Under the pieces are notes generated by a model. The model was not told where the DNA came from. It searched no databases and saw nothing but the letters and a program-made list of their open reading frames with translations. A stretch of DNA of 64,000 nucleotides from Haematomicrobium sanguinis DSM 21259 (GTDB lineage: Bacteria; Actinomycetota; Actinomycetes; Actinomycetales; Micrococcaceae): NCBI RefSeq assembly GCF_000688395.1, contig NZ_JIAG01000012.1:1-64000 (forward strand), in the 5' to 3' direction. Shown here piece after piece: positions 1-64,000 of this stretch (within the stretch, counting starts at the first letter, position 1; every line of letters begins with the position of its first letter). Both the position numbers and the translations under genes were made by a program.

Positions 1-223
1 CTTTAGTGACGAAATCGCTGGTCTGCCGAGGATGCGAGAGAGGCTTTCGCGAGCCCTTGAGCGCAGCGTCCTGAACACCCTGCTCGCGCACCAACGCACG
101 GACCCGGTAAAACCACGACCGTGATACTCCATGCCGCAAGCAAAACGCTTCCACATCACCATGAGAGGCGTTCTGCGGCCAGGAGAGAACGAGCTGACGA
201 ATTTGATCAGGAATACGAGTCAT
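1..223 (-). CDS. IS481-family transposase, N-terminal part
   Basis: Leftward reading frame of 74 codons from an ATG at 223, cut by the window edge. The protein begins MTRIPDQIRQLVLSWPQN and continues with VSRSWFYRVRALV. This is the N-terminal helix-turn-helix arrangement seen in many actinobacterial IS481-type DDE transposases, in which the HTH binds the element ends and a C-terminal rve domain catalyses strand transfer. The catalytic domain is outside the window, so intactness cannot be judged. The frame is open throughout what is visible. Family assignment rests on recall of typical sequences, not on an alignment. Confidence 0.65.
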   Translation of the reverse strand, partial: MTRIPDQIRQLVLSWPQNASHGDVEAFCLRHGVSRSWFYRVRALVREQGVQDAALKGSRKPLSHPRQTSDFVTK

Positions 224-261
224 CCCCGCATTCTCAACCGCCACAAACCAGCACGCTCAAA

Positions 262-306
262 TGTCCACTATGTATTGAGACCTAACTGTCCACTATGTAT
301 TGAGAC
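262..306. repeat. Two 20-bp direct repeats in the IS end
   Basis: TGTCCACTATGTATTGAGAC occurs at 262-281 and again at 287-306, separated by 5 bases. The second copy forms part of the IS terminus ending at 312. Tandem copies near the transposase end suggest binding sites for the transposase. Confidence 0.75.
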
Positions 307-311
307 TTCAC

Positions 312-360
312 AGACCCGTATACGGCTCAAAAAATGCGCTACGGGGATGCGAAACGCGGG
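312..360 (+). repeat. 49-bp dispersed repeat, copy A, abutting the IS end
   Basis: Starts AGACCCG and ends with GGGGATGCGAAACGCGGG. It matches 3656-3704 over about 49 bases with roughly ten differences, including the shared blocks AGACCCG, GCGCT and GGGGATGCGAAACG. It begins exactly where the IS terminus stops, so the IS may have landed at the edge of this repeat. No reading frame is associated with it. Confidence 0.6.
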
Positions 361-371
361 TTGTGAGAGGC

Positions 372-448
372 ACGACGGCGTTACTCGCCGTTGTTCTGGT
401 GAGCGGCACTTAGGTGCCGCTCGGCTGGGAGACGGGGATCGCCGTCGT
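372..448. repeat. Composite inverted repeat with ACGACGGCG ends
   Basis: ACGACGGCG at 372-380 faces CGCCGTCGT at 440-448. Nested inside is a 9-bp stem (GAGCGGCAC at 401-409 with GTGCCGCTC at 414-422, loop TTAG). The left end is also a copy of the 18-base unit (372-389) found at 5494, 8453, 26414 and 35371. It lies just downstream of the leftward pncA gene, so it may also end its transcript. Confidence 0.65.
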
Positions 449-460
449 ACTTTGTGGGGG

Positions 461-1051
461 CTAGCCCATCCCTAGCTGGGCGCCTTCGCGGGTCATCTCG
501 GCGACCGCGCGTTGGCTGGAGCGCATGTCGACTCCGGCCATTAGGTTGGTGAAAAGCCGCACCTTGAAGCCGAGCTTGAGCGCATCCAACACGGTTGCCC
601 GCACGCAAAAGTCTGTGGCAATGCCGGCGACATCTATCGCCTCGATGCCCGCCTCCCGCAGCATGTCCTCTAGACTCCGACCATCCGCGGTGACACCCTC
701 AAACGCCGAGTATGCGGGCGTTCCCTGCCCCTTGCGCACAATTTCAGCGAACAGTTCCTGGGTGAGCGGCGCGTGCAACTCGGCTCCGGGCGTGCCGGCT
801 ACACAGTGCACGGGCCACGTGTGTCGGAAATCGGGTTCGGTGCCGGGGGTTGCGAAGTGGCCGCCGTTATCGCCCTCGGCACTGTGCCAATCTTGCGAGG
901 CAATGGTCACGGCGTACCGCGACGGGTCGGCCAAGCGTTTCGCGATCCCGGCGGCCACGGCAGAACCGCCGGTCACGCCAAGCGCCCCGCCTTCCACAAA
1001 GTCGTTCTGGACATCGACGGCTAGAAATGCGCGGTTCACCATGACGTCCAC
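461..1051 (-). CDS. pncA: Nicotinamidase / isochorismatase-fold hydrolase
   Basis: Hydrolyses nicotinamide to nicotinate in the NAD salvage pathway; cytosolic. The 196-residue protein has the expected triad: D13 in AVDVQNDF, K107 in VRKGQ and C149 in ATDFCV. Metal ligands are D54, H56 and H65 in QDWHSAEGDNGGH. H82 in WPVHC also fits the family. Length matches typical PncA (about 185-210). Start is the ATG at 1051; an internal ATG three codons later is also possible. It is transcribed away from the catalase gene across a 211-bp divergent intergenic region. Another isochorismatase-fold amidase is possible, but the metal motif favours nicotinamidase. Confidence 0.88.
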   Translation of the reverse strand: MDVMVNRAFLAVDVQNDFVEGGALGVTGGSAVAAGIAKRLADPSRYAVTIASQDWHSAEGDNGGHFATPGTEPDFRHTWPVHCVAGTPGAELHAPLTQELFAEIVRKGQGTPAYSAFEGVTADGRSLEDMLREAGIEAIDVAGIATDFCVRATVLDALKLGFKVRLFTNLMAGVDMRSSQRAVAEMTREGAQLGMG

Positions 1052-1262
1052 TCTACTGCGAGCTTCGCCCGCGCGCCTGGCTCGGAAATGCCCGGCAAGA
1101 ATTACCCGGACAAGGGGTCTAGCCTGGGCGATTCGACCCGATTAATATGAGCAATGTTTGTGGGTCCGGTCACCTCCGTGTGCCGCCCCACGATCATTAC
1201 GGATAAATCCACGTTGAGCAGCCAGCGCATTTCACCTTGGTTTCACGTAAGGGAAGATTCCC

Positions 1263-3398
1263 GTGTCAACAACGTCTCAAAAAACAACCTCGAAAACGTC
1301 GAAAGCTTCGGCCGCAAAGGCGGGCAACAACGCTAAGCCCAAAACCCCAGCCTCACACGTTGCCGAAGGCGGCGACATCCAGCAGCCCGTTGAAGACGGC
1401 AATATCATGACCACCGCGCAGGGCACCCCGCTCTCCGATGATCAAAACTCGCTCAAAGCCGGGGACCGCGGTCCCACTCTCATGGAAGACTTCGCCATGC
1501 GAGAGAAGATCTTCCACTTCGACCACGAGCGCATTCCCGAGCGCGTGGTCCACGCCCGCGGGTACGGCGCTCGAGGCACCTTTGAAACTCTCGACCCGCT
1601 GACCGATATCACCAGCGCCAACCTCTTCGCCAATAAAGGGGAAAAGACCGAGGTCTTTGTCCGGTTCTCCACGGTGGCCGGAAACAAGGGCTCCTTTGAC
1701 CTCGCACGAGACGTGCGCGGATTCGCCGTCAAGTTCTACACCAAAGAGGGCAATTGGGACCTGGTTGGCAACAACATTCCGGTGTTCTTCATCCAGGACG
1801 CGATCAAGTTCCCGGACCTCGTGCACTCGGTCAAGGAAGAACCAGACCGCGGCTTCCCGCAGGCCCAATCGGCGCACGACAACTTCTGGGACTTTGTTTC
1901 CTTCACCCCGGAAGCCATCCACATGACTTTATGGCAGATGTCTGACCGCGCCATCCCGCGCTCCTTCCGGTTCATGGACGGCTTTGGCGTGCACACCTAT
2001 CGCTTCGTGAACGAGGACGGCAAAGCCACTTTCGTGAAATTCCATTGGAAGACGGCGCAGGGGCTGCAGTCGGTGTTGTGGAATGAGGCGGTCAAGATCA
2101 ACGGTGCCGACCCGGACTTCCACCGCCGCGACCTGTGGGACGCGATCCATTCCGGGGACGCCCCATCGTGGGATCTCGCGGTTCAGGTCTTTGACGAAGA
2201 CTTTGCGGAGAAATTCGAGTTCGATGTGCTGGATCCCACCAAACTCATCCCCGAGGAGCAAGTGCCCTTGCGCATCGTGGGGCGCATGACCCTGGATCAG
2301 GCGGTCGACAATGACTTTGCCCAAACCGAGCAGGTCGCCTTCTGCACCCAGAATGTTGTTCCCGGCATCGACTTTTCCGATGATCCGTTGTTGCAGGGGC
2401 GCAACTTCTCTTACCTGGATACCCAGCTCAGCCGCCTGGGCACCACGAACTTCACCCAGTTGCCGGTCAATGCCCCACGCTGCCCGGTCGCCAACTTCCA
2501 GCGCGACGGTCACATGCAGACCCACGTCCCCTCCGGGCGGGCCAACTACCAACCCAACGGCTGGAGCGGTGATGAGCGCGGCCCGCGTGCCGGGGCCGGC
2601 GGTTACGTCACCTACCCGGAAGAGGTCAACGGCCCGAAGGTGCGGCACCGCTCGAAGACGTTTGCCGACCACTACAGCCAAGCCCGGCAGTTCTGGATCA
2701 GCCAGACGCCGGTGGAGCAAGATCACATCGTCGCGGCCTACGTGTTTGAGCTCGGCAAATGCGAGGTTGAAGAGATTCGATCCCGCATCGTCGCGCACCT
2801 GCGCAACGTCCACGAGGACCTCGCCGCGCGCGTCGCGGACGGCCTCGCCCTGGAACTCCCCGATGCCGCCGAACCGGCACTCGCCCCGCGCGAAGACCTC
2901 CCTGCCTCGGATGCGCTCAGCATTCTGAAAAACTCGCCGGCCACCTTCGCCGGCCGCAAACTCGGGATCTTCGTCTCCGATGGGGCGGACGCCGCGCTGG
3001 TCAACGGGCTCAAGGACGCCATGGACAAGTCGGGGGCTCAGGTGGAAATCGTGGCCCCCAAGATTGGCGGCGCGACGCTCTCCGACGGCGCAAAACTTGC
3101 GGCGGATCAGCACATCCAGGGTGCGCCATCAGTTCTCTATGATGCGGTTGCCATCGTCCTCGGCGCCGACTCGGCGGCCGACGTCGCCGAGCTCGCCACC
3201 GCTCAGGACTTCGTTTCCGATGCGTTTGCCCACCAAAAGTTCGTGGGCTACACGCCGGAAGCGGAACCACTCCTGGACGAGGCCGGCGTCGCGGAGAAGT
3301 TGGATGACGGCTTTATCAACCTTGCGACAACGAAGCCGACCCAGTTCGCCAAGACCCTCGCCGACCTTCGCTACTGGGACCGCCCAGTAAAGCCGTAG
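1263..3398 (+). CDS. katE: Large-subunit (clade 2) catalase
   Basis: Haem catalase that disproportionates hydrogen peroxide. The 711-residue length and C-terminal flavodoxin/DJ-1-like domain (about 560-710, beginning [13 protein letters not shown]) mark the HPII/KatE large-subunit class. Distal His is H97 in RVVHARG, the catalytic Asn N170 in VGNNIPVFF, and the proximal Tyr haem ligand Y384 in [10 protein letters not shown]. Spacing of these residues matches E. coli HPII. The N-terminal 50 residues are Lys/Ala/Thr-rich, low-complexity and likely disordered. Start is GTG at 1263 with a weak purine-rich site (GGGAAG) just upstream. It is monocistronic and followed by a long hairpin at 3435. Confidence 0.93.
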
Positions 3399-3434
3399 GG
3401 CCGTCCTAGCGCGATCTGCGCCGGGCAGCGAATT

Positions 3435-3497
3435 CGCCGAGTCGGCACGTTTTCCGCTAAAGACCGGGCCATAACCGGAAAACGTGCCGACTCGGCG
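3435..3497. repeat. 63-bp long hairpin, copy 1
   Basis: Perfect 22-bp inverted repeat: CGCCGAGTCGGCACG... at 3435-3456 pairs with 3476-3497. The 19-base loop is ctaaagaccgggccataac. It starts 36 bp after the katE stop. No T-tract follows, so if it terminates katE it is not a classical intrinsic terminator. A second copy with the same loop lies at 3745. Confidence 0.85.
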
Positions 3498-3582
3498 CGG
3501 GTGGCGTGGGTGGCGCGGGTGGCGGGGGATGGGCGACGCGGCGAGAGCCTGCGCGGGCCCGTCACCTTAGCACCCCAGAAGG

Positions 3583-3620
3583 ACGACGGCGATGCGCACC
3601 TAGGTGCGCATCGCCGTCGT
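3583..3620. repeat. 38-bp perfect palindrome with ACGACGGCG ends
   Basis: ACGACGGCGATGCGCACCT at 3583-3601 is followed directly by its exact reverse complement at 3602-3620, with no loop. Both ends carry the ACGACGGCG motif. A relative with a different inner sequence lies at 57327-57371. Confidence 0.85.
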
Positions 3621-3655
3621 AATTCCTGCGTTCCACATCCCGGTACCGCAAATTT

Positions 3656-3704
3656 AGACCCGCACACGGGGATGAAAAAGCGCTCAGGGGATGCGAAACG
3701 AGGG
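3656..3704 (+). repeat. 49-bp dispersed repeat, copy B
   Basis: Matches 312-360 by eye, sharing AGACCCG, GCGCT and GGGGATGCGAAACG in the same order and spacing. This copy is not bordered by an IS and so shows the sequence outside the element. Confidence 0.6.
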
Positions 3705-3744
3705 GGGAGGGGCGGAACGCCAGCTCGCGGCGAGGCAGCGAATT

Positions 3745-3807
3745 CGCCGAGTCGGCACCTCTTCCGCTAAAGACCGGGCCATAACCGGAATACGTGCCGA
3801 CTCGGCG
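3745..3807. repeat. 63-bp long hairpin, copy 2
   Basis: Same element as 3435-3497, including the preceding bases (gcagcgaattc) and the identical 19-base loop. The 22-bp arms here have two mismatched positions in the middle of the stem (ctc opposite tac), so this copy has begun to drift. Confidence 0.85.
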
Positions 3808-3871
3808 TGAGTGGCGCGGATGGAGGGGGAAGGTGCCAAACGCCAGCTCGCGGCGAACACCCCGATTCTGG

Positions 3872-3877
3872 TAGAGT
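3872..3877 (+). promoter_or_regulatory. Candidate -10 of the rplN operon promoter
   Basis: TAGAGT fits the actinobacterial TAnnnT -10. It is followed by TAAGTGCTTGTG, very like the bases after the rplM -10 at 26499 (TAAGTGCTGTTG). No clear -35 is seen. It would give a leader of about 250 bases before rplN. Confidence 0.45.
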
Positions 3878-3883
3878 TAAGTG

Positions 3884-4135
3884 CTTGTGTGGCCACTCTT
3901 GGCCGCGCTACTCGTAAATCCACGTGCCACTGCAAACTATCGCACGCCCAAAACAGGCAACGGAAAGTGCATCTGGCATGGGGATTTAGGCCTGATCTGG
4001 CCGAATCCAGACAGGTTTAGAGAATCCTCACGGACGTTCCACCAGGCTTGCCCGCAAAACCACACACGGTGCGCAAGGACCGTAAAAGCCACAGAGCGAG
4101 GCAAGAACCAGTGAGACAACATAGGAGAAAAACAC
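3884..4135 (+). promoter_or_regulatory. 5' leader of the rplN (spc) operon
   Basis: About 250 untranslated bases between the candidate promoter and rplN. A block near 4022-4084 (agaatcctcac ... tgcgcaaggaccgt) resembles part of the rplM leader (agagtcctcac ... gcgcacaagaccgt). Leaders of this length on ribosomal operons often carry autoregulatory sites. No known leader family was recognised. Confidence 0.4.
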
Positions 4136-4504
4136 GTGATTCAGCAAGAATCGCGACTAAAGGTTGCTGACAACACGGGTGCCAAGGAACTCTTGACCAT
4201 TCGTGTGCTCGGCGGATCTGGACGTCGCTATGCAGGTATTGGTGACACCATTGTCGCCACCGTCAAGGATGCGATTCCTGGCGGAAACGTTAAGAAGGGC
4301 GATGTCGTCAAGGCAGTCGTCGTTCGCACGCGCAAGGAACGCCGTCGCCCGGACGGTTCCTACATTCGCTTCGATGAGAACGCAGCGGTCATCTTGAAGA
4401 CTGACGGCGACCCCCGCGGCACCCGTATTTTCGGGCCGGTTGGACGCGAACTGCGTGACAAGAAGTTCATGAAGATCATCTCGCTTGCTCCGGAGGTGCT
4501 CTAA
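4136..4504 (+). CDS. rplN: 50S ribosomal protein uL14
   Basis: Large-subunit protein binding 23S rRNA at the subunit interface. The 122 residues start [17 protein letters not shown] and include [20 protein letters not shown], the family signature. Length is canonical. GTG start at 4136 is supported by AGGAGA about 8 bases upstream. It is the first gene of the spc block, with rplX 3 bp downstream. The rpsQ and S10 genes that normally precede it are missing here. Confidence 0.98.
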
Positions 4505-4507
4505 CTC

Positions 4508-4873
4508 ATGGCAGCAAAAATCAAGAAGGGTGACCTGGTTCAGGTCATCACCGGTGCAACCCAGGCACGCGGCGGCGACCGCGGCAAGCAGGGCAAGGTT
4601 CTCAAGGTGTACCCGGAGAGCAACCGCGTGCTTGTCGAGGGCATCAACCGTGTGACCAAGCACGTCAAGGTGGGTCAGACCCAGCGCGGCACCAAGACCG
4701 GTGGCATCGAGACCGTTGAGGCCCCGATCCACGTGTCCAACGTCGCTGTGATCGATCCCGAGACCAAGAAGCCCACTCGCGTTGGCTTCCGGACCGAGAC
4801 CGTTGAGCGCGATGGCAAGACCAAGAACGTTCGCGTTCGCGTCTCCAAGGCATCAGGGAAGGATCTGCCATGA
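4508..4873 (+). CDS. rplX: 50S ribosomal protein uL24
   Basis: Assembly-initiator protein of the 50S subunit. The 121 residues contain the KOW motif near the N-terminus ([20 protein letters not shown]) and the typical KPTRVGFR near residue 90. The ATG at 4508 lies 3 bp after rplN. The stop overlaps the rplE start by 4 bases, indicating translational coupling. Confidence 0.97.
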
Positions 4874-5445
4874 GTGAGACTCTCGAAGCAACCAAGGTGA
4901 CTCCTCGCCTGAAGGAACGCTACAACAGCGAAATCAAGCAGGCTCTCCAGGACCAGTTCAACTATGAGAACGTCAACCAGGTTCCGCGCCTGGTCAAGGT
5001 TGTCGTGAACATGGGTGTTGGCGAAGCCGCCCGCGATTCCAAGGTTATTGACGGCGCCGTCCGCGACTTGACCCAAATCACCGGCCAAAAGCCAATGGTG
5101 ACCAAGGCCAAGAAGTCGATCGCGCAGTTCAAGCTCCGCGAAGGAATGCCCATCGGCGCGCACACCACCTTGCGTGGCGACCGCATGTGGGAATTCACCG
5201 ATCGCCTGATCTCCCTCGCACTGCCGCGTATCCGCGACTTCCGCGGCCTTTCGCCCAAGCAGTTCGACGGCAACGGCAACTACACCTTCGGTTTGACCGA
5301 ACAGGTGATGTTCCACGAGATCGATCAGGACAAGATCGACCGCGTGCGCGGCATGGATATCACGGTTGTGACCACCGCCAAGACCGATGAAGAAGGCCGC
5401 GCATTCCTGCGCGCGCTCGGCTTCCCGTTCACCCCAGATAACTAA
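4870..5445 (+). CDS. rplE: 50S ribosomal protein uL5
   Basis: 5S rRNA-binding protein of the central protuberance. The 191 residues include [34 protein letters not shown] and the C-terminal [20 protein letters not shown], all characteristic. It overlaps rplX by ATGA. It is followed by a 144-bp gap rather than the small zinc-binding S14 gene usual in Gram-positive spc operons. Confidence 0.98.
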
Positions 5446-5493
5446 TCCAACTACGAACAGGGTCCGTTTCTCCACGGGACACCCAAAAGATGT

Positions 5494-5511
5494 ACGACGG
5501 CGATGCTCGCC
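5494..5511 (+). repeat. 18-base ACGACGGCG unit in the rplE-rpsH gap
   Basis: ACGACGGCGATGCTCGCC, a unit with a GGCGA/TCGCC stem and a TGC loop, preceded by GATGT. It sits in the 144-bp space where rpsN/rpsZ would normally be. Identical or near-identical units occur at 372, 8453 (reverse strand), 26414 and 35371. Confidence 0.7.
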
Positions 5512-5589
5512 ACGAGTGCATCGGCTCAGCTTGAGCGCGGGGTCACCGGAAAGAACAGGAAACCGGTTCGAGGAAGGGCTAAAGCCCAC

Positions 5590-5988
5590 ATGACAATGAC
5601 AGATCCTGTCGCAGACATGCTTACGCGTCTGCGCAACGCAAACTCGGCATATCACGACACCGTGACCATGCCATTTTCCAAGCTCAAGGGTCACGTAGCT
5701 GACATCTTGAAGGCGGAGGGCTACATCGCCGACTGGAAGGTCGAAGACGCCGAGGTCGGCAAGAAGCTGACCTTGGACTTGAAGTTCGGTCCGAACCGCG
5801 AGCGTTCCATCGCTGGCGTTCGCCGCATCTCCAAGCCCGGTCTTCGCGTCTACGCCAAGTCCACCAACTTGCCTCACGTGCTCGGTGGCCTCGGTATCGC
5901 GATCCTCTCCACCTCCTCCGGTCTTTTGACCGACAAGCAGGCCGCGAAGAAGGGTGTAGGTGGGGAAGTCCTCGCCTACGTCTGGTAA
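5590..5988 (+). CDS. rpsH: 30S ribosomal protein uS8
   Basis: Binds the central domain of 16S rRNA and is an early assembly protein. The 132 residues begin [18 protein letters not shown] and end with the conserved [24 protein letters not shown]. The frame is open upstream of 5590, but the family start is unambiguous at this ATG. A purine-rich GAGGAAGGG lies about 12-20 bases upstream. rplF follows after 20 bp. Confidence 0.97.
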
Positions 5989-6008
5989 CAGGAAAGGGGT
6001 AGAAAACT

Positions 6009-6545
6009 ATGTCACGTATTGGACGTCTCCCCATTTCGGTTCCTTCCGGAGTAGAGGTCAAGATCGACGGCAATAACGTTGCAGTCAAGGGAAGCAAGGG
6101 CGAGTTGTCCTTGGAGGTCGCTAACCCGATCGCGGTTTCCCTCGAAGACGGCGTTGTCACCGTTACCCGTCCCAACGATGAGCGCGAATCGCGTTCATTG
6201 CACGGTCTGACCCGTAGCCTTATCGCCAACATGATTACCGGCGTCACCGACGGCTACACCAAGGACCTTGAAATTGTAGGAACCGGTTACCGTGTCCAGG
6301 CCAAGGGCCAGGACTTGGAGTTTGCACTGGGTTACTCCCACCCGATCACGGTGAAGGCGCCGGAAGGCATCACCTTCAACGTGCAGGGCGCAAACAAGCT
6401 TTCGGTCTCCGGTATCTCCAAGCAACAGGTCGGCGAGGTGGCAGCCAACATTCGCAAGCTGCGTAAGCCTGATCCCTATAAGGGCAAGGGCATTCGCTAC
6501 GCCGGCGAGCAGATCCGCCGCAAGGTCGGAAAGGCTGGTAAGTAA
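6009..6545 (+). CDS. rplF: 50S ribosomal protein uL6
   Basis: Large-subunit protein near the factor-binding site. The 178-residue protein starts [20 protein letters not shown] and ends with the signature [20 protein letters not shown]. Two repeated alpha/beta domains fit the family length. ATG preceded by GAAAGGGG. rplR begins 2 bp after the stop. Confidence 0.98.
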
Positions 6546-6547
6546 TT

Positions 6548-6931
6548 ATGGCTTTGACCATCAACAAGAAGCGCAATGGCAAGAGCCGTGCAGCTGCACG
6601 CTCGCGCCGTCACATGCGCATCCGCAAGAACATCGAAGGCACCGCCGCCCGTCCGCGTCTGGTTGTCAACCGTTCGGCACGTCACGTGTTCGTTCAGGTT
6701 GTCGACGATTCCAAGGGCGTCACCTTGGCCTACGCTTCCACCATGGAGCCCGAGCTTCGCAACCTCGACGGTGATAAGACCGCCAAGGCCAAGAAGGTTG
6801 GCGAATTGGTTGCCGAGCGTAGCAAGGCGGCAGGCATTGACTCTGTGGTCTTCGACCGCGGTGGCAACAAGTTCCATGGCCGTGTTGCAGCAATTGCGGA
6901 CGGCGCACGCGAAGGTGGATTGGCACTATGA
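6548..6931 (+). CDS. rplR: 50S ribosomal protein uL18
   Basis: 5S rRNA-binding partner of uL5. The 127 residues contain [39 protein letters not shown] and the C-terminal [20 protein letters not shown], all diagnostic. It is tightly linked to its neighbours: 2 bp after rplF and a 4-base ATGA overlap with rpsE. Confidence 0.98.
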
Positions 6932-7647
6932 GCGAAAACACGAATGAGAACACTGTGAGCGAAGAGACCGCCGCGACCGAGGCACCCGCTGCCGAGGCCA
7001 GCGAAAACAACGAGCGCCGGGGCCGTGGCCGTGGCGACCGCAACCGCGATGGCGGCCGTGGCCGTGACTCGCGTCGCGACAACGCTCGCGATGACAAGGA
7101 CAAGATGCTGGAGCGCGTGGTGCACATCAACCGCGTGGCAAAGGTTGTCAAGGGTGGACGTCGGTTCGCTTTCACCGCCCTGGTTGTTGTCGGTGACGGC
7201 GACGGCATGGTCGGCGTTGGCTACGGCAAGGCCCGTGAAGTTCCGGCAGCAATCGCCAAGGGCGTGGAAGAGGCCAAGAAGTCTCTGTTCCGCGTTCCTC
7301 GCGCCGGCTCCACCATCCCGCACCGTGTGCAGGGTGAGGACGCCGCAGGCGTGGTCATGCTCCGTCCGGCTTCCCCGGGTACCGGTGTGATCGCCGGCGG
7401 TCCGGTGCGCGCCGTACTCGAATGCGCCGGTATCCATGACGTGCTGTCCAAGTCGCTGGGTTCCTCCAACGCGATCAACATTGTGCACGCGACCGTCGCA
7501 GCGCTGAAGCAGCTCGAAGAGCCTGCCGCCGTTGCTGCCCGCCGCGGCTTGCCGTTGGATGAAGTTGTGCCGCACGCACTGCTTCGCACCATCCAGGAAT
7601 CCCAGGCTGCTCGCAGCGCCGCTGCTAATGAAAAGGCTGGTGTCTAA
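6928..7647 (+). CDS. rpsE: 30S ribosomal protein uS5 with long N-terminal extension
   Basis: Small-subunit protein important for decoding accuracy. The 239 residues exceed the roughly 165-residue core. The first ~60 are Glu/Ala- then Arg/Gly/Asp-rich ([19 protein letters not shown]), a low-complexity extension known in outline from other actinobacteria. The core starts near [20 protein letters not shown] and holds [20 protein letters not shown]. It overlaps rplR by 4 bases; rpmD starts 1 bp after its stop. Confidence 0.97.
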
Positions 7648-7648
7648 C

Positions 7649-7864
7649 ATGCAGACCACTCCCAAGCGGATCAAAGTGAGCGATGCACAACTAGTCATCA
7701 CCCAGGTCAAGAGCGAAATCGGTGGCAAGCAAAACCACCGCGACACGTTGCGGTCCTTGGGCCTGAAGCGCATTGGCGATTCAGTGACCCGCACCGCCGA
7801 CGCCGTCACGGTTGGTATGGTCAACACCGTTCCGCACCTGGTGAAGGTTGAGGAGACCAACTAA
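7649..7864 (+). CDS. rpmD: 50S ribosomal protein uL30
   Basis: Small large-subunit protein of 71 residues. The core [20 protein letters not shown] and [10 protein letters not shown] is diagnostic. Start chosen at the ATG at 7649 ([15 protein letters not shown]). An upstream in-frame extension into rpsE exists but does not fit the family. The stop shares one base with the rplO start, so translation is probably coupled. Confidence 0.95.
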
Positions 7865-8355
7865 TGGCAAAAGCAACTGCAAAGGCTGACGCCGTGGATA
7901 ACACCACCGGCGAGCCAGCCATCAAGGTACACCACCTGCGTCCCGCACCGGGTGCCAAGACCGCTAAGACCCGTGTGGGTCGTGGCGAGGCATCCAAGGG
8001 TAAGACCGCTGGCCGTGGTACCAAGGGCACCAAGGCGCGTTACCAGGTTCGTCCCGGTTTCGCCGGTGGCCAGGTCACCATGTTGCAGCGTCTTCCCAAG
8101 CTGCGCGGCTTCAAGAACCCCTTCAAGGTCACTTTCCAGGTTGTGAACCTGGATAAGCTCTCCGAGCTGTACCCAGAAGGTGGCGAGGTCACCATCGAGA
8201 ACCTGGTCGCAAAGGGTGCGGTTCGCCGCAACCAGCCGGTCAAGGTTCTGGGTACCGGCGAGGTTTCCGTCAAGCTGGACGTGAAGGCGAACGCCTTCTC
8301 GAACAGCGCGAAGGAAAAGATCGCCGCCGCCGGTGGAAGCACCGACGAGGTCTAA
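7864..8355 (+). CDS. rplO: 50S ribosomal protein uL15
   Basis: Late-assembly protein of the 50S subunit. The 163 residues carry [35 protein letters not shown] and GFAGGQ. The N-terminus has an extra ~18 residues ([19 protein letters not shown]) relative to short homologues. Immediately downstream is a strong intrinsic terminator (8395-8440) before secY. Confidence 0.97.
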
Positions 8356-8394
8356 GCACGTGAGTGCACACGCGGCCTACCGCGTCTAAACATT

Positions 8395-8440
8395 GGCTTG
8401 CTGTGCTCATCGATTCAGGTGAGCACAGCAAGCCTTTTGT
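8395..8440 (+). terminator. Intrinsic terminator between rplO and secY
   Basis: Perfect 15-bp stem GGCTTGCTGTGCTCA (8395-8409) with 8420-8434, a 10-base loop, then TTTTGT. This is the best classical terminator in the ribosomal block. It separates the ribosomal genes from secY-adk, which have their own candidate promoter. Confidence 0.85.
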
Positions 8441-8452
8441 GTAGGCAACCAC

Positions 8453-8470
8453 GGCGAGCATCGCCGTCGT
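8453..8470 (-). repeat. 18-base ACGACGGCG unit, reverse orientation
   Basis: On the reverse strand this reads ACGACGGCGATGCTCGCC, identical over 18 bases to the unit at 5494-5511, with the same GATGT on its 5' side. It lies between the rplO terminator and the secY promoter region and is followed by a T-run (8475-8480). Confidence 0.7.
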
Positions 8471-8512
8471 ACATCTTTTTCGCACCGATTCTTAGCTCAC
8501 TCATCTAGCCGT

Positions 8513-8518
8513 TAGACT
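8513..8518 (+). promoter_or_regulatory. Candidate -10 for secY-adk
   Basis: TAGACT, a TAnnnT -10, followed by ggTTGACTGT. The candidate infA -10 (TAGAGT at 15627) is followed by acagTTGACTGT, a similar start region. No convincing -35 is visible. The upstream terminator makes a promoter here likely. Confidence 0.35.
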
Positions 8519-8567
8519 GGTTGACTGTGACCTGTCCCGCCCGGGGCATTAATTTTCAGGAGGACGC

Positions 8568-9881
8568 TTGCTAAGCGCTATAGGCCGGGCCTTTAGAACC
8601 CCAGACCTGCGTAACAAGTTGTTGTTTACGCTTGGCATTATCGCCATCTACCGCTTCGGAACGTTTATCCCCGGGCCGGGTGTGGATTATCGGAATGTGC
8701 AACAGTGTCTGGTGACCGCGGACACGACCGGCGGGCTGTTCAACTTTGTGAATCTGTTCTCCGGCGGTGCGCTGCTGCAGGTGTCGATCTTTGCGCTGGG
8801 CATCATGCCGTACATTACCGCGAGCATTATTGTGCAACTGCTGCGCGTGGTGATTCCACGTTTCCAGACGCTCTATCAAGAGGGGCAACAAGGGCAGGCG
8901 AAGCTGACCCAGTACACCCGCTACCTGACCATTGGTCTGGGGCTCTTGAACGCGACGACCGTGGTGACGCTGGCGCGCACCGGTGCGCTGTTCAATAACC
9001 AGTGTTCGCTGGATTTGATCCCGGATGATTCGCTGATGATGATTCTGCTGCTGATCATTACCTTGACCGCCGGTACCGGCCTGATCATGTGGATGGGCGA
9101 GCTCATCACCGAAAAGGGCATCGGCAACGGCATGTCCTTGCTGATCTTCACCTCGATTTGTGCGTCCTTCCCGGGTGCGATGGGTGCCATTTGGGCCGCC
9201 CAAGGGCCGACCACCTTCTTCCTGGTGATCCTGATTGGCTTGGTGGTCATTGGCGTTGTGGTGTTCGTGGAGCAGAGCCAACGCCGCATTCCGGTGCACT
9301 ACGCGAAGCGCATGGTGGGACGCCGAACCGTTGGCGGAACCAGCACCTACATCCCGATCAAGGTCAACATGGCCGGCGTGATCCCGGTGATTTTCGCGTC
9401 CTCGCTGCTGACGATTCCCGGGCTCATCGCTCAGTTCAATATGGGTAGCGGAAACCCGCCGGAATGGGTCAACTGGATTAATACGTATCTGAATACCGCC
9501 GGAGGAAATAGCCCGCTGTACCTGATTCTGATGTTCTTGTTGGTGATCGCGTTCGCGTACTTCTACGTGGGAATCACGTTCAACCCGCAGGAAGTGTCTG
9601 ACAATATGAAGAAGTACGGCGGGTTCATCCCGGGTATTCGGGCAGGCAAGCCGACCGAGAACTACTTGCAGTACGTGCTCTCGCGAATCACGTTCCCCGG
9701 GTCGATCTATCTGGGCATCATTGCTGTGATCCCGATTCTCGCGGTGGCGGCCATTGGCGCCTCGCAGAACTTCCCGTTCGGCGGTACCTCGATTTTGATC
9801 ATGGTGGGTGTGGGTCTTGAGACCGTCAAGCAGATTGACGCCCAGCTCCAACAACGTCACTACGAAGGATTGTTGCGATGA
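8568..9881 (+). CDS. secY: Protein translocase subunit SecY
   Basis: Central pore of the Sec translocon in the cytoplasmic membrane. The 437 residues show about ten hydrophobic segments. Signature blocks are GTFIPGPGVDY, GIMPYITASIIVQLL and RISVHYAKR-like RRIPVHYAKRMVGRR. Start is TTG at 8568 with CAGGAGGA just upstream, giving MLSAIGRAFRTPDLRNK, the expected N-terminus. The stop overlaps the adk start by ATGA. Confidence 0.98.
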   Translation: MLSAIGRAFRTPDLRNKLLFTLGIIAIYRFGTFIPGPGVDYRNVQQCLVTADTTGGLFNFVNLFSGGALLQVSIFALGIMPYITASIIVQLLRVVIPRFQTLYQEGQQGQAKLTQYTRYLTIGLGLLNATTVVTLARTGALFNNQCSLDLIPDDSLMMILLLIITLTAGTGLIMWMGELITEKGIGNGMSLLIFTSICASFPGAMGAIWAAQGPTTFFLVILIGLVVIGVVVFVEQSQRRIPVHYAKRMVGRRTVGGTSTYIPIKVNMAGVIPVIFASSLLTIPGLIAQFNMGSGNPPEWVNWINTYLNTAGGNSPLYLILMFLLVIAFAYFYVGITFNPQEVSDNMKKYGGFIPGIRAGKPTENYLQYVLSRITFPGSIYLGIIAVIPILAVAAIGASQNFPFGGTSILIMVGVGLETVKQIDAQLQQRHYEGLLR

Positions 9882-10453
9882 CCCGCATGTTGATTATTGG
9901 CCCTCCCGGTTCTGGTAAGGGGACGCAGGCGTCGCAGATATCTTCCCGGCTGGGGATCCCGGCGATTTCCACCGGCGATATCTTCCGCTTGAATGTGCGC
10001 GAAGCGACGCCCTTGGGTATCGAGGCGAAGAAGTACATGGACCGTGGCGACTACGTTCCGGATTCCGTGACGAACTCCATGGTGCGGGACCGGCTGGCGG
10101 CCCCCGATGTGGCCGGGGGTTTTTTGCTGGACGGGTATCCGCGGACGCTGGATCAGGTGCGAGAGCTGGATGACATCCTGGCTTCGAATGCGGTGTCATT
10201 GGATGTGGTACTGCAGCTGACCGCTGATGATGAAGAATTGGTCAAGCGGCTCAAGGGGCGCGCGGCGACCGATGGGCGCAGCGACGACTCCGAAGACGTG
10301 ATCCGGCACCGGTTGGCGCTGTACCACTCCGAGACCGAGCCCGTGGTGTCCGCGTATGACTCGCGCGGCATTGTGGTGCAGGTGGACGGGATCGGTGCGA
10401 TCGACGAGGTGACCGATCGGGTGATGGTGGCGTTATCCGCCGCCCTCGCCTAG
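9878..10453 (+). CDS. adk: Adenylate kinase, short-LID type
   Basis: Interconverts ATP+AMP and 2 ADP. The 191 residues have the P-loop GPPGSGKGTQ at 8-17, the NMP-binding ISTGDIFR and DGYPRTLDQ. The LID is short (KGRAATDGRSDDSEDVIRHR) without zinc cysteines, as in mycobacterial and other actinobacterial enzymes. It overlaps secY by 4 bases, the usual secY-adk-map order. Confidence 0.97.
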   Translation: MTRMLIIGPPGSGKGTQASQISSRLGIPAISTGDIFRLNVREATPLGIEAKKYMDRGDYVPDSVTNSMVRDRLAAPDVAGGFLLDGYPRTLDQVRELDDILASNAVSLDVVLQLTADDEELVKRLKGRAATDGRSDDSEDVIRHRLALYHSETEPVVSAYDSRGIVVQVDGIGAIDEVTDRVMVALSAALA

Positions 10454-10462
10454 GCAAATTTC

Positions 10463-10518
10463 AGCGCCTAACTCACGTTTCAGAGCCTTAGAAGGCGCGG
10501 AAACGTGAGTTTGGCGCT
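10463..10518. repeat. Imperfect hairpin between adk and map
   Basis: AGCGCC plus ACTCACGTTTC (10463-10481) pairs with GAAACGTGAGT plus GGCGCT (10500-10518), with a two-base internal mismatch. It is preceded by GGCAAATTTCA, the same bases that begin the perfect hairpin on the other side of map (11386). It looks like a drifted relative of that element. Confidence 0.75.
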
Positions 10519-10539
10519 TAAAAGTGAAGGGATAGGGCA

Positions 10540-11370
10540 ATGGCCAGGTTCGGCGCTCCAACAATTGAACTGAAGACCAACGCGCAACTGGCAGACATGG
10601 CGCGCGCCGGAGTCATCACAAGCCGGGCGCTGGACGCTGCGTCGGCTGCGGCCGTGGCCGGTGCCACCACCGCGGACGTGGATGCCGCGGCCGCGCGGGT
10701 CATCTCCGAGGCCGGAGCGACACCAAACTTCCTGGGCTACCACGGTTACCCGGCAACGGTGTGTGCCTCGGTCAATGAGGAAGTGGTTCACGGCATCCCC
10801 GGGCCTCGCGTGCTCCAGGACGGGGACATTCTCTCGATTGACTGCGGTTCCATTGTCAACGGCTGGCACTCCGATTCGGCGCGCACCGTCTTGATTGGGA
10901 ATGTGAGCGAGGCGGATCGGGAACTGTCCGAAGTCACCCGGGCTTCCCTGTGGCACGGCATCGCGGCGTTCGCGAAGGCGAGCCGGGTCGGCGAGATTGG
11001 CGACGCGATTGATGACTACGTGCGGGGTGTGTCCGGGGACTACGGCATCCTCGAGGACTATGTGGGTCACGGCATCGGCTCGGCCATGCACATGGCCCCG
11101 GATGTGCTCAACTACCGGTCGCGTCACCGCGGCCCAAAGGTGCAAAATGGCATGGCGCTGGCCATCGAACCGATGCTGGTGCTCGGCGGCCTCGAGACCG
11201 AGGTCTTAGATGATGACTGGACCGTTGTGACCGCAGACAAGAAGCGCGCCGCACACTGGGAGCACTCGGTCGCCAAGCACAAGGGCGGCATTTGGGTGCT
11301 GACCGCCGAGGACGGGGGAGCCGCGGAGCTTGCCGAGTTCGGCATCACCCCGCAGCCCATCCCCGCCTAA
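10540..11370 (+). CDS. map: Methionine aminopeptidase, type I
   Basis: Removes the initiator methionine from nascent proteins with a two-metal site. The 276 residues show the substrate His in NEEVVHGIP and the metal ligands: D in SIDCGSIV and HSDSARTV, H in GHGIGSAMHMAP, E in ALAIEPML and E in HWEHSVA. No N-terminal zinc finger. ATG at 10540; a purine-rich AAGGGA lies upstream. It is flanked on both sides by related hairpins, so it may be transcribed apart from secY-adk. Confidence 0.96.
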   Translation: MARFGAPTIELKTNAQLADMARAGVITSRALDAASAAAVAGATTADVDAAAARVISEAGATPNFLGYHGYPATVCASVNEEVVHGIPGPRVLQDGDILSIDCGSIVNGWHSDSARTVLIGNVSEADRELSEVTRASLWHGIAAFAKASRVGEIGDAIDDYVRGVSGDYGILEDYVGHGIGSAMHMAPDVLNYRSRHRGPKVQNGMALAIEPMLVLGGLETEVLDDDWTVVTADKKRAAHWEHSVAKHKGGIWVLTAEDGGAAELAEFGITPQPIPA

Positions 11371-11385
11371 GCCCGCCCAGTCGAG

Positions 11386-11459
11386 GCAAATTTCATGGCC
11401 TCCCGCACGAATCATGGTCTTATAACGCCATGAAACGTGCGGGAGGCCATGAAATTTGC
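11386..11459. repeat. 74-bp hairpin with 24-bp perfect arms between map and the ABC operon
   Basis: GCAAATTTCATGGCCTCCCG... at 11386-11409 is the exact reverse complement of 11436-11459. The 26-base loop contains a small ATGG/CCAT pairing. It lies between convergent genes and could serve as a terminator in both directions, though there is no clear T-tract. Confidence 0.85.
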
Positions 11460-11465
11460 GGGGGG

Positions 11466-12830
11466 TTAGGGGAGTTCGGGTTTGACTTGGGAGGTGTAAA
11501 TCTTCTCCAAGTCGGTCTTGAGCGTCCCAAGCGTCGAAGCGACATCGGCCTGCCGGGTCAGGATTGCGCCGGACGCATCCGCCATCTTTAGATCCCCGCC
11601 GGGCAGGAACACCCGCGCATAATCCTGTGGCCGGGTCACCGCCAACTGCTCAATGGCAGTCCCAATCAATGGGTTCGCCGCCAACAAAGTTGACGTATCC
11701 GCATTCTCGCGCACTGGCATGTACCCGGTCGCCGCCGAAAATTCCACAGTGTTTTCCGGCGAGGTTAGGAACTTCAAGAACGTCGCCGCCGCCAACTGCC
11801 GCTCCTTGGAAATCTCGCGCGGAATCCCCAATCCAGCACCGCCAGTCGGGCACACGGGGGATTCGGCCACCGAGCCACCGGGCAAGAATCCCACCCCGAT
11901 GGGCGCCTTCGCGGCCTTTTGCACACCGACCAAGGAACCGGTCGAGGACAAGGACGCGGCGACAGCCCCGGACGCAATGTCGGTAGAGACGTCATCGGAG
12001 GACACCCCCGCCCACTTGTCCTTGTACACGCTGTCTTGGGCAAACTGAAACACCTTCACGTTCGCCTCCGAGTCCGCGGTCATCGACCACTCCGAGGACC
12101 AGCCGCCCCCCTCGCCCCACAGCAAATTCTGGAAGGTCCAGCCGGCATAGTCCTTGGGCGCCGGGTGGTAGTACGCGTTCTTGAACCCGGACACCGAAGC
12201 GTTCGCCGATTGAATCTTCGGCGCCCACTCGGCAAATTCGGCCCACGTCTTCGGTGCGCGGTCCGGCACCCCGGCCGCCTTGAACTGATCCTTGTTGTAG
12301 TAGAACAGCGGCGTGGAGCGCGCATAGGGGACGGCCCATTGCTTGCCGTCATACTGATAATCCGCGAACAGCCCCTTCCGGTACGTCGCCGGATCTTCAT
12401 CCACGGCCACAAACAACTCGTCCAGCGGAATGATCGACTTCGCCAGGAAATACCGGAACCACCACACATCGGAGAACACCACAATGTCCGGCAGATCGGT
12501 GCCCGAGCCGGCGACCTGGAACTTCTGCGCCACCTCCTCATAATTGGAGCCCGCGGTCACCAAGTTCACCTTGATATCTGACTGCGCCGCATGAAACTTC
12601 TCAATGATCTTCTTCTCCACCTCCTGGCTCTTGCCCGGGTGGTTGGACCAGAAGGTGATTTCGGCGGCCGGTTTCACCCCGGAAAAGTCGAGGTCAGCTT
12701 CGGTGGCTGGCGCGTCGGCCGCGGAGGTTGAGGGCCCTGCGCACCCGGCGAGGGCGGCGGCCCCGATGCCGAGTCCGGCAAGGGTGAGGAAGCCGCGGCG
12801 GTCAAAGAGCGGGCTCATAGAGTTGGACAT
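11466..12830 (-). CDS. ABC transporter substrate-binding lipoprotein (sugar/glycerol-3-P type)
   Basis: Extracellular binding protein for a carbohydrate-type ABC importer. The 454 residues start with a lipoprotein signal containing RR (DRRGFLTLAG) and the lipobox LAGC, giving lipidated C30. The mature part begins a family-1 solute-binding fold (AEITFWSNHPGKSQEVEKK) and includes DLPDIVVFSDVWWFRYF, reminiscent of UgpB-type proteins. It is the last gene of a three-gene leftward operon after two permeases. No ATPase is encoded here, so a shared MsiK/UgpC-like ATPase elsewhere is likely. Substrate is not certain; glycerol-3-phosphate or an oligosaccharide both fit. Confidence 0.85.
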   Translation of the reverse strand: MSNSMSPLFDRRGFLTLAGLGIGAAALAGCAGPSTSAADAPATEADLDFSGVKPAAEITFWSNHPGKSQEVEKKIIEKFHAAQSDIKVNLVTAGSNYEEVAQKFQVAGSGTDLPDIVVFSDVWWFRYFLAKSIIPLDELFVAVDEDPATYRKGLFADYQYDGKQWAVPYARSTPLFYYNKDQFKAAGVPDRAPKTWAEFAEWAPKIQSANASVSGFKNAYYHPAPKDYAGWTFQNLLWGEGGGWSSEWSMTADSEANVKVFQFAQDSVYKDKWAGVSSDDVSTDIASGAVAASLSSTGSLVGVQKAAKAPIGVGFLPGGSVAESPVCPTGGAGLGIPREISKERQLAAATFLKFLTSPENTVEFSAATGYMPVRENADTSTLLAANPLIGTAIEQLAVTRPQDYARVFLPGGDLKMADASGAILTRQADVASTLGTLKTDLEKIYTSQVKPELP

Positions 12831-12884
12831 GGTTGCCTTTCGGTGGTGGTTGAGTTTGCTGATGTACGACGGCGTGTTCCCGGC

Positions 12885-13805
12885 TTAACCGGTCGTGGAA
12901 CCTTGTGTGAGCCCAGTGACAATATGCCTTTGCAGCATGGCGAACACGATGAGCACCGGTACCACGACGAGCACGGCACCGGCCATCAATGTGCCAAAGG
13001 ACGCGAGCGAGGACTCGTTATTGCGCAAGAGCGTGAGACCGACCGGCAACGTCATCATTTCGGCGCGGTCGGTGATGATGAGCGGCCACAGGTAGTCGTT
13101 CCACTCATTGACAATCGTGACCAGCGCAACGGTGGCGATGGCCGGACCCGATACCGGGACCACGACTTGCCAGAGCCGGCGAAAGTGCCCAGCGCCATCC
13201 AGTTGCGCAGCTTCCAGCATCGATGCGGGCAGCGTGAGAAAGTGTTGGCGCAAGAGGAAGGTGCCAAAGGCGGTCCCGAGCCCTGGCAGGATGATTCCCC
13301 AATACGTGTTCATGCCGCCCCACCCGGCGATGAGTTGAAAGTTCGGCAGAATCGAGACCTGCGGCGGCACCATGAGTGCGACCAGGATGAAAAAGAACAC
13401 CCAGCGTTTACCAGGAAAGCGAATGAAAACGAGCGCGTACGCAGTCAGGATCGCGAGGACAACCTTGATGCTGGCACCCAGAACCGTGACGATCGTCGAA
13501 TTCAAGAACAGCCGCCCGAAGGACACCGTGCGGGAAGCTTCCACGTAATTTTGGAACGTCGGATTCTCCGGAAACAGCGTGGGGGACAGTGTCACGATTT
13601 CGTCGGTCGGTTTGAGCGACGCGCTGACCATCCACAGCAGCGGAAGCGCAACTATCAAGGTGGCGATGATGAGCGGAACATACGATCCGACGAGGGTGCC
13701 CACCAGATTCTGCGCGGTGAAGATGCGTTTACGTGGCGGCGGGGCGCTCACCAAGGGAGAGCGCGACGGTGCTTGCGTGTCGGGGCTTGTCGAGACCGTG
13801 CTCAT
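12885..13805 (-). CDS. Carbohydrate ABC transporter permease (UgpE/MalG type)
   Basis: Inner-membrane permease with six predicted helices in 306 residues. The EAA loop is EAAQLDGAGHFRRLWQVVVPVSGP (shown in part as EAAQLDGAGHFRRLWQ), the contact site for the ATPase. The N-terminal segment after FTAQNLVGTLVGSYVPLII is membrane-embedded, followed by LWMVSASLKPTDE, typical of MalG/UgpE. It overlaps the preceding permease by 4 bases and is 54 bp before the binding-protein gene. An ACGACGGCG motif sits in that gap (12866-12874). Confidence 0.9.
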   Translation of the reverse strand: MSTVSTSPDTQAPSRSPLVSAPPPRKRIFTAQNLVGTLVGSYVPLIIATLIVALPLLWMVSASLKPTDEIVTLSPTLFPENPTFQNYVEASRTVSFGRLFLNSTIVTVLGASIKVVLAILTAYALVFIRFPGKRWVFFFILVALMVPPQVSILPNFQLIAGWGGMNTYWGIILPGLGTAFGTFLLRQHFLTLPASMLEAAQLDGAGHFRRLWQVVVPVSGPAIATVALVTIVNEWNDYLWPLIITDRAEMMTLPVGLTLLRNNESSLASFGTLMAGAVLVVVPVLIVFAMLQRHIVTGLTQGSTTG

Positions 13806-14734
13806 GAATAGTGCACCTTCCGTTCCACGAATCGGAACTGCACCGCGGTCATGATCAGGAGCAGAACAAACAATACGACCGAGATCATTGCGGAGTATCC
13901 GGCGCGGTTGTAGCCACCAAAGGCTTGAATGTAGGCCTCATAGATCAGGGTCTGGGTGCCGTTTCCGGATGGGGTCATGATGCGGATCAGGTCAAAAGCC
14001 TGGAGTGAGGAGAGAACCGAGGTGATGAGCAAGAAGAACGTGGTGGGAGACAAGAGCGGGAACACCACGTGGAAGAAACGGGTGAGGCCGGTCGCCCCGT
14101 CTAAGGAGGCCGCCTCCATGACGTCCTTTGGCAGGGACTGTAACCCGGCCACGTAGACAATCGCGCAGTAGCCGAGCGTCTTCCAGGTGTACACGATCAT
14201 GACCATGACGAGGGCAAGTGTGGGGTTGTTAAACCACTCCGGGCTGGGGGCGCCGAACCACATGCGCAGCACGCTGGAGAGGAGACCGTACGTCGGGTCG
14301 AAAATGTACAACCAGACTAGGCCAACGCCCACGCCGGATAGGACGTACGGTGCAAAGACGGTCGCCCGTGCAAACGTTGTTCCCGGCACATTGCGATTGA
14401 GCACCACCGCCAATGCCAAGCCGAGCCCCATGGGGGCGAGGACCGTGACCAAAGTGAATATCGCCGTCGTGCTTAAGACGGTGGCCGCGTCCCCGGAGGT
14501 GAAGAATTCAATGTAATTAGCGAGGCCGACGGGCGTGGCGGTGCGGGAGCCGAGTGTCCAGTCGAGGGTGGAGAAGTAGGCATTGTTCACCAGCGGGATG
14601 TAGGTGAACATCAAAATGAGCGCGACGTTCGGGGCGACGAACGCAAGGAAGATCCAAAAGTCGCGGCGGGTTTGACGGCTGCGGCGGCGAACGGGTGGTG
14701 GTGCGCTCGCGGCAGCCTGGCTATGGACAGGCAC
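13802..14734 (-). CDS. Carbohydrate ABC transporter permease (UgpA/MalF type)
   Basis: First gene of the leftward importer operon; 310 residues with six predicted helices. The signature FWIFLAFVAPNVALILMF, PLVNNAYFS and the EAA loop EAASLDGATGLTRFFHVVFP mark the MalF/UgpA class. GTG start at 14734, giving MPVHSQAAASAPPPVRRRS before the first helix. It overlaps the next permease by ATGA. A site matching TGTGA-N6-TCACA lies about 130 bp upstream, suggesting cAMP-receptor-type control. Confidence 0.9.
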   Translation of the reverse strand: MPVHSQAAASAPPPVRRRSRQTRRDFWIFLAFVAPNVALILMFTYIPLVNNAYFSTLDWTLGSRTATPVGLANYIEFFTSGDAATVLSTTAIFTLVTVLAPMGLGLALAVVLNRNVPGTTFARATVFAPYVLSGVGVGLVWLYIFDPTYGLLSSVLRMWFGAPSPEWFNNPTLALVMVMIVYTWKTLGYCAIVYVAGLQSLPKDVMEAASLDGATGLTRFFHVVFPLLSPTTFFLLITSVLSSLQAFDLIRIMTPSGNGTQTLIYEAYIQAFGGYNRAGYSAMISVVLFVLLLIMTAVQFRFVERKVHYS

Positions 14735-15144
14735 ACGGCCACTTCAACGGGTCAATGGGTCTAATAGGTGGCGGCGAGGTAAACGCGGCGCGAACACTTT
14801 GCTGAGAGCGAACGGTCACGCTCATCTCCACGTGGACATATTGGGACGAGGGAACCCCATGATGTGATATAGTTCACAAGCGTTTCGAGGTTGATTGGGT
14901 ATTTGGGGGTTGGCGTGCTGAAGACTTTTAAAATTATTGCAAATGGGGCCCCGTCTGGTCAGGTGGTTGCGGGTTGAACTTTTTCGCGGATCCTTCCGAT
15001 GCGCGGCCAATAGAGAGAATGTCCGTAACGTTCACACGCTCTGATCTAGTCAGTGAGTGAGTTTCAGCCCTGTACGTCCTCGGGTATCTGACTTCGTTGG
15101 GCTATTTGAGATTTCTGAACGACCGACCTTTAGAAGGAGCGATT
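14735..15144. other. Gene-free divergent region upstream of the ABC operon
   Basis: About 410 bp with no credible gene, more A+T-rich than the surroundings between 14850 and 15050. It must hold the promoter of the leftward importer operon and that of the rightward small gene. The one recognisable site is the GlxR/CRP-type palindrome at 14863. A TTCGCG/GTAACGTTCAC-rich stretch (14990-15040) may hold further sites, but none is clear. Confidence 0.55.
14863..14878. promoter_or_regulatory. GlxR/CRP-type operator
   Basis: TGTGATATAGTTCACA matches the TGTGANNTANNTCACA consensus described for corynebacterial GlxR at every fixed position. It is about 130 bp upstream of the importer operon, consistent with carbon-source-dependent control. 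A second full match lies at 57459. Confidence 0.6.
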
Positions 15145-15444
15145 TTGTCACAGGAATTTTTAAGCACAGTACATGCGGAGCCACGATGGGGAGTTGAGCA
15201 CCCAAGATATCGTGTTAATTTTTGGGCACGTCCGGCGAGTGGGCAGGGTTGGAGTCAGGATGCTCAAATACTCGTGGGATTCGCCGACATTGATCAGGTA
15301 TTGTCATGGATTCGTGAGAAGGCCGGGGGGCGACGCTTTGAGCTTTTTGTCGAGATGGATGATGAAGAATATCTCGGATATTCGGTTCCGCGTACAGCCG
15401 GGCTCATAAGGCTTTTGGGGGAGAACCCAAACGCCGGATGGTGA
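15145..15444 (+). CDS. Small protein of unknown function
   Basis: Encodes 99 residues beginning MSQEFLSTVHAEPRWGVEHP. Start chosen at TTG 15145 because AAGGAG lies 5 bases upstream; an in-frame TTG at 15097 would add 16 residues. The protein is rich in aromatic and acidic residues (YRVNFWARPASGQGWSQD, FELFVEMDDEEYLGYS). No signal peptide or membrane segment is visible. The family is not recognised. The gene is isolated between the ABC operon and infA, in locally A+T-richer DNA with uncommon start and rarer codons, so recent acquisition is possible. Confidence 0.55.
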   Translation: MSQEFLSTVHAEPRWGVEHPRYRVNFWARPASGQGWSQDAQILVGFADIDQVLSWIREKAGGRRFELFVEMDDEEYLGYSVPRTAGLIRLLGENPNAGW

Positions 15445-15524
15445 GAGGTGGGATGGCTCTCAGGTACACGGAGCGCGAACTTTGTACCGGGCTGAACGCT
15501 ACCGCCGAAAAGGCGCACACTCGA

Positions 15525-15588
15525 AATCGACTGTGCAGATAATGCATGCTTACGCGGCGTGTCGTGTGCGTGTTCCGCACAGTCGATT
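15525..15588. repeat. 64-bp hairpin element, forward copy
   Basis: AATCGACTGTGC at 15525-15536 pairs with GCACAGTCGATT at 15577-15588. The 40-base interior (atgcttacgcggcgtgtcgtg...) is nearly the reverse complement of the interior of the copy at 57165-57229, so the two are the same element in opposite orientation. It follows the small gene at 15145 and precedes the infA promoter. Confidence 0.8.
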
Positions 15589-15626
15589 GTGGGGAGGGGC
15601 GGGCAGATTGGCGGATCGACGCGCAA

Positions 15627-15632
15627 TAGAGT
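15627..15632 (+). promoter_or_regulatory. Candidate -10 for infA-rpmJ
   Basis: TAGAGT, identical to the candidate rplN -10, about 110 bp before infA. A TTGGCG at 15608-15613 is too close (13 bp) to be a good -35. The downstream TTGACTGT is shared with the secY promoter region. Confidence 0.35.
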
Positions 15633-15741
15633 ACAGTTGACTGTTGGTTATCTGCGCTCTGCTGTGCCCTCTTTCTGGAATCAAATCCCGAACGTCGGCG
15701 TTGTGTTATGCGTAGAAAAACACAAAGAGTTAGCGGAGGAT

Positions 15742-15963
15742 ATGGCCAAAAAAGACGGAGTCATCGAAGTCGAGGGCACAGTCAGTGAAGCTCTCCCGAA
15801 CGCGAATTTCCGCGTTACGTTGGAGAACGGTCACGTTGTGCTTGCCCACATTTCGGGGAAGATGCGTCAGCACTACATCAGGATTCTTCCTGAAGACCGC
15901 GTAGTGGTGGAGCTGAGCCCATATGACCTGACTCGTGGACGTATTGTCTACCGCTACCGCTAG
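15742..15963 (+). CDS. infA: Translation initiation factor IF-1
   Basis: OB-fold factor that occupies the A site during initiation. The 73 residues ([20 protein letters not shown] to [11 protein letters not shown]) are of canonical length and sequence. ATG at 15742 is set by GGAGGA ending 2 bases upstream; the frame is open further upstream but non-homologous. rpmJ follows after 12 bp, the start of the alpha-operon block. Confidence 0.97.
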
Positions 15964-15975
15964 TCAAAGGAAATC

Positions 15976-16089
15976 ATGAAGGTTCAACCAAGCGTTAAGC
16001 CGATCTGCGATAAGTGCAAAGTGATCCGCCGCAACGGCCGGGTCATGGTGATCTGCGAAAACCCGCGCCACAAGCAGCGCCAAGGCTAA
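15976..16089 (+). CDS. rpmJ: 50S ribosomal protein bL36, zinc-binding form
   Basis: A 37-residue protein, [19 protein letters not shown] then [18 protein letters not shown]. It keeps the four zinc ligands C11, C14, C27 and H32, so it is the C+ paralogue. It lies 12 bp after infA with AAAGGAAA upstream of its ATG. A 9-bp perfect stem (16096-16117) follows the stop. Confidence 0.97.
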
Positions 16090-16095
16090 GAACCG

Positions 16096-16117
16096 CTGGT
16101 CGGCTCCCGCCGACCAG
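16096..16117 (+). terminator. Stem-loop after rpmJ
   Basis: CTGGTCGGC pairs perfectly with GCCGACCAG around a TCCC loop, 6 bp after the rpmJ stop. There is no T-tract, so it could be a partial terminator, an RNA-stability element or part of the rpsM leader. Confidence 0.55.
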
Positions 16118-16139
16118 GGTGCACAGCCCACGCAACGCT

Positions 16140-16279
16140 TGAAACGCACAGTAAATACATATAGGTAACGCAGGAACATCACGTTCCACACCCCCGGGCA
16201 CGGAGGCCGGGGACCCTCGCGAACAAGCGAGGGAACGCGTTGCCTCAGACCTCCGCAAAGTATCAAGGAGACAGCCAGT
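16140..16279 (+). promoter_or_regulatory. Promoter and structured leader of rpsM-rpsK
   Basis: TTGAAA (16140-16145) followed 15-17 bases later by TATAGG/TAGGTA could be a promoter. Downstream, CCCCGG/CCGGGG (about 16192-16212) and CCCTCGC/GCGAGGG (16214-16233) form adjacent hairpins before the rpsM ribosome-binding site (AAGGAGA). Structured leaders here could mediate ribosomal-protein autoregulation, but no known class was recognised. Confidence 0.4.
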
Positions 16280-16648
16280 ATGGCCCGTCTAGCAGGAGTG
16301 GACATCCCACGCGAAAAGCGCGTGGAAATTGCCCTGACTTACATTTACGGCGTGGGCAAGACCCGTGCACACGAAACCCTCGCGGAGACCGGCATCAGCC
16401 CGGACACCCGCGTAAAGGACTTGAGCGACACCGAGCTCGTTCAACTCCGCGACTACATTGAAGGCAACTACAAGGTTGAAGGCGATCTTCGCCGCGAAGT
16501 AGCTGCTGACATTCGCCGCAAGGTGGAAATTGGAAGCTACGAGGGCATCCGCCACCGTCGTGGTCTGCCGGTACGCGGTCAGCGCACCAAGACCAACGCC
16601 CGTACCCGCAAGGGACCCAAGAAGACCGTGGCAGGTAAGAAGAAGTAA
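16280..16648 (+). CDS. rpsM: 30S ribosomal protein uS13
   Basis: Small-subunit head protein contacting the 50S and tRNAs. The 122 residues start [20 protein letters not shown] and carry [20 protein letters not shown] and the basic tail [14 protein letters not shown] preceded by AAGGAGA. It has its own leader after rpmJ and is followed by rpsK after 50 bp. Confidence 0.98.
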
Positions 16649-16698
16649 ACCGGGAGCTTTCAACGCCCCGGGGCAACCACGTTTTGTAGGAGAAACAC

Positions 16699-17097
16699 AT
16701 GCCCCCAAAGTCGTCAGCGGCCCGTAAGCCGCGCCGCAAGGACAAGAAAAACATTGCGCTGGGTCAAGCGCATATCAAGAGCACCTTCAACAACACCATC
16801 GTCTCCATCACGGACCCGACCGGTGCCGTCATCTCCTGGGCTTCTTCCGGCGAGGTCGGCTTCAAGGGTTCGCGTAAGTCGACCCCGTTCGCCGCGCAGA
16901 TGGCAGCCGAGCAGGCCGCCAAGCGCGCCCAGGAACATGGTGTGCGCAAGGTTGACGTTTTCGTCAAGGGACCGGGCTCGGGTCGCGAAACCGCGATTCG
17001 TTCGCTGCAGGCCACCGGTCTTGAGGTCGGCTCCATCCAGGACGTGACCCCGGTTGCGCACAACGGATGCCGCCCGCCGAAGCGTCGCCGCGTCTAA
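16699..17097 (+). CDS. rpsK: 30S ribosomal protein uS11
   Basis: Platform protein of the 30S subunit. The 132 residues include the signature [20 protein letters not shown] and [15 protein letters not shown], ending [14 protein letters not shown] with GTAGGAGAAA upstream. In most actinobacteria rpsD follows; here a stem-loop and then rpoA follow instead. Confidence 0.98.
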
Positions 17098-17107
17098 TGC
17101 TGTGTGA

Positions 17108-17143
17108 GTCAGGCCGCCCCGCCTCAAAACGGGGCGGCCTGAC
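17108..17143 (+). terminator. Stem-loop between rpsK and rpoA
   Basis: Perfect 14-bp stem: GTCAGGCCGCCCCG (17108-17121) with 17130-17143, loop CCTCAAAA. It is G+C-rich without a following T-tract. It probably reduces read-through into rpoA or protects the upstream mRNA end. Confidence 0.65.
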
Positions 17144-17274
17144 CAACTGAAATCGAATACCCAAGCCCGCCAGAGGTGAGCGAAGGCATCCGTGCCAGCC
17201 ACACGCCGTCGAACATCTCATTTCCACCCATTGCTTGCGTCATATAGCGGACGCACAGCTGAAAGGAAATATCA

Positions 17275-18288
17275 GTGCTTATTGCACAGCGCCCCACCCT
17301 CACAGAAGAAGTCGTCACCGAGAACCGCTCCCGTTTCAGCATTGAACCGTTGGAGCCCGGATTCGGTTACACCCTCGGCAACTCCCTGCGCCGCACCCTG
17401 CTGTCCTCGATCCCCGGTGCCGCCGTGACCAGCATCCGCATTGACGGCGTGCTGCACGAGTTCACCACGGTTCCCGGTGTCAAGGAAGATGTCACCGAGA
17501 TCATCCTGAACATCAAGGACCTCGCGGTCTCCAGCGAGCATGACGAGCCGGTCGTGGCCTACTTGCGCAAGCAGGGCCCCGGTGTTGTCACCGCCGCCGA
17601 CATTGCCCCTCCCGCCGGCGTCGAGTTCCACAACCCGGAACTGCACATCGCGACCTTGAACAACAAGGGCAAGTTTGAGCTTGAGCTGACCATCGAGCGT
17701 GGCCGCGGCTACGTCTCGGCAGCGCAGAACAAGGCCGGAGACCAGGAGATCGGCCGCATCCCGGTTGACTCCATCTACTCCCCGGTCCTGAAGGTCACCT
17801 TCAAGGTGGAAGCTACTCGTGTTGAGCAGCGCACCGACTTCGACCGTCTGATCCTGGACGTGGAAACCAAGGATTCGATCGCTCCCCGTGACGCGGTTGC
17901 CTCCGCCGGTACCACCCTGGTTGAGCTCTTCGGTCTCGCCCGCGAGCTGAACTCCACCGCGGAAGGCATCGAGATCGGTCCGAGCCCGGCAGACGCCTCG
18001 CTCGCCGCCGACATGGCCCTCCCGGTTGAGGACCTGGATCTGACCGTCCGTTCCTACAACTGCCTGAAGCGCGAAGGCATCCACACCGTCGGTGAGCTGG
18101 TTGCCCGCTCCGAGGCGGACCTGATGGATATCCGCAACTTCGGCGCCAAGTCGATCGATGAGATCAAGGCGAAGCTGCAGGAACTGGGTCTGTCCCTGAA
18201 GGATTCCGCTCCGAATTTTGATCTGGCCGCTCGCGCCTCGCTCGATGACGAGGACGATGAGACCTTTGACGAAGACGACGAGCTCTAA
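17275..18288 (+). CDS. rpoA: DNA-directed RNA polymerase subunit alpha
   Basis: Scaffold subunit of RNA polymerase. The 337 residues comprise the N-terminal assembly domain ([20 protein letters not shown] near 24-43) and the C-terminal domain with two HhH-like segments ([34 protein letters not shown]). The tail is very acidic ([14 protein letters not shown]). GTG at 17275 with GAAAGGAAAT upstream. It leads rpoA-rplQ-truA. Confidence 0.98.
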
Positions 18289-18358
18289 TTAGCCACCACG
18301 CCAGGGAGCCCACGCGCGAGAGCGCAACGGCAACCGGCTCATTCTAGGAGAAAACACT

Positions 18359-18970
18359 ATGCCTACGCCCACCAAGGGTAAGCGCCTCGGCGGAAGCCCG
18401 GCACACCAGCGCCTGATGCTCGCGAACTTGGCAACCTCGCTGTTCGAGCACGGTCGTATCACCACCACCGAGACCAAGGCCAAGCGTCTGCGCCCCTACG
18501 CCGAGCGCCTCATCTCGATCGCCAAGCGCGGCGACCTTGCCGCACGCCGCCGCGTTGCCGCTCAGATCAACAACAAGACGATTGTGCACGAGCTCTTCAC
18601 CGAGATCGCTCCGGCGATGGCCAACCGCGAAGGCGGCTACACCCGCATCACCAAGATCGGCGCCCGCAAGGGTGACAACGCTCCCATGGTTGTCATTGAG
18701 CTGGTCCTCGAGCCCGTTTCCCCGAAGCAGGCCGTGGTGAAGGAAGCCGAGACCGCGGCGAAGACGTCCGCTCCGGCCGAGGAGACCATCGAGGCTAACG
18801 CTGAGACGGCCGCCGAGGACACCAACGTGGATGCCGCCGAAGCGAGCGAGCAGGAGCAGGCCGACACCGAGGAAGCGACCCAGGTCGAAGAGGACGCTCC
18901 CGAGGCTGTTGAGACCGCCGAAAAGGACCTTGAGGAAGCCGAAGAGGCAGCCGACAAGGACAAGAAATAA
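18359..18970 (+). CDS. rplQ: 50S ribosomal protein bL17 with acidic C-terminal extension
   Basis: Large-subunit protein near the exit tunnel. The first ~120 residues are the normal bL17 ([36 protein letters not shown]). The last ~80 residues form a low-complexity Glu/Ala-rich tail (for example [19 protein letters not shown]). Such tails occur on several actinobacterial L17 proteins; the function is unknown. ATG with TAGGAGAAA upstream. Confidence 0.97.
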
Positions 18971-18984
18971 GCACCCGCCTAGTT

Positions 18985-19013
18985 GGCCCGCCACCGCATT
19001 CGCGGGGCGGGCC
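18985..19013 (+). terminator. Stem-loop between rplQ and truA
   Basis: GGCCCGCC (18985-18992) pairs with GGCGGGCC (19006-19013) around a 13-base loop. It lies 15 bp after rplQ and is weakly followed by TTGCGTT. It may give partial termination before truA. Confidence 0.5.
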
Positions 19014-19039
19014 GCTTGCGTTAACGAGGAGAGTCACCT

Positions 19040-19981
19040 GTGCGCGTGAGGATTGATCTGGCGTACGACGGCGCGCCCTTCGTTGGGTGGGCACGGCAGC
19101 CTGGACAGTGGTCGGCTCAGGCGATTGTCGAGGCCGCCCTCTCGGTGATGGTGCAGCGACGGGTTGCCGTGACGGTGGCCGGGCGCACCGACGCGGGCGT
19201 GCACGCTCGCGGGCAAGTGGCGCACGTGGACTTCACCGAGGATGAGTGGGCGAGGCTGCTCGAACAAACCCACGGCGGCGGCGCGGCGCAGGTGACGGCG
19301 CGACTCAATTCGGTGATCGGGCTATTGCTCGCCGGGCGGCTCCCTGCGGATCGGATTCCTGATGCGGCGCTGGCGCTCGAGGTTCCCACCAGGATTGGCG
19401 AGGAGACGCCGGGGGGTGAGGGGCGTCGTCGGGCCTCACTGTTGGGTGCGCTAGCGGTTCACGCGCTGACCGAGGTGCGCGAGGATTTTGACGCGCGATT
19501 CTCCGCGCTCTCCCGGACCTACACCTACACGGTGTGCGATGCGCGCGAGGCGTGGGATCCGTTGCGGCGCGGGTTTGAGCTGTGGGTGGATACGCCGCTG
19601 GACGTGGATGCGATGCGATCCGCAGCGGTGCATGCGCTTGGGCTGCGGGACTTTTTGGCGTTTTGCAAGCCGCGCGAGGGGGCGAGCACGCTGCGGGAGT
19701 TGCAGGCGTTGTCGGTGACGCGCTCGGGCGCGCGAGTGACGTTCACAGTGCAAGCCGATGCTTTCTGTCACCACATGGTGCGGTCCTTGGTCGGCGGGCT
19801 GCTCAAGGTGGGCGCGGGGGAGCGATCTGGCGAGTGGTTTGCGGACCTGCTGGATTCGCCGCGCCGCGAGGGGGAGGTCGTGATGGCGGCGCCGCATCCG
19901 CTTGTGTTGGAGTCGGTGGAATACCCGGACGAATCGCTGTGGGCGTTGCGAGCCGAGCAGACCCGGGCGAAGCGGACCTAG
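19040..19981 (+). CDS. truA: tRNA pseudouridine(38-40) synthase
   Basis: Isomerises uridines 38-40 in the tRNA anticodon arm. The 313 residues begin MRVRIDLAYDGAPFVGWARQ and contain the catalytic Asp in VAGRTDAGVHARGQVAH. The C-terminal block FTVQADAFCHHMVRSLVGGLL is also diagnostic. GTG start at 19040 preceded by GAGGAGAG. It is convergent with the next gene, with 9 bp between stops. Confidence 0.96.
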   Translation: MRVRIDLAYDGAPFVGWARQPGQWSAQAIVEAALSVMVQRRVAVTVAGRTDAGVHARGQVAHVDFTEDEWARLLEQTHGGGAAQVTARLNSVIGLLLAGRLPADRIPDAALALEVPTRIGEETPGGEGRRRASLLGALAVHALTEVREDFDARFSALSRTYTYTVCDAREAWDPLRRGFELWVDTPLDVDAMRSAAVHALGLRDFLAFCKPREGASTLRELQALSVTRSGARVTFTVQADAFCHHMVRSLVGGLLKVGAGERSGEWFADLLDSPRREGEVVMAAPHPLVLESVEYPDESLWALRAEQTRAKRT

Positions 19982-19990
19982 TCAGGGGAG

Positions 19991-20524
19991 CTAGTCGTCG
20001 CTGTCGTGGCCGAGGTTGGCGAGAGTCCATTGCGGGCTGCCGGACGCGCAGGAGAGTTGGATCGTGACGTCGCTGCGGCCATTGCTGAGCTGGACCTCTG
20101 CGCTGCCGTTGTCTGAGTCCTCCCTGTCTTCGATGCCGTAGCCCTGTGCCGGCGTGACGGAGAGTATTTCCGCTTTTGTTCCGGTGCAGCGTCCGCTGAG
20201 AGTGCCCGCGTCGCTCGAGTAGGACACGATCTCCGTGGCAGGGCTCGGCGAGCTGGTGGGAGTAGGGGTCGCGGTGGCGGTTGACGTTGAGCTGGGCGTC
20301 GCGGTGGCGGTGGCGGTGGGCGTGGGGGATGCGGAAGTGCCTTTGCTGGCATTGGCCGCGAGCGCAGCGTTGACCTGCTCGGTGTTGAGCACGCTGCGAT
20401 CGGAGGACGAGGCGATCATGGAGGACACCGCCCACACCCCGATGACGGCCGCCGCCGCTACACCCGCAGCCCACAACAACAGGGCGAGCGAGACCGTAGA
20501 GGCGAGGCGCGCAAATCTCTTCAC
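19991..20524 (-). CDS. Membrane-anchored or secreted protein with Thr/Pro/Ser linker
   Basis: The 177-residue protein starts MKRFARLASTVSLALLLWAA, an N-terminal hydrophobic segment (roughly 8-40) acting as signal or anchor. A low-complexity Ser/Thr/Pro/Ala linker follows (about 60-95). The C-terminal ~80 residues contain two Cys (GRCTGTK, LSCASGSPQW) that could form a disulphide. GTG start at 20524 with GGAGAC upstream. It is divergent from the two-component genes, 113 bp apart, so it may belong to their regulon. No family recognised. Confidence 0.7.
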   Translation of the reverse strand: MKRFARLASTVSLALLLWAAGVAAAAVIGVWAVSSMIASSSDRSVLNTEQVNAALAANASKGTSASPTPTATATATPSSTSTATATPTPTSSPSPATEIVSYSSDAGTLSGRCTGTKAEILSVTPAQGYGIEDREDSDNGSAEVQLSNGRSDVTIQLSCASGSPQWTLANLGHDSDD

Positions 20525-20637
20525 CGAACCAGTCTCCGTTCTCGATGCTCAAGGAAGCCTCAACACCATGTTAATAGAGGGTTAATCGGGGCCGTGCGGG
20601 GGTCTGCGCGCACGCCCGGCCCGCTAAGCTGGGTGCC

Positions 20638-21339
20638 ATGTCCCGGCTTCTCTTGATCGAAGATGACCCCGCCATTCGCCACTCTTTGGTGAAAGCCATG
20701 ACCGAACGCGGGCACACCGTCATTTCCGAACTGGCCGGGATGCCGGGGCTGCAACGTGCCACCACAGAACCCCTTGATGCCATCATTCTGGATCTCGGTT
20801 TGCCGGACATCGATGGGATGAATCTGCTCAAGATGTTGCGCGGAGTGAGCACGGTCCCGGTGATTGTGGTGACGGCGCGGGAAGAGGAATCGGGACTCGT
20901 CAAGGCGTTGGATGCTGGTGCCGACGATTACGTGACAAAACCCTTCAGCGCCGACCGCTTGGAGGCACGGCTTCGGGCGGTGCTGCGTCGAAGCCAACTG
21001 ACCGATGAGCCCACGATTCTCGAGGTGGGGGCATTGCGGATCGATCTTTCCGGACGGGTGGTGACGTTGGAGGGGAGTGCACTGGAACTGACCCCGAAAG
21101 TGTTCGATGTGCTCGCCTATCTCGCCCAGCGCCCGGGACAAGTGGTGACCAAGAGCGAACTCATGTCCGAAATTTGGCAAGCGCATTACGGCGGTGCGGA
21201 CCGCACCGTGGATGTGCACGTGTCCTGGTTACGGCGCAAACTCGGCGAATCCGCGCAGGATGCGCGGTACCTGCACACGGTTCGCGGGGTCGGTGTGAAG
21301 CTCGTCAACCCGGATCACGGCGCGGGGACGGCCACGTGA
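20638..21339 (+). CDS. OmpR-family response regulator
   Basis: The 233 residues comprise a receiver domain (phospho-acceptor D52 in IILDLGLPDIDG; VVTAREE; K in DYVTKPF) and a C-terminal winged helix (ELTPKVFDVLAYLAQRPGQV ... VDVHVSWLRRKLGE). It is a DNA-binding transcription regulator. The stop overlaps the kinase start (GTGA), so the pair is one operon. Likely targets are the neighbouring PepSY and MacAB-like genes, by position only. Confidence 0.93.
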   Translation: MSRLLLIEDDPAIRHSLVKAMTERGHTVISELAGMPGLQRATTEPLDAIILDLGLPDIDGMNLLKMLRGVSTVPVIVVTAREEESGLVKALDAGADDYVTKPFSADRLEARLRAVLRRSQLTDEPTILEVGALRIDLSGRVVTLEGSALELTPKVFDVLAYLAQRPGQVVTKSELMSEIWQAHYGGADRTVDVHVSWLRRKLGESAQDARYLHTVRGVGVKLVNPDHGAGTAT

Positions 21340-22607
21340 AGGGAAGGATTCTGCTACTGACGGCGGCGGTCAGCTCGCTATTGTTGGCGGCATTTGTCAT
21401 CCCGCTGGCGCTGTTGGTCCAGCACTACAGCGAGGAATCGGCGCTGGGCCGGGCAGAGGCGCGCACTCAGTATTTGGGTGGGCTGGCGGCGCAGGGGCCA
21501 CGGGCGGAACTGAGCAGGGTTGTCGATACGGTTCAGGGAGACGGCGTCGACATCTCGGTCATCTTCCCCGATAACACGGTGATCGGTGCGCCGATCACCG
21601 TTGATGCGCCCATAGAACTGGCACGCACCGGGCGAAGCTTTACTGCCGAAACTCCTGGCGGCAAAGAGGTGCTTTTTGCTGTGGAACAATCGCGCGGATC
21701 GGTGATTGTGGTGCGCGGCTTTGTCTCGGATACGCAACTGAACGCTGGCGTCGGACAAACTTGGCTCTTTTTAGGATTACTGGCGCTCGTGCTCTTTGGC
21801 GTCGGGCTCGTGTTGGCGTACCTGTTAACTCTGACGCTCTTACGGCCCTTACGCAGTCTCATGGAGGCGTCTGCCCGCATTGGCGAAGGTGACCTGGCGG
21901 CCCGCGTGCGCCCGTCGGGGCCGGCCGAGATTAAGGATCTGGGTACTCGGCAAAACCAGCTTGCCGAACGCGTCGGTGAACTCTTGAACGTCGAACGCGA
22001 ACGCGTCGCCGACCTCTCGCACCGGGTGCGCACCCCTTTGACATCGCTTCGCCTTGCCGTCGACTCGGTCCGCGACGGCGACACCGCCGCGACACTCAAC
22101 GAGCGAATCGACGAACTGGAAGACGCCGTCAATCGGACCATCCGCGAGGCGCGGCTGCGGGCAAGCGCCGCATCGGTCAGCACCGATGCGATCGCAGCCC
22201 TGGCCGAAAGAGTCGCGTTTTGGGAGCCGCTCGCCACAGATACCGAGCGAACTATTACCGTGGCGACGCAAGTTGCCCAGGCGCGCGTGTCCCTTGCCCC
22301 GTCCGACTTCGAGGCACTTCTGGATGCCATCATCCAAAACTTTTTCGCTCACACGCCGGACGGTTCGGTCCTTGCCGTCACTGCTGGTATCCAAGAGGAT
22401 GCACTGGTTCTTACGGCAGAAGATAATGGGCCCGGATTTTCGGACCTGGCGAGAATTGCCGAACGCGGGGAATCGGGAGCTGGAAGTACAGGACTTGGAC
22501 TCGACATTGTGGTCCGCACCGCCGAGCGCGGCGGCGGCACGGTGCAGTTCGGTCTGAGCGATAGCGGCGGCGCCAAAATCGTGGTGCGGTTGAAGCTCAC
22601 CACATAA
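21336..22607 (+). CDS. Sensor histidine kinase
   Basis: Membrane sensor of 423 residues. Helix 1 is near 4-28, then a ~110-residue extracytoplasmic domain, helix 2 near 142-166, a HAMP linker (RPLRSLMEASARIGEGDL) and DHp box with H229 (ADLSHRVRTPLTSLRL). The ATP domain has N335 (IIQNFFAH), G1 DNGPGFSDL and G2 GSTGLGLDIV. Start is the GTG at 21336 overlapping the regulator stop; the frame is open upstream. It partners the response regulator at 20638. Confidence 0.93.
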   Translation: MKGRILLLTAAVSSLLLAAFVIPLALLVQHYSEESALGRAEARTQYLGGLAAQGPRAELSRVVDTVQGDGVDISVIFPDNTVIGAPITVDAPIELARTGRSFTAETPGGKEVLFAVEQSRGSVIVVRGFVSDTQLNAGVGQTWLFLGLLALVLFGVGLVLAYLLTLTLLRPLRSLMEASARIGEGDLAARVRPSGPAEIKDLGTRQNQLAERVGELLNVERERVADLSHRVRTPLTSLRLAVDSVRDGDTAATLNERIDELEDAVNRTIREARLRASAASVSTDAIAALAERVAFWEPLATDTERTITVATQVAQARVSLAPSDFEALLDAIIQNFFAHTPDGSVLAVTAGIQEDALVLTAEDNGPGFSDLARIAERGESGAGSTGLGLDIVVRTAERGGGTVQFGLSDSGGAKIVVRLKLTT

Positions 22608-22613
22608 GAAAAG

Positions 22614-22647
22614 TGCGGGCACATCACACCTCGGCGATGTGCCCGCA
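22614..22647. terminator. Stem-loop between convergent kinase and PepSY genes
   Basis: TGCGGGCACATC (22614-22625) pairs perfectly with GATGTGCCCGCA (22636-22647), loop of 10. It is placed to end both converging transcripts. Confidence 0.7.
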
Positions 22648-22681
22648 GCTTGACTCATGTTTCGGCGGGGGACGCTAAATG

Positions 22682-23206
22682 TTAGTCATCATCTCGATCG
22701 CCCGAGTCATCCTTTCCCGGACGGTTGTGGTCTGTGTCATCTTGACCGCTCTCCTCATGGTCGCGTCCGGAATCGTCCCGGTGGTTTGCATCGGCGGAGT
22801 CGTCCTTGTCGACCTTGATCACGGCGCCGGTGCTGGCGTTGACGTCAACGTCCGCATCCCGGCCAGTGTTCTTTGGATCCTTGAGGTCGACCTCCCAGAC
22901 CCGAACACCGTCCTCGGTTTCTAAGTGTGTCTCGGTGACCGTCCAGCCGGGCAACTTCGCCTGAGCAGTTTTCTCGGCTTGCTGTTGACTGACTTTTGGC
23001 TGGGCTCCATTGCTTTGGCTCGCAGTACTTTGGCCGTCAGCGCTTTGACCACCCGGGGTCTGCGACGCTGGCGCAGACTGCGAGGTCTTGGCCGTCTTGC
23101 TGTGCGAATCCGAGGAATCGTCGGAAGCGATAGCGGTTCCGGCGACCGCTCCGGTGAGGAGCAGGGCTGCTGCGGATCCGGCAATGATCTTGGTTGGCGT
23201 TTTCAT
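22682..23206 (-). CDS. Secreted PepSY-domain protein
   Basis: The 174 residues begin with a signal peptide (MKTPTKIIAGSAAALLLTGA, cleavage probably after TAIA). A Ser/Gln/Ala linker follows. A PepSY-like domain spans about 70-135 (QQAEKTAQAKLPGWTVTETH; VWEVDLKDP; DVDVNASTGAVIKVD). The last ~40 residues are Asp/His-rich (DDSGRDHEESGQDD), possibly metal-binding. PepSY genes commonly neighbour two-component systems and are thought to modulate proteases or sensors. It lies convergent to the kinase. Confidence 0.8.
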   Translation of the reverse strand: MKTPTKIIAGSAAALLLTGAVAGTAIASDDSSDSHSKTAKTSQSAPASQTPGGQSADGQSTASQSNGAQPKVSQQQAEKTAQAKLPGWTVTETHLETEDGVRVWEVDLKDPKNTGRDADVDVNASTGAVIKVDKDDSADANHRDDSGRDHEESGQDDTDHNRPGKDDSGDRDDD

Positions 23207-23309
23207 GGTCGTGTCCTTCTCAATCGGTGGGAATTGCCTTGCATCACCAACTGTTCCGGGACCCGCCTTAGCGCCGCACTAGCGAAACGTTAACGGACCG
23301 TCAAGAATC

Positions 23310-24482
23310 CTAGACCCGGATCGCGTCAATGACTTTGGCGCGCACGGCGTAGAGCGCGGGGAGCAATCCTGCCAGCGCGCCGACCACGGTCGCCGAAACC
23401 ACCCCGACGATCGCCGCCTCGATGGGAAAGGGCGGCAATTGGGCACCCGTACCGGCCAGTATGGTGGGCAACAGCGGACTCTTATAAAGCAGCACCACAA
23501 AGACAACTCCCACCATGCCAGCCAGGAACGTTGCCACCACGGATTCGAGAATGATGCCGGCGAAAATGCGGCCGGTTGTCGCACCGAAGCTTCGGCGCAC
23601 TCCGATCTCCGCCACCCGGTACTTGATCGTCACGAGATTGATGTTCAGCAGTCCCACCGCGCCGAGGAGCAACACCAGGACGCCAATGGCAGCAATGGTG
23701 AGTTGCATAGCCAGGAAGGGGTCACCATAGGAGAGGTAATCGACGCGCTGCACGTTTTGCCCCGTGGGCGTCAGCTCAGCACTCATTTGTGCGGTCAACT
23801 CGTCGGCTCGATCGGTGGGGACCCACATGCGCAGGCTCGCAAACTGCGACTGCTTGATCGGGAACACTGCCTCGGCCTGGCCCTGGAGCATATAAGCCCT
23901 AATGGGGTCATACTGATACTGGTTCTTCGCGACACCCACAATCACCCCGGTCATCTCGCGCGGACTCGCGATCGTGATCGAGGGATTGGAATCTAACGCA
24001 GGCTGGCCAAGAAGGTCATACATCGTCTCATTCACGATCACCGCAGGGGCCATCCGTTGCGCATCGGTCGAGGAAAACCAAGCCCCCTTCTTCATCGCAA
24101 CCGTCAGTACCGTGTTGTAGTCGCCACCCCCAAACGAGGTCTGGGTGGAGCGCGTGCCATCGGGAAACTGGAACGTCACCTGGCCGTTCAATTCCGTGCT
24201 CCAGTACTTGACCTGATAGCGCTCCACGATTCCGGCAAAGTTCTCTGACACCTGTTGCGAGGACTGTGCAGCGGAGGGCGGCTGCACCATAATCGTTGCC
24301 GCCCGTCCGTTTTGCTTCTCCATCGCGGACTTGGTTGCCGCGGTGGAGATCTGCCCCATCGCAAAGACCGAACACAGGATCGCGACCGCCAGCGCCACCC
24401 CGCTGAGCGCCAGAATGATGCGGCCGCGGTGCACCCGCACCTCTTGCCAGGCCTCGGCGATCGTGGACAAGAGCGCCGTCAT
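23310..24482 (-). CDS. ABC transporter permease, MacB/FtsX type
   Basis: Membrane subunit of a type VII (MacB-like) transporter; 390 residues. An N-terminal helix (RIILALSGVALAVAILCSVF) is followed by a ~230-residue extracytoplasmic domain (MacB_PCD) and three C-terminal helices within an FtsX domain (IAAIGVLVLLLGAVGLLNIN, EIGVRRSFGATTGRIF, AAIVGVVSATVVGALAGLLP). It overlaps the ATPase gene by 4 bases and is the third gene of the adaptor-ATPase-permease operon. Such systems work in envelope stress response or peptide/lipid export; the substrate is unknown. Confidence 0.9.
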   Translation of the reverse strand: MTALLSTIAEAWQEVRVHRGRIILALSGVALAVAILCSVFAMGQISTAATKSAMEKQNGRAATIMVQPPSAAQSSQQVSENFAGIVERYQVKYWSTELNGQVTFQFPDGTRSTQTSFGGGDYNTVLTVAMKKGAWFSSTDAQRMAPAVIVNETMYDLLGQPALDSNPSITIASPREMTGVIVGVAKNQYQYDPIRAYMLQGQAEAVFPIKQSQFASLRMWVPTDRADELTAQMSAELTPTGQNVQRVDYLSYGDPFLAMQLTIAAIGVLVLLLGAVGLLNINLVTIKYRVAEIGVRRSFGATTGRIFAGIILESVVATFLAGMVGVVFVVLLYKSPLLPTILAGTGAQLPPFPIEAAIVGVVSATVVGALAGLLPALYAVRAKVIDAIRV

Positions 24483-25198
24483 CGCGACACCTCTTCCAAA
24501 GGCACGCCAAGCTCAATGGGGTGCAATTTCCCGTCTTCTAACCGGAAACCGCGGTCGGCGCGGGCGGCTACATGGGGATCATGGGTAATCGTAATGAGCG
24601 CCGCATTGCTGCCGGCCGCGGCGGCCTCCAAAATGTCGATAATTTCCTGACCGGTACCAATATCTAGCGCACCGGTCGGCTCATCGGCCAGAATCAGCCG
24701 CGGCCGCCGCGCCAACGCCCGCGCAATTGCCACCCGCTGCTGCTCGCCGCCGGAGAGTTTCTTCGGCAACTCGCCTAATCTCTCACCAAGTCCCACACTC
24801 TCCAACAGTTCCCGCGCCCGATCCGCACGGCGATAAAACCCCGGCCCCGAATCATAAAAGAGCGGCATACTGACCTGTTCGAGCGCTGTCCGCCCTGGCA
24901 ACAGGTTGAACTGCTGAAACACAAACCCCACCGAACGCCCGCGCAACTGCGCACGCTTCTTCTCCCGCATCCGCGCCGTGTCCTTACCTAAAATACTGAC
25001 CGACCCGGAGGTCGGGGAGTCGAGCAGCCCCAAGATATTCAGCAGCGTCGACTTCCCGGACCCGGAACGCCCCTGAATCGAGATATGCTCGCCCTCCGCT
25101 ACAGTGAGCGAGACCCCGCGCAAAATGTGCAACGGATCCTGGTCGATCAGCTCGACGGTCCGGGTGACATCGTGAACCTCGCAGATCGGCGTGCTCAT
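24479..25198 (-). CDS. ABC transporter ATPase, MacB/LolD type
   Basis: The 239-residue ATPase has Walker [13 protein letters not shown] (about 42-53), the Q-loop [16 protein letters not shown], signature [15 protein letters not shown] and Walker [13 protein letters not shown]. These are typical of the LolD/MacB/FtsE group. It overlaps both the adaptor gene and the permease gene by 4 bases, so all three are co-translated. Confidence 0.95.
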
Positions 25199-26244
25199 CC
25201 GCCGTACACCATGCCTTGGCCATTCGGATCGTTTTGCGCCGGCTCGCCGGGCGCGTACTGCAAAACCATGTCGCTCTCGCTCAGCCCTTCGGTAATTTCT
25301 GCCTGCTCACCGTTGTTGATGCCAACTGTCACCTCGCGCTTTTGGGGCGTATCGCCGTCGTCCATCACCCAAATTTGCGCGGAACCCGCGCCGCCCAGCA
25401 AAGCCGTGGTGGGCACCAAGAGCGCGTTTTTTGCCTCGCCCGCGGTGAGCGCGATCTCCGCCTCGAGACCCGCGAACACCGCGGCCTCGGCGGGGATGGG
25501 GCAGGAAACGGAGCCGGTCACCGCAGCGGTGTCAACGGGTTGGGGCCCGCTCGGACCGTACTCGATGCCCGCAGGCTGCGGCGCGGCTTCCTTGTCGCTG
25601 GGTTTCGCCTCGCCAATGCTCACCCCCTTGCATTCAAAGGGCGCCGGGCCGCCGCGGATCGTAAGCGTCGCGGTGGTGGGCTTGTTGAAGAGGCGGAATT
25701 GCTCGTCCGAGGTGAGCTGCCCGCTCGCGGTGAAGGTGCCCGGGTTGATGCTCATTGCGTCCGAGCCGATGCTCACCGTTTGGCCGAGCAGCAGGTCGAA
25801 TGGGGCAACCGTGCCGTTCGCGGTCGAATAGATGTCGAGGTACTGGAAGGTCGGACCGGTTGGCTCGCTGCCAGCCTCCGTGCCAGCCTCGGTGCCCGCC
25901 TCCGAGCCCGCCCCGCTTGGCGATTCGACCGGTTTGCGCACCTGAAAAAGCGGGGTGCCGACCTGCACTTGAGTGCCCGGCGCCACATAAAAGTAAATGA
26001 CCTCGCCCTCGGCGGTGCTCTTGACGGGCACTGCGGGATCGGCTTGCACCGTGCCCTTGACGGTCACCTCGTTCTTAATGTCGCCGCGGCTGACCGGAAT
26101 CGCGGCGGCCGCCTGCCCCACTTGCGGCTGCGCCTGCACCTGCGCGCTGGGATCGTCGCCAAAGAACGCGAGCTTGAGCAGCGCGGCCGCGATTGCGATG
26201 ACCGCGATCGCCCAAAACGCCGGGAATATCACCTTTTTGAACAC
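25195..26244 (-). CDS. Periplasmic-adaptor-like protein (MacA/HlyD type)
   Basis: First gene of the MacAB-like operon; 349 residues from the GTG at 26244. That start is chosen because AAAGGAG lies 8 bases upstream; the frame is open for 28 more codons. An N-terminal helix (VIFPAFWAIAVIAIAAALLK) anchors it. A lipoyl/barrel-sandwich part follows (VTVKGTVQADPAVPVKSTAE, YFYVAPGTQVQVGTPLFQV). A small repeat linker (SEAGTEAGTEAGSE) lies near residue 125. In a Gram-positive cell it probably assists an ABC exporter without an outer-membrane partner. Confidence 0.85.
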   Translation of the reverse strand: MFKKVIFPAFWAIAVIAIAAALLKLAFFGDDPSAQVQAQPQVGQAAAAIPVSRGDIKNEVTVKGTVQADPAVPVKSTAEGEVIYFYVAPGTQVQVGTPLFQVRKPVESPSGAGSEAGTEAGTEAGSEPTGPTFQYLDIYSTANGTVAPFDLLLGQTVSIGSDAMSINPGTFTASGQLTSDEQFRLFNKPTTATLTIRGGPAPFECKGVSIGEAKPSDKEAAPQPAGIEYGPSGPQPVDTAAVTGSVSCPIPAEAAVFAGLEAEIALTAGEAKNALLVPTTALLGGAGSAQIWVMDDGDTPQKREVTVGINNGEQAEITEGLSESDMVLQYAPGEPAQNDPNGQGMVYGG

Positions 26245-26474
26245 GAGCGGCTCTCCTTTGAGTTCGTTTGGCGCGATTGGGACGGCGGGCCGGGTGTGCC
26301 GGTTACCGCGCCGCCCCCTCGCAGTCATTACACTAAGCGCACTATTACGGAATGCACAATAGGTAGTGGGTTCGTGTCACGGCAACGTTGCCGAATTGAG
26401 ACCAAGGAGAAGCACGACGGCGTTGCTCGCCTGAGGTGTCAATGGCACCTGAGATTGCTGGTCGCCTGGGCGTT
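26245..26474. other. Intergenic region upstream of the rplM promoter
   Basis: Divergent spacer between the MacA-like gene and rplM. It contains the 18-base ACGACGGCG unit at 26414-26431 and presumably the leftward operon's promoter. No gene is seen. Confidence 0.55.
26414..26431 (+). repeat. 18-base ACGACGGCG unit
   Basis: ACGACGGCGTTGCTCGCC, one substitution from the unit at 5494. It lies about 45 bp upstream of the rplM promoter -35. Confidence 0.65.
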
Positions 26475-26504
26475 TTGACCTGTTTAGCGCGCAACTAGTA
26501 AGAT
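26475..26504 (+). promoter_or_regulatory. Promoter of rplM-rpsI
   Basis: TTGACC (26475-26480), an 18-bp spacer and TAAGAT (26499-26504). This is the clearest housekeeping promoter in the window. It is followed by TAAGTGCTGTTGTGCC, which closely matches the bases after the rplN -10. Confidence 0.65.
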
Positions 26505-26510
26505 TAAGTG

Positions 26511-26706
26511 CTGTTGTGCCAATCCTGTTTCCATTGGAGCCCCGCGTTCGGCCTAGTTGCGTCGGCCATGATCACGCGGATGTCTTGCGCGAAGCACTGG
26601 ATGTTGGATATCCAAGAGTCCTCACCTCTTGATCCGATGAGCGCACAAGACCGTTCGGCGCGGCTTCCGCGCCACCATTGAATACCTAAGAAACGAAGGC
26701 AAACAC
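26511..26706 (+). promoter_or_regulatory. 5' leader of rplM-rpsI
   Basis: About 195 untranslated bases. GGATATCC (26606-26613), CGGCGCGG and CCGCGCCAC near 26655-26680 suggest hairpins. A block agagtcctcac ... gcgcacaagaccgt (26614-26654) resembles part of the rplN leader. A shared ligand or protein-binding motif is possible but unproven. Confidence 0.4.
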
Positions 26707-27150
26707 GTGCGTACGTACACTCCGAAGCCAGGCGACGTAGATCGTCAGTGGCACGTCATTGACGCCACCGACGTTGTCCTAGGCCGGCTTGCCAGCCAGA
26801 CCGCAACACTGCTGCGCGGAAAGCACAAGCCAACCTTTGCGCCCCACCAAGACATGGGCGACTTTGTCATCATCATCAACGCCGAGAAGGTTGCCCTGAC
26901 CGGCGCCAAGCTTGAGCAGAAGCGCGCTTACCGCCACTCCGGTTACCCGGGCGGCCTCAAGAGCGTGAACTACGCCGAGCTCCTCGAAAAGAACCCGGTT
27001 CGCGCCGTGGAAAAGGCGATCAAGGGCATGCTCCCGAAGAACTCCCTTGCCGCCAAGCAACTGTCCAAGCTTAAGGTTTACGCCGGCGCTGAGCACCCGC
27101 ACCAAGCTCAGAACCCGAAGACCTTTGAAATCAGCCAGGTAGCTCAGTAA
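26707..27150 (+). CDS. rplM: 50S ribosomal protein uL13
   Basis: Early 50S assembly protein. The 147 residues include [31 protein letters not shown] and [19 protein letters not shown] start at 26707 preceded by a purine-rich AAACGAAGG. rpsI follows after 36 bp. Confidence 0.98.
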
Positions 27151-27186
27151 GCTCCGGCCACCTGAAACCAATATCTAGGAGAAAAA

Positions 27187-27693
27187 GTGGCTCAGACTGA
27201 AGAGCTCAACCCAGAGGTCAACGAAACCGAGGAAGAGCTGACCAGCTACACCTCGGAGTCCTCGACCGAAACCGACGTTGTCGCCAAGGAACGCCCGGCC
27301 CTCACCGTTGCCGGTGGCGCTGTTGGCCGCCGGAAGGAAGCCATTGCTCGCGTCCGCGTGATCCCTGGCTCCGGCAAGTGGACCATCAACGGCCGCGAAC
27401 TGGACAACTACTTCCCGAACAAACTGCACCAGCAGGAAGTCAAGGAACCGTTCAAGATTCTCGATCTCGATGGCGCCTATGACGTTATTGCCCGCATTTC
27501 CGGTGGCGGACCCTCCGGTCAGGCCGGCGCTCTGCGCTTGGGTGTTGCCCGCGCATTGAACGAAATCAATGTGGAGAACAACCGTCCGGGCCTGAAGAAG
27601 GCTGGATTCCTCTCCCGCGATGCACGCATCAAGGAACGTAAGAAGGCTGGTTTGAAGAAGGCCCGCAAGGCGCCTCAGTACTCCAAGCGTTAA
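27187..27693 (+). CDS. rpsI: 30S ribosomal protein uS9
   Basis: Small-subunit head protein whose C-terminal SKR tail contacts P-site tRNA; the tail is intact. The 168-residue product has a ~40-residue acidic N-terminal extension ([19 protein letters not shown]) before the core ([20 protein letters not shown]). Signature: [23 protein letters not shown] with TAGGAGAAAAA upstream. A terminator follows. Confidence 0.98.
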
Positions 27694-27726
27694 TCGGTGC
27701 TCGTGCACTACTCATACATATAGCCG

Positions 27727-27764
27727 CACAGCCTGTGCCCCAATTTTCTGGGGTGCAGGCTGTG
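27727..27764 (+). terminator. Terminator of rplM-rpsI
   Basis: A 15-bp near-perfect stem, CACAGCCTG... (27727-27741) with ...CAGGCTGTG (27750-27764), and loop AATTTTCT. It lies 34 bp after the rpsI stop. The following bases are tcgcgtt, so the T-tract is weak. Confidence 0.7.
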
Positions 27765-27837
27765 TCGCGTTAAACTCATAGAAATGCGTCTGTAGCTGGG
27801 GGGCGGCTGGCGCGCCCGGAAACTAGAAAGTTGAATC

Positions 27838-29184
27838 ATGGCTCGTCTCTTTGGTACCGATGGGGTTCGTGGGCTCGCAAACGGCGTGTTGACGGCAGAC
27901 TTGGCGTTGAAGCTCTCGCAAGCGGCCGCCGTAGTGTTGGGGCATAACCACGTGGAGCCGGGGGCTCGGCCCACTGCGGTGTTGGCGCGGGATCCGCGCA
28001 TTTCCGGGGAGTTCATTGCGGCGGCCGTGGAGGCCGGGCTCGCCTCCTCGGGTGTTGACGTGTACGACGCCGGAGTGTTGCCAACTCCCGCAGCCGCCTA
28101 TTTGGTGGGTAGCCTGGGCGCGGACTTCGGGGTCATGATTTCCGCGAGCCACAACCCCGCGCCGGATAACGGCATTAAGTTTTTGGCCGCCGGAGGGAAA
28201 AAGCTCTCGGATGAGTTGGAGGACGCGATCGAAGAGCAAATGTCCTCGGGTCCCCTGTTGCCGACCGGCGCGTCGGTGGGTCGCATTCAGCGTTTTGCGG
28301 ACGCGGAGGATCGCTACGTTTTGCACCTCTTGTCCACGCTGCCCAATCGCCTCGAGGGCTTGAAGATTGTTCTGGATTGCGCGCACGGTGCGGCGAGCGG
28401 ATGCTCGCCGCAGGTGTTTGCCGATGCTGGTGCTCAAGTGATTGTCATCGGTGCCGATCCGGACGGCGTGAATATCAACGACGGATACGGATCCACCCAT
28501 TTAGGGCCGTTGCAGGAGCGGGTTGTCGCTGAGGGCGCTGACCTGGGTATTGCTCATGACGGCGACGCGGACCGTTGCCTCGCGGTCGATCACACCGGCG
28601 CCGTGATCGACGGCGACCAAATCATGGCTATCCTCGCGGTGTCGATGAACGCGGCGGGTCACTTGAAAGACAACACCTTGGTGGCCACGGTCATGAGCAA
28701 TTTGGGCCTGAAATTGGCCATGCGGGAGGCCGGAATCTCGCTTCGCGAAACCGCCGTGGGAGACCGTTACGTCCTTGAAGCGATGCGAGCCGGCGATTAC
28801 ACCTTGGGCGGCGAGCAGTCCGGGCACGTCATCATGAGTGAGTTCGCGACGACCGGTGACGGCGTGCTGACCGGGTTGCATCTGGCGGCTCAGGTCGCGC
28901 GAACCGGCCGCTCACTGGCTGACCTGGCCACCATCATGACCAAACTTCCGCAAGTGCTGATCAACGTTAAAGGCGTGGACAAGGCCGCGGTTGGAAGTAA
29001 CGTCGCGGTGCAAGAATCAGTCTTAGACGCGCAGAACCAGCTCGGGGAGAGCGGACGGGTGTTGCTGCGTCCCTCCGGGACCGAGCCGGTAGTGCGCGTC
29101 ATGGTCGAGGCGGCCGATGAGGACACCGCGATGGGCGTCGCTGAGCGGTTGGCACGCGTTGTGGAGGCGCAGCTCGCGATTTAG
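27838..29184 (+). CDS. glmM: Phosphoglucosamine mutase
   Basis: Converts glucosamine-6-P to glucosamine-1-P for UDP-GlcNAc and peptidoglycan synthesis. The 448 residues start [19 protein letters not shown]. The catalytic phosphoserine is S104 in [13 protein letters not shown], the Mg loop is [12 protein letters not shown], the sugar loop [10 protein letters not shown] and the phosphate loop [12 protein letters not shown]. rplM-rpsI-glmM is a common actinobacterial order. GlmS is also in the window (32697). Confidence 0.97.
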
Positions 29185-29226
29185 TGTGTCCTCGCGCGGG
29201 TGTTTTGCACATCTGCGTTGGGTGGT

Positions 29227-30159
29227 TCAGATATTCGCTTTCGCCGCCGATTGATAAGACTCAATGGTCGCTTCAAGCGCTTCCTCGAGGGGTGTCGCTG
29301 CGAGCCCAAGAGCTCGCTCGCTGAGGCTTGAGTCCACCAGGAACGGCTCGCGGAACTGGTAGGAGCTTTTGAGGATTTCTCGGGTCATGGGGCTGAACCA
29401 GCTCATGACTGAAAGCGCCCACTGCGGGACGGCGCGTGCGGTACCGCTGGTGCCAGCGAGGCCGTTCACTTTGCCTGCCAGCGTGACGCGGTCGTCTTGG
29501 GTTGCGTGCGGCACCAGCCACGCCGTGCCCCAGGTGTCGTCGCGGCGTGACACGGCTGCAATCGTAGCGCCGATGTCCGGAAGGTATGCCCAGGCATGGG
29601 GAATCTCTTGTTTGCCGACGCCGTAGGCGTTTTTCGAGGCGAGCAACGGTTTGAAGAACATGTCCCCTAAATGTGCACTGGAACCGGCGCCGGGGCCGAA
29701 GTAATCGCTGGCGCGCACCTCGGCGACTCTCATAGTTCCGCGCTTCTGTTCTGCGAGTAGCCGTTCCCAGATGGCTTTGCGTACTTCTCCTTTGGATTCG
29801 CGGGGGAGCAGCGGGCTGCTTTCTGTCATGGGGCCAGAGGTGGGGTCCAGGGCGTAGAGGTTCCCCATGAGCACCACATTGGAGCCGGACGACTGTGCCG
29901 CTGTTATGACCGAGTCGATGAGTGACGGCCACTCTTTTTTCCACGCGGGATAAGGCGGGTTTGTTGCCACGATGATCGTGTCCTGCCCGGTGGCCGCGGG
30001 CTTGAGTAATTCTGGGTTTCTCGCGTCGAGCGACATGGACCGAGCGCCGGGCACGCTCGTGCCGGAGCGAGTCGCGACGGTGACGGAATCGCCGAGGTTC
30101 AGGAGTGCTTTCGCCGCGTTGCGGCCGATAGGTCCGGCGCCAATGATGAGGTGTTTCAT
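29227..30159 (-). CDS. NAD(P)-binding epimerase/dehydratase-like protein
   Basis: Rossmann-fold protein of 310 residues with the nucleotide motif IIGAGPIGRNAAKALL at the N-terminus and ATRSG after strand 2. It resembles atypical SDRs of the NAD-dependent epimerase/NmrA type (VVLMGNLYALDPTSGPM; ASDYFGPGAG). The classical YxxxK is not obvious, so catalysis is uncertain. ATG with AAGGAGA upstream. It is divergent from the TetR gene, and the TetR operators lie in the shared promoter region, so it is probably that regulator's target. Confidence 0.75.
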   Translation of the reverse strand: MKHLIIGAGPIGRNAAKALLNLGDSVTVATRSGTSVPGARSMSLDARNPELLKPAATGQDTIIVATNPPYPAWKKEWPSLIDSVITAAQSSGSNVVLMGNLYALDPTSGPMTESSPLLPRESKGEVRKAIWERLLAEQKRGTMRVAEVRASDYFGPGAGSSAHLGDMFFKPLLASKNAYGVGKQEIPHAWAYLPDIGATIAAVSRRDDTWGTAWLVPHATQDDRVTLAGKVNGLAGTSGTARAVPQWALSVMSWFSPMTREILKSSYQFREPFLVDSSLSERALGLAATPLEEALEATIESYQSAAKANI

Positions 30160-30182
30160 GTGGTCTCCTTGAGTTCAAAGTG

Positions 30183-30203
30183 TTTGTGAGCACTGCTCAC
30201 AAA
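30183..30203. promoter_or_regulatory. TetR operator, perfect palindrome
   Basis: TTTGTGAGCA-C-TGCTCACAAA, a 21-bp palindrome about an odd centre, in the divergent region between the epimerase-like gene and the TetR gene. A 14-base core copy (GAGCACTGCTCACA) recurs at 30237. Confidence 0.7.
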
Positions 30204-30236
30204 TGTGAGTCTAGGGTGCTTCGGATTCTTAAACAA

Positions 30237-30250
30237 GAGCACTGCTCACA
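30237..30250. promoter_or_regulatory. Second TetR operator core
   Basis: GAGCACTGCTCACA, identical to the core of the perfect operator at 30188-30201, 49 bp away and 37 bp before the TetR start. Two sites fit control of both divergent promoters. Confidence 0.6.
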
Positions 30251-30286
30251 TTTGTGTCGAATGCTCACGTTGGGCACAATGGAGGG

Positions 30287-30982
30287 ATGACTTCTACGCC
30301 GAAGCAGGGGATTCGCGCCGAAGCTAGGGCGCGCACATTGGAGCGCATTGAGGAGATTGCCGGGGAGCAGTTGCGCGAGGGCGGAATTCCTGGTCTCTCA
30401 TTACGGGCCATTTCCCGCGACCTCGGGATGGCCCCATCAGCCATTTACCGTTACTTCGAAAGCTCGGATGCTCTTCTGACGCATTTGATCATTAACGGAT
30501 TCAATGCGATCTCGGATGTGGTGGCCGCGGCGGTGGGCGCCCATGGCCAGGAAACTCCTCGGGTCCGGTTGCGGGTGCTGGCGAGCGCCACCCGGGAGTT
30601 CTTTGTCGACAACCCGCACCTTTTTGCACTTCTCTACGGCACGCCGATCCCGGGCTATCAAGCGCCGCAAGACACCGTCGCTCCGGCCAGCCGCGTGGGC
30701 GAGCTCATGCTGGCCCTAATCGTCGAGGCGCGATCCCGCGGCCCGAAAGCGCCCAGAGTGGAAGCCAGTACGCAGCTTATCGACGGTATCGCTCCCTTGC
30801 GTGCGGCAATGCCGGATGCTGATCCCGATGTACTCGCGGTTGGGATCGCGGCGTGGAACCAGCTCTACGGACTCATCTCGTTTGAACTGTTCGGGCATTT
30901 CGTCAACGCCGTAGGAAACTACGCAGAGTATTTCGAAGCGGTCATGGACATGTGGTGGGACCGATTGCTCGGAAAGGAGTAA
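30287..30982 (+). CDS. TetR-family transcriptional regulator
   Basis: The 231 residues have an N-terminal HTH (LERIEEIAGEQLREGGIPGL; AISRDLGMAPSAIYRYFES) and a ligand-binding C-terminal half (TetR_C-like, PNPHLFALLYGTPIPGYQ-type: NPHLFALLYGTPIPGYQAP). ATG 30287 is chosen; GGAGGG abuts it directly, so the in-frame GTG at 30254 (11 residues longer) cannot be excluded. Palindromes upstream suggest autoregulation and repression of the divergent epimerase-like gene. Confidence 0.85.
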   Translation: MTSTPKQGIRAEARARTLERIEEIAGEQLREGGIPGLSLRAISRDLGMAPSAIYRYFESSDALLTHLIINGFNAISDVVAAAVGAHGQETPRVRLRVLASATREFFVDNPHLFALLYGTPIPGYQAPQDTVAPASRVGELMLALIVEARSRGPKAPRVEASTQLIDGIAPLRAAMPDADPDVLAVGIAAWNQLYGLISFELFGHFVNAVGNYAEYFEAVMDMWWDRLLGKE

Positions 30983-30987
30983 AAGAA

Positions 30988-31028
30988 GAGCGGGGCCGGG
31001 AAATGAATCCCAACCCCGCTCGCTTTTG
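30988..31028. terminator. Bidirectional terminator between tetR and mscL
   Basis: GAGCGGGG plus GGG (30988-31000) pairs with CCC plus CCCCGCTC (31009-31021), followed by GCTTTT. It starts 6 bp after the TetR stop and lies between convergent genes. Confidence 0.75.
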
Positions 31029-31044
31029 GAGTAAATGACGCGGA

Positions 31045-31422
31045 TTATTGCCGTGCTTGAAGCGAATCGCGGATTTCGGTCAGCAGTACGATTTGCGGAT
31101 CGGCTGCTTCCTCTTCCTCTTCGATGCCAAGACGGCGGTTGCGGGCTTCGATCATCTTGTTCATCGGAACGACAATGATGAAGTACACCGCGGCGGCAAC
31201 AAGGAGGAAGTTGATCACGGCAGCAATGACCCGGCCGTACATGAAGCCTTCCCATTGCATCTCGGCCATGCCGTTGGCATTGAATAGTTTTCCGATAAGT
31301 GGCGTGATGAGGCCTTCCACAATTGCGGTAACAACCAGTCCGAATGCAGAAGCCATGACGACAGCGACGGCAAGGTCAATGACGTTGCCCTTCATGATGA
31401 AATTCTTGAATCCCTGAATCAT
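31045..31422 (-). CDS. mscL: Large-conductance mechanosensitive channel
   Basis: Emergency turgor-release channel in the cytoplasmic membrane. The 125 residues start MIQGFKNFIMKGNVIDLAVA with the pore helix AVVMASAFGLVVTAIVEGLI. TM2 follows (RVIAAVINFLLVAAAVYFII), then an acidic cytoplasmic helix bundle (EEEEEAADPQIVLLTEIRDS). Length and topology are canonical. Confidence 0.96.
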   Translation of the reverse strand: MIQGFKNFIMKGNVIDLAVAVVMASAFGLVVTAIVEGLITPLIGKLFNANGMAEMQWEGFMYGRVIAAVINFLLVAAAVYFIIVVPMNKMIEARNRRLGIEEEEEAADPQIVLLTEIRDSLQARQ

Positions 31423-31515
31423 GAGGCCAGATTACCGCGCCACGTATGCCTTGGCGAGTATATACAGGCAAAATTTTCGAGAAACTTTAAGCAACGCATT
31501 TGGGTAGTGCACTCA

Positions 31516-32499
31516 CTAAGTCTTGCGCAAAAGAATTCGGCGAACCGAATGATCAATTTCTTTCGTCAAAACTAGGGTCGCGCGCCCGCGAGTGGGCAAC
31601 ACGTTGTGCTCCAGGTTCGGTTGGTTGATGGTGCGCCAAATGCGGGTCGCGGTCTCGACTGCCTCCTCATCGCTGAGCGAGGCATACCGGTGGAAGTAGG
31701 AGTCTGGATCCGCGAAAGCACCCTTTTGCAAGGACTTAAACCGCTGGATATACCACTGCTCTATGTAGGACGTCTTAGTGTCCACGTAAATAGAGAAATC
31801 AAAAAAGTCGCTTAGCGCGAGCCCGGACTTGCCATCGGCGCGCACCCGAGCCGGCGCCAACACGTTCAAGCCCTCGACAATGAGCACGTCGGGTCGTCTG
31901 ACGACGGTTTCGGCCCCCGGAACAATGTCATAAACCAGGTGAGAATACTGTGGCGCACGTACTTCTTCGGCGCCGCTTTTCACCTCAGAGACAAAGCGCA
32001 ACAGTTTTCGGCGGTCGTAAGACTCGGGAAAGCCCTTGCGCTGCATCAGCCCGCGCCGCTCGAGTTCCGCATTGGGGTAGAGGAACCCGTCTGTCGTGAC
32101 GAGTTCTACGTTCGGGCTCCCGGGCCAGCGGCGCAACATCTCCTGCAAAAGGCGTGCCGTCGTCGATTTGCCGACGGCGACCGAACCGGCCACGCCAATG
32201 ACAAAAGGTACTCGGGAATTGCTGGCGTCTAAGAACGCGGAGGTGTCGGCGTGCAGTTGCCGAGCATTGTCGATATAAAGGCTCAACAAGCGGGAAAGCG
32301 GTAAATACACTTCGCGCACTTCGGCCAAGTCCAGTTGGTCGCCCAAGCCCCGGATCCGGGCCAGGTCATCGTAGTTAAACGGTTGCTCTAACTGATTGGC
32401 AAGCCGAGCCCACGCCGCACGGTCCAATTCCATGAAGGGCGTGACATGGCTGTCTGCCTGACTCATCGGGCCCGTCGTCGGTTTCGCGTCGCTCACCAT
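31516..32499 (-). CDS. coaA: Pantothenate kinase, type I
   Basis: Phosphorylates pantothenate in CoA synthesis. The 327 residues include the P-loop [18 protein letters not shown] and [28 protein letters not shown] and [10 protein letters not shown], all diagnostic for the prokaryotic type I enzyme. The frame stays open for 51 codons upstream. The ATG at 32499 ([18 protein letters not shown]) is chosen because homologues start here; no strong ribosome site is visible. It is divergent from glmS. Confidence 0.93.
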
Positions 32500-32550
32500 T
32501 GGAATTCTGCACGGGCGCACAGCCAATATCAAAACGGCCCCCTCCTCCAC

Positions 32551-32611
32551 CGCGAGTTGCCACGTCCAACGCTTTAGGCCGCGCGTATCCCGTCGCAAGT
32601 GGCAACTCGCG
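32551..32611. repeat. 61-bp inverted repeat between coaA and glmS
   Basis: CGCGAGTTGCCAC (32551-32563) is the exact reverse complement of 32599-32611. The 35-base interior has no strong fold. It lies in a divergent promoter region, where a terminator would be out of place. Confidence 0.7.
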
Positions 32612-32696
32612 AACAATGGGCAGGGCTCGAGGCGCAACGTGACCTGGCGCACCCTCGGTCAAGGGTGGAGCCTCGCGCCAGGTAAAATCGAATACT

Positions 32697-34580
32697 ATGT
32701 GTGGAATTGTGGGATACGTGGGCGTGGTGGACGCCAATGCAAGCAAGAGCGCCGGGCATCCAGGTGCTCTCGATGTGGTCATGGAAGGCCTTCGTCGCCT
32801 GGAATACCGCGGATATGACTCCGCAGGTGTCGCCGTTTTGACTCAGCACGGCGTCCAGAGCCGCAAGAAGAGCGGCAAACTGGCGAACCTCTCGGCCGAA
32901 CTCGATGAGAACCCGCTTCCCGAGGCGTTGACCGGAATCGGCCACACCCGCTGGGCCACGCACGGCGGCCCCACCGATCAGAACGCGCACCCGCATCTGG
33001 CCGACGGCGGGAAGCTCGCCGTCATTCACAACGGCATTATCGAAAACTACGCCGAACTCAAGGAAGAGCTCCTCGCCAAGGGCGTCGAATTCACCTCGGA
33101 GACGGACACCGAGGTCGCCGCAAATGTGCTCGGCGATATTTACTCCAACAACAACATCTCGCTCACCGAAGCGATGCAGAAAGCATGCCAAAAGCTTGAG
33201 GGCGCATTCACCCTTCTCGCCATTCATGAGGACCAGCCGAACACCGTTGTGGCGGCACGCCGTAACTCGCCGCTCGTGGTGGGTCTCGGCGAGGGTGAAA
33301 ATTTCCTCGGCTCTGACGTCTCCGGCTTCATCGACTACACCCGTCAAGCTGTGGAGCTTGGACAGGATCAGGTCGTCACTATCACTCCGGACAGCGTGGA
33401 GATCACCGACTTCGAGGGCAACCCCGCCGAGGGCACCGAATTCAACGTATCCTGGGACGCGGCCGCCGCGGAAAAGGGCGGCTTCCCGTCCTTCATGGAG
33501 AAGGAAATTCATGACCAGCCGGCCGCCGTCGGCGACACTCTGCTGGGCCGCGCCGACGCCGACGGCCGCCTCACCCTCGATGAATTGCGCATCGATCCCG
33601 AAGAGCTCAAGGACATCGACAAGATCATCGTCCTCGCCTGCGGAACCAGCGCCTACGCGGGCCAAGTCGCCAAGTATGCCATTGAGCACTGGTGCCGTAT
33701 CCCGGTCGAGGTCGAGCTTTCGCACGAGTTCCGCTACCGCGACCCGATCGTCAATGACCGCACCCTGATCGTCGCGATTTCGCAGTCCGGCGAAACCATG
33801 GACACTCTCATGGCCGTGCGCTACGCTCGCGAACAGGGCGCTAAGGTGGTCGCAATCTGTAACACCAACGGCTCCACCATTCCGCGCGAATCCGATGCCG
33901 TGCTCTACACCCACGCGGGCCCGGAAATCGCGGTGGCCTCCACCAAGGCGTTCCTCGCGCAAATCACGGCCGCGTACTTGCTGGGCCTCTACCTGGCTCA
34001 GCTGCGCGGCAACAAGTTCCAGGGCGAAATCAAGGACATCTTGGCCGACCTCGGCAAGATTCCAGCCAAGATCGAGGACATCCTGGCCCGCGAGGACGAA
34101 ATCAAGGACCTGGCCCGTTCCATGGCGGACACCAAGTCCGTGCTCTTCTTGGGCCGCCACGTCGGCTTCCCGGTCGCCATGGAAGGCGCCCTGAAACTCA
34201 AGGAACTTGCCTACATCCACGCCGAAGGCTTTGCTGCTGGCGAGCTCAAGCACGGCCCGATCGCACTCATCGAAGAGGGGCAACCCGTGTTCGTGGTGGT
34301 GCCCTCGCCGCGTGGCCGCGACTCATTGCACGCCAAGGTTGTCTCCAATATCCAGGAAGTCCGCGCCCGCGGCGCCAAGACGATTGTTATTGCCGAAGAG
34401 GGCGATGACGCCGTCCGCGACTACGCCGAAGACGTCTTCTACATCCCCGAGACGCCGACCTTGCTCGCACCGCTCCTGGCCACGGTACCGCTGCAAATCT
34501 TCGCCTGCGAGCTCGCCACCGCAAAGGGCTATGACGTCGACCAGCCGCGCAACCTCGCCAAGTCGGTCACCGTCGAGTAA
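32697..34580 (+). CDS. glmS: Glutamine-fructose-6-phosphate aminotransferase
   Basis: Makes glucosamine-6-P from fructose-6-P and glutamine, the first step to UDP-GlcNAc. The 627 residues comprise a class II glutamine amidotransferase domain with nucleophile C2 (MCGIVGYVG) and two SIS sugar-isomerase domains (CGTSAYAG; ISQSGETMDT). The C-terminus DQPRNLAKSVTVE is the conserved ending. A perfect 28-bp palindrome follows. Leader-ribozyme features were not seen. Confidence 0.98.
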   Translation: MCGIVGYVGVVDANASKSAGHPGALDVVMEGLRRLEYRGYDSAGVAVLTQHGVQSRKKSGKLANLSAELDENPLPEALTGIGHTRWATHGGPTDQNAHPHLADGGKLAVIHNGIIENYAELKEELLAKGVEFTSETDTEVAANVLGDIYSNNNISLTEAMQKACQKLEGAFTLLAIHEDQPNTVVAARRNSPLVVGLGEGENFLGSDVSGFIDYTRQAVELGQDQVVTITPDSVEITDFEGNPAEGTEFNVSWDAAAAEKGGFPSFMEKEIHDQPAAVGDTLLGRADADGRLTLDELRIDPEELKDIDKIIVLACGTSAYAGQVAKYAIEHWCRIPVEVELSHEFRYRDPIVNDRTLIVAISQSGETMDTLMAVRYAREQGAKVVAICNTNGSTIPRESDAVLYTHAGPEIAVASTKAFLAQITAAYLLGLYLAQLRGNKFQGEIKDILADLGKIPAKIEDILAREDEIKDLARSMADTKSVLFLGRHVGFPVAMEGALKLKELAYIHAEGFAAGELKHGPIALIEEGQPVFVVVPSPRGRDSLHAKVVSNIQEVRARGAKTIVIAEEGDDAVRDYAEDVFYIPETPTLLAPLLATVPLQIFACELATAKGYDVDQPRNLAKSVTVE

Positions 34581-34645
34581 CACTCCGCAACGCACCCCAT
34601 TGAGGTGGGCGCACGTCAACCCCGCCCACTGAACCACACGCTCCC

Positions 34646-34673
34646 GGGAGGTCGCCTGATCAGGCGACCTCCC
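34646..34673 (+). terminator. glmS terminator (28-bp perfect palindrome)
   Basis: GGGAGGTCGCCTGA followed directly by its reverse complement TCAGGCGACCTCCC. It lies 66 bp after the glmS stop and runs into CGCCGTCGTT. The loop would be the central four bases. Confidence 0.75.
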
Positions 34674-34682
34674 GCCGTCGTT

Positions 34683-34751
34683 CCTCATCTGTGTAGCACT
34701 TAATGCCCATGCCGAGCACAAACATGGGCATTAAGTGCTACACAGATGAGG
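34683..34751. repeat. 69-bp hairpin with 29-bp perfect arms (copy 1)
   Basis: CCTCATCTGTGTAGCACTTA... at 34683-34711 is the exact reverse complement of 34723-34751; loop ccgagcacaaa (11 bases). A second 69-bp element at 57390-57458 has the same arm and loop lengths. It shares GTGTAGCA and TTAATGCCCATG, and differs at several stem positions that change in both arms. It ends 13 bp before acpS. Confidence 0.9.
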
Positions 34752-34764
34752 ATAGGGTGGAAGC

Positions 34765-35115
34765 ATGATCGTAGGCATTGGCATCGACGTGGTGGACGTA
34801 CCACGGTTCCGGAAGCAATTGGAGCGCACCCCAGGTCTCGTCACACGGCTCTTCACCCCCGCGGAACGCGAACTCAACACGCGCTCGCTCGCCGCCCGAT
34901 TCGCCGCGAAGGAGGCCGTCGCCAAAGCGCTCGGCGCCCCGGCCGGCATGAATTGGCAGCACTGCTGGATCAGCGTCGACGCGCACGGCGACCCCTTCGT
35001 CGAAACGATCGAGAGCGTCGCGGAGGTCGAACGCGCCAAGGGCGTCAAGCAATGGCACCTGTCCCTCAGCCACGACGGCGACCTCGCAACCGCAATGGTC
35101 ATCGCCGAATCCTAA
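34765..35115 (+). CDS. acpS: Holo-[acyl-carrier-protein] synthase
   Basis: Transfers phosphopantetheine from CoA to ACP. The 116-residue protein starts [16 protein letters not shown] with the Mg-binding Asp in GIDVVDV. The second site is [13 protein letters not shown], and it ends with [20 protein letters not shown] with AGGGTGGAA upstream. nnr follows after 9 bp; acpS-nnr is a common actinobacterial pair. Confidence 0.95.
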
Positions 35116-35124
35116 GGATTACCC

Positions 35125-36660
35125 ATGCAGGACGCCTACACCGGAACCCAGATCAGAGAAGCCGAACGGCCGCTGTTGGAGGCCGGCGAGGGCCCGCACC
35201 TGATGGCACGCGCCGCGCACGGACTCTTCGCGCGCATCCGCGAACTCACCGAGAGCGCGCGCAACGCAGACCCCGCCGGGGAAGTGCGCGTGAGCGGGCT
35301 CGTGGGCAAAGGCAATAACGGGGCCGACACGCTCTTTGCGCTCGCCGAGGCGGCGCGTTCGGGATTAAGTACGACGGCGATACTCGCCTTTTCGGCGGCG
35401 CATCCCGAAGCGCTGGCTGACTTTGAAGCGGCCGGTGGCGACGTACTGGAATTGCGCGCGGACACCTTGGAGCGCGCGGTCGCCGCGTGTGAGTCGAGTG
35501 AAATTGTGGTGGACGGCGTTTTGGGAACCGGCGCTCGAGGCGGACTCGACGGGATTATCGCCGATCTGGTGCGGGCGCTGCGCCACGAGGGCGAGCCGCA
35601 GGACTCTCGCGCGTTTACCGTGATCGCGTGTGATCTGCCCTCTGGAATCGACGCCGATTCTGGCGAAGTGACGCCACCGGTGTTGCGGGCAGATCACACG
35701 GTGACCTTTGGTGCGCACAAGCTGGGGCTGTGGGTAGATCCGGGGGCCGCGCATGCCGGTACGGTTTCGGTCGTCGACATTGGGCTGGACATGAGCGTGC
35801 CCGCCGGGTATCAGGCCGCTGTTTCGGTCAGGTCCGCCGACCTGGCGCACGCCTTTGACGAGCCGGCACGCACCGATAACAAGTACACCTACGGCGTGCT
35901 CGAATTGATGGCCGGGAGCGAGAAGTACCCTGGCGCGGGTATATTGTGCACCGGGGCGGCGCTGGCAACCGGTGTGGGAATGCTGTGCTACAACGGTCCA
36001 GAGACCGTCGGCAGGATGGTGGTGCAGGCGCACCCCGAAACGGTTCTGGGTCCAGCAAAGAAATCTCCGCATGCGCTGGTGGTGGGACCAGGCGTCGATT
36101 TTGATATCGCCGAGACGCGCGCTCTTGCCATTGAGGCAATCGCCCGCGCCCGCAGCATTGTGTTGGATGCCGGGGCCATCGAACTCTTTTCCGACGTTCC
36201 CGAGCCGCAGCGCGTAAACACCATACTGACCCCGCATGCCGGTGAACTTGCACGCCTGATGAGCGCTCGGTCAGGACAAGACGTCAGCGCTCACGGGGTC
36301 ATGACGCGACCCCTATATTGGGTGCGTAAGGCAATGGAGCTTACGGGGACGGCTGTGTTGCTCAAAGGCTTCACCACGATTGTGGCATCTCCGGAATCGC
36401 CGTGGGTTGCTGTGCAGGAGTCCGCGACGGCTCGGCTTGCTACCGCGGGCAGCGGAGACGTGCAAGCTGGGATCATGGGTGCGCTGAGTGCGAGGGATCA
36501 GCTGCCTTCACCACTCACTCGTGCGGCACTGGCGTCCAGGCTCCATTCCGATGCGGCATTCATTGCCAGTGCTAACAACCGGGTTCCCATTGGCGCGAGC
36601 GATCTGATTCCTGCCATCCGGGAGGCCATCCTGGCCGCCAGCGAACTCGCTTCCGATTAG
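35125..36660 (+). CDS. nnr: Bifunctional NAD(P)H-hydrate epimerase / ADP-dependent dehydratase
   Basis: Repairs hydrated NAD(P)H. The 511 residues fuse the N-terminal YjeF epimerase domain (GKGNNGADTLFALAEAAR; CDLPSGIDADSGEV) with a C-terminal ribokinase-like dehydratase (HALVVGPGVDFD; TPHAGELARL; TAGSGDVQAGIMGA). Start ATG at 35125. The coding sequence contains an 18-base ACGACGGCG unit at 35371, encoding part of STTAILA, so that unit is not restricted to intergenic DNA. Confidence 0.95.
   Translation: MQDAYTGTQIREAERPLLEAGEGPHLMARAAHGLFARIRELTESARNADPAGEVRVSGLVGKGNNGADTLFALAEAARSGLSTTAILAFSAAHPEALADFEAAGGDVLELRADTLERAVAACESSEIVVDGVLGTGARGGLDGIIADLVRALRHEGEPQDSRAFTVIACDLPSGIDADSGEVTPPVLRADHTVTFGAHKLGLWVDPGAAHAGTVSVVDIGLDMSVPAGYQAAVSVRSADLAHAFDEPARTDNKYTYGVLELMAGSEKYPGAGILCTGAALATGVGMLCYNGPETVGRMVVQAHPETVLGPAKKSPHALVVGPGVDFDIAETRALAIEAIARARSIVLDAGAIELFSDVPEPQRVNTILTPHAGELARLMSARSGQDVSAHGVMTRPLYWVRKAMELTGTAVLLKGFTTIVASPESPWVAVQESATARLATAGSGDVQAGIMGALSARDQLPSPLTRAALASRLHSDAAFIASANNRVPIGASDLIPAIREAILAASELASD
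35371..35388 (+). repeat. 18-base ACGACGGCG unit inside nnr
   Basis: ACGACGGCGATACTCGCC, one substitution from the 5494 unit, in the epimerase domain coding region. The GGCGA/TCGCC stem is intact. Confidence 0.6.
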
Positions 36661-36690
36661 TCCGACAATCGACCCAACGCTAGGAGATTC

Positions 36691-38814
36691 ATGCAGTCAT
36701 GGCCCGGTAAGTCCTACCCGCTCGGTTCGACGCTCGGCGAGGAGGGAACCAACTTTGCGCTCTTCTCCCAGGTGGCTACCGCCGTCGAACTTTGCCTCTT
36801 TGACGATCAAGGCGAGGAAACCCGCCTGCCCATCACCGAGGTGGACGCATTTATCTGGCACATATTCGTGCCCGGGATCAAGGCGGGGCAACGCTATGGG
36901 TTTCGGGTGTCCGGGCCGTGGGATCCGGCGCAGGGCGTCGTGTGCAACCCGGCCAAGCTGCTGCTTGACCCGTATGCCAAGGCAATTTGCGGGGATATCG
37001 AATGGGGACAGGCCGTTTTCGGCTACACCTTTGGCGAACCGCAGACCGCCAACGCGGAGAATTCTGCGCCATTTACGATGATGTCCGTGGTGGCGGACAC
37101 CGGTTATGACTGGAGCGGCGAGTCCCGCCCGCAACACGCCTACCGCGACCTCGTCATTTATGAGGCGCACGTCAAGGGGTTGACCGAAACGCACCCGGAC
37201 ATTCCGGAGAACATTCGCGGAACCTACGCCGCCGTGGCGCACCCGGCCATTACCGAGCATCTCAAGTCCATTAATGTGAACGCTATTGAGCTGTTGCCGG
37301 TGCACCAATTCATTAATGATGATGCGCTCATCAAACGCGGTCTCACCAATTATTGGGGGTATAACACCCTCGGTTTTCTCGCGCCCGAGCATCGGTACTC
37401 CGCGAGCGGGGCGTGCGGCGAACAGATCACCGAGTTCAAGGACATGGTCAAGGGTCTGCACAACGCCGGGATCGAGGTGATCCTGGACGTGGTTTACAAC
37501 CACACCGCCGAGGGCAGCGGGCTCGGGCCGACGCTGAACCTGCGCGGTATCGACAATCCGAGCTATTACCGGCTCGATGAGAAGGACAAGTCGGTGTATG
37601 TCGATTACACCGGCACCGGTAACTCGCTGAACGTGAGAAGCCCGCATACCCTGCAACTCATCATGGACTCGCTGCGGTATTGGGTGACCGAGATGCACGT
37701 GGACGGGTTCCGATTCGATTTGGCGTCCACGCTCGCCCGCGATTTTTACGATGTCGACCGGCTCTCCAGCTTCTTCGACCTCATCCAACAGGACCCGGTG
37801 ATTTCACAGACCAAACTGATTGCCGAACCGTGGGATTTGGGTCCCGGCGGTTACCAAGTGGGGAACTTTCCGCCTAAGTGGAGCGAGTGGAACGGCAAAT
37901 ACCGGGACACGGTACGCGATTTCTGGCGCTCGGAGCCTGCCACCATTGGGGAACTCGCCTCCCGGCTCACCGGATCCAGCGACCTGTATCAAAGCAGCGG
38001 ACGCACACCAATGGCGTCAATCAACTTTGTCACCGCGCATGACGGATTCACACTGCGGGACCTGGTCAGCTACAACGAGAAACACAACCAAGCCAACGGC
38101 GAAGACAATCGCGACGGCACCAATGACAACCGATCCTGGAACTGCGGGGTTGAGGGTGATACCGATGACGGTGCCATTAACAGTTTGCGCGCCCGCCAGC
38201 AACGCAACTTCTGGACAACGCTGCTGCTCAGCCAGGGTGTACCGATGATTTCGCACGGCGACGAGCTGGGCCGCACCCAATTGGGCAATAACAATACCTA
38301 CGCGCAGGACAACGAACTGTCCTGGATTGACTGGGCGGCGGCCGATCAGGATTTGCTGACCTTTGCCCGGGCCATCACCGGGTTGCGCGCCAAACACCCC
38401 ACCTTCCGGCGGCGCGGCTTCTTCACCGGGGACATGGTGCGCGGCGCCAATGGCCGCGAACTCCCCGATATTGTCTGGCTGGAGGCTAACGGCAACGTCA
38501 TGGAGGGCGACGATTGGAGCAACGGAAACGCCAAAACCTTGGGCATGTTCCTCAACGGGGACGGGATTCGCAAGCCCGATGAGCGCGGGGAGCGCATTGT
38601 CGATGATTCGTTCATCCTGTACTTCAACGCCGATGGGAAGGAAGCCGAAATCACCATCCCGGATGGTGCATACGGTGCGCGCTGGGTCGCGGAAATCAAT
38701 ACCGGCTCGGGCAATGGCGTGCGCTCGGAGGCCGAGAGTGAGGAATTGTCCGCGGGGGACACCGTCGTGATGGCTGCGCACAGCGCCCTCGTGTTGCGCT
38801 GTGTCGCTCCCTGA
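36691..38814 (+). CDS. glgX: Glycogen debranching enzyme
   Basis: Hydrolyses alpha-1,6 branches of glycogen (GH13). The 707 residues have an N-terminal CBM48-like part (GTNFALFSQVATAVELCLFD). The four GH13 regions are DVVYNHTAEG, GFRFDLAS (nucleophile Asp), LIAEPWDLG (acid Glu) and TAHDGFT. GlgX-type signature: NYWGYNTLGFLAPEHRYS. ATG with TAGGAGA upstream. It lies 30 bp after nnr. Confidence 0.95.
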   Translation: MQSWPGKSYPLGSTLGEEGTNFALFSQVATAVELCLFDDQGEETRLPITEVDAFIWHIFVPGIKAGQRYGFRVSGPWDPAQGVVCNPAKLLLDPYAKAICGDIEWGQAVFGYTFGEPQTANAENSAPFTMMSVVADTGYDWSGESRPQHAYRDLVIYEAHVKGLTETHPDIPENIRGTYAAVAHPAITEHLKSINVNAIELLPVHQFINDDALIKRGLTNYWGYNTLGFLAPEHRYSASGACGEQITEFKDMVKGLHNAGIEVILDVVYNHTAEGSGLGPTLNLRGIDNPSYYRLDEKDKSVYVDYTGTGNSLNVRSPHTLQLIMDSLRYWVTEMHVDGFRFDLASTLARDFYDVDRLSSFFDLIQQDPVISQTKLIAEPWDLGPGGYQVGNFPPKWSEWNGKYRDTVRDFWRSEPATIGELASRLTGSSDLYQSSGRTPMASINFVTAHDGFTLRDLVSYNEKHNQANGEDNRDGTNDNRSWNCGVEGDTDDGAINSLRARQQRNFWTTLLLSQGVPMISHGDELGRTQLGNNNTYAQDNELSWIDWAAADQDLLTFARAITGLRAKHPTFRRRGFFTGDMVRGANGRELPDIVWLEANGNVMEGDDWSNGNAKTLGMFLNGDGIRKPDERGERIVDDSFILYFNADGKEAEITIPDGAYGARWVAEINTGSGNGVRSEAESEELSAGDTVVMAAHSALVLRCVAP

Positions 38815-38842
38815 CCGGTGCCGGCCGTGACAAGATACCAGT

Positions 38843-39865
38843 ATGACCTTTCACGCCAGCGATAATCGCTACGAGACCATGCCCTACCGCCGCACCGGAC
38901 GCAGCGGCATTAAACTTCCTGCCGTGTCGCTGGGGCTGTGGCACAACTTCGGGGACAACAAGAACTTCGACGTTCAACGCGACATCTTGCGCCGCGCCTT
39001 CGACTTGGGCGTGAATCACTTTGACCTGGCAAACAACTACGGACCGCCGCCGGGCAGCGCCGAGCTCAACTTCGGTCGACACTTGCGCGAGGGCCTCGGC
39101 GCGTACCGCGACGAGCTCATCGTCTCCACCAAGGCCGGACACTTGATGTGGCCCGGCCCCTACGGTGACCTGGGCTCGCGCAAGTATCTGCTCGCGAGCC
39201 TGGACCAGTCGCTGGAGCGCATGGGTCTGGACTACGTGGATATTTTCTACAGCCACCGTCCCGACCCGGACACCCCGCTAGAAGAAACCATGGGCGCCCT
39301 TGATAGCGCGGTGCGCTCCGGCAAGGCGCTTTACGCGGGCATTTCCAATTACGACGCCGATACCACCGCGCGTGCCGCGGCCTTCCTTTCCGAGCTGGGA
39401 ACCCCCCTGCTCATCAATCAGCCAACGTACAACATATTCAACACCTGGGTCGAGGATGGAGACCCGAGTCTTTTGGACACCCTCACCGACGTGGGTGCGG
39501 GGTCGATTGCGTATTCGCCGCTGGCCCAGGGGCTCCTGACCGACCGTTACCTGCACGGTGTTCCCGAAGGGTCGCGTGCCGCGCAAGGCCAATTCTTGAG
39601 CGAACGCAATCTCACCGAGTCCACGCTGGAATCCATCCGCGCCCTGGGCGAGATCGCCAGTGCCCGCGGGCAAAGCCTCGCGCAAATGGCGCTCGCCTGG
39701 ATTTTGCGAGAGCAACCCGGCGGGGTGGCGCCGGTGACGTCCGCGTTGATCGGTGCGTCCTCGGTCGCACAGCTGGAAGATAATCTCGAGGCAGTCAAGA
39801 ATCTTGACTTTAGCGCACAGGAATTGGAAGAGATCGATACCGCAAGGGCGTTGCGCAAAGAGTAG
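38843..39865 (+). CDS. Aldo/keto reductase, YghZ (GpR) type
   Basis: NADPH-dependent reductase of 340 residues. Catalytic residues are visible: Asp/Tyr in HFDLANNYGPPPGSAE, Lys in VSTKAGHLMWPGPYG and His in FYSHRPDPDTPLEET. WHNFGDNK and MWPGPYGDLGSRK fit the L-glyceraldehyde-3-phosphate reductase/YghZ subgroup. ATG at 38843. It lies 28 bp after glgX on the same strand. Physiological substrate uncertain. Confidence 0.88.
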   Translation: MTFHASDNRYETMPYRRTGRSGIKLPAVSLGLWHNFGDNKNFDVQRDILRRAFDLGVNHFDLANNYGPPPGSAELNFGRHLREGLGAYRDELIVSTKAGHLMWPGPYGDLGSRKYLLASLDQSLERMGLDYVDIFYSHRPDPDTPLEETMGALDSAVRSGKALYAGISNYDADTTARAAAFLSELGTPLLINQPTYNIFNTWVEDGDPSLLDTLTDVGAGSIAYSPLAQGLLTDRYLHGVPEGSRAAQGQFLSERNLTESTLESIRALGEIASARGQSLAQMALAWILREQPGGVAPVTSALIGASSVAQLEDNLEAVKNLDFSAQELEEIDTARALRKE

Positions 39866-39892
39866 ACGCCGTGACAAAAACGGGGGAGAGGG

Positions 39893-40423
39893 ATGCTGGC
39901 AACAGAAGTATTGAAGGACGCGCTGAGCCGCAATCATGACGGCTTTCCAGAGATCGCGACCGGGCTCGATCCGGAACAGCTTGCCTGGCAAGTGCAACCC
40001 GGAGCCAACAGTATTGGTTGGCTCCTGTGGCACACCGCGCGCGTAGAAGACGCCCAGGTCGCCGAAGCGGCCGGAACCGAACAGGTGTGGCTCGCGTCTG
40101 CAGATGAGGGAAGTTTCGCCGAACGCGCCGCCCTGGATTTGCCGAAAAACTCCACCGGGTATGGGCACACGCCAGAGCAAGTCGCTGCCGTGAAATTCAG
40201 CGATCCCCAGTTGCTTTCCGACTACTATGCGAAGGTCGCCGAGACCACCACTAGCTACCTTGCGAGCCTCACCGATAAAGATCTGGACCGCGTGGTTGAT
40301 CAGCGCTGGGACCCGCCGGTGACCCTTGGGGTTCGGTTCGTCTCGATCGTGGACGACTGTGCCCAGCACCTAGGGCAGGCCGCCTACCTTAAGGGCTTGC
40401 TGCAGAACGGTGTCACATCATGA
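39893..40423 (+). CDS. DinB-superfamily protein (DUF664-like)
   Basis: The 176-residue protein shows the four-helix DinB pattern. SIGWLLWHTARVED supplies the first metal His and DCAQHLGQAAYLKGLL the C-terminal His. Such proteins include thiol-dependent S-transferases (mycothiol-dependent in actinobacteria). The start codon ATG at 39893 is preceded by GGGAGAGG. It overlaps the first SMR gene by 4 bases, suggesting a shared role in detoxification. Confidence 0.75.
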   Translation: MLATEVLKDALSRNHDGFPEIATGLDPEQLAWQVQPGANSIGWLLWHTARVEDAQVAEAAGTEQVWLASADEGSFAERAALDLPKNSTGYGHTPEQVAAVKFSDPQLLSDYYAKVAETTTSYLASLTDKDLDRVVDQRWDPPVTLGVRFVSIVDDCAQHLGQAAYLKGLLQNGVTS

Positions 40424-40770
40424 AAAAGTGGCTCTTCCTGAGCATTGCCATCATTAGTGAGGTCAGCGCGACACTGTGTTTGCGCGGGGCCATGGACCAG
40501 CCCTGGCTCTACGCCGGAGTCATTCTCGGCTACGGGATTGCTTTTGTCGCTTTAGCGCTGGTCTTGCGGCAGGGCATGTCTATTGGCGTCGCCTACGGTA
40601 TCTGGGCGGCAAGCGGGGTCGCGCTGACCGCCATCATCGCGGCCATCGTCTTCGGTGATCCCTTCACCTGGGTCATTGCCCTGGGCATTGCGGTCATTAT
40701 CGCCGGTGTATTGCTCGTCGAGTTTGGCTCGCAAAAGGCCCACGCCCAAGTTGAGGAGCGCGTGCAATGA
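40420..40770 (+). CDS. SMR-family transporter subunit 1
   Basis: Small multidrug resistance membrane protein of 116 residues with four predicted helices. The essential Glu is E14 (LFLSIAIISEVSATLCLRGA). The GMSIGVAYGIWAASGVALT motif is typical. ATGA overlaps link it to the DinB-like gene before and the second SMR gene after. Two adjacent, unequal SMR genes usually form a heteromeric exporter (EbrAB/YkkCD type). Guanidinium, betaine or drug export are all possible. Confidence 0.9.
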   Translation: MKKWLFLSIAIISEVSATLCLRGAMDQPWLYAGVILGYGIAFVALALVLRQGMSIGVAYGIWAASGVALTAIIAAIVFGDPFTWVIALGIAVIIAGVLLVEFGSQKAHAQVEERVQ

Positions 40771-41093
40771 TGTGGCTTGCGCTCGCTGGAGCAATTATTT
40801 TCGAGGTCACCGGAACCATGTCGCTCCGGGCCTCCGAGGGATTCAAAAAACGTGCTTGGATCATTCCGGTCGTGGCCAGTTACGTGGTGGCGTTTTCGCT
40901 GCTCTCGGTGGTGCTCTCGCTCGGGATGCCGGTAGGAATCGCTTACGGTATTTGGGCGGCCGTCGGTGTCGCGCTGACCGCCATTATTGGGCGGCTGATC
41001 TTCAAAGAACCGCTGACCTGGATCATGGGGATCGGCATTGTGCTCATTGGGCTCGGCGTCATGATTGTGGAACTGGGGTCGCAAGCGCACTAG
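40767..41093 (+). CDS. SMR-family transporter subunit 2
   Basis: Partner of the preceding gene: 108 residues, four helices, essential Glu in LAGAIIFEVTGTMSLRAS (E13) and GMPVGIAYGIWAAVGVALT. The C-terminus (ELGSQAH) is shorter than that of subunit 1 (EFGSQKAHAQVEERVQ). Its last 35 bases overlap the end of the convergent DUF885 gene. Confidence 0.9.
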   Translation: MMWLALAGAIIFEVTGTMSLRASEGFKKRAWIIPVVASYVVAFSLLSVVLSLGMPVGIAYGIWAAVGVALTAIIGRLIFKEPLTWIMGIGIVLIGLGVMIVELGSQAH

Positions 41094-42789
41094 CCACGTA
41101 CCGGTCGATTTCGCGATCAAAGGTGGGCATGGGCACGGAGCCCAGGGTCAGTGCGGCGTGATGGAAATCCGGTAGCGAAAACCTGTCGCCAAGGGCATCT
41201 TCGGCGCGCCGGCGTGCCGCCTGAATGCGCAACATCCCGGGATAGTAGGAGGTCGCCTGAGCCGGCCAGGTGATGTAGCGATCAACCTCGGTTCCCACCT
41301 CATGCGCGGACAGCGCGGTGTTGTCGCCAAGATAGGCGACCGCCCGATCTCGGGTCCACCCAAGCGCGTGAATGCCCGGATCCACGACCAGGCGAACGGC
41401 GCGCCACATTTGATAGCTCAACATGCCCATGCGCTCATAGTCGTTAGCGTAGATGCCCATGTCTTCGCCGAGCCGTTCGCAGTACAGCGCCCACCCCTCT
41501 CCGTACGCGCTCATATAAACCTTCTTGCGGAAATCAGACACTTCCGGAGCTTCCTGGGCAAAGGGGATTTGCCAGGCATGACCGGGTGCTCCCTCATGCA
41601 AAGTCAACGCCGGGATACCGTACAACGGGCGGGATTGAAGGTCATAAGTGTTAACAATGTAGAGGCCGGGTCCGCCGCGACCGGCGGTATAGGTGGGCGC
41701 AATTTCGGGTGCCGGTTCGAAGATGCCAAACCGGCGCCTAGGCGCGCGAGGGAAATAGTGGTGCGCAACGCCGTCGAACTTCTTGGCTTGCCACGCGGCA
41801 AAGTGGAGCAACTCCTCGGGCGTGCGCGCATAAAACTGCGAGTCCGTTTTCATGAAGGCGAGCAAGCCGGGAAGGTCGCCGCGGTGGCCGAGGTTGGCGG
41901 CAAGCTGCTCCATTTCGGCGCGAATCAATTCGACCTGCTCCAGGCCCAAGGCATGCAGCTGTTCCGGGTCCCAGTCTTCGGTGGTCGCCTCAAAAATCAA
42001 GGAGCGGTAATAATCCTCGCCGCCCGGGCGCCAGGTGGCGGCGAGCGATTCCGGGAGGTGCGGCAAATAGTCGGCGGTGAGAAATTCGTGCGCGTCGCGG
42101 TGCAGCGGAATCAGGGTGCCCTCAATGAGTTTCCTGGCCGAGTCGAGAACCTTCTGCGTGGCGGTACCGGGTCTTGAGGCCGCGAGCGCGGCGAACCCTT
42201 TCCAGTAAGGGGTCGCTTCCGCGCCGGTCGACCGGGCGAGAGCTTCCAAGGAGTTCGCGGCACCGGTCATCACCGGGCGCGCCGGCCCGAAACCACGGGC
42301 CACGCCGGCGCGCAAATTCTCCAGATTTTCCGCGAAGAAGCGGGGGACCTGCGCTAGCAGATTCAGGTAACGATCGGCCATGGCGCGGTCGGCAAGAGAC
42401 GCGGGCGCAAAGGCATTCAGGCCGGTCCAAAAGGTCGCGTCGCTGTTGAGGGGCCACTCGCGCGCACGAGTGCGGACCATATCCGCGCGCACCCGCAAGA
42501 GGTAATCGAAGACCTCGGCGTCGATTCGCGCCGAGGTGGACAGCGCGTCTCGATCGATGGTGGCGAGCGTTCGAGCGGTGGCATCCGTAATGCGGGCGCG
42601 CTCGTCATCGCTTTCGGCATCCACGCGGGGGAGGGCGGCGGCAAAGGGGTCCGTGGTGTCCGGGGGGACTAAACCCGCTTTTTCTAATTGCGCCCGGTCC
42701 GTTTCGATCAGCGTGGCGAGGGCGGTGTCCGGCCCGAGGGGCGGCGCGGCGGACGCGCTCTTGGGCGCGGCGGGGGAGTCAGGCGACAT
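41059..42789 (-). CDS. DUF885-family protein, probable metallopeptidase
   Basis: A 576-residue protein with the DUF885 hallmark LHEGAPGHAWQ, a HExxxGH-type zinc motif, plus GEGWALYCERLGEDMG and ITWPAQATSYYPGMLRI. No signal peptide is obvious, so it is probably cytosolic. ATG at 42789 is chosen; a TTG three codons earlier is possible. The substrate is unknown; peptide hydrolysis is inferred from the zinc motif. It converges on and overlaps the SMR pair by 35 bp. Confidence 0.85.
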   Translation of the reverse strand: MSPDSPAAPKSASAAPPLGPDTALATLIETDRAQLEKAGLVPPDTTDPFAAALPRVDAESDDERARITDATARTLATIDRDALSTSARIDAEVFDYLLRVRADMVRTRAREWPLNSDATFWTGLNAFAPASLADRAMADRYLNLLAQVPRFFAENLENLRAGVARGFGPARPVMTGAANSLEALARSTGAEATPYWKGFAALAASRPGTATQKVLDSARKLIEGTLIPLHRDAHEFLTADYLPHLPESLAATWRPGGEDYYRSLIFEATTEDWDPEQLHALGLEQVELIRAEMEQLAANLGHRGDLPGLLAFMKTDSQFYARTPEELLHFAAWQAKKFDGVAHHYFPRAPRRRFGIFEPAPEIAPTYTAGRGGPGLYIVNTYDLQSRPLYGIPALTLHEGAPGHAWQIPFAQEAPEVSDFRKKVYMSAYGEGWALYCERLGEDMGIYANDYERMGMLSYQMWRAVRLVVDPGIHALGWTRDRAVAYLGDNTALSAHEVGTEVDRYITWPAQATSYYPGMLRIQAARRRAEDALGDRFSLPDFHHAALTLGSVPMPTFDREIDRYVASALATPVPQS

Positions 42790-42947
42790 AGTGCACAAAT
42801 TACCCGACCGAGCTCGCTACGGCGAACGCGGTCACGGGGCGCGCTGGGCCGCGGACTGATGCGGGGGCGCGCTGCCAGGGCGCTGCCGGGGTGCTGCTGC
42901 ACGTGCCGGAGGGCCACTGGGAGCCGCGCGTCGCACAGAGTGGCTAT

Positions 42948-42965
42948 TGTTCAGTATACTGAACA
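42948..42965. promoter_or_regulatory. IclR operator
   Basis: TGTTCAGTATACTGAACA, a perfect 18-bp palindrome, 36 bp before the IclR start. Related half-sites TGTTCA and TACTGAACA recur before the MFS gene and between the dehydrogenase genes (46423-46459). Confidence 0.7.
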
Positions 42966-43000
42966 GAATACGAAATAGTGATCGACTTTAAGTGAGACCC

Positions 43001-43783
43001 ATGACCGCAGAGTCTTCTGCCCCGAATTCCGCCCCCGCCGTGGTGCGCGCGGCCGCCGCGCTGGACGCGATTGCCGCATCCGAGACCGGCCGCCTGCCGC
43101 TCAGCGACTTAGCGCGCGAGCTCGACATTCCCAAATCCTCCGCCTCCAATGTGCTCCAGGCGCTAGAGGATGCCGGACTCGTGGCGCGCACCCAAGCGGG
43201 GTTCGCGCTGGGGCGTAAGCTCGTAGAACTCGGCGGCGCCTACTTGCGGCGCCAAGACGAAATCCAAGAGTTCCACTCCTACTGCGAATCCTCGCCAGTG
43301 CTGTCCAAAGAGACCGTGCGGATGGCGTTGCTGGATGGCAAGGATGTCATCTACTTGGCTCGGTATGAGGGTCACCCCGCGGTCCGGTTTACATCCAACG
43401 TCGGAGACCGGATGCCCGCGTCGCTATGCGCGGTCGGCAAGGCGCTGTTGGCGCGCCGCCACGAGGAAGACGTCTTGGAAATGTTCCCCGACGGCACGGC
43501 GCTGCCCGGACTGACCGAACACTCGATCACCGATCCCAAGAAACTCCGCGCCGATCTCGAGGCGATTGCCAAGCGCGGCTGGGCGTTTGAGGACGAGGAG
43601 AACACGCTAGGCGTAGTGTGCGTCGCCGTCCCGATCCCCACGCGCGGCACCCACGGGGCGAACCTGGGGCTCTCCGTTACCGCACTCAAGGCGACCTTCA
43701 CCAAGGAGTTGGAGGATGCGCTCGTGGGTGAGTTGAAGAATCTCGCCAATATCTTGGGCGACCCGTTCCTCGCGAACGCCTAG
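43001..43783 (+). CDS. IclR-family transcriptional regulator
   Basis: The 260-residue protein has an N-terminal winged HTH (LSDLARELDIPKSSASNVLQ, ALEDAGLVARTQAGFALGRK) and an IclR effector domain (VRFTSNVGDRMPASLCAVGK, ALLARR). ATG at 43001 is chosen with AAGTGAG upstream; a GTG three codons earlier is possible. Its palindrome recurs in the downstream sugar-acid genes, so it probably controls that cluster. A 26-bp-arm hairpin follows. Confidence 0.88.
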   Translation: MTAESSAPNSAPAVVRAAAALDAIAASETGRLPLSDLARELDIPKSSASNVLQALEDAGLVARTQAGFALGRKLVELGGAYLRRQDEIQEFHSYCESSPVLSKETVRMALLDGKDVIYLARYEGHPAVRFTSNVGDRMPASLCAVGKALLARRHEEDVLEMFPDGTALPGLTEHSITDPKKLRADLEAIAKRGWAFEDEENTLGVVCVAVPIPTRGTHGANLGLSVTALKATFTKELEDALVGELKNLANILGDPFLANA

Positions 43784-43808
43784 CCGGGGGCCCGCTCTCG
43801 GCGAATCT

Positions 43809-43871
43809 CCGCCGTTAGACTCATCTGCACCGAATTCGGTGCGAGTTCGGTGCAGAAGAGTCTAACGGCGG
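43809..43871. repeat. 63-bp hairpin with 26-bp arms after iclR
   Basis: CCGCCGTTAGACTCATCTGC... (43809-43834) pairs with 43846-43871, one mismatch in 26, loop ttcggtgcgag (11 bases). The loop length equals that of the 69-bp elements at 34683 and 57390, although the stem sequence differs. It starts 26 bp after the iclR stop. Confidence 0.85.
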
Positions 43872-43933
43872 CTGCCGTGTGGCGACCGGGCGGCCCGCGA
43901 GCCACGCGAACAAGAAAATTTCCCGCATTCGTC

Positions 43934-43962
43934 CACTATGCTGTACGCTGTTCAGCATAGTG
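43934..43962. promoter_or_regulatory. Inverted repeat upstream of the MFS gene
   Basis: CACTATGCTG (43934-43943) with CAGCATAGTG (43953-43962), enclosing TACGCTGTT. The inner TGTTCAGCA resembles the IclR half-site TGTTCAGTA. It lies about 40 bp before the transporter start and is a probable operator. Confidence 0.55.
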
Positions 43963-44000
43963 GTGACGAGGGTCACCCCATAGCCGTCAAGGGAGACGCC

Positions 44001-45335
44001 ATGAGCGTGGACACCGCAGTCACCAAACGCGATGAATTCGATGCCGACCAGTTGCGTCGGGCAACCCTAGCAAGCTCCATCGGCTCCGCCCTGGAGTACT
44101 ACGACTTCTACATCTTCGGTCTGGCCACCGCCCTGGTGTTCGGCCCGCTTTTCTTCGCGCCCTTTGGCGACGCGGCGACCATCGCCTCCTTCGCGACCTT
44201 CGGTATCGCCTATGTCGCAAGGCCACTGGGCGGCCTGCTCTTTGGCTTCATCGGCGACCGGTTCGGCCGCAAAATGGTGCTGATCTCCACGATCGCGCTA
44301 ATGGGCGGCGCCAGCTTCCTCATTGGACTGCTCCCGACCTACGCGATGATCGGCCCGGCGGCCCCCATTCTGCTGGTGAGTCTGCGCATTCTCCAGGGCC
44401 TTGGCGCCGGAGCGGAACAAGCCGGCGCCACCACACTCATTTCCGAGGTCGCCCCGCGTCAACGCCGCGGCTTTTTTGCCGCGCTGCCCTTTGTCGGCAT
44501 CCAGCTCGGAACCCTCTTGGGCGCCGGAACGTTTGCTCTGCTGGGCCTCGTCGACAAGCAGTTGCTCCTCGACTGGGTGTGGCGCGTCCCGTTCCTCGCC
44601 AGCTTCATCCTCATTGTCGTCGCGATTATCATCCGGATGCGTCTGAAAGAAACCCCGGTCTTCCAAGAATTGGAAAAGCACAAGCAGGTCGCGAAAAACC
44701 CGATCGGCGTAGTCTGGCACGAGTCCCGGTGGAACATTCTGAAAGGTATCGGTATCCGCCTGGCCGAAAACGGCAACTCCAGCATTTACTCCGCCGTCAC
44801 CGTCAGTTTCATCGGTGCGATGGCAGCGTTCTCGCAAGAAAAGTCGCTCGGCCCCACCGCCCTCCTAATCGCCGCCGCATTCTCCGCGGTCACGGTCGTG
44901 TTCTTTGGCTGGCTTTCTGATCGCGTGGGACGCGTCCCGGTCTACAAATGGGGCTCGCTCTTCCAGGCCGTCATCGCCATCCCGGCGTTCTACCTCATGA
45001 CCCTGGGCCAGTCGTGGCTCGTCATTGTGGTGATCGTGATCGGCATCGCGCTCGGTGTGCAATCCATGCTCGGACCGCAGTGCGCGCTCCTTCCCGAACT
45101 CTTCGGCTCCACGCACCGCTTCACCGGTGTCGCGCTCAGCCGCGAAATCTCGGCCATGATCGCCAGCGGGCTCGTGCCGGTGCTGATCGTCGCGCTCCTG
45201 AAAGCGACCGATAACTCCTGGCTCGTCATGGCGATCGTCTCGCTCGTGCTCTCGCTGATCACGTTCGCCACCACGTTCACCCTTCCGGAAACCCGCGGCC
45301 GCGACCTGGTCACCCCGGAAGACGCCCACAAGTAG
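44001..45335 (+). CDS. MFS transporter, metabolite:H+ symporter type
   Basis: The 444-residue permease has twelve predicted helices. IGSALEYYDFYIFGLATALV and ARPLGGLLFGFIGDRFGRK are the hallmarks of the MHS subfamily (ShiA, ProP, KgtP). ATG 44001 is set by GGGAG 7 bases upstream; the frame is open for 21 more codons. Next to idnD/idnO-like genes it probably imports a sugar acid. The usual GntP-type idonate permease is absent, so this would be a replacement. Confidence 0.88.
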   Translation: MSVDTAVTKRDEFDADQLRRATLASSIGSALEYYDFYIFGLATALVFGPLFFAPFGDAATIASFATFGIAYVARPLGGLLFGFIGDRFGRKMVLISTIALMGGASFLIGLLPTYAMIGPAAPILLVSLRILQGLGAGAEQAGATTLISEVAPRQRRGFFAALPFVGIQLGTLLGAGTFALLGLVDKQLLLDWVWRVPFLASFILIVVAIIIRMRLKETPVFQELEKHKQVAKNPIGVVWHESRWNILKGIGIRLAENGNSSIYSAVTVSFIGAMAAFSQEKSLGPTALLIAAAFSAVTVVFFGWLSDRVGRVPVYKWGSLFQAVIAIPAFYLMTLGQSWLVIVVIVIGIALGVQSMLGPQCALLPELFGSTHRFTGVALSREISAMIASGLVPVLIVALLKATDNSWLVMAIVSLVLSLITFATTFTLPETRGRDLVTPEDAHK

Positions 45336-45340
45336 CCGCT

Positions 45341-46381
45341 TTAGTAAAAGCGCACCGGGTCCACGGTGTGCGGGAGCGTTTCGCCGCGCTCCAGGGCGCG
45401 CAGGTTCGCCACGAAGCGCTCGGAGATCAGCCGCGCTTCGGCTTCGCTCAGGGCCGAGGTGTGCGGGGACACGAGCACCCGCGGGTGCTCCCACAGCGGG
45501 CTGTCTGCGGGCAGAGGCTCCACGGCAAAGACGTCAAGGCACGCGTAGGAGACGGTGCCGTCATTCAATGCGGCGAGCAGTCCTTCCTCATCCACCACGG
45601 TTCCGCGCCCCACGTTCACGAACACCGTTCCCGGCTTCATGGCCGCAAACACCGCGGAGTCGAACAGCTTCTCGGTTTCCGGGGTGCCCGGCAGGGTATT
45701 GACTACCGCATCGGCGGCGGGAAGCAAATCACCGAGTTCGGCGTTGGTCACCACTTTTCCCACGCCGGTGATGTCCGACGGCGATCGCTTGGTTCCATAG
45801 ATCTTCGCACCGAGGGTGCCGAGCAAGTGGGCGGTTTCCATGCCGATCTCGCCCAGGCCGGTGATCACCACAGTGGAACCGTCGAGGAGGCGGACGGGCT
45901 GACGTACCGTTGGCCACTCCTTCTTGGCTTGTTGTTCGCGGAGCCCGGCTACGTCTTTGAAGCCCTCCAGCACGCCCATAACCGCGAATTCGGCGAGCGG
46001 GCGCGCATGCACTCCGGCAGAGGAGGTAATAATAATGTCTCCCAGGTCTTCGGGAGTGAGGCCGGAGGACTTGAGGGCTCCGCCGGCACCGGCCGCCATC
46101 GCCTGAATCCACCTGAGCTTCCTCGACTCGCGCACAATCCGTGCGAGTCCTTCGGGGGATTCGTTGGGGAATCCGTACAGGATGTCCGCGTCCAAGAGCA
46201 TGTCCCAGTACTCTTTCTCGGCGTCATCGCTCCGGGAAAAAGCAGGGTCCCCGGCGTGATCGGCCGGGAAGCGGCGCGGCGGCAGGAGCTCTGGCCGATA
46301 ATCCACGGTGTGCTCGGGGAACTGCTCGCGAATCTTCGCGACAAGTTCTTCTTCCAGGGGTACCGCAATGGCGATGCGCAT
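45341..46381 (-). CDS. D-2-hydroxyacid dehydrogenase
   Basis: The 346-residue NAD(P)-dependent enzyme of the D-isomer-specific family has the Rossmann motif ITGLGEIGMETAHLLGTLGA. The catalytic Arg is in VGRGTVVDEEGL, with Glu and His in VSPHTSALSEAEARL. The ending is typical (LRALERGETLPHTVDPVRFY). It is similar in kind to hydroxypyruvate/glyoxylate or 2-ketogluconate reductases. It is divergent from the 46528 operon across a region with IclR half-sites, so co-regulation is likely. Confidence 0.87.
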   Translation of the reverse strand: MRIAIAVPLEEELVAKIREQFPEHTVDYRPELLPPRRFPADHAGDPAFSRSDDAEKEYWDMLLDADILYGFPNESPEGLARIVRESRKLRWIQAMAAGAGGALKSSGLTPEDLGDIIITSSAGVHARPLAEFAVMGVLEGFKDVAGLREQQAKKEWPTVRQPVRLLDGSTVVITGLGEIGMETAHLLGTLGAKIYGTKRSPSDITGVGKVVTNAELGDLLPAADAVVNTLPGTPETEKLFDSAVFAAMKPGTVFVNVGRGTVVDEEGLLAALNDGTVSYACLDVFAVEPLPADSPLWEHPRVLVSPHTSALSEAEARLISERFVANLRALERGETLPHTVDPVRFY

Positions 46382-46422
46382 GGCCTATCCTCACTTCCGA
46401 AACCCGTGCCTTCACGAGCGGG

Positions 46423-46459
46423 TGTTCAATATGCTGTATATCGGATAATATACTGAACA
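46423..46459. promoter_or_regulatory. Two degenerate IclR operators in a divergent promoter
   Basis: TGTTCAATATGCTGTATA (46423-46440) and CGGATAATATACTGAACA (46442-46459) each keep one good half of the palindrome TGTTCAGTATACTGAACA seen at 42948. They lie between the two divergent dehydrogenase transcripts. Confidence 0.55.
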
Positions 46460-46527
46460 GGTGATTCTGAGTGTGTACTGAGTGTGTTCAGTGCAGAATT
46501 GCCCCGGCCTTCAAAGGAGCACGCCGC

Positions 46528-47487
46528 ATGAGCGACACCCACCCCGATCATATCCAGCCCGACTTCACCGTGGGGTTTGTCGGTTTGGGTCTCATGGGCA
46601 AACCGATGGCGCTCAATATGGTGAAGGCGGGCGTTCACCTTGCCGTGTGGAACCGTTCCATACCCGCGCTCGAGGCGCTACAAGCGGCAGGTGCGCGTGG
46701 CGTGCCCTCCGTCGACGAACTTTCTGCGAGCGACGTGATCTTCGTGATGCTCCCCGATCTGGCTCAGATTGAATCCGTCTTAGAGCCGCTCTGGGCGCAA
46801 TGGGACAACGACCTTGCCAGCGGTGACCTGGATAAAAAGCGACTGGTCGTGGGAAGCTCGGTGTCCCCGGACGGTATCCGCACCTTGGGCGCGCGCCTGA
46901 ACGAGAGATTCTCCGGCCGGGTCCACTTACTTGATGCACCCGTCAGCGGCGGAACCACCGGCGCCGAAGCCGGGACGCTGGCCATCATGGTGGGCGGTAG
47001 CGAGGAAGACTTCGCCGCCCTTAAACCGCTCCTGGATACCATGGGCTCCACCGTTTTGCGGATGGGGGAATTGGGTGCCGGTTCGGTTGCCAAGGCCTGC
47101 AATCAGCTACTGGTCGGAGTAACGACGGCCGCCCTTGGCGAAGCCACGGTCATTGCCGAAACAAACGGACTCAACCTGCCGGCGCTCTACGAGGTGCTGT
47201 CTGCGGGGCTCGCAGGGAGTAACGTTCTCTCCATGATGGCCCCACGGCTCGCCGAACGTGACTATACGGTGCGCGGCCCTGCCAAATTTATGGTGAAGGA
47301 CCTCGGCAGCGCCGCCGATGCCGCCCGCGCCGCCGACCTTGATCTCACGCTGGTCCCGGCGGCCGCAACGATGTACCAGCGTCTAGTCGATCAAGGCTTG
47401 GGCGATGATGACCTATCGGTCATTCGGCGCAGCATCGAACTCGCCCAAACCGCCAAGCCACACTCTTGTGAAGGAGAAGCGCCATGA
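46528..47487 (+). CDS. 3-hydroxyisobutyrate dehydrogenase-family reductase
   Basis: The 319 residues start MSDTHPDHIQPDFTVGFVGL with the NAD(P) motif GFVGLGLMGKPMALNMVKAG. The substrate loop is LLDAPVSGGTTGAEAG and the catalytic Lys lies in GAGSVAKACNQLLVG. These fit the GarR/HIBADH group (tartronate-semialdehyde reductase or relatives). ATG at 46528 with AAAGGAG 8 bases upstream; the frame is open for 19 codons more. It overlaps the next gene by 4 bases. Confidence 0.87.
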   Translation: MSDTHPDHIQPDFTVGFVGLGLMGKPMALNMVKAGVHLAVWNRSIPALEALQAAGARGVPSVDELSASDVIFVMLPDLAQIESVLEPLWAQWDNDLASGDLDKKRLVVGSSVSPDGIRTLGARLNERFSGRVHLLDAPVSGGTTGAEAGTLAIMVGGSEEDFAALKPLLDTMGSTVLRMGELGAGSVAKACNQLLVGVTTAALGEATVIAETNGLNLPALYEVLSAGLAGSNVLSMMAPRLAERDYTVRGPAKFMVKDLGSAADAARAADLDLTLVPAAATMYQRLVDQGLGDDDLSVIRRSIELAQTAKPHSCEGEAP

Positions 47488-48257
47488 CCGATTCCTTGTT
47501 TGACCTCACCGGAAAGACGGCGCTGGTCACCGGCTCCAGCCGCGGGATCGGCAACTCCATTGCCGAGGGGCTGCTGGAATCTGGGGCGTCCGTTGTCATC
47601 CACGGTCGCGACGAGCAGACAGTTGCCGAGGCGGCTTCCGTGTTTTCGGACCGATTCGGCGAAGACCGCGTGTTCACCGCGACCTTTGATGTCACCGTCC
47701 CCGACGCCGTGGAAACCGGAATTGCTCGGGTCTTAGATACGGTCGGCCACCTCGACATCCTCGTCAACAATGCGGGCCTACAGCACCGGGTTCCGCTCCT
47801 GGATCTGGAACTGGAGAACTGGCACCGCGTCATGGACACCAACGTCACGAGCGCGTTCTTGGTCGGACGCACAGTGGCGCGCTCCATGATTGAGCGCGGT
47901 TCCGGAAAGATCATTAACGTCGGCTCGGTCCAGGTCGATCTCGCCCGGCCCACGATCGGGGCCTACACCGCATCTAAGGGTGCCGTCCGCAACCTCACCC
48001 GCGCAATGAGCGCCGAGTGGGCCAAGCACGGTCTGCAAATCAACGCCATCGCCCCCGGGTACATCCACACCAGCATGACGCAAGCGCTCGTTGATGACGA
48101 GGCGTTTAACTCGTGGATCATTGGCCGCACGCCGGCCGGGCGCTGGGGCTCTCCCGAGGACCTCAAGGGACCCGCCATTTGGTTGGCTTCGGCCGGCTCC
48201 AACTATGTCAACGGCCAAACAATCTTTATTGACGGCGGCATGACCACCGTCGTCTAG
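47484..48257 (+). CDS. idnO: Gluconate 5-dehydrogenase-like SDR
   Basis: Classical SDR of 257 residues: TGSSRGIGNSIAEGL, NNAGLQHRVP, the catalytic Ser in INVGSVQVDLARP and YTASKGAVRNLTRAM. The block IAPGYIHTSMTQALVDDEAF with GRTPAGRWGSPEDL closely follows E. coli IdnO (5-keto-D-gluconate reductase) from memory. It would reduce 5-ketogluconate to gluconate. It is translationally coupled to the HIBADH-like gene; the IdnD-like gene follows after 36 bp. Confidence 0.82.
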   Translation: MTDSLFDLTGKTALVTGSSRGIGNSIAEGLLESGASVVIHGRDEQTVAEAASVFSDRFGEDRVFTATFDVTVPDAVETGIARVLDTVGHLDILVNNAGLQHRVPLLDLELENWHRVMDTNVTSAFLVGRTVARSMIERGSGKIINVGSVQVDLARPTIGAYTASKGAVRNLTRAMSAEWAKHGLQINAIAPGYIHTSMTQALVDDEAFNSWIIGRTPAGRWGSPEDLKGPAIWLASAGSNYVNGQTIFIDGGMTTVV

Positions 48258-48293
48258 AGCGCGAGCGAAAATTTTAGGCAAGGAGGTGCCCCG

Positions 48294-49337
48294 GTGAGCC
48301 AAGAGACAAAGACGCGTGCCGTCGTCGTACATCACAAGGAGGATGTACGCGTGGAGGATCGCGCGCTCGGCGAACCCGCACGCGACGAGGCGATGGTGCG
48401 TATCGCGTTTGGCGGGGTGTGCGGCTCGGACCTGCACTATTGGCAACATGGGGCTGCCGGGTTGTCGATTCTGCGAGAGCCGATGGTGCTCGGGCACGAG
48501 GTGGTCGGCACGGTGCTGCGTGCGGCGGCCGACGGGAGCGGGCCCGAGGTGGGAACGCGGGTCGCGGTGCATCCTGCCACCGAGATCGCCGGGGATGAGC
48601 CCTATCCTGCCGACAGCCCGAACCTATCCCCGCGCGGAACGTATTTGGGCAGCGCCGCGCATTTCCCGCACACCCAAGGGGCGTTTGCCGATGTAGCGGT
48701 GTTGCCGGCGCGAATGTTGCGCCCGCTACCGGACGGGCTGGATTTGCGTTTGGCCGCGCTGGCCGAGCCCGCGTCGGTGGCCTGGCATGCGGTGGCGCGC
48801 TCCGGCGGAGTTGCCGGGAAAAATGTTTTGGTGATCGGTGCCGGGCCGATCGGCGCGCTCATTGTGGCGGTGTGCAAGCGTGCCGGAGCAGCGTCGATCA
48901 CCGCGGTAGATTTGGCCGAGGTGCCGCTTGAGGTGGCGCGGCAAGTGGGGGCGGATCGGGTGTTGAAGGCGCCGTCGGCGTCCGATCTTGCCGAGGTTCA
49001 CGCGGATGTGACCTTTGAGTCCAGCGGCAGCGCGCGCGGACTGGATTCGGCGCTCACCGGCACTCGGCGCGGCGGGGAAGTGGTCATGGTGGGTCTGTTG
49101 CCGGCAGGAGAGCAGCCGGTGCAGATTGCCAAGGCGATCTCCCGAGAACTGCGGCTTTCAGGGTCCTTCCGGTTCAACGCCGAGATGGATGAGGTCCTTG
49201 CCGCGCTCGCGGACGGGAGCCTTGCTGTAGACCCGATTATTACGCATGTTTACCCGGCGGATGAAGCGCTCGCCGCGTTTGCGACCGCGCGGGACTCCAG
49301 CCAATCCTCCAAGGTCCTCCTGGATTTTCAGGACTAG
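48294..49337 (+). CDS. idnD: L-idonate 5-dehydrogenase-like MDR lacking the structural-zinc cysteines
   Basis: Medium-chain dehydrogenase of 347 residues. Catalytic zinc ligands are present: C43 in GGVCGSDLHYW, H68 and E69 in VLGHEV. NAD motif: VIGAGPIGALIVAVCKRAGA. YLGSAAHFPHTQGAFADV and LSGSFRFNAEMDE follow E. coli IdnD from memory. The lobe that normally carries four Cys for structural zinc reads HPATEIAGDEPYPADSPNLS and has none. GTG start with AAGGAGG upstream. Likely oxidises L-idonate to 5-ketogluconate for the preceding SDR. No gluconate kinase is present nearby. Confidence 0.8.
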   Translation: MSQETKTRAVVVHHKEDVRVEDRALGEPARDEAMVRIAFGGVCGSDLHYWQHGAAGLSILREPMVLGHEVVGTVLRAAADGSGPEVGTRVAVHPATEIAGDEPYPADSPNLSPRGTYLGSAAHFPHTQGAFADVAVLPARMLRPLPDGLDLRLAALAEPASVAWHAVARSGGVAGKNVLVIGAGPIGALIVAVCKRAGAASITAVDLAEVPLEVARQVGADRVLKAPSASDLAEVHADVTFESSGSARGLDSALTGTRRGGEVVMVGLLPAGEQPVQIAKAISRELRLSGSFRFNAEMDEVLAALADGSLAVDPIITHVYPADEALAAFATARDSSQSSKVLLDFQD

Positions 49338-49366
49338 CACCCGCGCGGTCGGCGGCTCGGCCGCGG

Positions 49367-49717
49367 CTAGAAAACGAAGGAAATCAGGAGCACGGCGAGG
49401 GATGCCGCGAGCATCACGGCCGAGCCGACAATGCCCTGGCCGAAGTCCTTCACGCGCACGTGCGAGGCGAGCGCGAGGGCGAAATACGCGACGATCGCAA
49501 GGATGGTCACGAGGCCGAGCACGGGAATCCAGATTCCCAGGATCAGCCCCAGTGCACCCGCAAACTTGAGCGGCGCAATGAGCGGCCAGACGCGCTTGGG
49601 CAGATTGACCGTTTCAAAAGTTTGCGCGATTTGCGGGGCGGGTTTGATGCTACCGATGCCCATGAGAATCATGAGTGCGGCCATGACGATGACGGGCCAA
49701 ATCGGATCGGGGTACAT
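49367..49717 (-). CDS. DoxX-family membrane protein
   Basis: The 116-residue protein has four predicted helices (for example PVIVMAALMILMGIGSI; IVGSAVMLAASLAVLLISFV), matching DoxX/DoxD-like proteins. Start ATG at 49717 is chosen with AGGA upstream; a GTG six codons earlier is possible. It is divergent from the TetR-MMPL operon. Function in this context unknown. Confidence 0.75.
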   Translation of the reverse strand: MYPDPIWPVIVMAALMILMGIGSIKPAPQIAQTFETVNLPKRVWPLIAPLKFAGALGLILGIWIPVLGLVTILAIVAYFALALASHVRVKDFGQGIVGSAVMLAASLAVLLISFVF

Positions 49718-49877
49718 TGTCGGTGTCCTGTTCACTAGGTTGCGAGGTTCCGGGCGGGTTGCCCGGATGTTCGGCTACATCAAGCGTGTCGCGGGCAAAA
49801 ACATTCCCCGGGATGCTTGCGAGCCGGAGCGCATTGGGCGAGTTTGCGTGCGGATGTGAGCGATCGCACAACCAGGT

Positions 49878-49898
49878 AGTTTGCACAGTGTGCAAACT
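49878..49898. promoter_or_regulatory. TetR operator before the MMPL operon
   Basis: AGTTTGCACA-G-TGTGCAAACT, a perfect 21-bp palindrome, 18 bp before the TetR start and likely overlapping its promoter. Strong case for autoregulation. Confidence 0.75.
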
Positions 49899-49916
49899 TG
49901 CCCATAGTGTAGGAGT

Positions 49917-50540
49917 GTGAGTGAATCAGCTGTCACCGGGCGCCGCGAACTCAACCGCGAACGTACCCGCTCCGCCATTGTGCAGGCCGCCTTCGACCTA
50001 GGCGCGTCCGGATACGAAAACTTGACCGCCGACGCGGTGGCCGAACGCGCCGAAATCTCCCGGCGTACCTTCTTTAACTACTTTTCCTCGGTGGATGAGG
50101 CCATCATGGCGCCGGTGCGGGATTTCCTGGAAAGCGCCATTTCCCGCTTGTCTGCCCGGCCCGCAGAGGAAGATCTGCTCGAGGCCGTGCTCTCGGCGCT
50201 CGCCGAAGACATCGACGATGAGAGCTTCACCACCGTGTGCACGCTCATGGTGACCGCCCAAGACCGGCCGAGCCTAGAGCGCTACGAACTGCAAATGTGG
50301 CATGAGGCCCAATCCAGGCTCCAAGAGGGCCTGCGCTCCCGCTTCCCCGCCGACGTGGACGAGCTTTTCTTGGCCACCGCCGCCGCCGCGATTTTCAGTT
50401 GCGGCAAGACCGCCATGGACTGCGCCGCCTCCCGGTATGACGGCTCCAACCCCATAGATATGCAAGATTTCCGTTCCAACCTCATCCGCTCCATCCAGGC
50501 GCTCCGCTCTGGATTCACTTCCCCCACCTCGAGGAGTTAG
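49917..50540 (+). CDS. TetR-family transcriptional regulator
   Basis: The 207-residue repressor has an HTH (RTRSAIVQAAFDLGASGYEN; VAERAEISRRTFFNYFSS) and a variable ligand domain. GTG at 49917; AGGAG lies only 1 base upstream, so translation may be leaderless or weak. The MMPL exporter starts 2 bp after its stop, so exporter and repressor are co-transcribed. This is a typical drug-inducible efflux arrangement. Confidence 0.88.
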   Translation: MSESAVTGRRELNRERTRSAIVQAAFDLGASGYENLTADAVAERAEISRRTFFNYFSSVDEAIMAPVRDFLESAISRLSARPAEEDLLEAVLSALAEDIDDESFTTVCTLMVTAQDRPSLERYELQMWHEAQSRLQEGLRSRFPADVDELFLATAAAAIFSCGKTAMDCAASRYDGSNPIDMQDFRSNLIRSIQALRSGFTSPTSRS

Positions 50541-50542
50541 AC

Positions 50543-53110
50543 GTGGCTACTTTTCTTTACCGACTAGGCAAGTCCGCGGCCGCCCAGCGCTGGTGGTTTA
50601 TCGCGGTGTGGGCGCTCATTGTTATTGCCGTCGCCTCCAGTGCGCTGAGCCTAGGCAAGGGGTTCAAAGACAACTTTGAACTCCCCGGCACACCCGGGCA
50701 AGAAGTCTTGAATGATTTGGAGAAGAAGTTCCCGGACTCCACCGGCGGGCTCGGCGTCATCTCCTTCTCCACTAGTGACGGTAAGGCGTTCACTGCTGAG
50801 CAGCGCGAGTCCATCACCAGCGCGCTGGAAGAGATTGGCCGTCAGGACACGGTGCAAGCGGTCGCCAACCCGTTTGAGGTGCAGCAGCAACTCGATGGTG
50901 CCGCCGAAAAAATTGCCAGCGGCCAGCAAGAGCTCGATAAGGCCAAGGCCGAGGTTGCGCAGGGCCAACAGCAACTAGATCAGCAAAAGCCAGTCCTGGA
51001 TGCGGCCAAACAGCAGATCGATGCCGCCAAGACGCAAATCCAGCAATTGCGCGACGCCGGGCAGAGCGCCGCCGCCGATGCCGCCGCCGCCCAACTGGCG
51101 CCGCGAGAGCAGCAATATCAGCAGGGTCAAGCGCAGTATGACCAGGCGAAGAAGCAGCTCGATGAGGCAAACACCCAGATCGCCGAAAACACCGAAAAAC
51201 TTCGCCAGGGCGAAGCGCAGCAAACCATCACCGAAGGGTACCGCACGGTCAACGCGGAGGGGGATGTCGCCTACGCCCAGGTGGTGTTCACCGACGCGCT
51301 GCAAAATCTGACTGCGGAACAACGCGACGCGGTCAAGGAAGCGGCGAACACGGCCCAGGGCAATGGGGTCGAGGTCAATCTCAGCCAAGAAATCGTCCAA
51401 GAGATCTCGCTCTTTGGCCCCTCCGAGGCGATCGGTGTCGCGGTCGCGGTAGCGGTCCTGCTCATCATGCTCGGCACCTTAATCGCGGCCGGACTCCCGC
51501 TGCTGATGGCGCTGGTGGGCGTCGCGGTCGGGGTAGGCGGAACCTATGTGCTCACTGCCTGGGTGGAAATGGGGTCCATGACCTCGGTTCTCGGCCTCAT
51601 GTTGGGGCTCGCAGTGGGTATCGACTACTCGCTGTTTATTGTGAACCGACACCGCAACCAGTTGCTGGGCGGCATGGACCTGCGCGAGTCCATAGCCCGC
51701 GCCATTGGCACCTCCGGCAACGCGGTGCTGTTTGCTGGAATCACCGTCATCATCGCGCTCATTGCGCTCGCGGTGCCCGGGATCCCGTTCCTTTCGCTCA
51801 TCGGCTATTCCGGTGCGGCAACCGTTGCGGTGGCCGTCCTGGTGGCCATCACGCTCACACCGGCGCTCTTGTCCCTGATTGGTACACGCATCCTCTCCAA
51901 GCGCCAGTGGGCCAAGGTTGGCAGCGAACCGGTAGGCGAAGACGGCGAAGTGGTCCACACCCCGCGCCGCAGTTGGGCGAACGTCACGACCAAGCATCCC
52001 TGGCTCGTGGGCATCGCCACGATCGTGGTTCTCGGCGTCGCGGCCATCCCGGCCGCCTCGCTCCGCTTGGCCCTGCCCGACGGCGGGTTCGAACCAGCCG
52101 AAAGCACCGCGTACAAGTCCTATAAGAGCATTGAGGACAACTTCGGTGCCGGCTACAACGCGCCGCTCTTGATGGTGGTGGATCTGCCCCAGGGCTCCAA
52201 CGAAACCACCGGCACTCAGACGTTGGCGCAGGTCGCTACCCAGGTCAGGGACCGCTACGACATTGCCGCCATTACCCCCGGTGGTTTCAACGCCGACTAC
52301 AGCACCGCCACTTTGCGCATCATCCCGACCACCGGTCCCTCGGATGAGGCGACAGAGAAGCTCGTGCAGGACATGCGCACCTCGCTCGGCGAGATAGGCG
52401 CCCAAACCGACACCACGGTCAAGATCACCGGCGTGCCGGTGATTCAAATCGATGTCTCCGAGAAACTCACCGAAGCGCTGCCCGTGTACTTGAGTGTCGT
52501 CGTCGGACTTTCCTTGGTGTTGATGCTGTTGGTATTCCGCTCCATCCTGGTGCCCATTGTTGCGACCATCGGTTTTGTTCTCACCATCGGTGCCACGTTT
52601 GGCGCGGTGGTTGCGGTCTATAGCTGGGGCTGGCTGCCGGACCTGTTCGGCGTGCACAACCCGGGGCCCATCCTGAGTTTTGCGCCGCTCATTCTGACCG
52701 GTGTGCTCTTCGGGCTGGCGATGGACTACCAAATGTTCCTGGTATCCGGGATGCGTGAATCCTTTGTGCACGGTGCCGGCGCGCGGCAATCGGTCGTTGA
52801 CGGTTTCAACCACGGTTCCCGGGTGGTCACCGCGGCTGCGATCATCATGATCTCGGTGTTTGCCGGCTTCATTTTCGCGCACCTGGCCATGGTGCGGCCG
52901 CTCGGGTTGGGGCTGGCGTTCGGTGTGCTGGTGGATGCGTTCATTGTCCGCATGACCTTTACCCCCGCTGTCATGACCTTGCTCGGCAAGTGGGCGTGGT
53001 GGATCCCGCGCTGGCTCGACCGCATTCTGCCCGATGTGGATGTGGAGGGCGCGAAGCTCAGTAAGCCCGGGGCGAACAGTACTCGCGGACGCCACGCCCA
53101 AACCGTGTGA
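50543..53110 (+). CDS. MMPL/RND-superfamily exporter
   Basis: Large membrane protein of 855 residues with two MMPL modules: helices near 18-38, 285-450 and 640-815. The first extracytoplasmic loop (about 95-245) is a Gln/Ala-rich coiled coil (QQELDKAKAEVAQGQQQLDQ), unusually long. Motif GLAVGIDYSLFIVNRHRNQ, followed in module two by GLAMDYQMFLVSGMRES, carries the proton-relay Asp residues. GTG start with GAGGAG upstream. Substrate may be lipids, drugs or siderophores; not inferable from sequence. Confidence 0.9.
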   Translation: MATFLYRLGKSAAAQRWWFIAVWALIVIAVASSALSLGKGFKDNFELPGTPGQEVLNDLEKKFPDSTGGLGVISFSTSDGKAFTAEQRESITSALEEIGRQDTVQAVANPFEVQQQLDGAAEKIASGQQELDKAKAEVAQGQQQLDQQKPVLDAAKQQIDAAKTQIQQLRDAGQSAAADAAAAQLAPREQQYQQGQAQYDQAKKQLDEANTQIAENTEKLRQGEAQQTITEGYRTVNAEGDVAYAQVVFTDALQNLTAEQRDAVKEAANTAQGNGVEVNLSQEIVQEISLFGPSEAIGVAVAVAVLLIMLGTLIAAGLPLLMALVGVAVGVGGTYVLTAWVEMGSMTSVLGLMLGLAVGIDYSLFIVNRHRNQLLGGMDLRESIARAIGTSGNAVLFAGITVIIALIALAVPGIPFLSLIGYSGAATVAVAVLVAITLTPALLSLIGTRILSKRQWAKVGSEPVGEDGEVVHTPRRSWANVTTKHPWLVGIATIVVLGVAAIPAASLRLALPDGGFEPAESTAYKSYKSIEDNFGAGYNAPLLMVVDLPQGSNETTGTQTLAQVATQVRDRYDIAAITPGGFNADYSTATLRIIPTTGPSDEATEKLVQDMRTSLGEIGAQTDTTVKITGVPVIQIDVSEKLTEALPVYLSVVVGLSLVLMLLVFRSILVPIVATIGFVLTIGATFGAVVAVYSWGWLPDLFGVHNPGPILSFAPLILTGVLFGLAMDYQMFLVSGMRESFVHGAGARQSVVDGFNHGSRVVTAAAIIMISVFAGFIFAHLAMVRPLGLGLAFGVLVDAFIVRMTFTPAVMTLLGKWAWWIPRWLDRILPDVDVEGAKLSKPGANSTRGRHAQTV

Positions 53111-53129
53111 GCGGGTCGAAAGTGAGAGA

Positions 53130-54869
53130 ATGAGGAGCGTGTGTGCTCCACTAGATGAACCCGTTCTCTCTCGCGCCGGCTTGCCCGAGCGGGTGGCGCG
53201 CATCGACCTCGGGGCCATTCAAGCCAACGTGGAGCGAATCCGTAGCATGGTCTCGCCCAGCCGGGTGATGGCGGTGGTCAAAGCCAACGGTTACGGGCAC
53301 GGCATGGTTCCGGTTGCGCAGGCCGCCATCCGAGGCGGTGCGGCGTGGCTGGGCACCGCCCACGTCAGCGAAGCCGTCGAGCTACGCGGTGCCGGGGTGA
53401 GCGTCCCGATTTTGACCTGGTTGCACACCAGTGAAACCGATTTTGACGCTGCCATTCGATCCGGGATCGATGTCGCCACGTCGGGCTGGGAGCTGGCGCA
53501 CATCGCGCAAGCGGCGCGTCGGCTGGAGCAGCCGGCCCGGGTCCAACTCAAGATCGATACCGGGCTTGGCCGGAACGGTGCCACCGCTGAGAATTGGGAT
53601 GCCTTGCTCGGTCAGGCGCTGGAGCTACAAGAATCCGGCTTGATCCGCGTCACCGGAATTTTTTCTCACCTGGCTGTGGCCGATGAGCCGCACCGCACCG
53701 AGACCGATGAACAGCTCGCGAAATTTCATGAAGCCATCGCGATGGCAGAGGATGCCGGGCTAGATGTGGAAGTGCGCCATCTGGCCAACACCCCGGCGGC
53801 GCTGTCCCGCCCCGATACGCACTTTGATTTGGTGCGCGTGGGTATTGGCATGTACGGGCTCTCGCCCTTTGAACATTTGAGCCCGGCGGATTTGGGGCTC
53901 GTCCCGGCGATGACGCTGGCGACCGTTGTTGCCAACGCGAAAAACGTTCCCGCCGGGCACGGCGTGTCTTATGGGCTGCGATACACCACACCGGAAGCAA
54001 CCACACTGGTCCTGATTCCCCTCGGTTATGCCGACGGCATTCCGCGTTCCGCGTCCGGCGGTCCCGTACTGGTGGACGGGCACAAACGTGCGGTGGTCGG
54101 CACCATCGCGATGGACCAGCTGGTGGTGGATATGGGCCGCGCCTACGAGAATCCGGGCGACCTTGTGGGCAGCGAGGCCATCCTCTTCGGCGCCGACGGC
54201 GAGCAGCCGCTAGCCGACGAATGGGCGCGGGCCGCGGGAACCATCAACTATGAAATCGTCACCAGGATCGGTCCGCGGGTCACCCGCGAATTTGTGAATT
54301 CTGCCGAGCCGCAGACGCCGGGCGAGGCGCAGTGGCAGATCACGGTCTCGACGGACTCCCTGGAGCAAACACAATCCGTTGCCGCCCAGTTTGCTCAAGC
54401 GTTACGGCCGGGCGACCTCATCATCCTCGATGGGGAACTCGGCGCCGGCAAGACCACCTTCACCCAGGGGCTCGGTGCGGGGTTGGGCGTGGAAGACGGA
54501 ATCATTTCGCCGACCTTTGTGCTCCAGCGGGTGCACCGCTCGCTTCGCGGCGGCCCCGACCTCATCCACGTTGACGCCTACCGGTTGGGCGAGGATCCGG
54601 ATGCGCTCGATAGCCTCGATTTGGAATCAACCTTGGATACCTCCGTCACGGTCGTGGAGTGGGGGAAGGAACGCGTGGAGTATTTGACGCCAAATTTTGT
54701 TCAGGTATCGCTGCGGCGCGAGACGGCATCGCCCGGTCACACCCATCCCGCCGACGCCGAGGTTCAAACCGACTTTTCCGCCGAAGACGAGGACCAACGC
54801 ACCATCACTTTCCGTGCCTTCGGTGAGCGCTGGCGCGGCAAACCGCCGCAGTTGACGGGCGCGGAGTAA
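53130..54869 (+). CDS. alr-tsaE: Fused alanine racemase / TsaE ATPase
   Basis: A single 579-residue frame. Residues ~15-385 are a PLP alanine racemase supplying D-alanine: catalytic K51 in VVKANGYGHG, with GTIAMDQLVVDMG carrying the second-site region. Residues ~405-570 are TsaE, the ATPase of the t6A37 tRNA complex, with P-loop G435-T443 (GELGAGKTT) and VVEWGKERVEYL. The domains are joined without a stop. ATG at 53130 is chosen; the frame extends 32 codons upstream into the MMPL gene. tsaB follows after 3 bp, so the fusion leads a t6A operon. Confidence 0.93.
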   Translation: MRSVCAPLDEPVLSRAGLPERVARIDLGAIQANVERIRSMVSPSRVMAVVKANGYGHGMVPVAQAAIRGGAAWLGTAHVSEAVELRGAGVSVPILTWLHTSETDFDAAIRSGIDVATSGWELAHIAQAARRLEQPARVQLKIDTGLGRNGATAENWDALLGQALELQESGLIRVTGIFSHLAVADEPHRTETDEQLAKFHEAIAMAEDAGLDVEVRHLANTPAALSRPDTHFDLVRVGIGMYGLSPFEHLSPADLGLVPAMTLATVVANAKNVPAGHGVSYGLRYTTPEATTLVLIPLGYADGIPRSASGGPVLVDGHKRAVVGTIAMDQLVVDMGRAYENPGDLVGSEAILFGADGEQPLADEWARAAGTINYEIVTRIGPRVTREFVNSAEPQTPGEAQWQITVSTDSLEQTQSVAAQFAQALRPGDLIILDGELGAGKTTFTQGLGAGLGVEDGIISPTFVLQRVHRSLRGGPDLIHVDAYRLGEDPDALDSLDLESTLDTSVTVVEWGKERVEYLTPNFVQVSLRRETASPGHTHPADAEVQTDFSAEDEDQRTITFRAFGERWRGKPPQLTGAE

Positions 54870-54872
54870 CGC

Positions 54873-55535
54873 ATGCACCTGGCCATTGATACCTCCGCTA
54901 CCGCAAGCGCCGCACTCATTTCCAACGGCATCGTCCTGGCCGAAACCTCCACCCAGGACACCCGTTCGCACTCCGAAGTGAGCGTGCCACAGGTCGCCGC
55001 CGTTTTGGCCGAGGCCGGGGTGGGTCCAGAACGCCTCGACGGCATTTTTGTGTCGGTGGGACCCGGGCCGTTCACGGGTTTGCGAGTGGGCATCGCCGAG
55101 GCGCGGGTCCTTTCCGAAGTGTGGGGTGTGCCCCTCTACGGGGTGATGGCGCACTATGCGCTTGCCTGGGACGTCATGGCATCCGGTCACAGCGCGCCAT
55201 TCTTGATCGTCACCGACGCGCGCCGCCGCGAGGTGTATTGGAGCGCGTTTTCTGCCGAAGGCACTCTGCTCGACGGGCCACACGTGAGCGCACCCACCGA
55301 GGTGCCGTCGAGCTACGCGCACTACCGGGCCTTCGGGTTTGGCGCCGGACTCTATCCGGACGCCTTCCACGTGGACCCAGACTTTGCACACCGCCAACCC
55401 GGCGCCGCATCGCTGGGGCGTTATGGCCAGGGTGCGCTTGCGGCCGGCATCGCGTTGCCCGGCACTGAACCGTTGTACTTACGCGACTCGGACGCGAAGA
55501 TCCCCGCGGCCCGGAAACTCGGGGGAAAAGCATGA
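54873..55535 (+). CDS. tsaB: t6A complex subunit TsaB
   Basis: Inactive ASKHA-fold scaffold of the t6A37 complex, partner of TsaD. The 220 residues begin [20 protein letters not shown] and contain [20 protein letters not shown], the family signature. ATG at 54873, 3 bp after alr-tsaE. The stop overlaps the rimI-tsaD start by ATGA. Confidence 0.94.
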
Positions 55536-57202
55536 TGAACGACGGCGTGAGGTCGCCTTCCGCGGTTCGCTTCCGGAGCATGCAACTCGCCGATATCCAC
55601 GTGGTGCATGATCTGGAAACCGAGCTCTTCCCCCATGATGCGTGGCCGCTGGCACTGTTTCATTCCGAGCTCACCCATGAGGACACCCGCTGGTATTGGG
55701 TGGTCGAATCCGAGGCGGAACCCGGGCGAGTCATCGGCTATGCGGGGCTCATGTACCTGTCCCCGATTGCCGATATTCAAACCATCGCGGTGCACCCGGA
55801 TTATGAGGGTCAGGGCATCGGGAGCAGCCTGTTGCAGCGGATGATTTCCGAAAGCATTCGCCGCGGTGCCGAAGCGATCATGCTTGAGGTGCGCAAGGAC
55901 AATGAGCGGGCTACTCGGCTTTACGAGCGTTTTGGCTTTGAAACGATCGGCGAAAGGCCGCGATATTACGGCGACGGCGCAGACGCGGCGGTCATGCGGA
56001 AGGAACTCGGCGCAGAGCAAGCGGCTTCGAACGCGCAAGGGGACGCGACCGGCCCCGCTGCCGTCGATTCGACGCCCGCTGTCCCCGCGCTGCCCCGGGA
56101 ACCGCTGATTTTGGGTATTGAAACCTCGTGCGATGAGACGGGCGTGGGTATTGTGCGTGGCACCGCGCTGCTCGCGAATGTGGTGGCGTCCTCCATGGAA
56201 CTGCACGTACCATACGGCGGGGTGATCCCGGAGATCGCGGCCCGCGCGCACTTGGACGCCCTGACTCCGACCATTGCCGAGGCGTTGAACCAGGCGGATG
56301 TGGCGCTGGAGGACCTCGATGCGATAGCCGTCACGAGCGGTCCAGGGTTGGCCGGTGCGCTCATGGTCGGTGTCGCCGGAGCCAAGGCGCTGGGCTTGGC
56401 CACCGGGAAGCCGCTCTATGGACTCAACCACCTGGTCGGTCACATCGCCGTGGGCTTGCTGGATGCCGGCGTCGAGACATTGCCGCCCCACCTTGGCGCA
56501 CTCTTGGTTTCCGGCGGCCACACCGAGATCCTGAAGGTTAATTCGTTGACCGAGGATGTCGAGCTGTTGGGGTCGACCATAGACGATGCGGCCGGCGAAG
56601 CATATGACAAGGTGGCCCGCATCCTCGGCCTGGACTACCCGGGTGGGCCGGCGATCGACAAACTCGCCAGAGACGGGGACCCGAAAGCATTCACCTTCCC
56701 GCGAGCCCTGTCCCTGCCGAAATTTATGGGTAGCGCCGAGAACCCGGGTAAGCACCGCTACGACTTCTCCTTCAGCGGGCTCAAGACCGCGGCGCTACGG
56801 GCCGTGGAACAGTTTGAGGCGCGCGGCCTGCCGGTCCCGGCCGCCGATATCGCGGCAAGTTTCCAGGAGGCAGTTGCGGATGTGCTCACCTGCAAGACGA
56901 TTCTCGCCGCCCAAGAAAACGGCATCGATGCGCTGCTCCTGGGTGGGGGAGTGGCCGCGAATTCGCGCATCCGCTCGCTGTTGGCCGAGCGCTGCGCCGA
57001 GGCCGGCATTGAGCTCATCACCCCGCCCATCGCGCTCTGCACAGACAACGGCGCGATGATCGCAACCCTCGGCGCGCAAGTGATGTCGGCCGGCGTTGCC
57101 CCGAGCGGACTCAATTTCGAATCCGACCCCTCCCAGCCAGTCACCGAAATCACCACCACCCCCCAATCGACTGTGCAGAACACGCACGCGACACGCCGTT
57201 AA
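55532..57202 (+). CDS. rimI-tsaD: Fused RimI acetyltransferase / TsaD
   Basis: One 556-residue frame. Residues ~12-155 are a GNAT domain (RimI, S18-alanine acetyltransferase): [20 protein letters not shown] and [19 protein letters not shown] ~35-residue Ala/Pro linker follows. Residues ~190-540 are Tsa[27 protein letters not shown], the metal site [11 protein letters not shown] and VSGGHTE. The last ~13 residues ([13 protein letters not shown]) and the stop codon are encoded by a dispersed hairpin (57165-57229), so the natural C-terminus seems to have been replaced. It overlaps tsaB by 4 bases. Confidence 0.93.
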
Positions 57203-57229
57203 AGCGTGCATTTTCTGCACAGTCGACTT
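57165..57229. repeat. 65-bp hairpin element, reverse copy, at the tsaD 3' end
   Basis: AATCGACTGTGCAGAA (57165-57180) pairs with the arm ending TTCTGCACAGTCGA (57213-57226). The interior matches the reverse complement of 15537-15576. The TAA at 57200-57202 that ends tsaD is inside this element. Confidence 0.8.
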
Positions 57230-57326
57230 CCAGTGTGCACTTTCCAGGGCCAGCTGACCCCACCTGCCGCCTCGGCGAAGGGGGACGGGGGCAGAGGCAG
57301 TGAGCGCGGGTGCGCCTTGGTGAGGA

Positions 57327-57371
57327 ACGACGGCGGTGCGTCGCCTTAAGAAGGCAACGCACCGCCGTCGT
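57327..57371. repeat. 45-bp hairpin with ACGACGGCG ends
   Basis: ACGACGGCGGTGCGT (57327-57341) pairs with 57357-57371; after one mismatch, GCCTT/AAGGC extends the stem to an AAG loop. It shares the outer motif with the palindrome at 3583 but has different inner bases that still pair. Confidence 0.8.
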
Positions 57372-57389
57372 GCTTCAGCAAGCACCCTC

Positions 57390-57458
57390 CCTCGACTGTG
57401 TAGCAGTTAATGCCCATGACACCGCTCAACATGGGCATTAACTGCTACATAGTCGAGG
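57390..57458. repeat. 69-bp hairpin with 29-bp arms (copy 2)
   Basis: CCTCGACTGTGTAGCAGTTA... (57390-57418) pairs with 57430-57458 with one mismatch; loop acaccgctcaa (11 bases). Against copy 1 (34683) the arms differ at four or more positions, each balanced in the opposite arm. It ends one base before the GlxR-type site. Confidence 0.9.
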
Positions 57459-57474
57459 TGTGAGGTAGATCACA
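57459..57474. promoter_or_regulatory. GlxR/CRP-type operator before asp23
   Basis: TGTGAGGTAGATCACA matches TGTGANNTANNTCACA at all fixed positions. It lies 80 bp before the asp23 start. Confidence 0.6.
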
Positions 57475-57553
57475 TAAACTGAGCGTGACGATTGCGCACC
57501 GGCGCACGTCTTATCTATGTCAGCAAGTACATCTCGCGAAAGGGACGTAAACA

Positions 57554-58084
57554 ATGAGCACTACTACCCCAGAGAACAAGCAGAACTCCAGCGCGACCAA
57601 GAACTCCCCGGACAAGACGGTAAAGAACGGCGTGGCCGTACCGAATGATTCGGGCGACGCGGGCAAGACCATCATCGAGGGCAACGTTGTTGCCAAGGTG
57701 ATCGGCATCGCAGCGCGGGATGTATCGGGCGTGTACGCGCTCGGTGGCGGAGCGGCTCGGGCGATCGGCGCCATCCGCGATGCCGTCGGCAACACCGACC
57801 TGACTCAGGGCGTGTCCGTCGAAGTTGGCGAAAAACAGGTTGCCGCAGATTTGACGATCGTGGTCGAGTACCCGCAACCGCTCAAGCAGGTCGCTGACGA
57901 TGTGCGCGCCGCCGTGTACAAGGCCGTCGAGGATTTGGTGGGCTTGGAAGTCGTGGAGGTCAACATCTCGATCACCGACATCCACATCCCGTCGGATGAC
58001 AAAGACAAAGAGGATTCCCGTTCGGATGAGAATTCCGGACAGGAGAGCGCTCGCCGCGAGGACAACAGCGGACGCGTTCAGTAA
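57554..58084 (+). CDS. Asp23/Gls24-family envelope stress protein
   Basis: The 176-residue protein has a Ser/Thr/Asn-rich N-terminus and the Asp23 domain (GNVVAKVIGIAARDVSGVYA; VVEYPQPLKQVADDVRAAVY; LVGLEVVEVNISITDIHIP). The C-terminus is Asp/Ser-rich and charged. Asp23 proteins sit beneath the membrane in Gram-positive bacteria and respond to alkaline or envelope stress. The usual membrane anchor AmaP is not seen nearby. csbD follows after 46 bp and a sigma factor thereafter. Confidence 0.9.
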   Translation: MSTTTPENKQNSSATKNSPDKTVKNGVAVPNDSGDAGKTIIEGNVVAKVIGIAARDVSGVYALGGGAARAIGAIRDAVGNTDLTQGVSVEVGEKQVAADLTIVVEYPQPLKQVADDVRAAVYKAVEDLVGLEVVEVNISITDIHIPSDDKDKEDSRSDENSGQESARREDNSGRVQ

Positions 58085-58130
58085 CAGCTGACCCACAAGG
58101 GCCAGTGACCAACCAAGGAGGACATGAAAA

Positions 58131-58346
58131 ATGGGTATCGGAGATAAAGCAGAGAACAAGTTTCAGGACCTCACCGGCAAGGCTAAGGAAGGCGCCGGAA
58201 AGGCCACTGACAACAAAGATCTTGAAGCAGAGGGCAAGGGCGATCAGGCTCAAGCCGGCCTCAAGGACGCTGTAGAGAACGTCAAGGACTTCGCCAAGGA
58301 TGCCGGCGACAAGATCAAGGACGTTTTCAACAAGGATAAGAAGTAA
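58131..58346 (+). CDS. CsbD-family stress protein
   Basis: The 71 residues start MGIGDKAENKFQDLTGKAKE and end DAGDKIKDVFNKDKK. This is the CsbD pattern of small, charged, general-stress proteins. The ribosome site AAGGAGG (58115-58121) is closer to an out-of-frame ATG at 58124, which would make MKNGYRR and stop inside csbD, so initiation may be affected. A terminator-like hairpin follows. Confidence 0.87.
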   Translation: MGIGDKAENKFQDLTGKAKEGAGKATDNKDLEAEGKGDQAQAGLKDAVENVKDFAKDAGDKIKDVFNKDKK

Positions 58347-58367
58347 CCCACACCACAACCCCTAAGC

Positions 58368-58415
58368 CGATGCCCGGTTCGCCCGTCCCCCCATTGAGCG
58401 GTGAGCCGGGCATCG
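58368..58415 (+). terminator. Stem-loop after csbD
   Basis: CGATGCCCGG (58368-58377) pairs with CCGGGCATCG (58406-58415) around a 28-base loop. It separates asp23-csbD from the sigma-factor gene. Confidence 0.6.
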
Positions 58416-58488
58416 ACCCTCTCAGGGACCTTTTGGGAGTTCGTGACATACTTTTTCGGAGCGAGCGAGTAGCAAAGGGGCGTGATCA

Positions 58489-59037
58489 GTGAGTTACCTT
58501 TCACAAGCGCCCGATGCGCTACTGGTCATCCGTAGCCGGGAGGGCGATCTTGCGGCCTTCGAAGCGTTAGTCACTCGTTACGCGCTACTCATGCGCTCCT
58601 ACGCCTACCGCATCATCGGCTCGCTTCCCGAAGCCGAGGACGCGGTACAAGAAACGCTGATCACGGCATGGCAGACCATGGACAAGCTACGAGAGCCAGC
58701 AAAAGCCAAGAGTTGGCTCATGCGCATTGTCTCGTCAAAGAGCATTGACGCAATCCGGTCACGCAAAGACTACGTTGACCTGGAAGAAGTCGGCGAACCC
58801 GGAACGGAAAGCTCCTCACCCGAGGACGTTGCCATCGCCAGCTCTCGCATGGAAGCGCTCGCGCTGGCGCTCGACAAGCTTCCACCCCTGGGCAGACGTT
58901 GCTGGGTGTTGCGCGAAATCGGGGAGCAGTCCTATGTCGACATCGCCAAACAACTGGGCGTTCCGCCCTCGACCGTCCGTGGACAAATTGCCCGGGCGCG
59001 AGCGTTCCTGGACCATGAATTGAGGGACTGGACATGA
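58489..59037 (+). CDS. ECF-type RNA polymerase sigma factor
   Basis: The 182 residues contain sigma region 2 (AFEALVTRYALLMRSYAYRI; EAEDAVQETLITAWQ) and region 4 with HTH (LGRRCWVLREIGEQSYVDIA; PPSTVRGQIARARAFL). No region 3 is present, as in ECF sigma factors. GTG start with AAAGGGG upstream. The stop overlaps the next gene (ATGA), which is therefore a candidate regulator. Association with asp23 and csbD suggests an envelope-stress regulon. Confidence 0.9.
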   Translation: MSYLSQAPDALLVIRSREGDLAAFEALVTRYALLMRSYAYRIIGSLPEAEDAVQETLITAWQTMDKLREPAKAKSWLMRIVSSKSIDAIRSRKDYVDLEEVGEPGTESSSPEDVAIASSRMEALALALDKLPPLGRRCWVLREIGEQSYVDIAKQLGVPPSTVRGQIARARAFLDHELRDWT

Positions 59038-59630
59038 GCGAAAACCAGTCAAGCGCACTCGGTCAACTCTTGACCGAGTACGATTTCAAAGCACACAGCG
59101 AAAGCGACCGCAATTGGTTGCGCGGCTTTTTGCAAAACATCGCCCTTGAGGCGCAAAGCGGGAGAATGATTCCGCTCGTAGCCCCTGCCGCGCCCGCCGC
59201 AAAGAGCGCGGCGAAGAGCGCCGCCAAGGGCACAGCCAAGGGCACAGCCAAGGGCACAGCCAAAAGCGCCGGGCCCGCAGCCAGCACGGCGGACATTGAA
59301 CTCTGGCAAACCGAAGGCGCACTCCTCGACCTCGTCCGCGCCACCGTGGACGGCCACGATTCGCTCCTGATTGAGCACGTGGAATTCCTTGGCGATGTGT
59401 CGCAAAGCGGTGCCAGCGTGGGCGTGTCATTGACCGCCGTCGTACTTGTGGAAACTACCCCGCAGGGCGCGCCCAAGGCGCCCGCCCTCTCGGCCAGCGC
59501 GGCCGCCGACCGCGCCCGCACCCGTATCCGCGAGGCGCTGGCACGCCACTCGCAACTTCGCGTGGGCGCCATTGACGTGACGATTACCGATGTCATTGTG
59601 TTGCACGCGGCGGAGGACGCCGATGAGTAA
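59034..59630 (+). CDS. Divergent Asp23-like protein with Ala/Lys repeat linker
   Basis: The 198-residue protein, coupled to the sigma gene. Residues 1-45 (LGQLLTEYDFKAHSESDRNW) are not recognised. Residues ~55-80 are an AKGT repeat encoded by three 12-bp units (59223-59258). The C-terminal half resembles an Asp23 domain (IELWQTEGALLDLVRATVDG; RTRIREALARHSQLRVGAID, VTITDVIVLH) but is weakly conserved. No membrane segment or zinc motif is seen, so it is not a classic anti-sigma. Its position suggests a role in controlling or responding to the sigma factor. Confidence 0.7.
   Translation: MSENQSSALGQLLTEYDFKAHSESDRNWLRGFLQNIALEAQSGRMIPLVAPAAPAAKSAAKSAAKGTAKGTAKGTAKSAGPAASTADIELWQTEGALLDLVRATVDGHDSLLIEHVEFLGDVSQSGASVGVSLTAVVLVETTPQGAPKAPALSASAAADRARTRIREALARHSQLRVGAIDVTITDVIVLHAAEDADE
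59223..59258 (+). repeat. Three tandem 12-bp units
   Basis: GCCAAGGGCACA repeated three times without change, encoding AKGT units in the linker of the Asp23-like protein. Expected to vary in copy number by slippage. Confidence 0.85.
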
Positions 59631-59949
59631 GTCCCCAAGCGGATCCGCCGCCTCAGACAAACTCACCCAAGCCGTCGCCGCGCTCGCCGGTGTGGCCGAG
59701 GTGTACCCGCCGCACGGCGCCATCCGTGCCGAAGCGGAGCGGCTGTGGAAGGTCCTGGGCGGCGAAGACCCGGAAACCACCCGCAAGGCCGGGTTCGTGG
59801 AGGTCACCGACAGCAAGGCGACCGCCCGCATTTCGGTGACGGCAGACGCGAGCGCCCCGGACGTCGCTAAGAACGTGGCCGCGCTCCTGGCCAAGCACCA
59901 TCCGGACGCCGAAATCAGCGTCACCGTGGTGCGCATTCAAGGCGACTAG
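59623..59949 (+). CDS. Small protein of unknown function in the sigma operon
   Basis: The 108 residues start MSKSPSGSAASDKLTQAVAA at the ATG at 59623, overlapping the previous gene by 8 bases; the frame is open slightly upstream. The sequence VTADASAPDVAKNVAALLAK with DAEISVTVVRIQGD recalls the last helix-strand pair of Asp23 domains. This may be a second degenerate Asp23 relative. It is the last gene of the sigma operon, with a G+C-rich hairpin following. Confidence 0.65.
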   Translation: MSKSPSGSAASDKLTQAVAALAGVAEVYPPHGAIRAEAERLWKVLGGEDPETTRKAGFVEVTDSKATARISVTADASAPDVAKNVAALLAKHHPDAEISVTVVRIQGD

Positions 59950-59966
59950 GCCCACCCGGCGCTCAG

Positions 59967-59993
59967 GGCCCCGGCGCGCTAGAACCCGGGGCC
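59967..59993. terminator. G+C-rich hairpin between convergent genes
   Basis: GGCCCCGG (59967-59974) pairs with CCGGGGCC (59986-59993) around 11 bases. It lies between the convergent sigma operon and the ligase gene. Confidence 0.6.
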
Positions 59994-60003
59994 GCGGGCC
60001 CGT

Positions 60004-61149
60004 TTATACGCCGCCCCGCATCTGATCCACCAGGTAGCGCACCACCGCGCGCAGATCGCCCCCGGCGGCCGCGGCCACCTCGTGCTGGCGCTGATACCCG
60101 GCGCCAAATTCCATCATCCACGCGATATCCTGCAACTCCTGGGCGCAACCAAGCCGGGAAGCGACCGGCGCCAGCCGCTCCACCTCGCGCGCCAGGTGCT
60201 CGGTGACCAGCTCCTCGTTGCCCGCCGCATCGGTAATGATGATCGCATCCAAACCGTAGCGTGCGGCCCGCCACTTATTCTCCTGAACATGCCACTGCGG
60301 CATGGTCGGCAGCGTCTCTCCGGCCTCGAGCCGATCCGAAAAATCCTGCACCAAGCACTGTGTCAGCGCGGCAATCGCCCCGATCTCGCGCGCGGTGGAC
60401 ACCCCGTCGCAGACCCGCATCTCGATCGTCCCGAGGTTCGCGGCCGGACGGATATCCCAGCGAATCTCGCTCACATCATCGATCACGCCGGTCGTCATCA
60501 TGTCCCGCACGTACGCCTCATACTCTTCCCAGGTGCGGAACTGGAACGGCAGCCCGGCGGTCGGCAACTGCTGGAACATGAGCGCGCGTTGCGAGGCGTA
60601 CCCGGTGTCCTCGCCCTCCCAGAACGGGCTGGACGCGGAAATCGCCTGAAAGTGCGGGAAATAGTTGAGCAGCCCGTTGAGCACCGGCATCGCCTTGTTC
60701 ACATCATCCAGACCCACGTGCACGTGCACGCCCCAAATGAGCATCTGCCGGCCCCACCACTGCGTGCGGTCAATGAGCTTTTGGTAGCGCTCGGCGTTTG
60801 TCACCAACTGCGTCGCCGGCACGTCAAAGGGGTGCGAGCCCGCGGAAAACACGTCCAGGCCCATCGGATCGATAACCTCGCGCACCGCGTTCATCGCCTC
60901 GGTCAGTTGTCCGGTCGCCTCCGAGACGGTGTGACACACCCCGGTCACCAGCTCCACGGTGTTGAGCAGAAGCTCCTTTTTGACCCACGGGTGCGCTGGA
61001 TCTTCATGGATTTCCGGGAACTTCGCCTCGATGCCGGCCAACACCTGGTGCGCGGCGGGGACCAGCTCGCCGGACTCGCGATCAACGAGCGCCAACTCCC
61101 ACTCGATTCCGAGTGTTGACTGTTCGGACGTGGCAAACGGCAATGACAA
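60004..61149 (-). CDS. YbdK-type carboxylate-amine ligase (GCS2 family)
   Basis: The 381-residue ATP-dependent ligase related to glutamate-cysteine ligase starts MSLPFATSEQSTLGIEWELA, with the GCS2 metal/ATP motif GIEWELALVD. Other conserved blocks are GVHVHVGLDD, NLGTIEMRVCDG and QENKWRAARYG. TTG start at 61149 with GGGAGGA upstream. Members are often annotated as weak glutamate-cysteine ligases; the true substrate is open. It is divergent from the GH3 gene with about 95 bp between. Confidence 0.87.
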   Translation of the reverse strand: MSLPFATSEQSTLGIEWELALVDRESGELVPAAHQVLAGIEAKFPEIHEDPAHPWVKKELLLNTVELVTGVCHTVSEATGQLTEAMNAVREVIDPMGLDVFSAGSHPFDVPATQLVTNAERYQKLIDRTQWWGRQMLIWGVHVHVGLDDVNKAMPVLNGLLNYFPHFQAISASSPFWEGEDTGYASQRALMFQQLPTAGLPFQFRTWEEYEAYVRDMMTTGVIDDVSEIRWDIRPAANLGTIEMRVCDGVSTAREIGAIAALTQCLVQDFSDRLEAGETLPTMPQWHVQENKWRAARYGLDAIIITDAAGNEELVTEHLAREVERLAPVASRLGCAQELQDIAWMMEFGAGYQRQHEVAAAAGGDLRAVVRYLVDQMRGGV

Positions 61150-61243
61150 TAGTCCTCCCAGGGTTTCGCGCTACCTTCCAATCTTAGTGGCACGCGCCCG
61201 GCCGCGTTGGTTCGAGTTACCAGCCCGCGTAACCTGGCAGTAG

Positions 61244-62935
61244 ATGAAGCGAATATTTCCCACAGATGTACGACGACGTGTCCCCGACTCCCGCACGCGC
61301 CTCACCGGCGCCCTTCTCGCCATATTGCTGGTGGTGCTGTGCGCATGCACGCCCGCCGCTCCGCCTTCCAGTTCGAGTGAAACCATGACTTCTAGCACTT
61401 CCACGCCCACCTCCGCTTCGCTCAGTTGGGGTCCCAGCCAGCGCAATGCCGACGAGGCGGCGCAAGCCGTCGCCGAAATGAGCACCGAGCAGAAGATCGG
61501 CCAGGTGCTGGTGCCGTTCTATTCCGGTGAGGACCCGGCTCCAGAGGTTCAAGCCATTGGCGAGCTCGGTCTGGCCGGGAGCATTGTGATGGGGGACAAC
61601 GTGCCGGTGGGCGCCAACGGGCTCCCGGATGTGGCTGCCGTCAAGGGCGTGACGGGCGCGCTCGCCGACGCGGCCGTGTCTGCCCGCACCGAGATCAACC
61701 CGGATTGGGACTGGCCGGCCATTATTTCGGTGGATCAAGAGGGCGGGATCGTGGCCCGGTTGCGTGATCCGGTGACCGAGTGGCCCGCTCCGATGAGCTA
61801 CGGTGCCGCCGGTGATACGGAGCTCACGCAGAAGGCGTATTCCACGTTGGGCTCGGAACTGAAGGCCATGGGGTTCACCATGGATCATGCCGCCAGCGTC
61901 GACACCACCATTGGCCCAGAGGATCCGACGATCGGCTCCCGCTCTTTTGGTTCCGACCCCGAGATGGTGTCCGAGCAAGGGATCGCGGCGTGGAAAGGAC
62001 TGTGGGAATCCGGGATCATCCCGGACGCAAAACACTTTCCGGGGCATGGTTCGGTCACGACCGACTCGCACCTGGGCCTGCCGGTGCAGGACGCCTCGGT
62101 GGAACAGTTGCAAGCGCGCGACTGGAAGCCGTTCCGGGCCGCCATCGACTCCGGGATTCCGGTGGTCATGATGGGGCACATTGCGGTCCCGGCTCTAGAG
62201 GATGGGGTTGCGTCCAGTGTGTCGGCGCCGAGCTATCAGGCGCTGCGCGACCTCGGTTTTGAGGGAGTGGTGATTACCGACGCGCTCAACATGGCGGCCG
62301 TGGACCAGGCGTTCCCGGACGGGCAGGCCGCGGTCAAGGCACTTGCCTCGGGGGCGGATCTTTTGCTCATGCCCACCGACGTGTACCAAGCACAGGCGGC
62401 GCTGATGGCGGCACTTGGCGACGGCACTGTCCGGATGTCGCGGTTGGATGAGGCGGCAACTCGTGTCATCACCCTCATGAAGTGGTACCAGGACACGAAC
62501 GCGCCGACCCCGGACCTCTCGACGGTCGGTTCACCGGACAATCAGGCCGTCGCGGCCGAGGTCTCGGAAAAGGCGCTCACAGTGGTGGAGGGCCCGTGTC
62601 AAGCGGAACCCGTGTCAAGCGTACGGGTTGTTGGCGGGTCACCGGCCGACCAAGAACGGGTGAGCCGGGCGCTCGCCGATGCCGGGATTGCCACTGGCGC
62701 CGGGCCCGTTGTGGCACTGAGCGCCGACGGGTCGACGCCTCCTGCGGATATTGCCGTGACGGTGGATGCCCCCTGGGCGCTTGCCACATGGCAGGCGGAC
62801 ACCAAGATCGCTCTCTTTGGTCGCGACCCGGGCGCGTATACCGCGTTGGCCAAGTACCTCGCTGGAAGTCTCGCGGCATCCGGGAAGCTGCCGGTCGCCG
62901 TCGAACCTTATGCTCTGGGGGCAAGCTGCCGGTAG
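61244..62935 (+). CDS. GH3-family glycosidase lipoprotein (NagZ-like)
   Basis: The 563-residue secreted enzyme. An N-terminal signal with probable lipobox LCAC (C35) is followed by a Ser/Thr linker. The GH3 domain includes VDQEGGIVARLR, KHFPGHGSVTTDSHLGLP (acid/base His-Asp loop of NagZ) and the nucleophile Asp in VVITDALNMAAV. A ~150-residue C-terminal domain (from VVEGPCQAEPVSSVRVV) resembles the GH3 C-terminal domain in part. Likely removes GlcNAc or related sugars from wall fragments. ATG at 61244. Confidence 0.87.
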   Translation: MKRIFPTDVRRRVPDSRTRLTGALLAILLVVLCACTPAAPPSSSSETMTSSTSTPTSASLSWGPSQRNADEAAQAVAEMSTEQKIGQVLVPFYSGEDPAPEVQAIGELGLAGSIVMGDNVPVGANGLPDVAAVKGVTGALADAAVSARTEINPDWDWPAIISVDQEGGIVARLRDPVTEWPAPMSYGAAGDTELTQKAYSTLGSELKAMGFTMDHAASVDTTIGPEDPTIGSRSFGSDPEMVSEQGIAAWKGLWESGIIPDAKHFPGHGSVTTDSHLGLPVQDASVEQLQARDWKPFRAAIDSGIPVVMMGHIAVPALEDGVASSVSAPSYQALRDLGFEGVVITDALNMAAVDQAFPDGQAAVKALASGADLLLMPTDVYQAQAALMAALGDGTVRMSRLDEAATRVITLMKWYQDTNAPTPDLSTVGSPDNQAVAAEVSEKALTVVEGPCQAEPVSSVRVVGGSPADQERVSRALADAGIATGAGPVVALSADGSTPPADIAVTVDAPWALATWQADTKIALFGRDPGAYTALAKYLAGSLAASGKLPVAVEPYALGASCR

Positions 62936-62949
62936 TTCATAATGGGGGA

Positions 62950-63768
62950 ATGCCCATTTTGAACAAAGACATGACGCTGTGCATCTCGTTGTCCGCACGG
63001 CCGAGCAACAACGGCACGCGGTTTCACAATTATTTGTACGATGCGCTGGGCTTGAATTATGTCTATAAGGCGTTTGCGCCGACGGACCTGGGGCAGGCGA
63101 TCGCCGGGGTGCGCGGGCTCGGGATTCGCGGCTGCGCGGTGTCGATGCCGTACAAAGAAGATGTCATTGCGCTGGTGGATGAGATGGATGCCTCGGCGCT
63201 CGCCATCGATTCGGTCAACACGGTGGTCAACACCGATGGTGTGTTGCGTGCATACAACACGGACTATGTCGCCGTGGAGCGGTTGCTGCGCGAGAACGCG
63301 GTGCCGGCGTCGTCGCGGGTGCTTGTACAGGGGGCCGGCGGGATGGCGAAGGCCGTGGTGGCGGCGCTGCGGAACAACGGCTTTGACGCGGTGACGGTGC
63401 TCGCGCGCAACGCGGGCCGGGGTGCGGCGCTGGCGGAGAAGTACGGGTTTGAGCATGTGACGAGCGTGCCGGAAGGTGCCACGTATGACGTGCTGATAAA
63501 CGTCACGCCGCTCGGTATGGCTGGGGATGCGGCGGACGTGGTGGCGTTTGACGACTCGCTCATTGCGGGGGCCGCCGTGGTGTTTGATGTGGTCGCGATG
63601 CCGGCGCGGACGCCGCTGATTCGGCGGGCGCGCGAGCTTGGCAAGACGGTCATCACCGGGGACCAGGTGGCGGCAATACAGGCCGAAGAGCAGTTTGTGC
63701 TCTACACCGGGGTGCGGCCCGCTCGGGAGCTGGTGGCGGAGGCCGCGGCGTTTTCCCGCGCGCAGTGA
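62950..63768 (+). CDS. Shikimate 5-dehydrogenase-like protein
   Basis: The 272 residues have the AroE fold. The substrate Lys is in VSMPYKEDVIAL and the Asp in YNTDYVAVERLL. The nucleotide motif is VQGAGGMAKAVVAALRN, with INVTPLGMAG later. It starts MPILNKDMTLCISLSARPSN, where AroE usually has a GxPixHS loop. SLSARPSNNGTRFHNYL departs from that, so it may act on quinate or a related compound (YdiB/AroE-like paralogue). Start ATG 62950; GGGGGA lies just upstream. It lies 14 bp after the GH3 gene. Confidence 0.82.
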   Translation: MPILNKDMTLCISLSARPSNNGTRFHNYLYDALGLNYVYKAFAPTDLGQAIAGVRGLGIRGCAVSMPYKEDVIALVDEMDASALAIDSVNTVVNTDGVLRAYNTDYVAVERLLRENAVPASSRVLVQGAGGMAKAVVAALRNNGFDAVTVLARNAGRGAALAEKYGFEHVTSVPEGATYDVLINVTPLGMAGDAADVVAFDDSLIAGAAVVFDVVAMPARTPLIRRARELGKTVITGDQVAAIQAEEQFVLYTGVRPARELVAEAAAFSRAQ

Positions 63769-63796
63769 TTTTTCTGTGGCAGTTTTGCGGGGAGTG

Positions 63797-63822
63797 CTGC
63801 CACATAATCGATTATGTGGCAG
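63797..63822. repeat. 26-bp perfect palindrome with competing arm
   Basis: CTGCCACATAATC followed by its exact reverse complement. An upstream TGTGGCAG (63775-63782) can also pair with the left half, so two alternative hairpins are possible. It sits between the AroE-like gene and a convergent gene. Confidence 0.75.
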
Positions 63823-63839
63823 CAGTGGCCCGGAAAGTG

Positions 63840-64000
63840 TCACGGAAACTTTCCACCGTGGATGCGTTTCAGTGCCGCCTCGACTAGTGCGATGAACTCT
63901 TGCGGGCGGTGAACCACCTGATCATAGGTGACCCGTAGCGTGGGAACCCCGTGGAGCACGGACATGTTGTTGCGACGCCGATCCTCTTGGTACCCCTGGG
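63840..64000 (-). CDS. DUF559-like (Vsr-fold) protein, C-terminal end
   Basis: Leftward frame entering from beyond the window and ending at the TGA at 63840. The 52 visible residues include QEDRRRNNMSVLHGVPTLR and VTYDQVVHRPQEFI. The pattern D-RRxN-L-G-LRVTxDxV is that of the C-terminus of DUF559/Vsr-type endonuclease-fold proteins common in actinobacteria. It is too short to confirm. No catalytic residue assignment is attempted. Confidence 0.55.
   Translation of the reverse strand, partial: QGYQEDRRRNNMSVLHGVPTLRVTYDQVVHRPQEFIALVEAALKRIHGGKFP

Follow-up and report, generated by a model that had tools for sequence, protein, structure and literature searches.

The locus at positions 57554–59949 of the window, by which the whole analysed stretch of 64,000 nucleotides is meant, raises the question of how an ECF sigma factor encoded within an asp23 cluster is controlled, and whether the Asp23-like protein encoded by the overlapping downstream gene is its regulator. 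The locus comprises five genes, all on the forward strand. The first is asp23 (57554..58084; PF03780, E 9e-25), which scores 87.6 bits against the Asp23 family gathering cut-off of 28 in Pfam and whose product is at most 72% identical to those of asp23 genes in relatives' clusters. It is followed by csbD (58131..58346, 71 aa; PF05532, E 2e-14) and by the sigma gene (58489..59037, 182 aa, GTG start), whose product contains Sigma70_r2 (residues 27–93, E 6e-17) and Sigma70_r4_2 (residues 122–174, E 2e-12), that is, regions 2 and 4 without regions 1 and 3, as is characteristic of ECF sigma factors. An ATGA at 59034 is common to the sigma stop and the start of the next gene (59034..59630, 198 aa), referred to here as the partner gene. 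The latter in turn overlaps a third gene (59623..59949, 108 aa), for which a start at 59590 was set aside in favor of the likelier one at 59623. The genes listed in the earlier note, including the two that overlap translationally, are thereby all confirmed. Its description of the last two products as Asp23-like was borne out through the Asp23 matches of their orthologs; neither the 59034 nor the 59623 product matches any Pfam or NCBIfam model or reaches the PF03780 gathering score. Orthologs of the third protein, a small stand-alone Asp23-like protein, are encoded at the equivalent position in relatives and in Streptomyces, and one Streptomyces ortholog (L009:6235-6594) lies above the PF03780 cut-off (30.8 bits, E 4e-7).

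The DNA preceding the locus has several features of its own. Two gene fusions join an alanine racemase to TsaE (53034–54869) and a RimI-like GNAT acetyltransferase to TsaD (55532–57202), and a TsaB-like ORF lies between them. A palindromic repeat (TCGACTGTGCAGAACACGCACGC...) at 57167–57226, just 5' of the asp23 locus, belongs to a family of 39 near-identical genomic copies at up to 3 mismatches, against zero for the reversed pattern. One copy, on contig C4 (G000:C4:76052-76085), adjoins the second asp23 locus of the genome. Two more long inverted repeats occupy the interval between tsaD and asp23 (57390–57458 and 57316–57382); their arms measure 29 nt (97% complementary) and 32 nt (88%), respectively, and they are possibly terminators or mobile palindromes.

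The sigma gene and its neighbours recur well beyond this genome. The nearest named sigma sequences are those of Streptomyces, at about 40–43% identity with a clear drop beyond, and identity within the family reaches 55%. A profile built from Streptomyces-type sigma factors was run on genomes of the window's order and gave strong matches (E ≤1e-32) in 122 of 396, the lowest of which look like ordinary ECF paralogs. Sixty loci were read; one of these (L177), included as a low-scoring control, lacks asp23 and has a neighbour of the ordinary ZAS type, and the remaining 59 were counted. A true asp23 lies within about 4 kb of the sigma gene in 53 of the 59, an association far beyond chance, and a partner with an overlap of -10, -13 or -4 nt is callable in 51, the ORFs of the relatives having been called with a simple script in what is a sample of genomes. 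In the Streptomyces loci, asp23 and the sigma gene are divergently oriented, and the sigma gene is followed by a partner of 210–282 aa and an Asp23-like protein of roughly 110–120 aa, both encoded by overlapping genes. The sigma gene, the partner gene and often the small third gene are thus found across the window's order and Streptomyces, nearly always beside asp23.

The first step of a possible circuit is the transcription of asp23 by this sigma factor. In Staphylococcus, SigB is known to target asp23. In the window, an ECF-type promoter (GTGACGATT-N13-CGTCTTA) lies upstream of asp23 at 57485..57513 on the forward strand and is the sole match to the strict pattern in its own genome. A dyad search found CGTGA-N18-CGTC upstream of 20 of 61 asp23 genes, compared with 7 at most for the best dyad in shuffled sequences, and a refined matrix placed 51 of the 61 above the 99% shuffle level. 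Because this matrix was trained on the same 61-gene set, it was rebuilt with the window excluded, and even then the 57480 site scored 32.3 bits, against 16.8 for the runner-up on both strands of the 64 kb. The strict pattern has 10 matches in 18 sigma-bearing genomes (none when reversed), nine of them about 70–160 nt 5' of the Asp23 domain. Two strict sites (L183, L189) precede asp23 operons that are far from the sigma gene and unlinked to it, and in two other genomes (L216, L218) the motif stands 5' of the sigma gene itself. A slightly looser pattern yielded 63 matches in 56 of the 396 genomes versus 3 when reversed; among the sites that were read as loci, 14 lie at asp23 or sigma, and the others read, at neither, may be chance or other targets. 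No motif above threshold was found upstream of the window sigma gene or of the scored sigma set, nor upstream of the asp23 on contig C4, and Streptomyces asp23 genes scored below threshold. Since the strict site is unique in its genome and equivalent sites precede most relatives' asp23 genes, including those in unlinked operons, the 58489 sigma factor very probably drives asp23. Some families (L150, L157, L164, L168, L169) have a CACTCA-like -10 element before asp23 in place of CGTCTTA, as though promoter and sigma factor had drifted in concert.

Asp23 is known to form filaments and to be anchored at the membrane through AmaP (PMC6954212). The earlier note reported that AmaP was missing, which is correct for the locus and not for the genome. 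The latter (2.9 Mb, 27 contigs) carries one further asp23, on contig C4 near 75 kb, followed by a small gene that the author read as DUF2273-like (it has no Pfam match), an Asp23-like gene, and an AmaP-like gene with DUF6286. AmaP is consequently encoded in an unlinked asp23 operon and not in that of the window. In the closest family members, the order is asp23, amaP, csbD, sigma, partner and third gene (L118, L119, L124; reversed in L120 and L123), so that csbD sits between amaP and sigma, and most of the close family members searched have a second amaP elsewhere. Because these relatives carry amaP between asp23 and csbD, its absence from the window is a local loss: the amaP part is gone here, with only the C4 copy kept. 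The C4 locus, with its AmaP-like gene and DUF2273-like small protein, resembles the Asp23–AmaP system of Staphylococcus aureus, as the window locus does in having Asp23; the difference from that system lies in the linkage of the window asp23 to an ECF sigma factor.

The second step concerns the partner, whose origin is seen more clearly in relatives. Most partners in the window's clade combine an N-terminal ZAS-type anti-sigma domain (Cys...Hx3Cx2C) with a C-terminal Asp23-like domain; in the alignment they start with CGHSL.ELS.YL...H...C..C and end in the Asp23-like domain. The CxxC part is present in 21 of 51 partners from the order and in all five Streptomyces partners aligned. Asp23 matches were obtained for 38 of 57 aligned partners (E up to 1, best 4e-13) and AmaP-model matches for 17, and a few matched anti-sigma models weakly. 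Direct Pfam searching gave a weak zf-HC2 match in two members (E 0.08), and an HMM of the partner N-terminus (19 sequences) was therefore run instead, with no preselection of targets, on the complete set of 3,228 ORFs in 73 unrelated ECF loci. ORFs located just downstream of those ECF sigma genes, evidently their own anti-sigma genes, came out at the top of the ranking (E 3e-6 to 0.06). The top PDB sequence match of the partner was 3hug (E 0.15), the RslA–SigL complex. From the HMM ranks and the 3hug match, a ZAS ancestry is concluded for the partner N-terminus. Foldseek and VIA-align matched the AlphaFold2 model of a Streptomyces partner (confidence 73) only in its C-terminal alpha/beta domain, the similar structures (Z about 10) being MamM and ring-forming secretion proteins; a sequence search for an Asp23 structure found none. 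The partner orthologs thus resemble ZAS anti-sigmas (RslA, RsrA and kin) in their Cys...Hx3Cx2C N-terminus and in adjoining and overlapping the sigma gene. The window protein, in contrast, has no cysteine, and hence no Hx3Cx2C finger, and its second domain is Asp23-like and not a membrane or redox sensor.

Alignment with the nearest relative, L120, indicates what the window partner has lost. The two proteins are 35% identical, and the window partner begins near residue 49 of the L120 protein; the Cys-rich zinc-finger part, about 45 residues, is deleted. A helical segment ending in DRNWLRGFLQNIALEAQSGRMIPL is retained (59046..59177, forward strand; residues 49–92 of the L120 partner, 45% identity, E 7e-7), followed on the same strand by an AKS/AKGT repeat linker (59196..59273), a window-specific insertion among the aligned relatives, and by the Asp23-like C-terminal domain (59286..59609), homologous to the PF03780-matching C-termini of relatives. 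The AlphaFold2 model of the window partner has low confidence (pLDDT 56.6, poorest in the linker region 43–82), so no claim about its fold is built on it. Since L120, with which the window pairs in the sigma tree, keeps the CxxC part, the loss in the window is an event of its own. Across the sigma tree, the finger-less state requires four changes, and branches with good support make at least three of these unavoidable; the same part has disappeared on at least three separate occasions. Partners that keep the anti-sigma domain pattern (GHTIEELSDYLD...) and have lost the zinc cysteines are found in one group (L134–L136, L138, L144 and L170), and represent a step between the zinc-binding and finger-less forms. 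On this evidence (synteny, overlap and alignment), the 59034 partner is a trimmed anti-sigma derivative fused to an Asp23-like domain, and its retained helix is predicted to bind the sigma factor. The lack of a classical anti-sigma, pointed out in the earlier note, goes back to a local loss of the zinc finger, which relatives of the window protein have, and not to an independent invention.

These observations can be combined into a self-contained envelope-stress module, consisting of a sigma-driven asp23, an Asp23-fused regulator and sensing of the Asp23 layer, which as a whole is somewhat favored; the conserved order and overlap of the sigma, partner and third genes count for it, and the poor model of the window partner and the sub-threshold scores of the Streptomyces asp23 genes against it. 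In its first step, the ECF sigma factor would bind the GTGACGA-N15-CGTC promoter and transcribe asp23-csbD and, probably, by read-through, also the sigma gene together with the partner and third genes; this step is highly probable. In the second, rated as probable, the overlapping partner would be the regulator of the sigma factor, a ZAS-derived anti-sigma with a fused Asp23-like domain; one putative sigma-contacting helix and the Asp23-like domain are left of it in the window. The Asp23-derived partner proposed earlier as sigma regulator is accordingly the best candidate, being a conserved, overlapping neighbour with a ZAS N-terminus in relatives. The third step is tentative. With the same type of domain in sensor and target, the regulator may monitor the submembrane Asp23 layer through its Asp23-like domain, assisted by the third protein; disturbance or depletion of that layer would then alter the amount of free sigma factor.

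In the most serious alternative, asp23 is under the control of the sigma factor but the trimmed partner has ceased to bind this factor, the sigma level being set by its own transcription and the partner serving as a structural component of the Asp23 layer. Deletion of the zinc finger in the window, and repeatedly elsewhere, would agree with this, as would the longer branch of the window sigma factor (0.77 versus 0.30 for its sister) and the fact that short, finger-less partners in several families often lack a third gene; the long branch and the single retained anti-sigma helix would also fit relaxed or lost regulation. However, the window partner gene persists and overlaps the sigma gene, its W-helix-GR-IPL segment was kept after the deletion, and the sigma–partner overlap is retained in the lineages that lose the finger. 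This alternative is consequently rather unlikely, though a real contender. It is improbable that the true regulator is the third gene product or a distant classical anti-sigma, with the overlapping partner as an adaptor. The third protein is Asp23-like, and in many lineages its gene and the partner gene are conserved together, but many loci have sigma and partner without it, the ZAS domain resides in the partner and not in the third protein, and the zinc-finger segment of L120 has no other match in the window's own genome. Least probable is that envelope genes and an unrelated ECF sigma factor are mere neighbours, which would accord with the differing order and strand around the module between families but is largely refuted by the promoter data, the motif accompanying asp23 even where asp23 is unlinked from sigma; the proximity of the two genes in most loci also speaks against it.

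The arrangement itself, which the earlier note considered novel, is not new, because the idea is in print and the module is widespread in actinobacteria. A 2022 review places ECF286 and ECF292, groups of the Casas-Pastor et al. 2021 classification, next to genes for soluble proteins of the Asp23 family, for which an anti-sigma role is predicted without experimental data (PMC8999054). The window sigma gene has the same neighbourhood, lying beside a soluble Asp23-family protein predicted as an anti-sigma, and resembles these groups, whose model members are actinobacterial, by gene neighbourhood. The review contains no data on a ZAS–Asp23 fusion, its loss, or an asp23 promoter (PMC8999054), and a search of the open-licence literature, which leaves many journals outside, returned no publication on the fusion, its repeated loss or the promoter, and no experiments on the Asp23-linked sigma module. 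The ZAS–Asp23 fusion, its repeated trimming and the asp23 promoter are what this analysis adds.

For the ECF286 and ECF292 groups, the conserved promoter and the Asp23-domain regulator turn a genomic guess into a concrete, testable circuit, and the natural losses in the window and its relatives show which portion of the anti-sigma can be dispensed with. A more specific and doubtful version of the circuit is co-assembly of the anti-sigma, through its Asp23-like domain, with the layer of Asp23 filaments at the membrane, whose physical state would set the free sigma factor and hence the production of more Asp23. In the window lineage, which has no zinc finger, the shared domain and a single helix would suffice for this loop. 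If this version is true, the sensor would be a domain copy of its own target.
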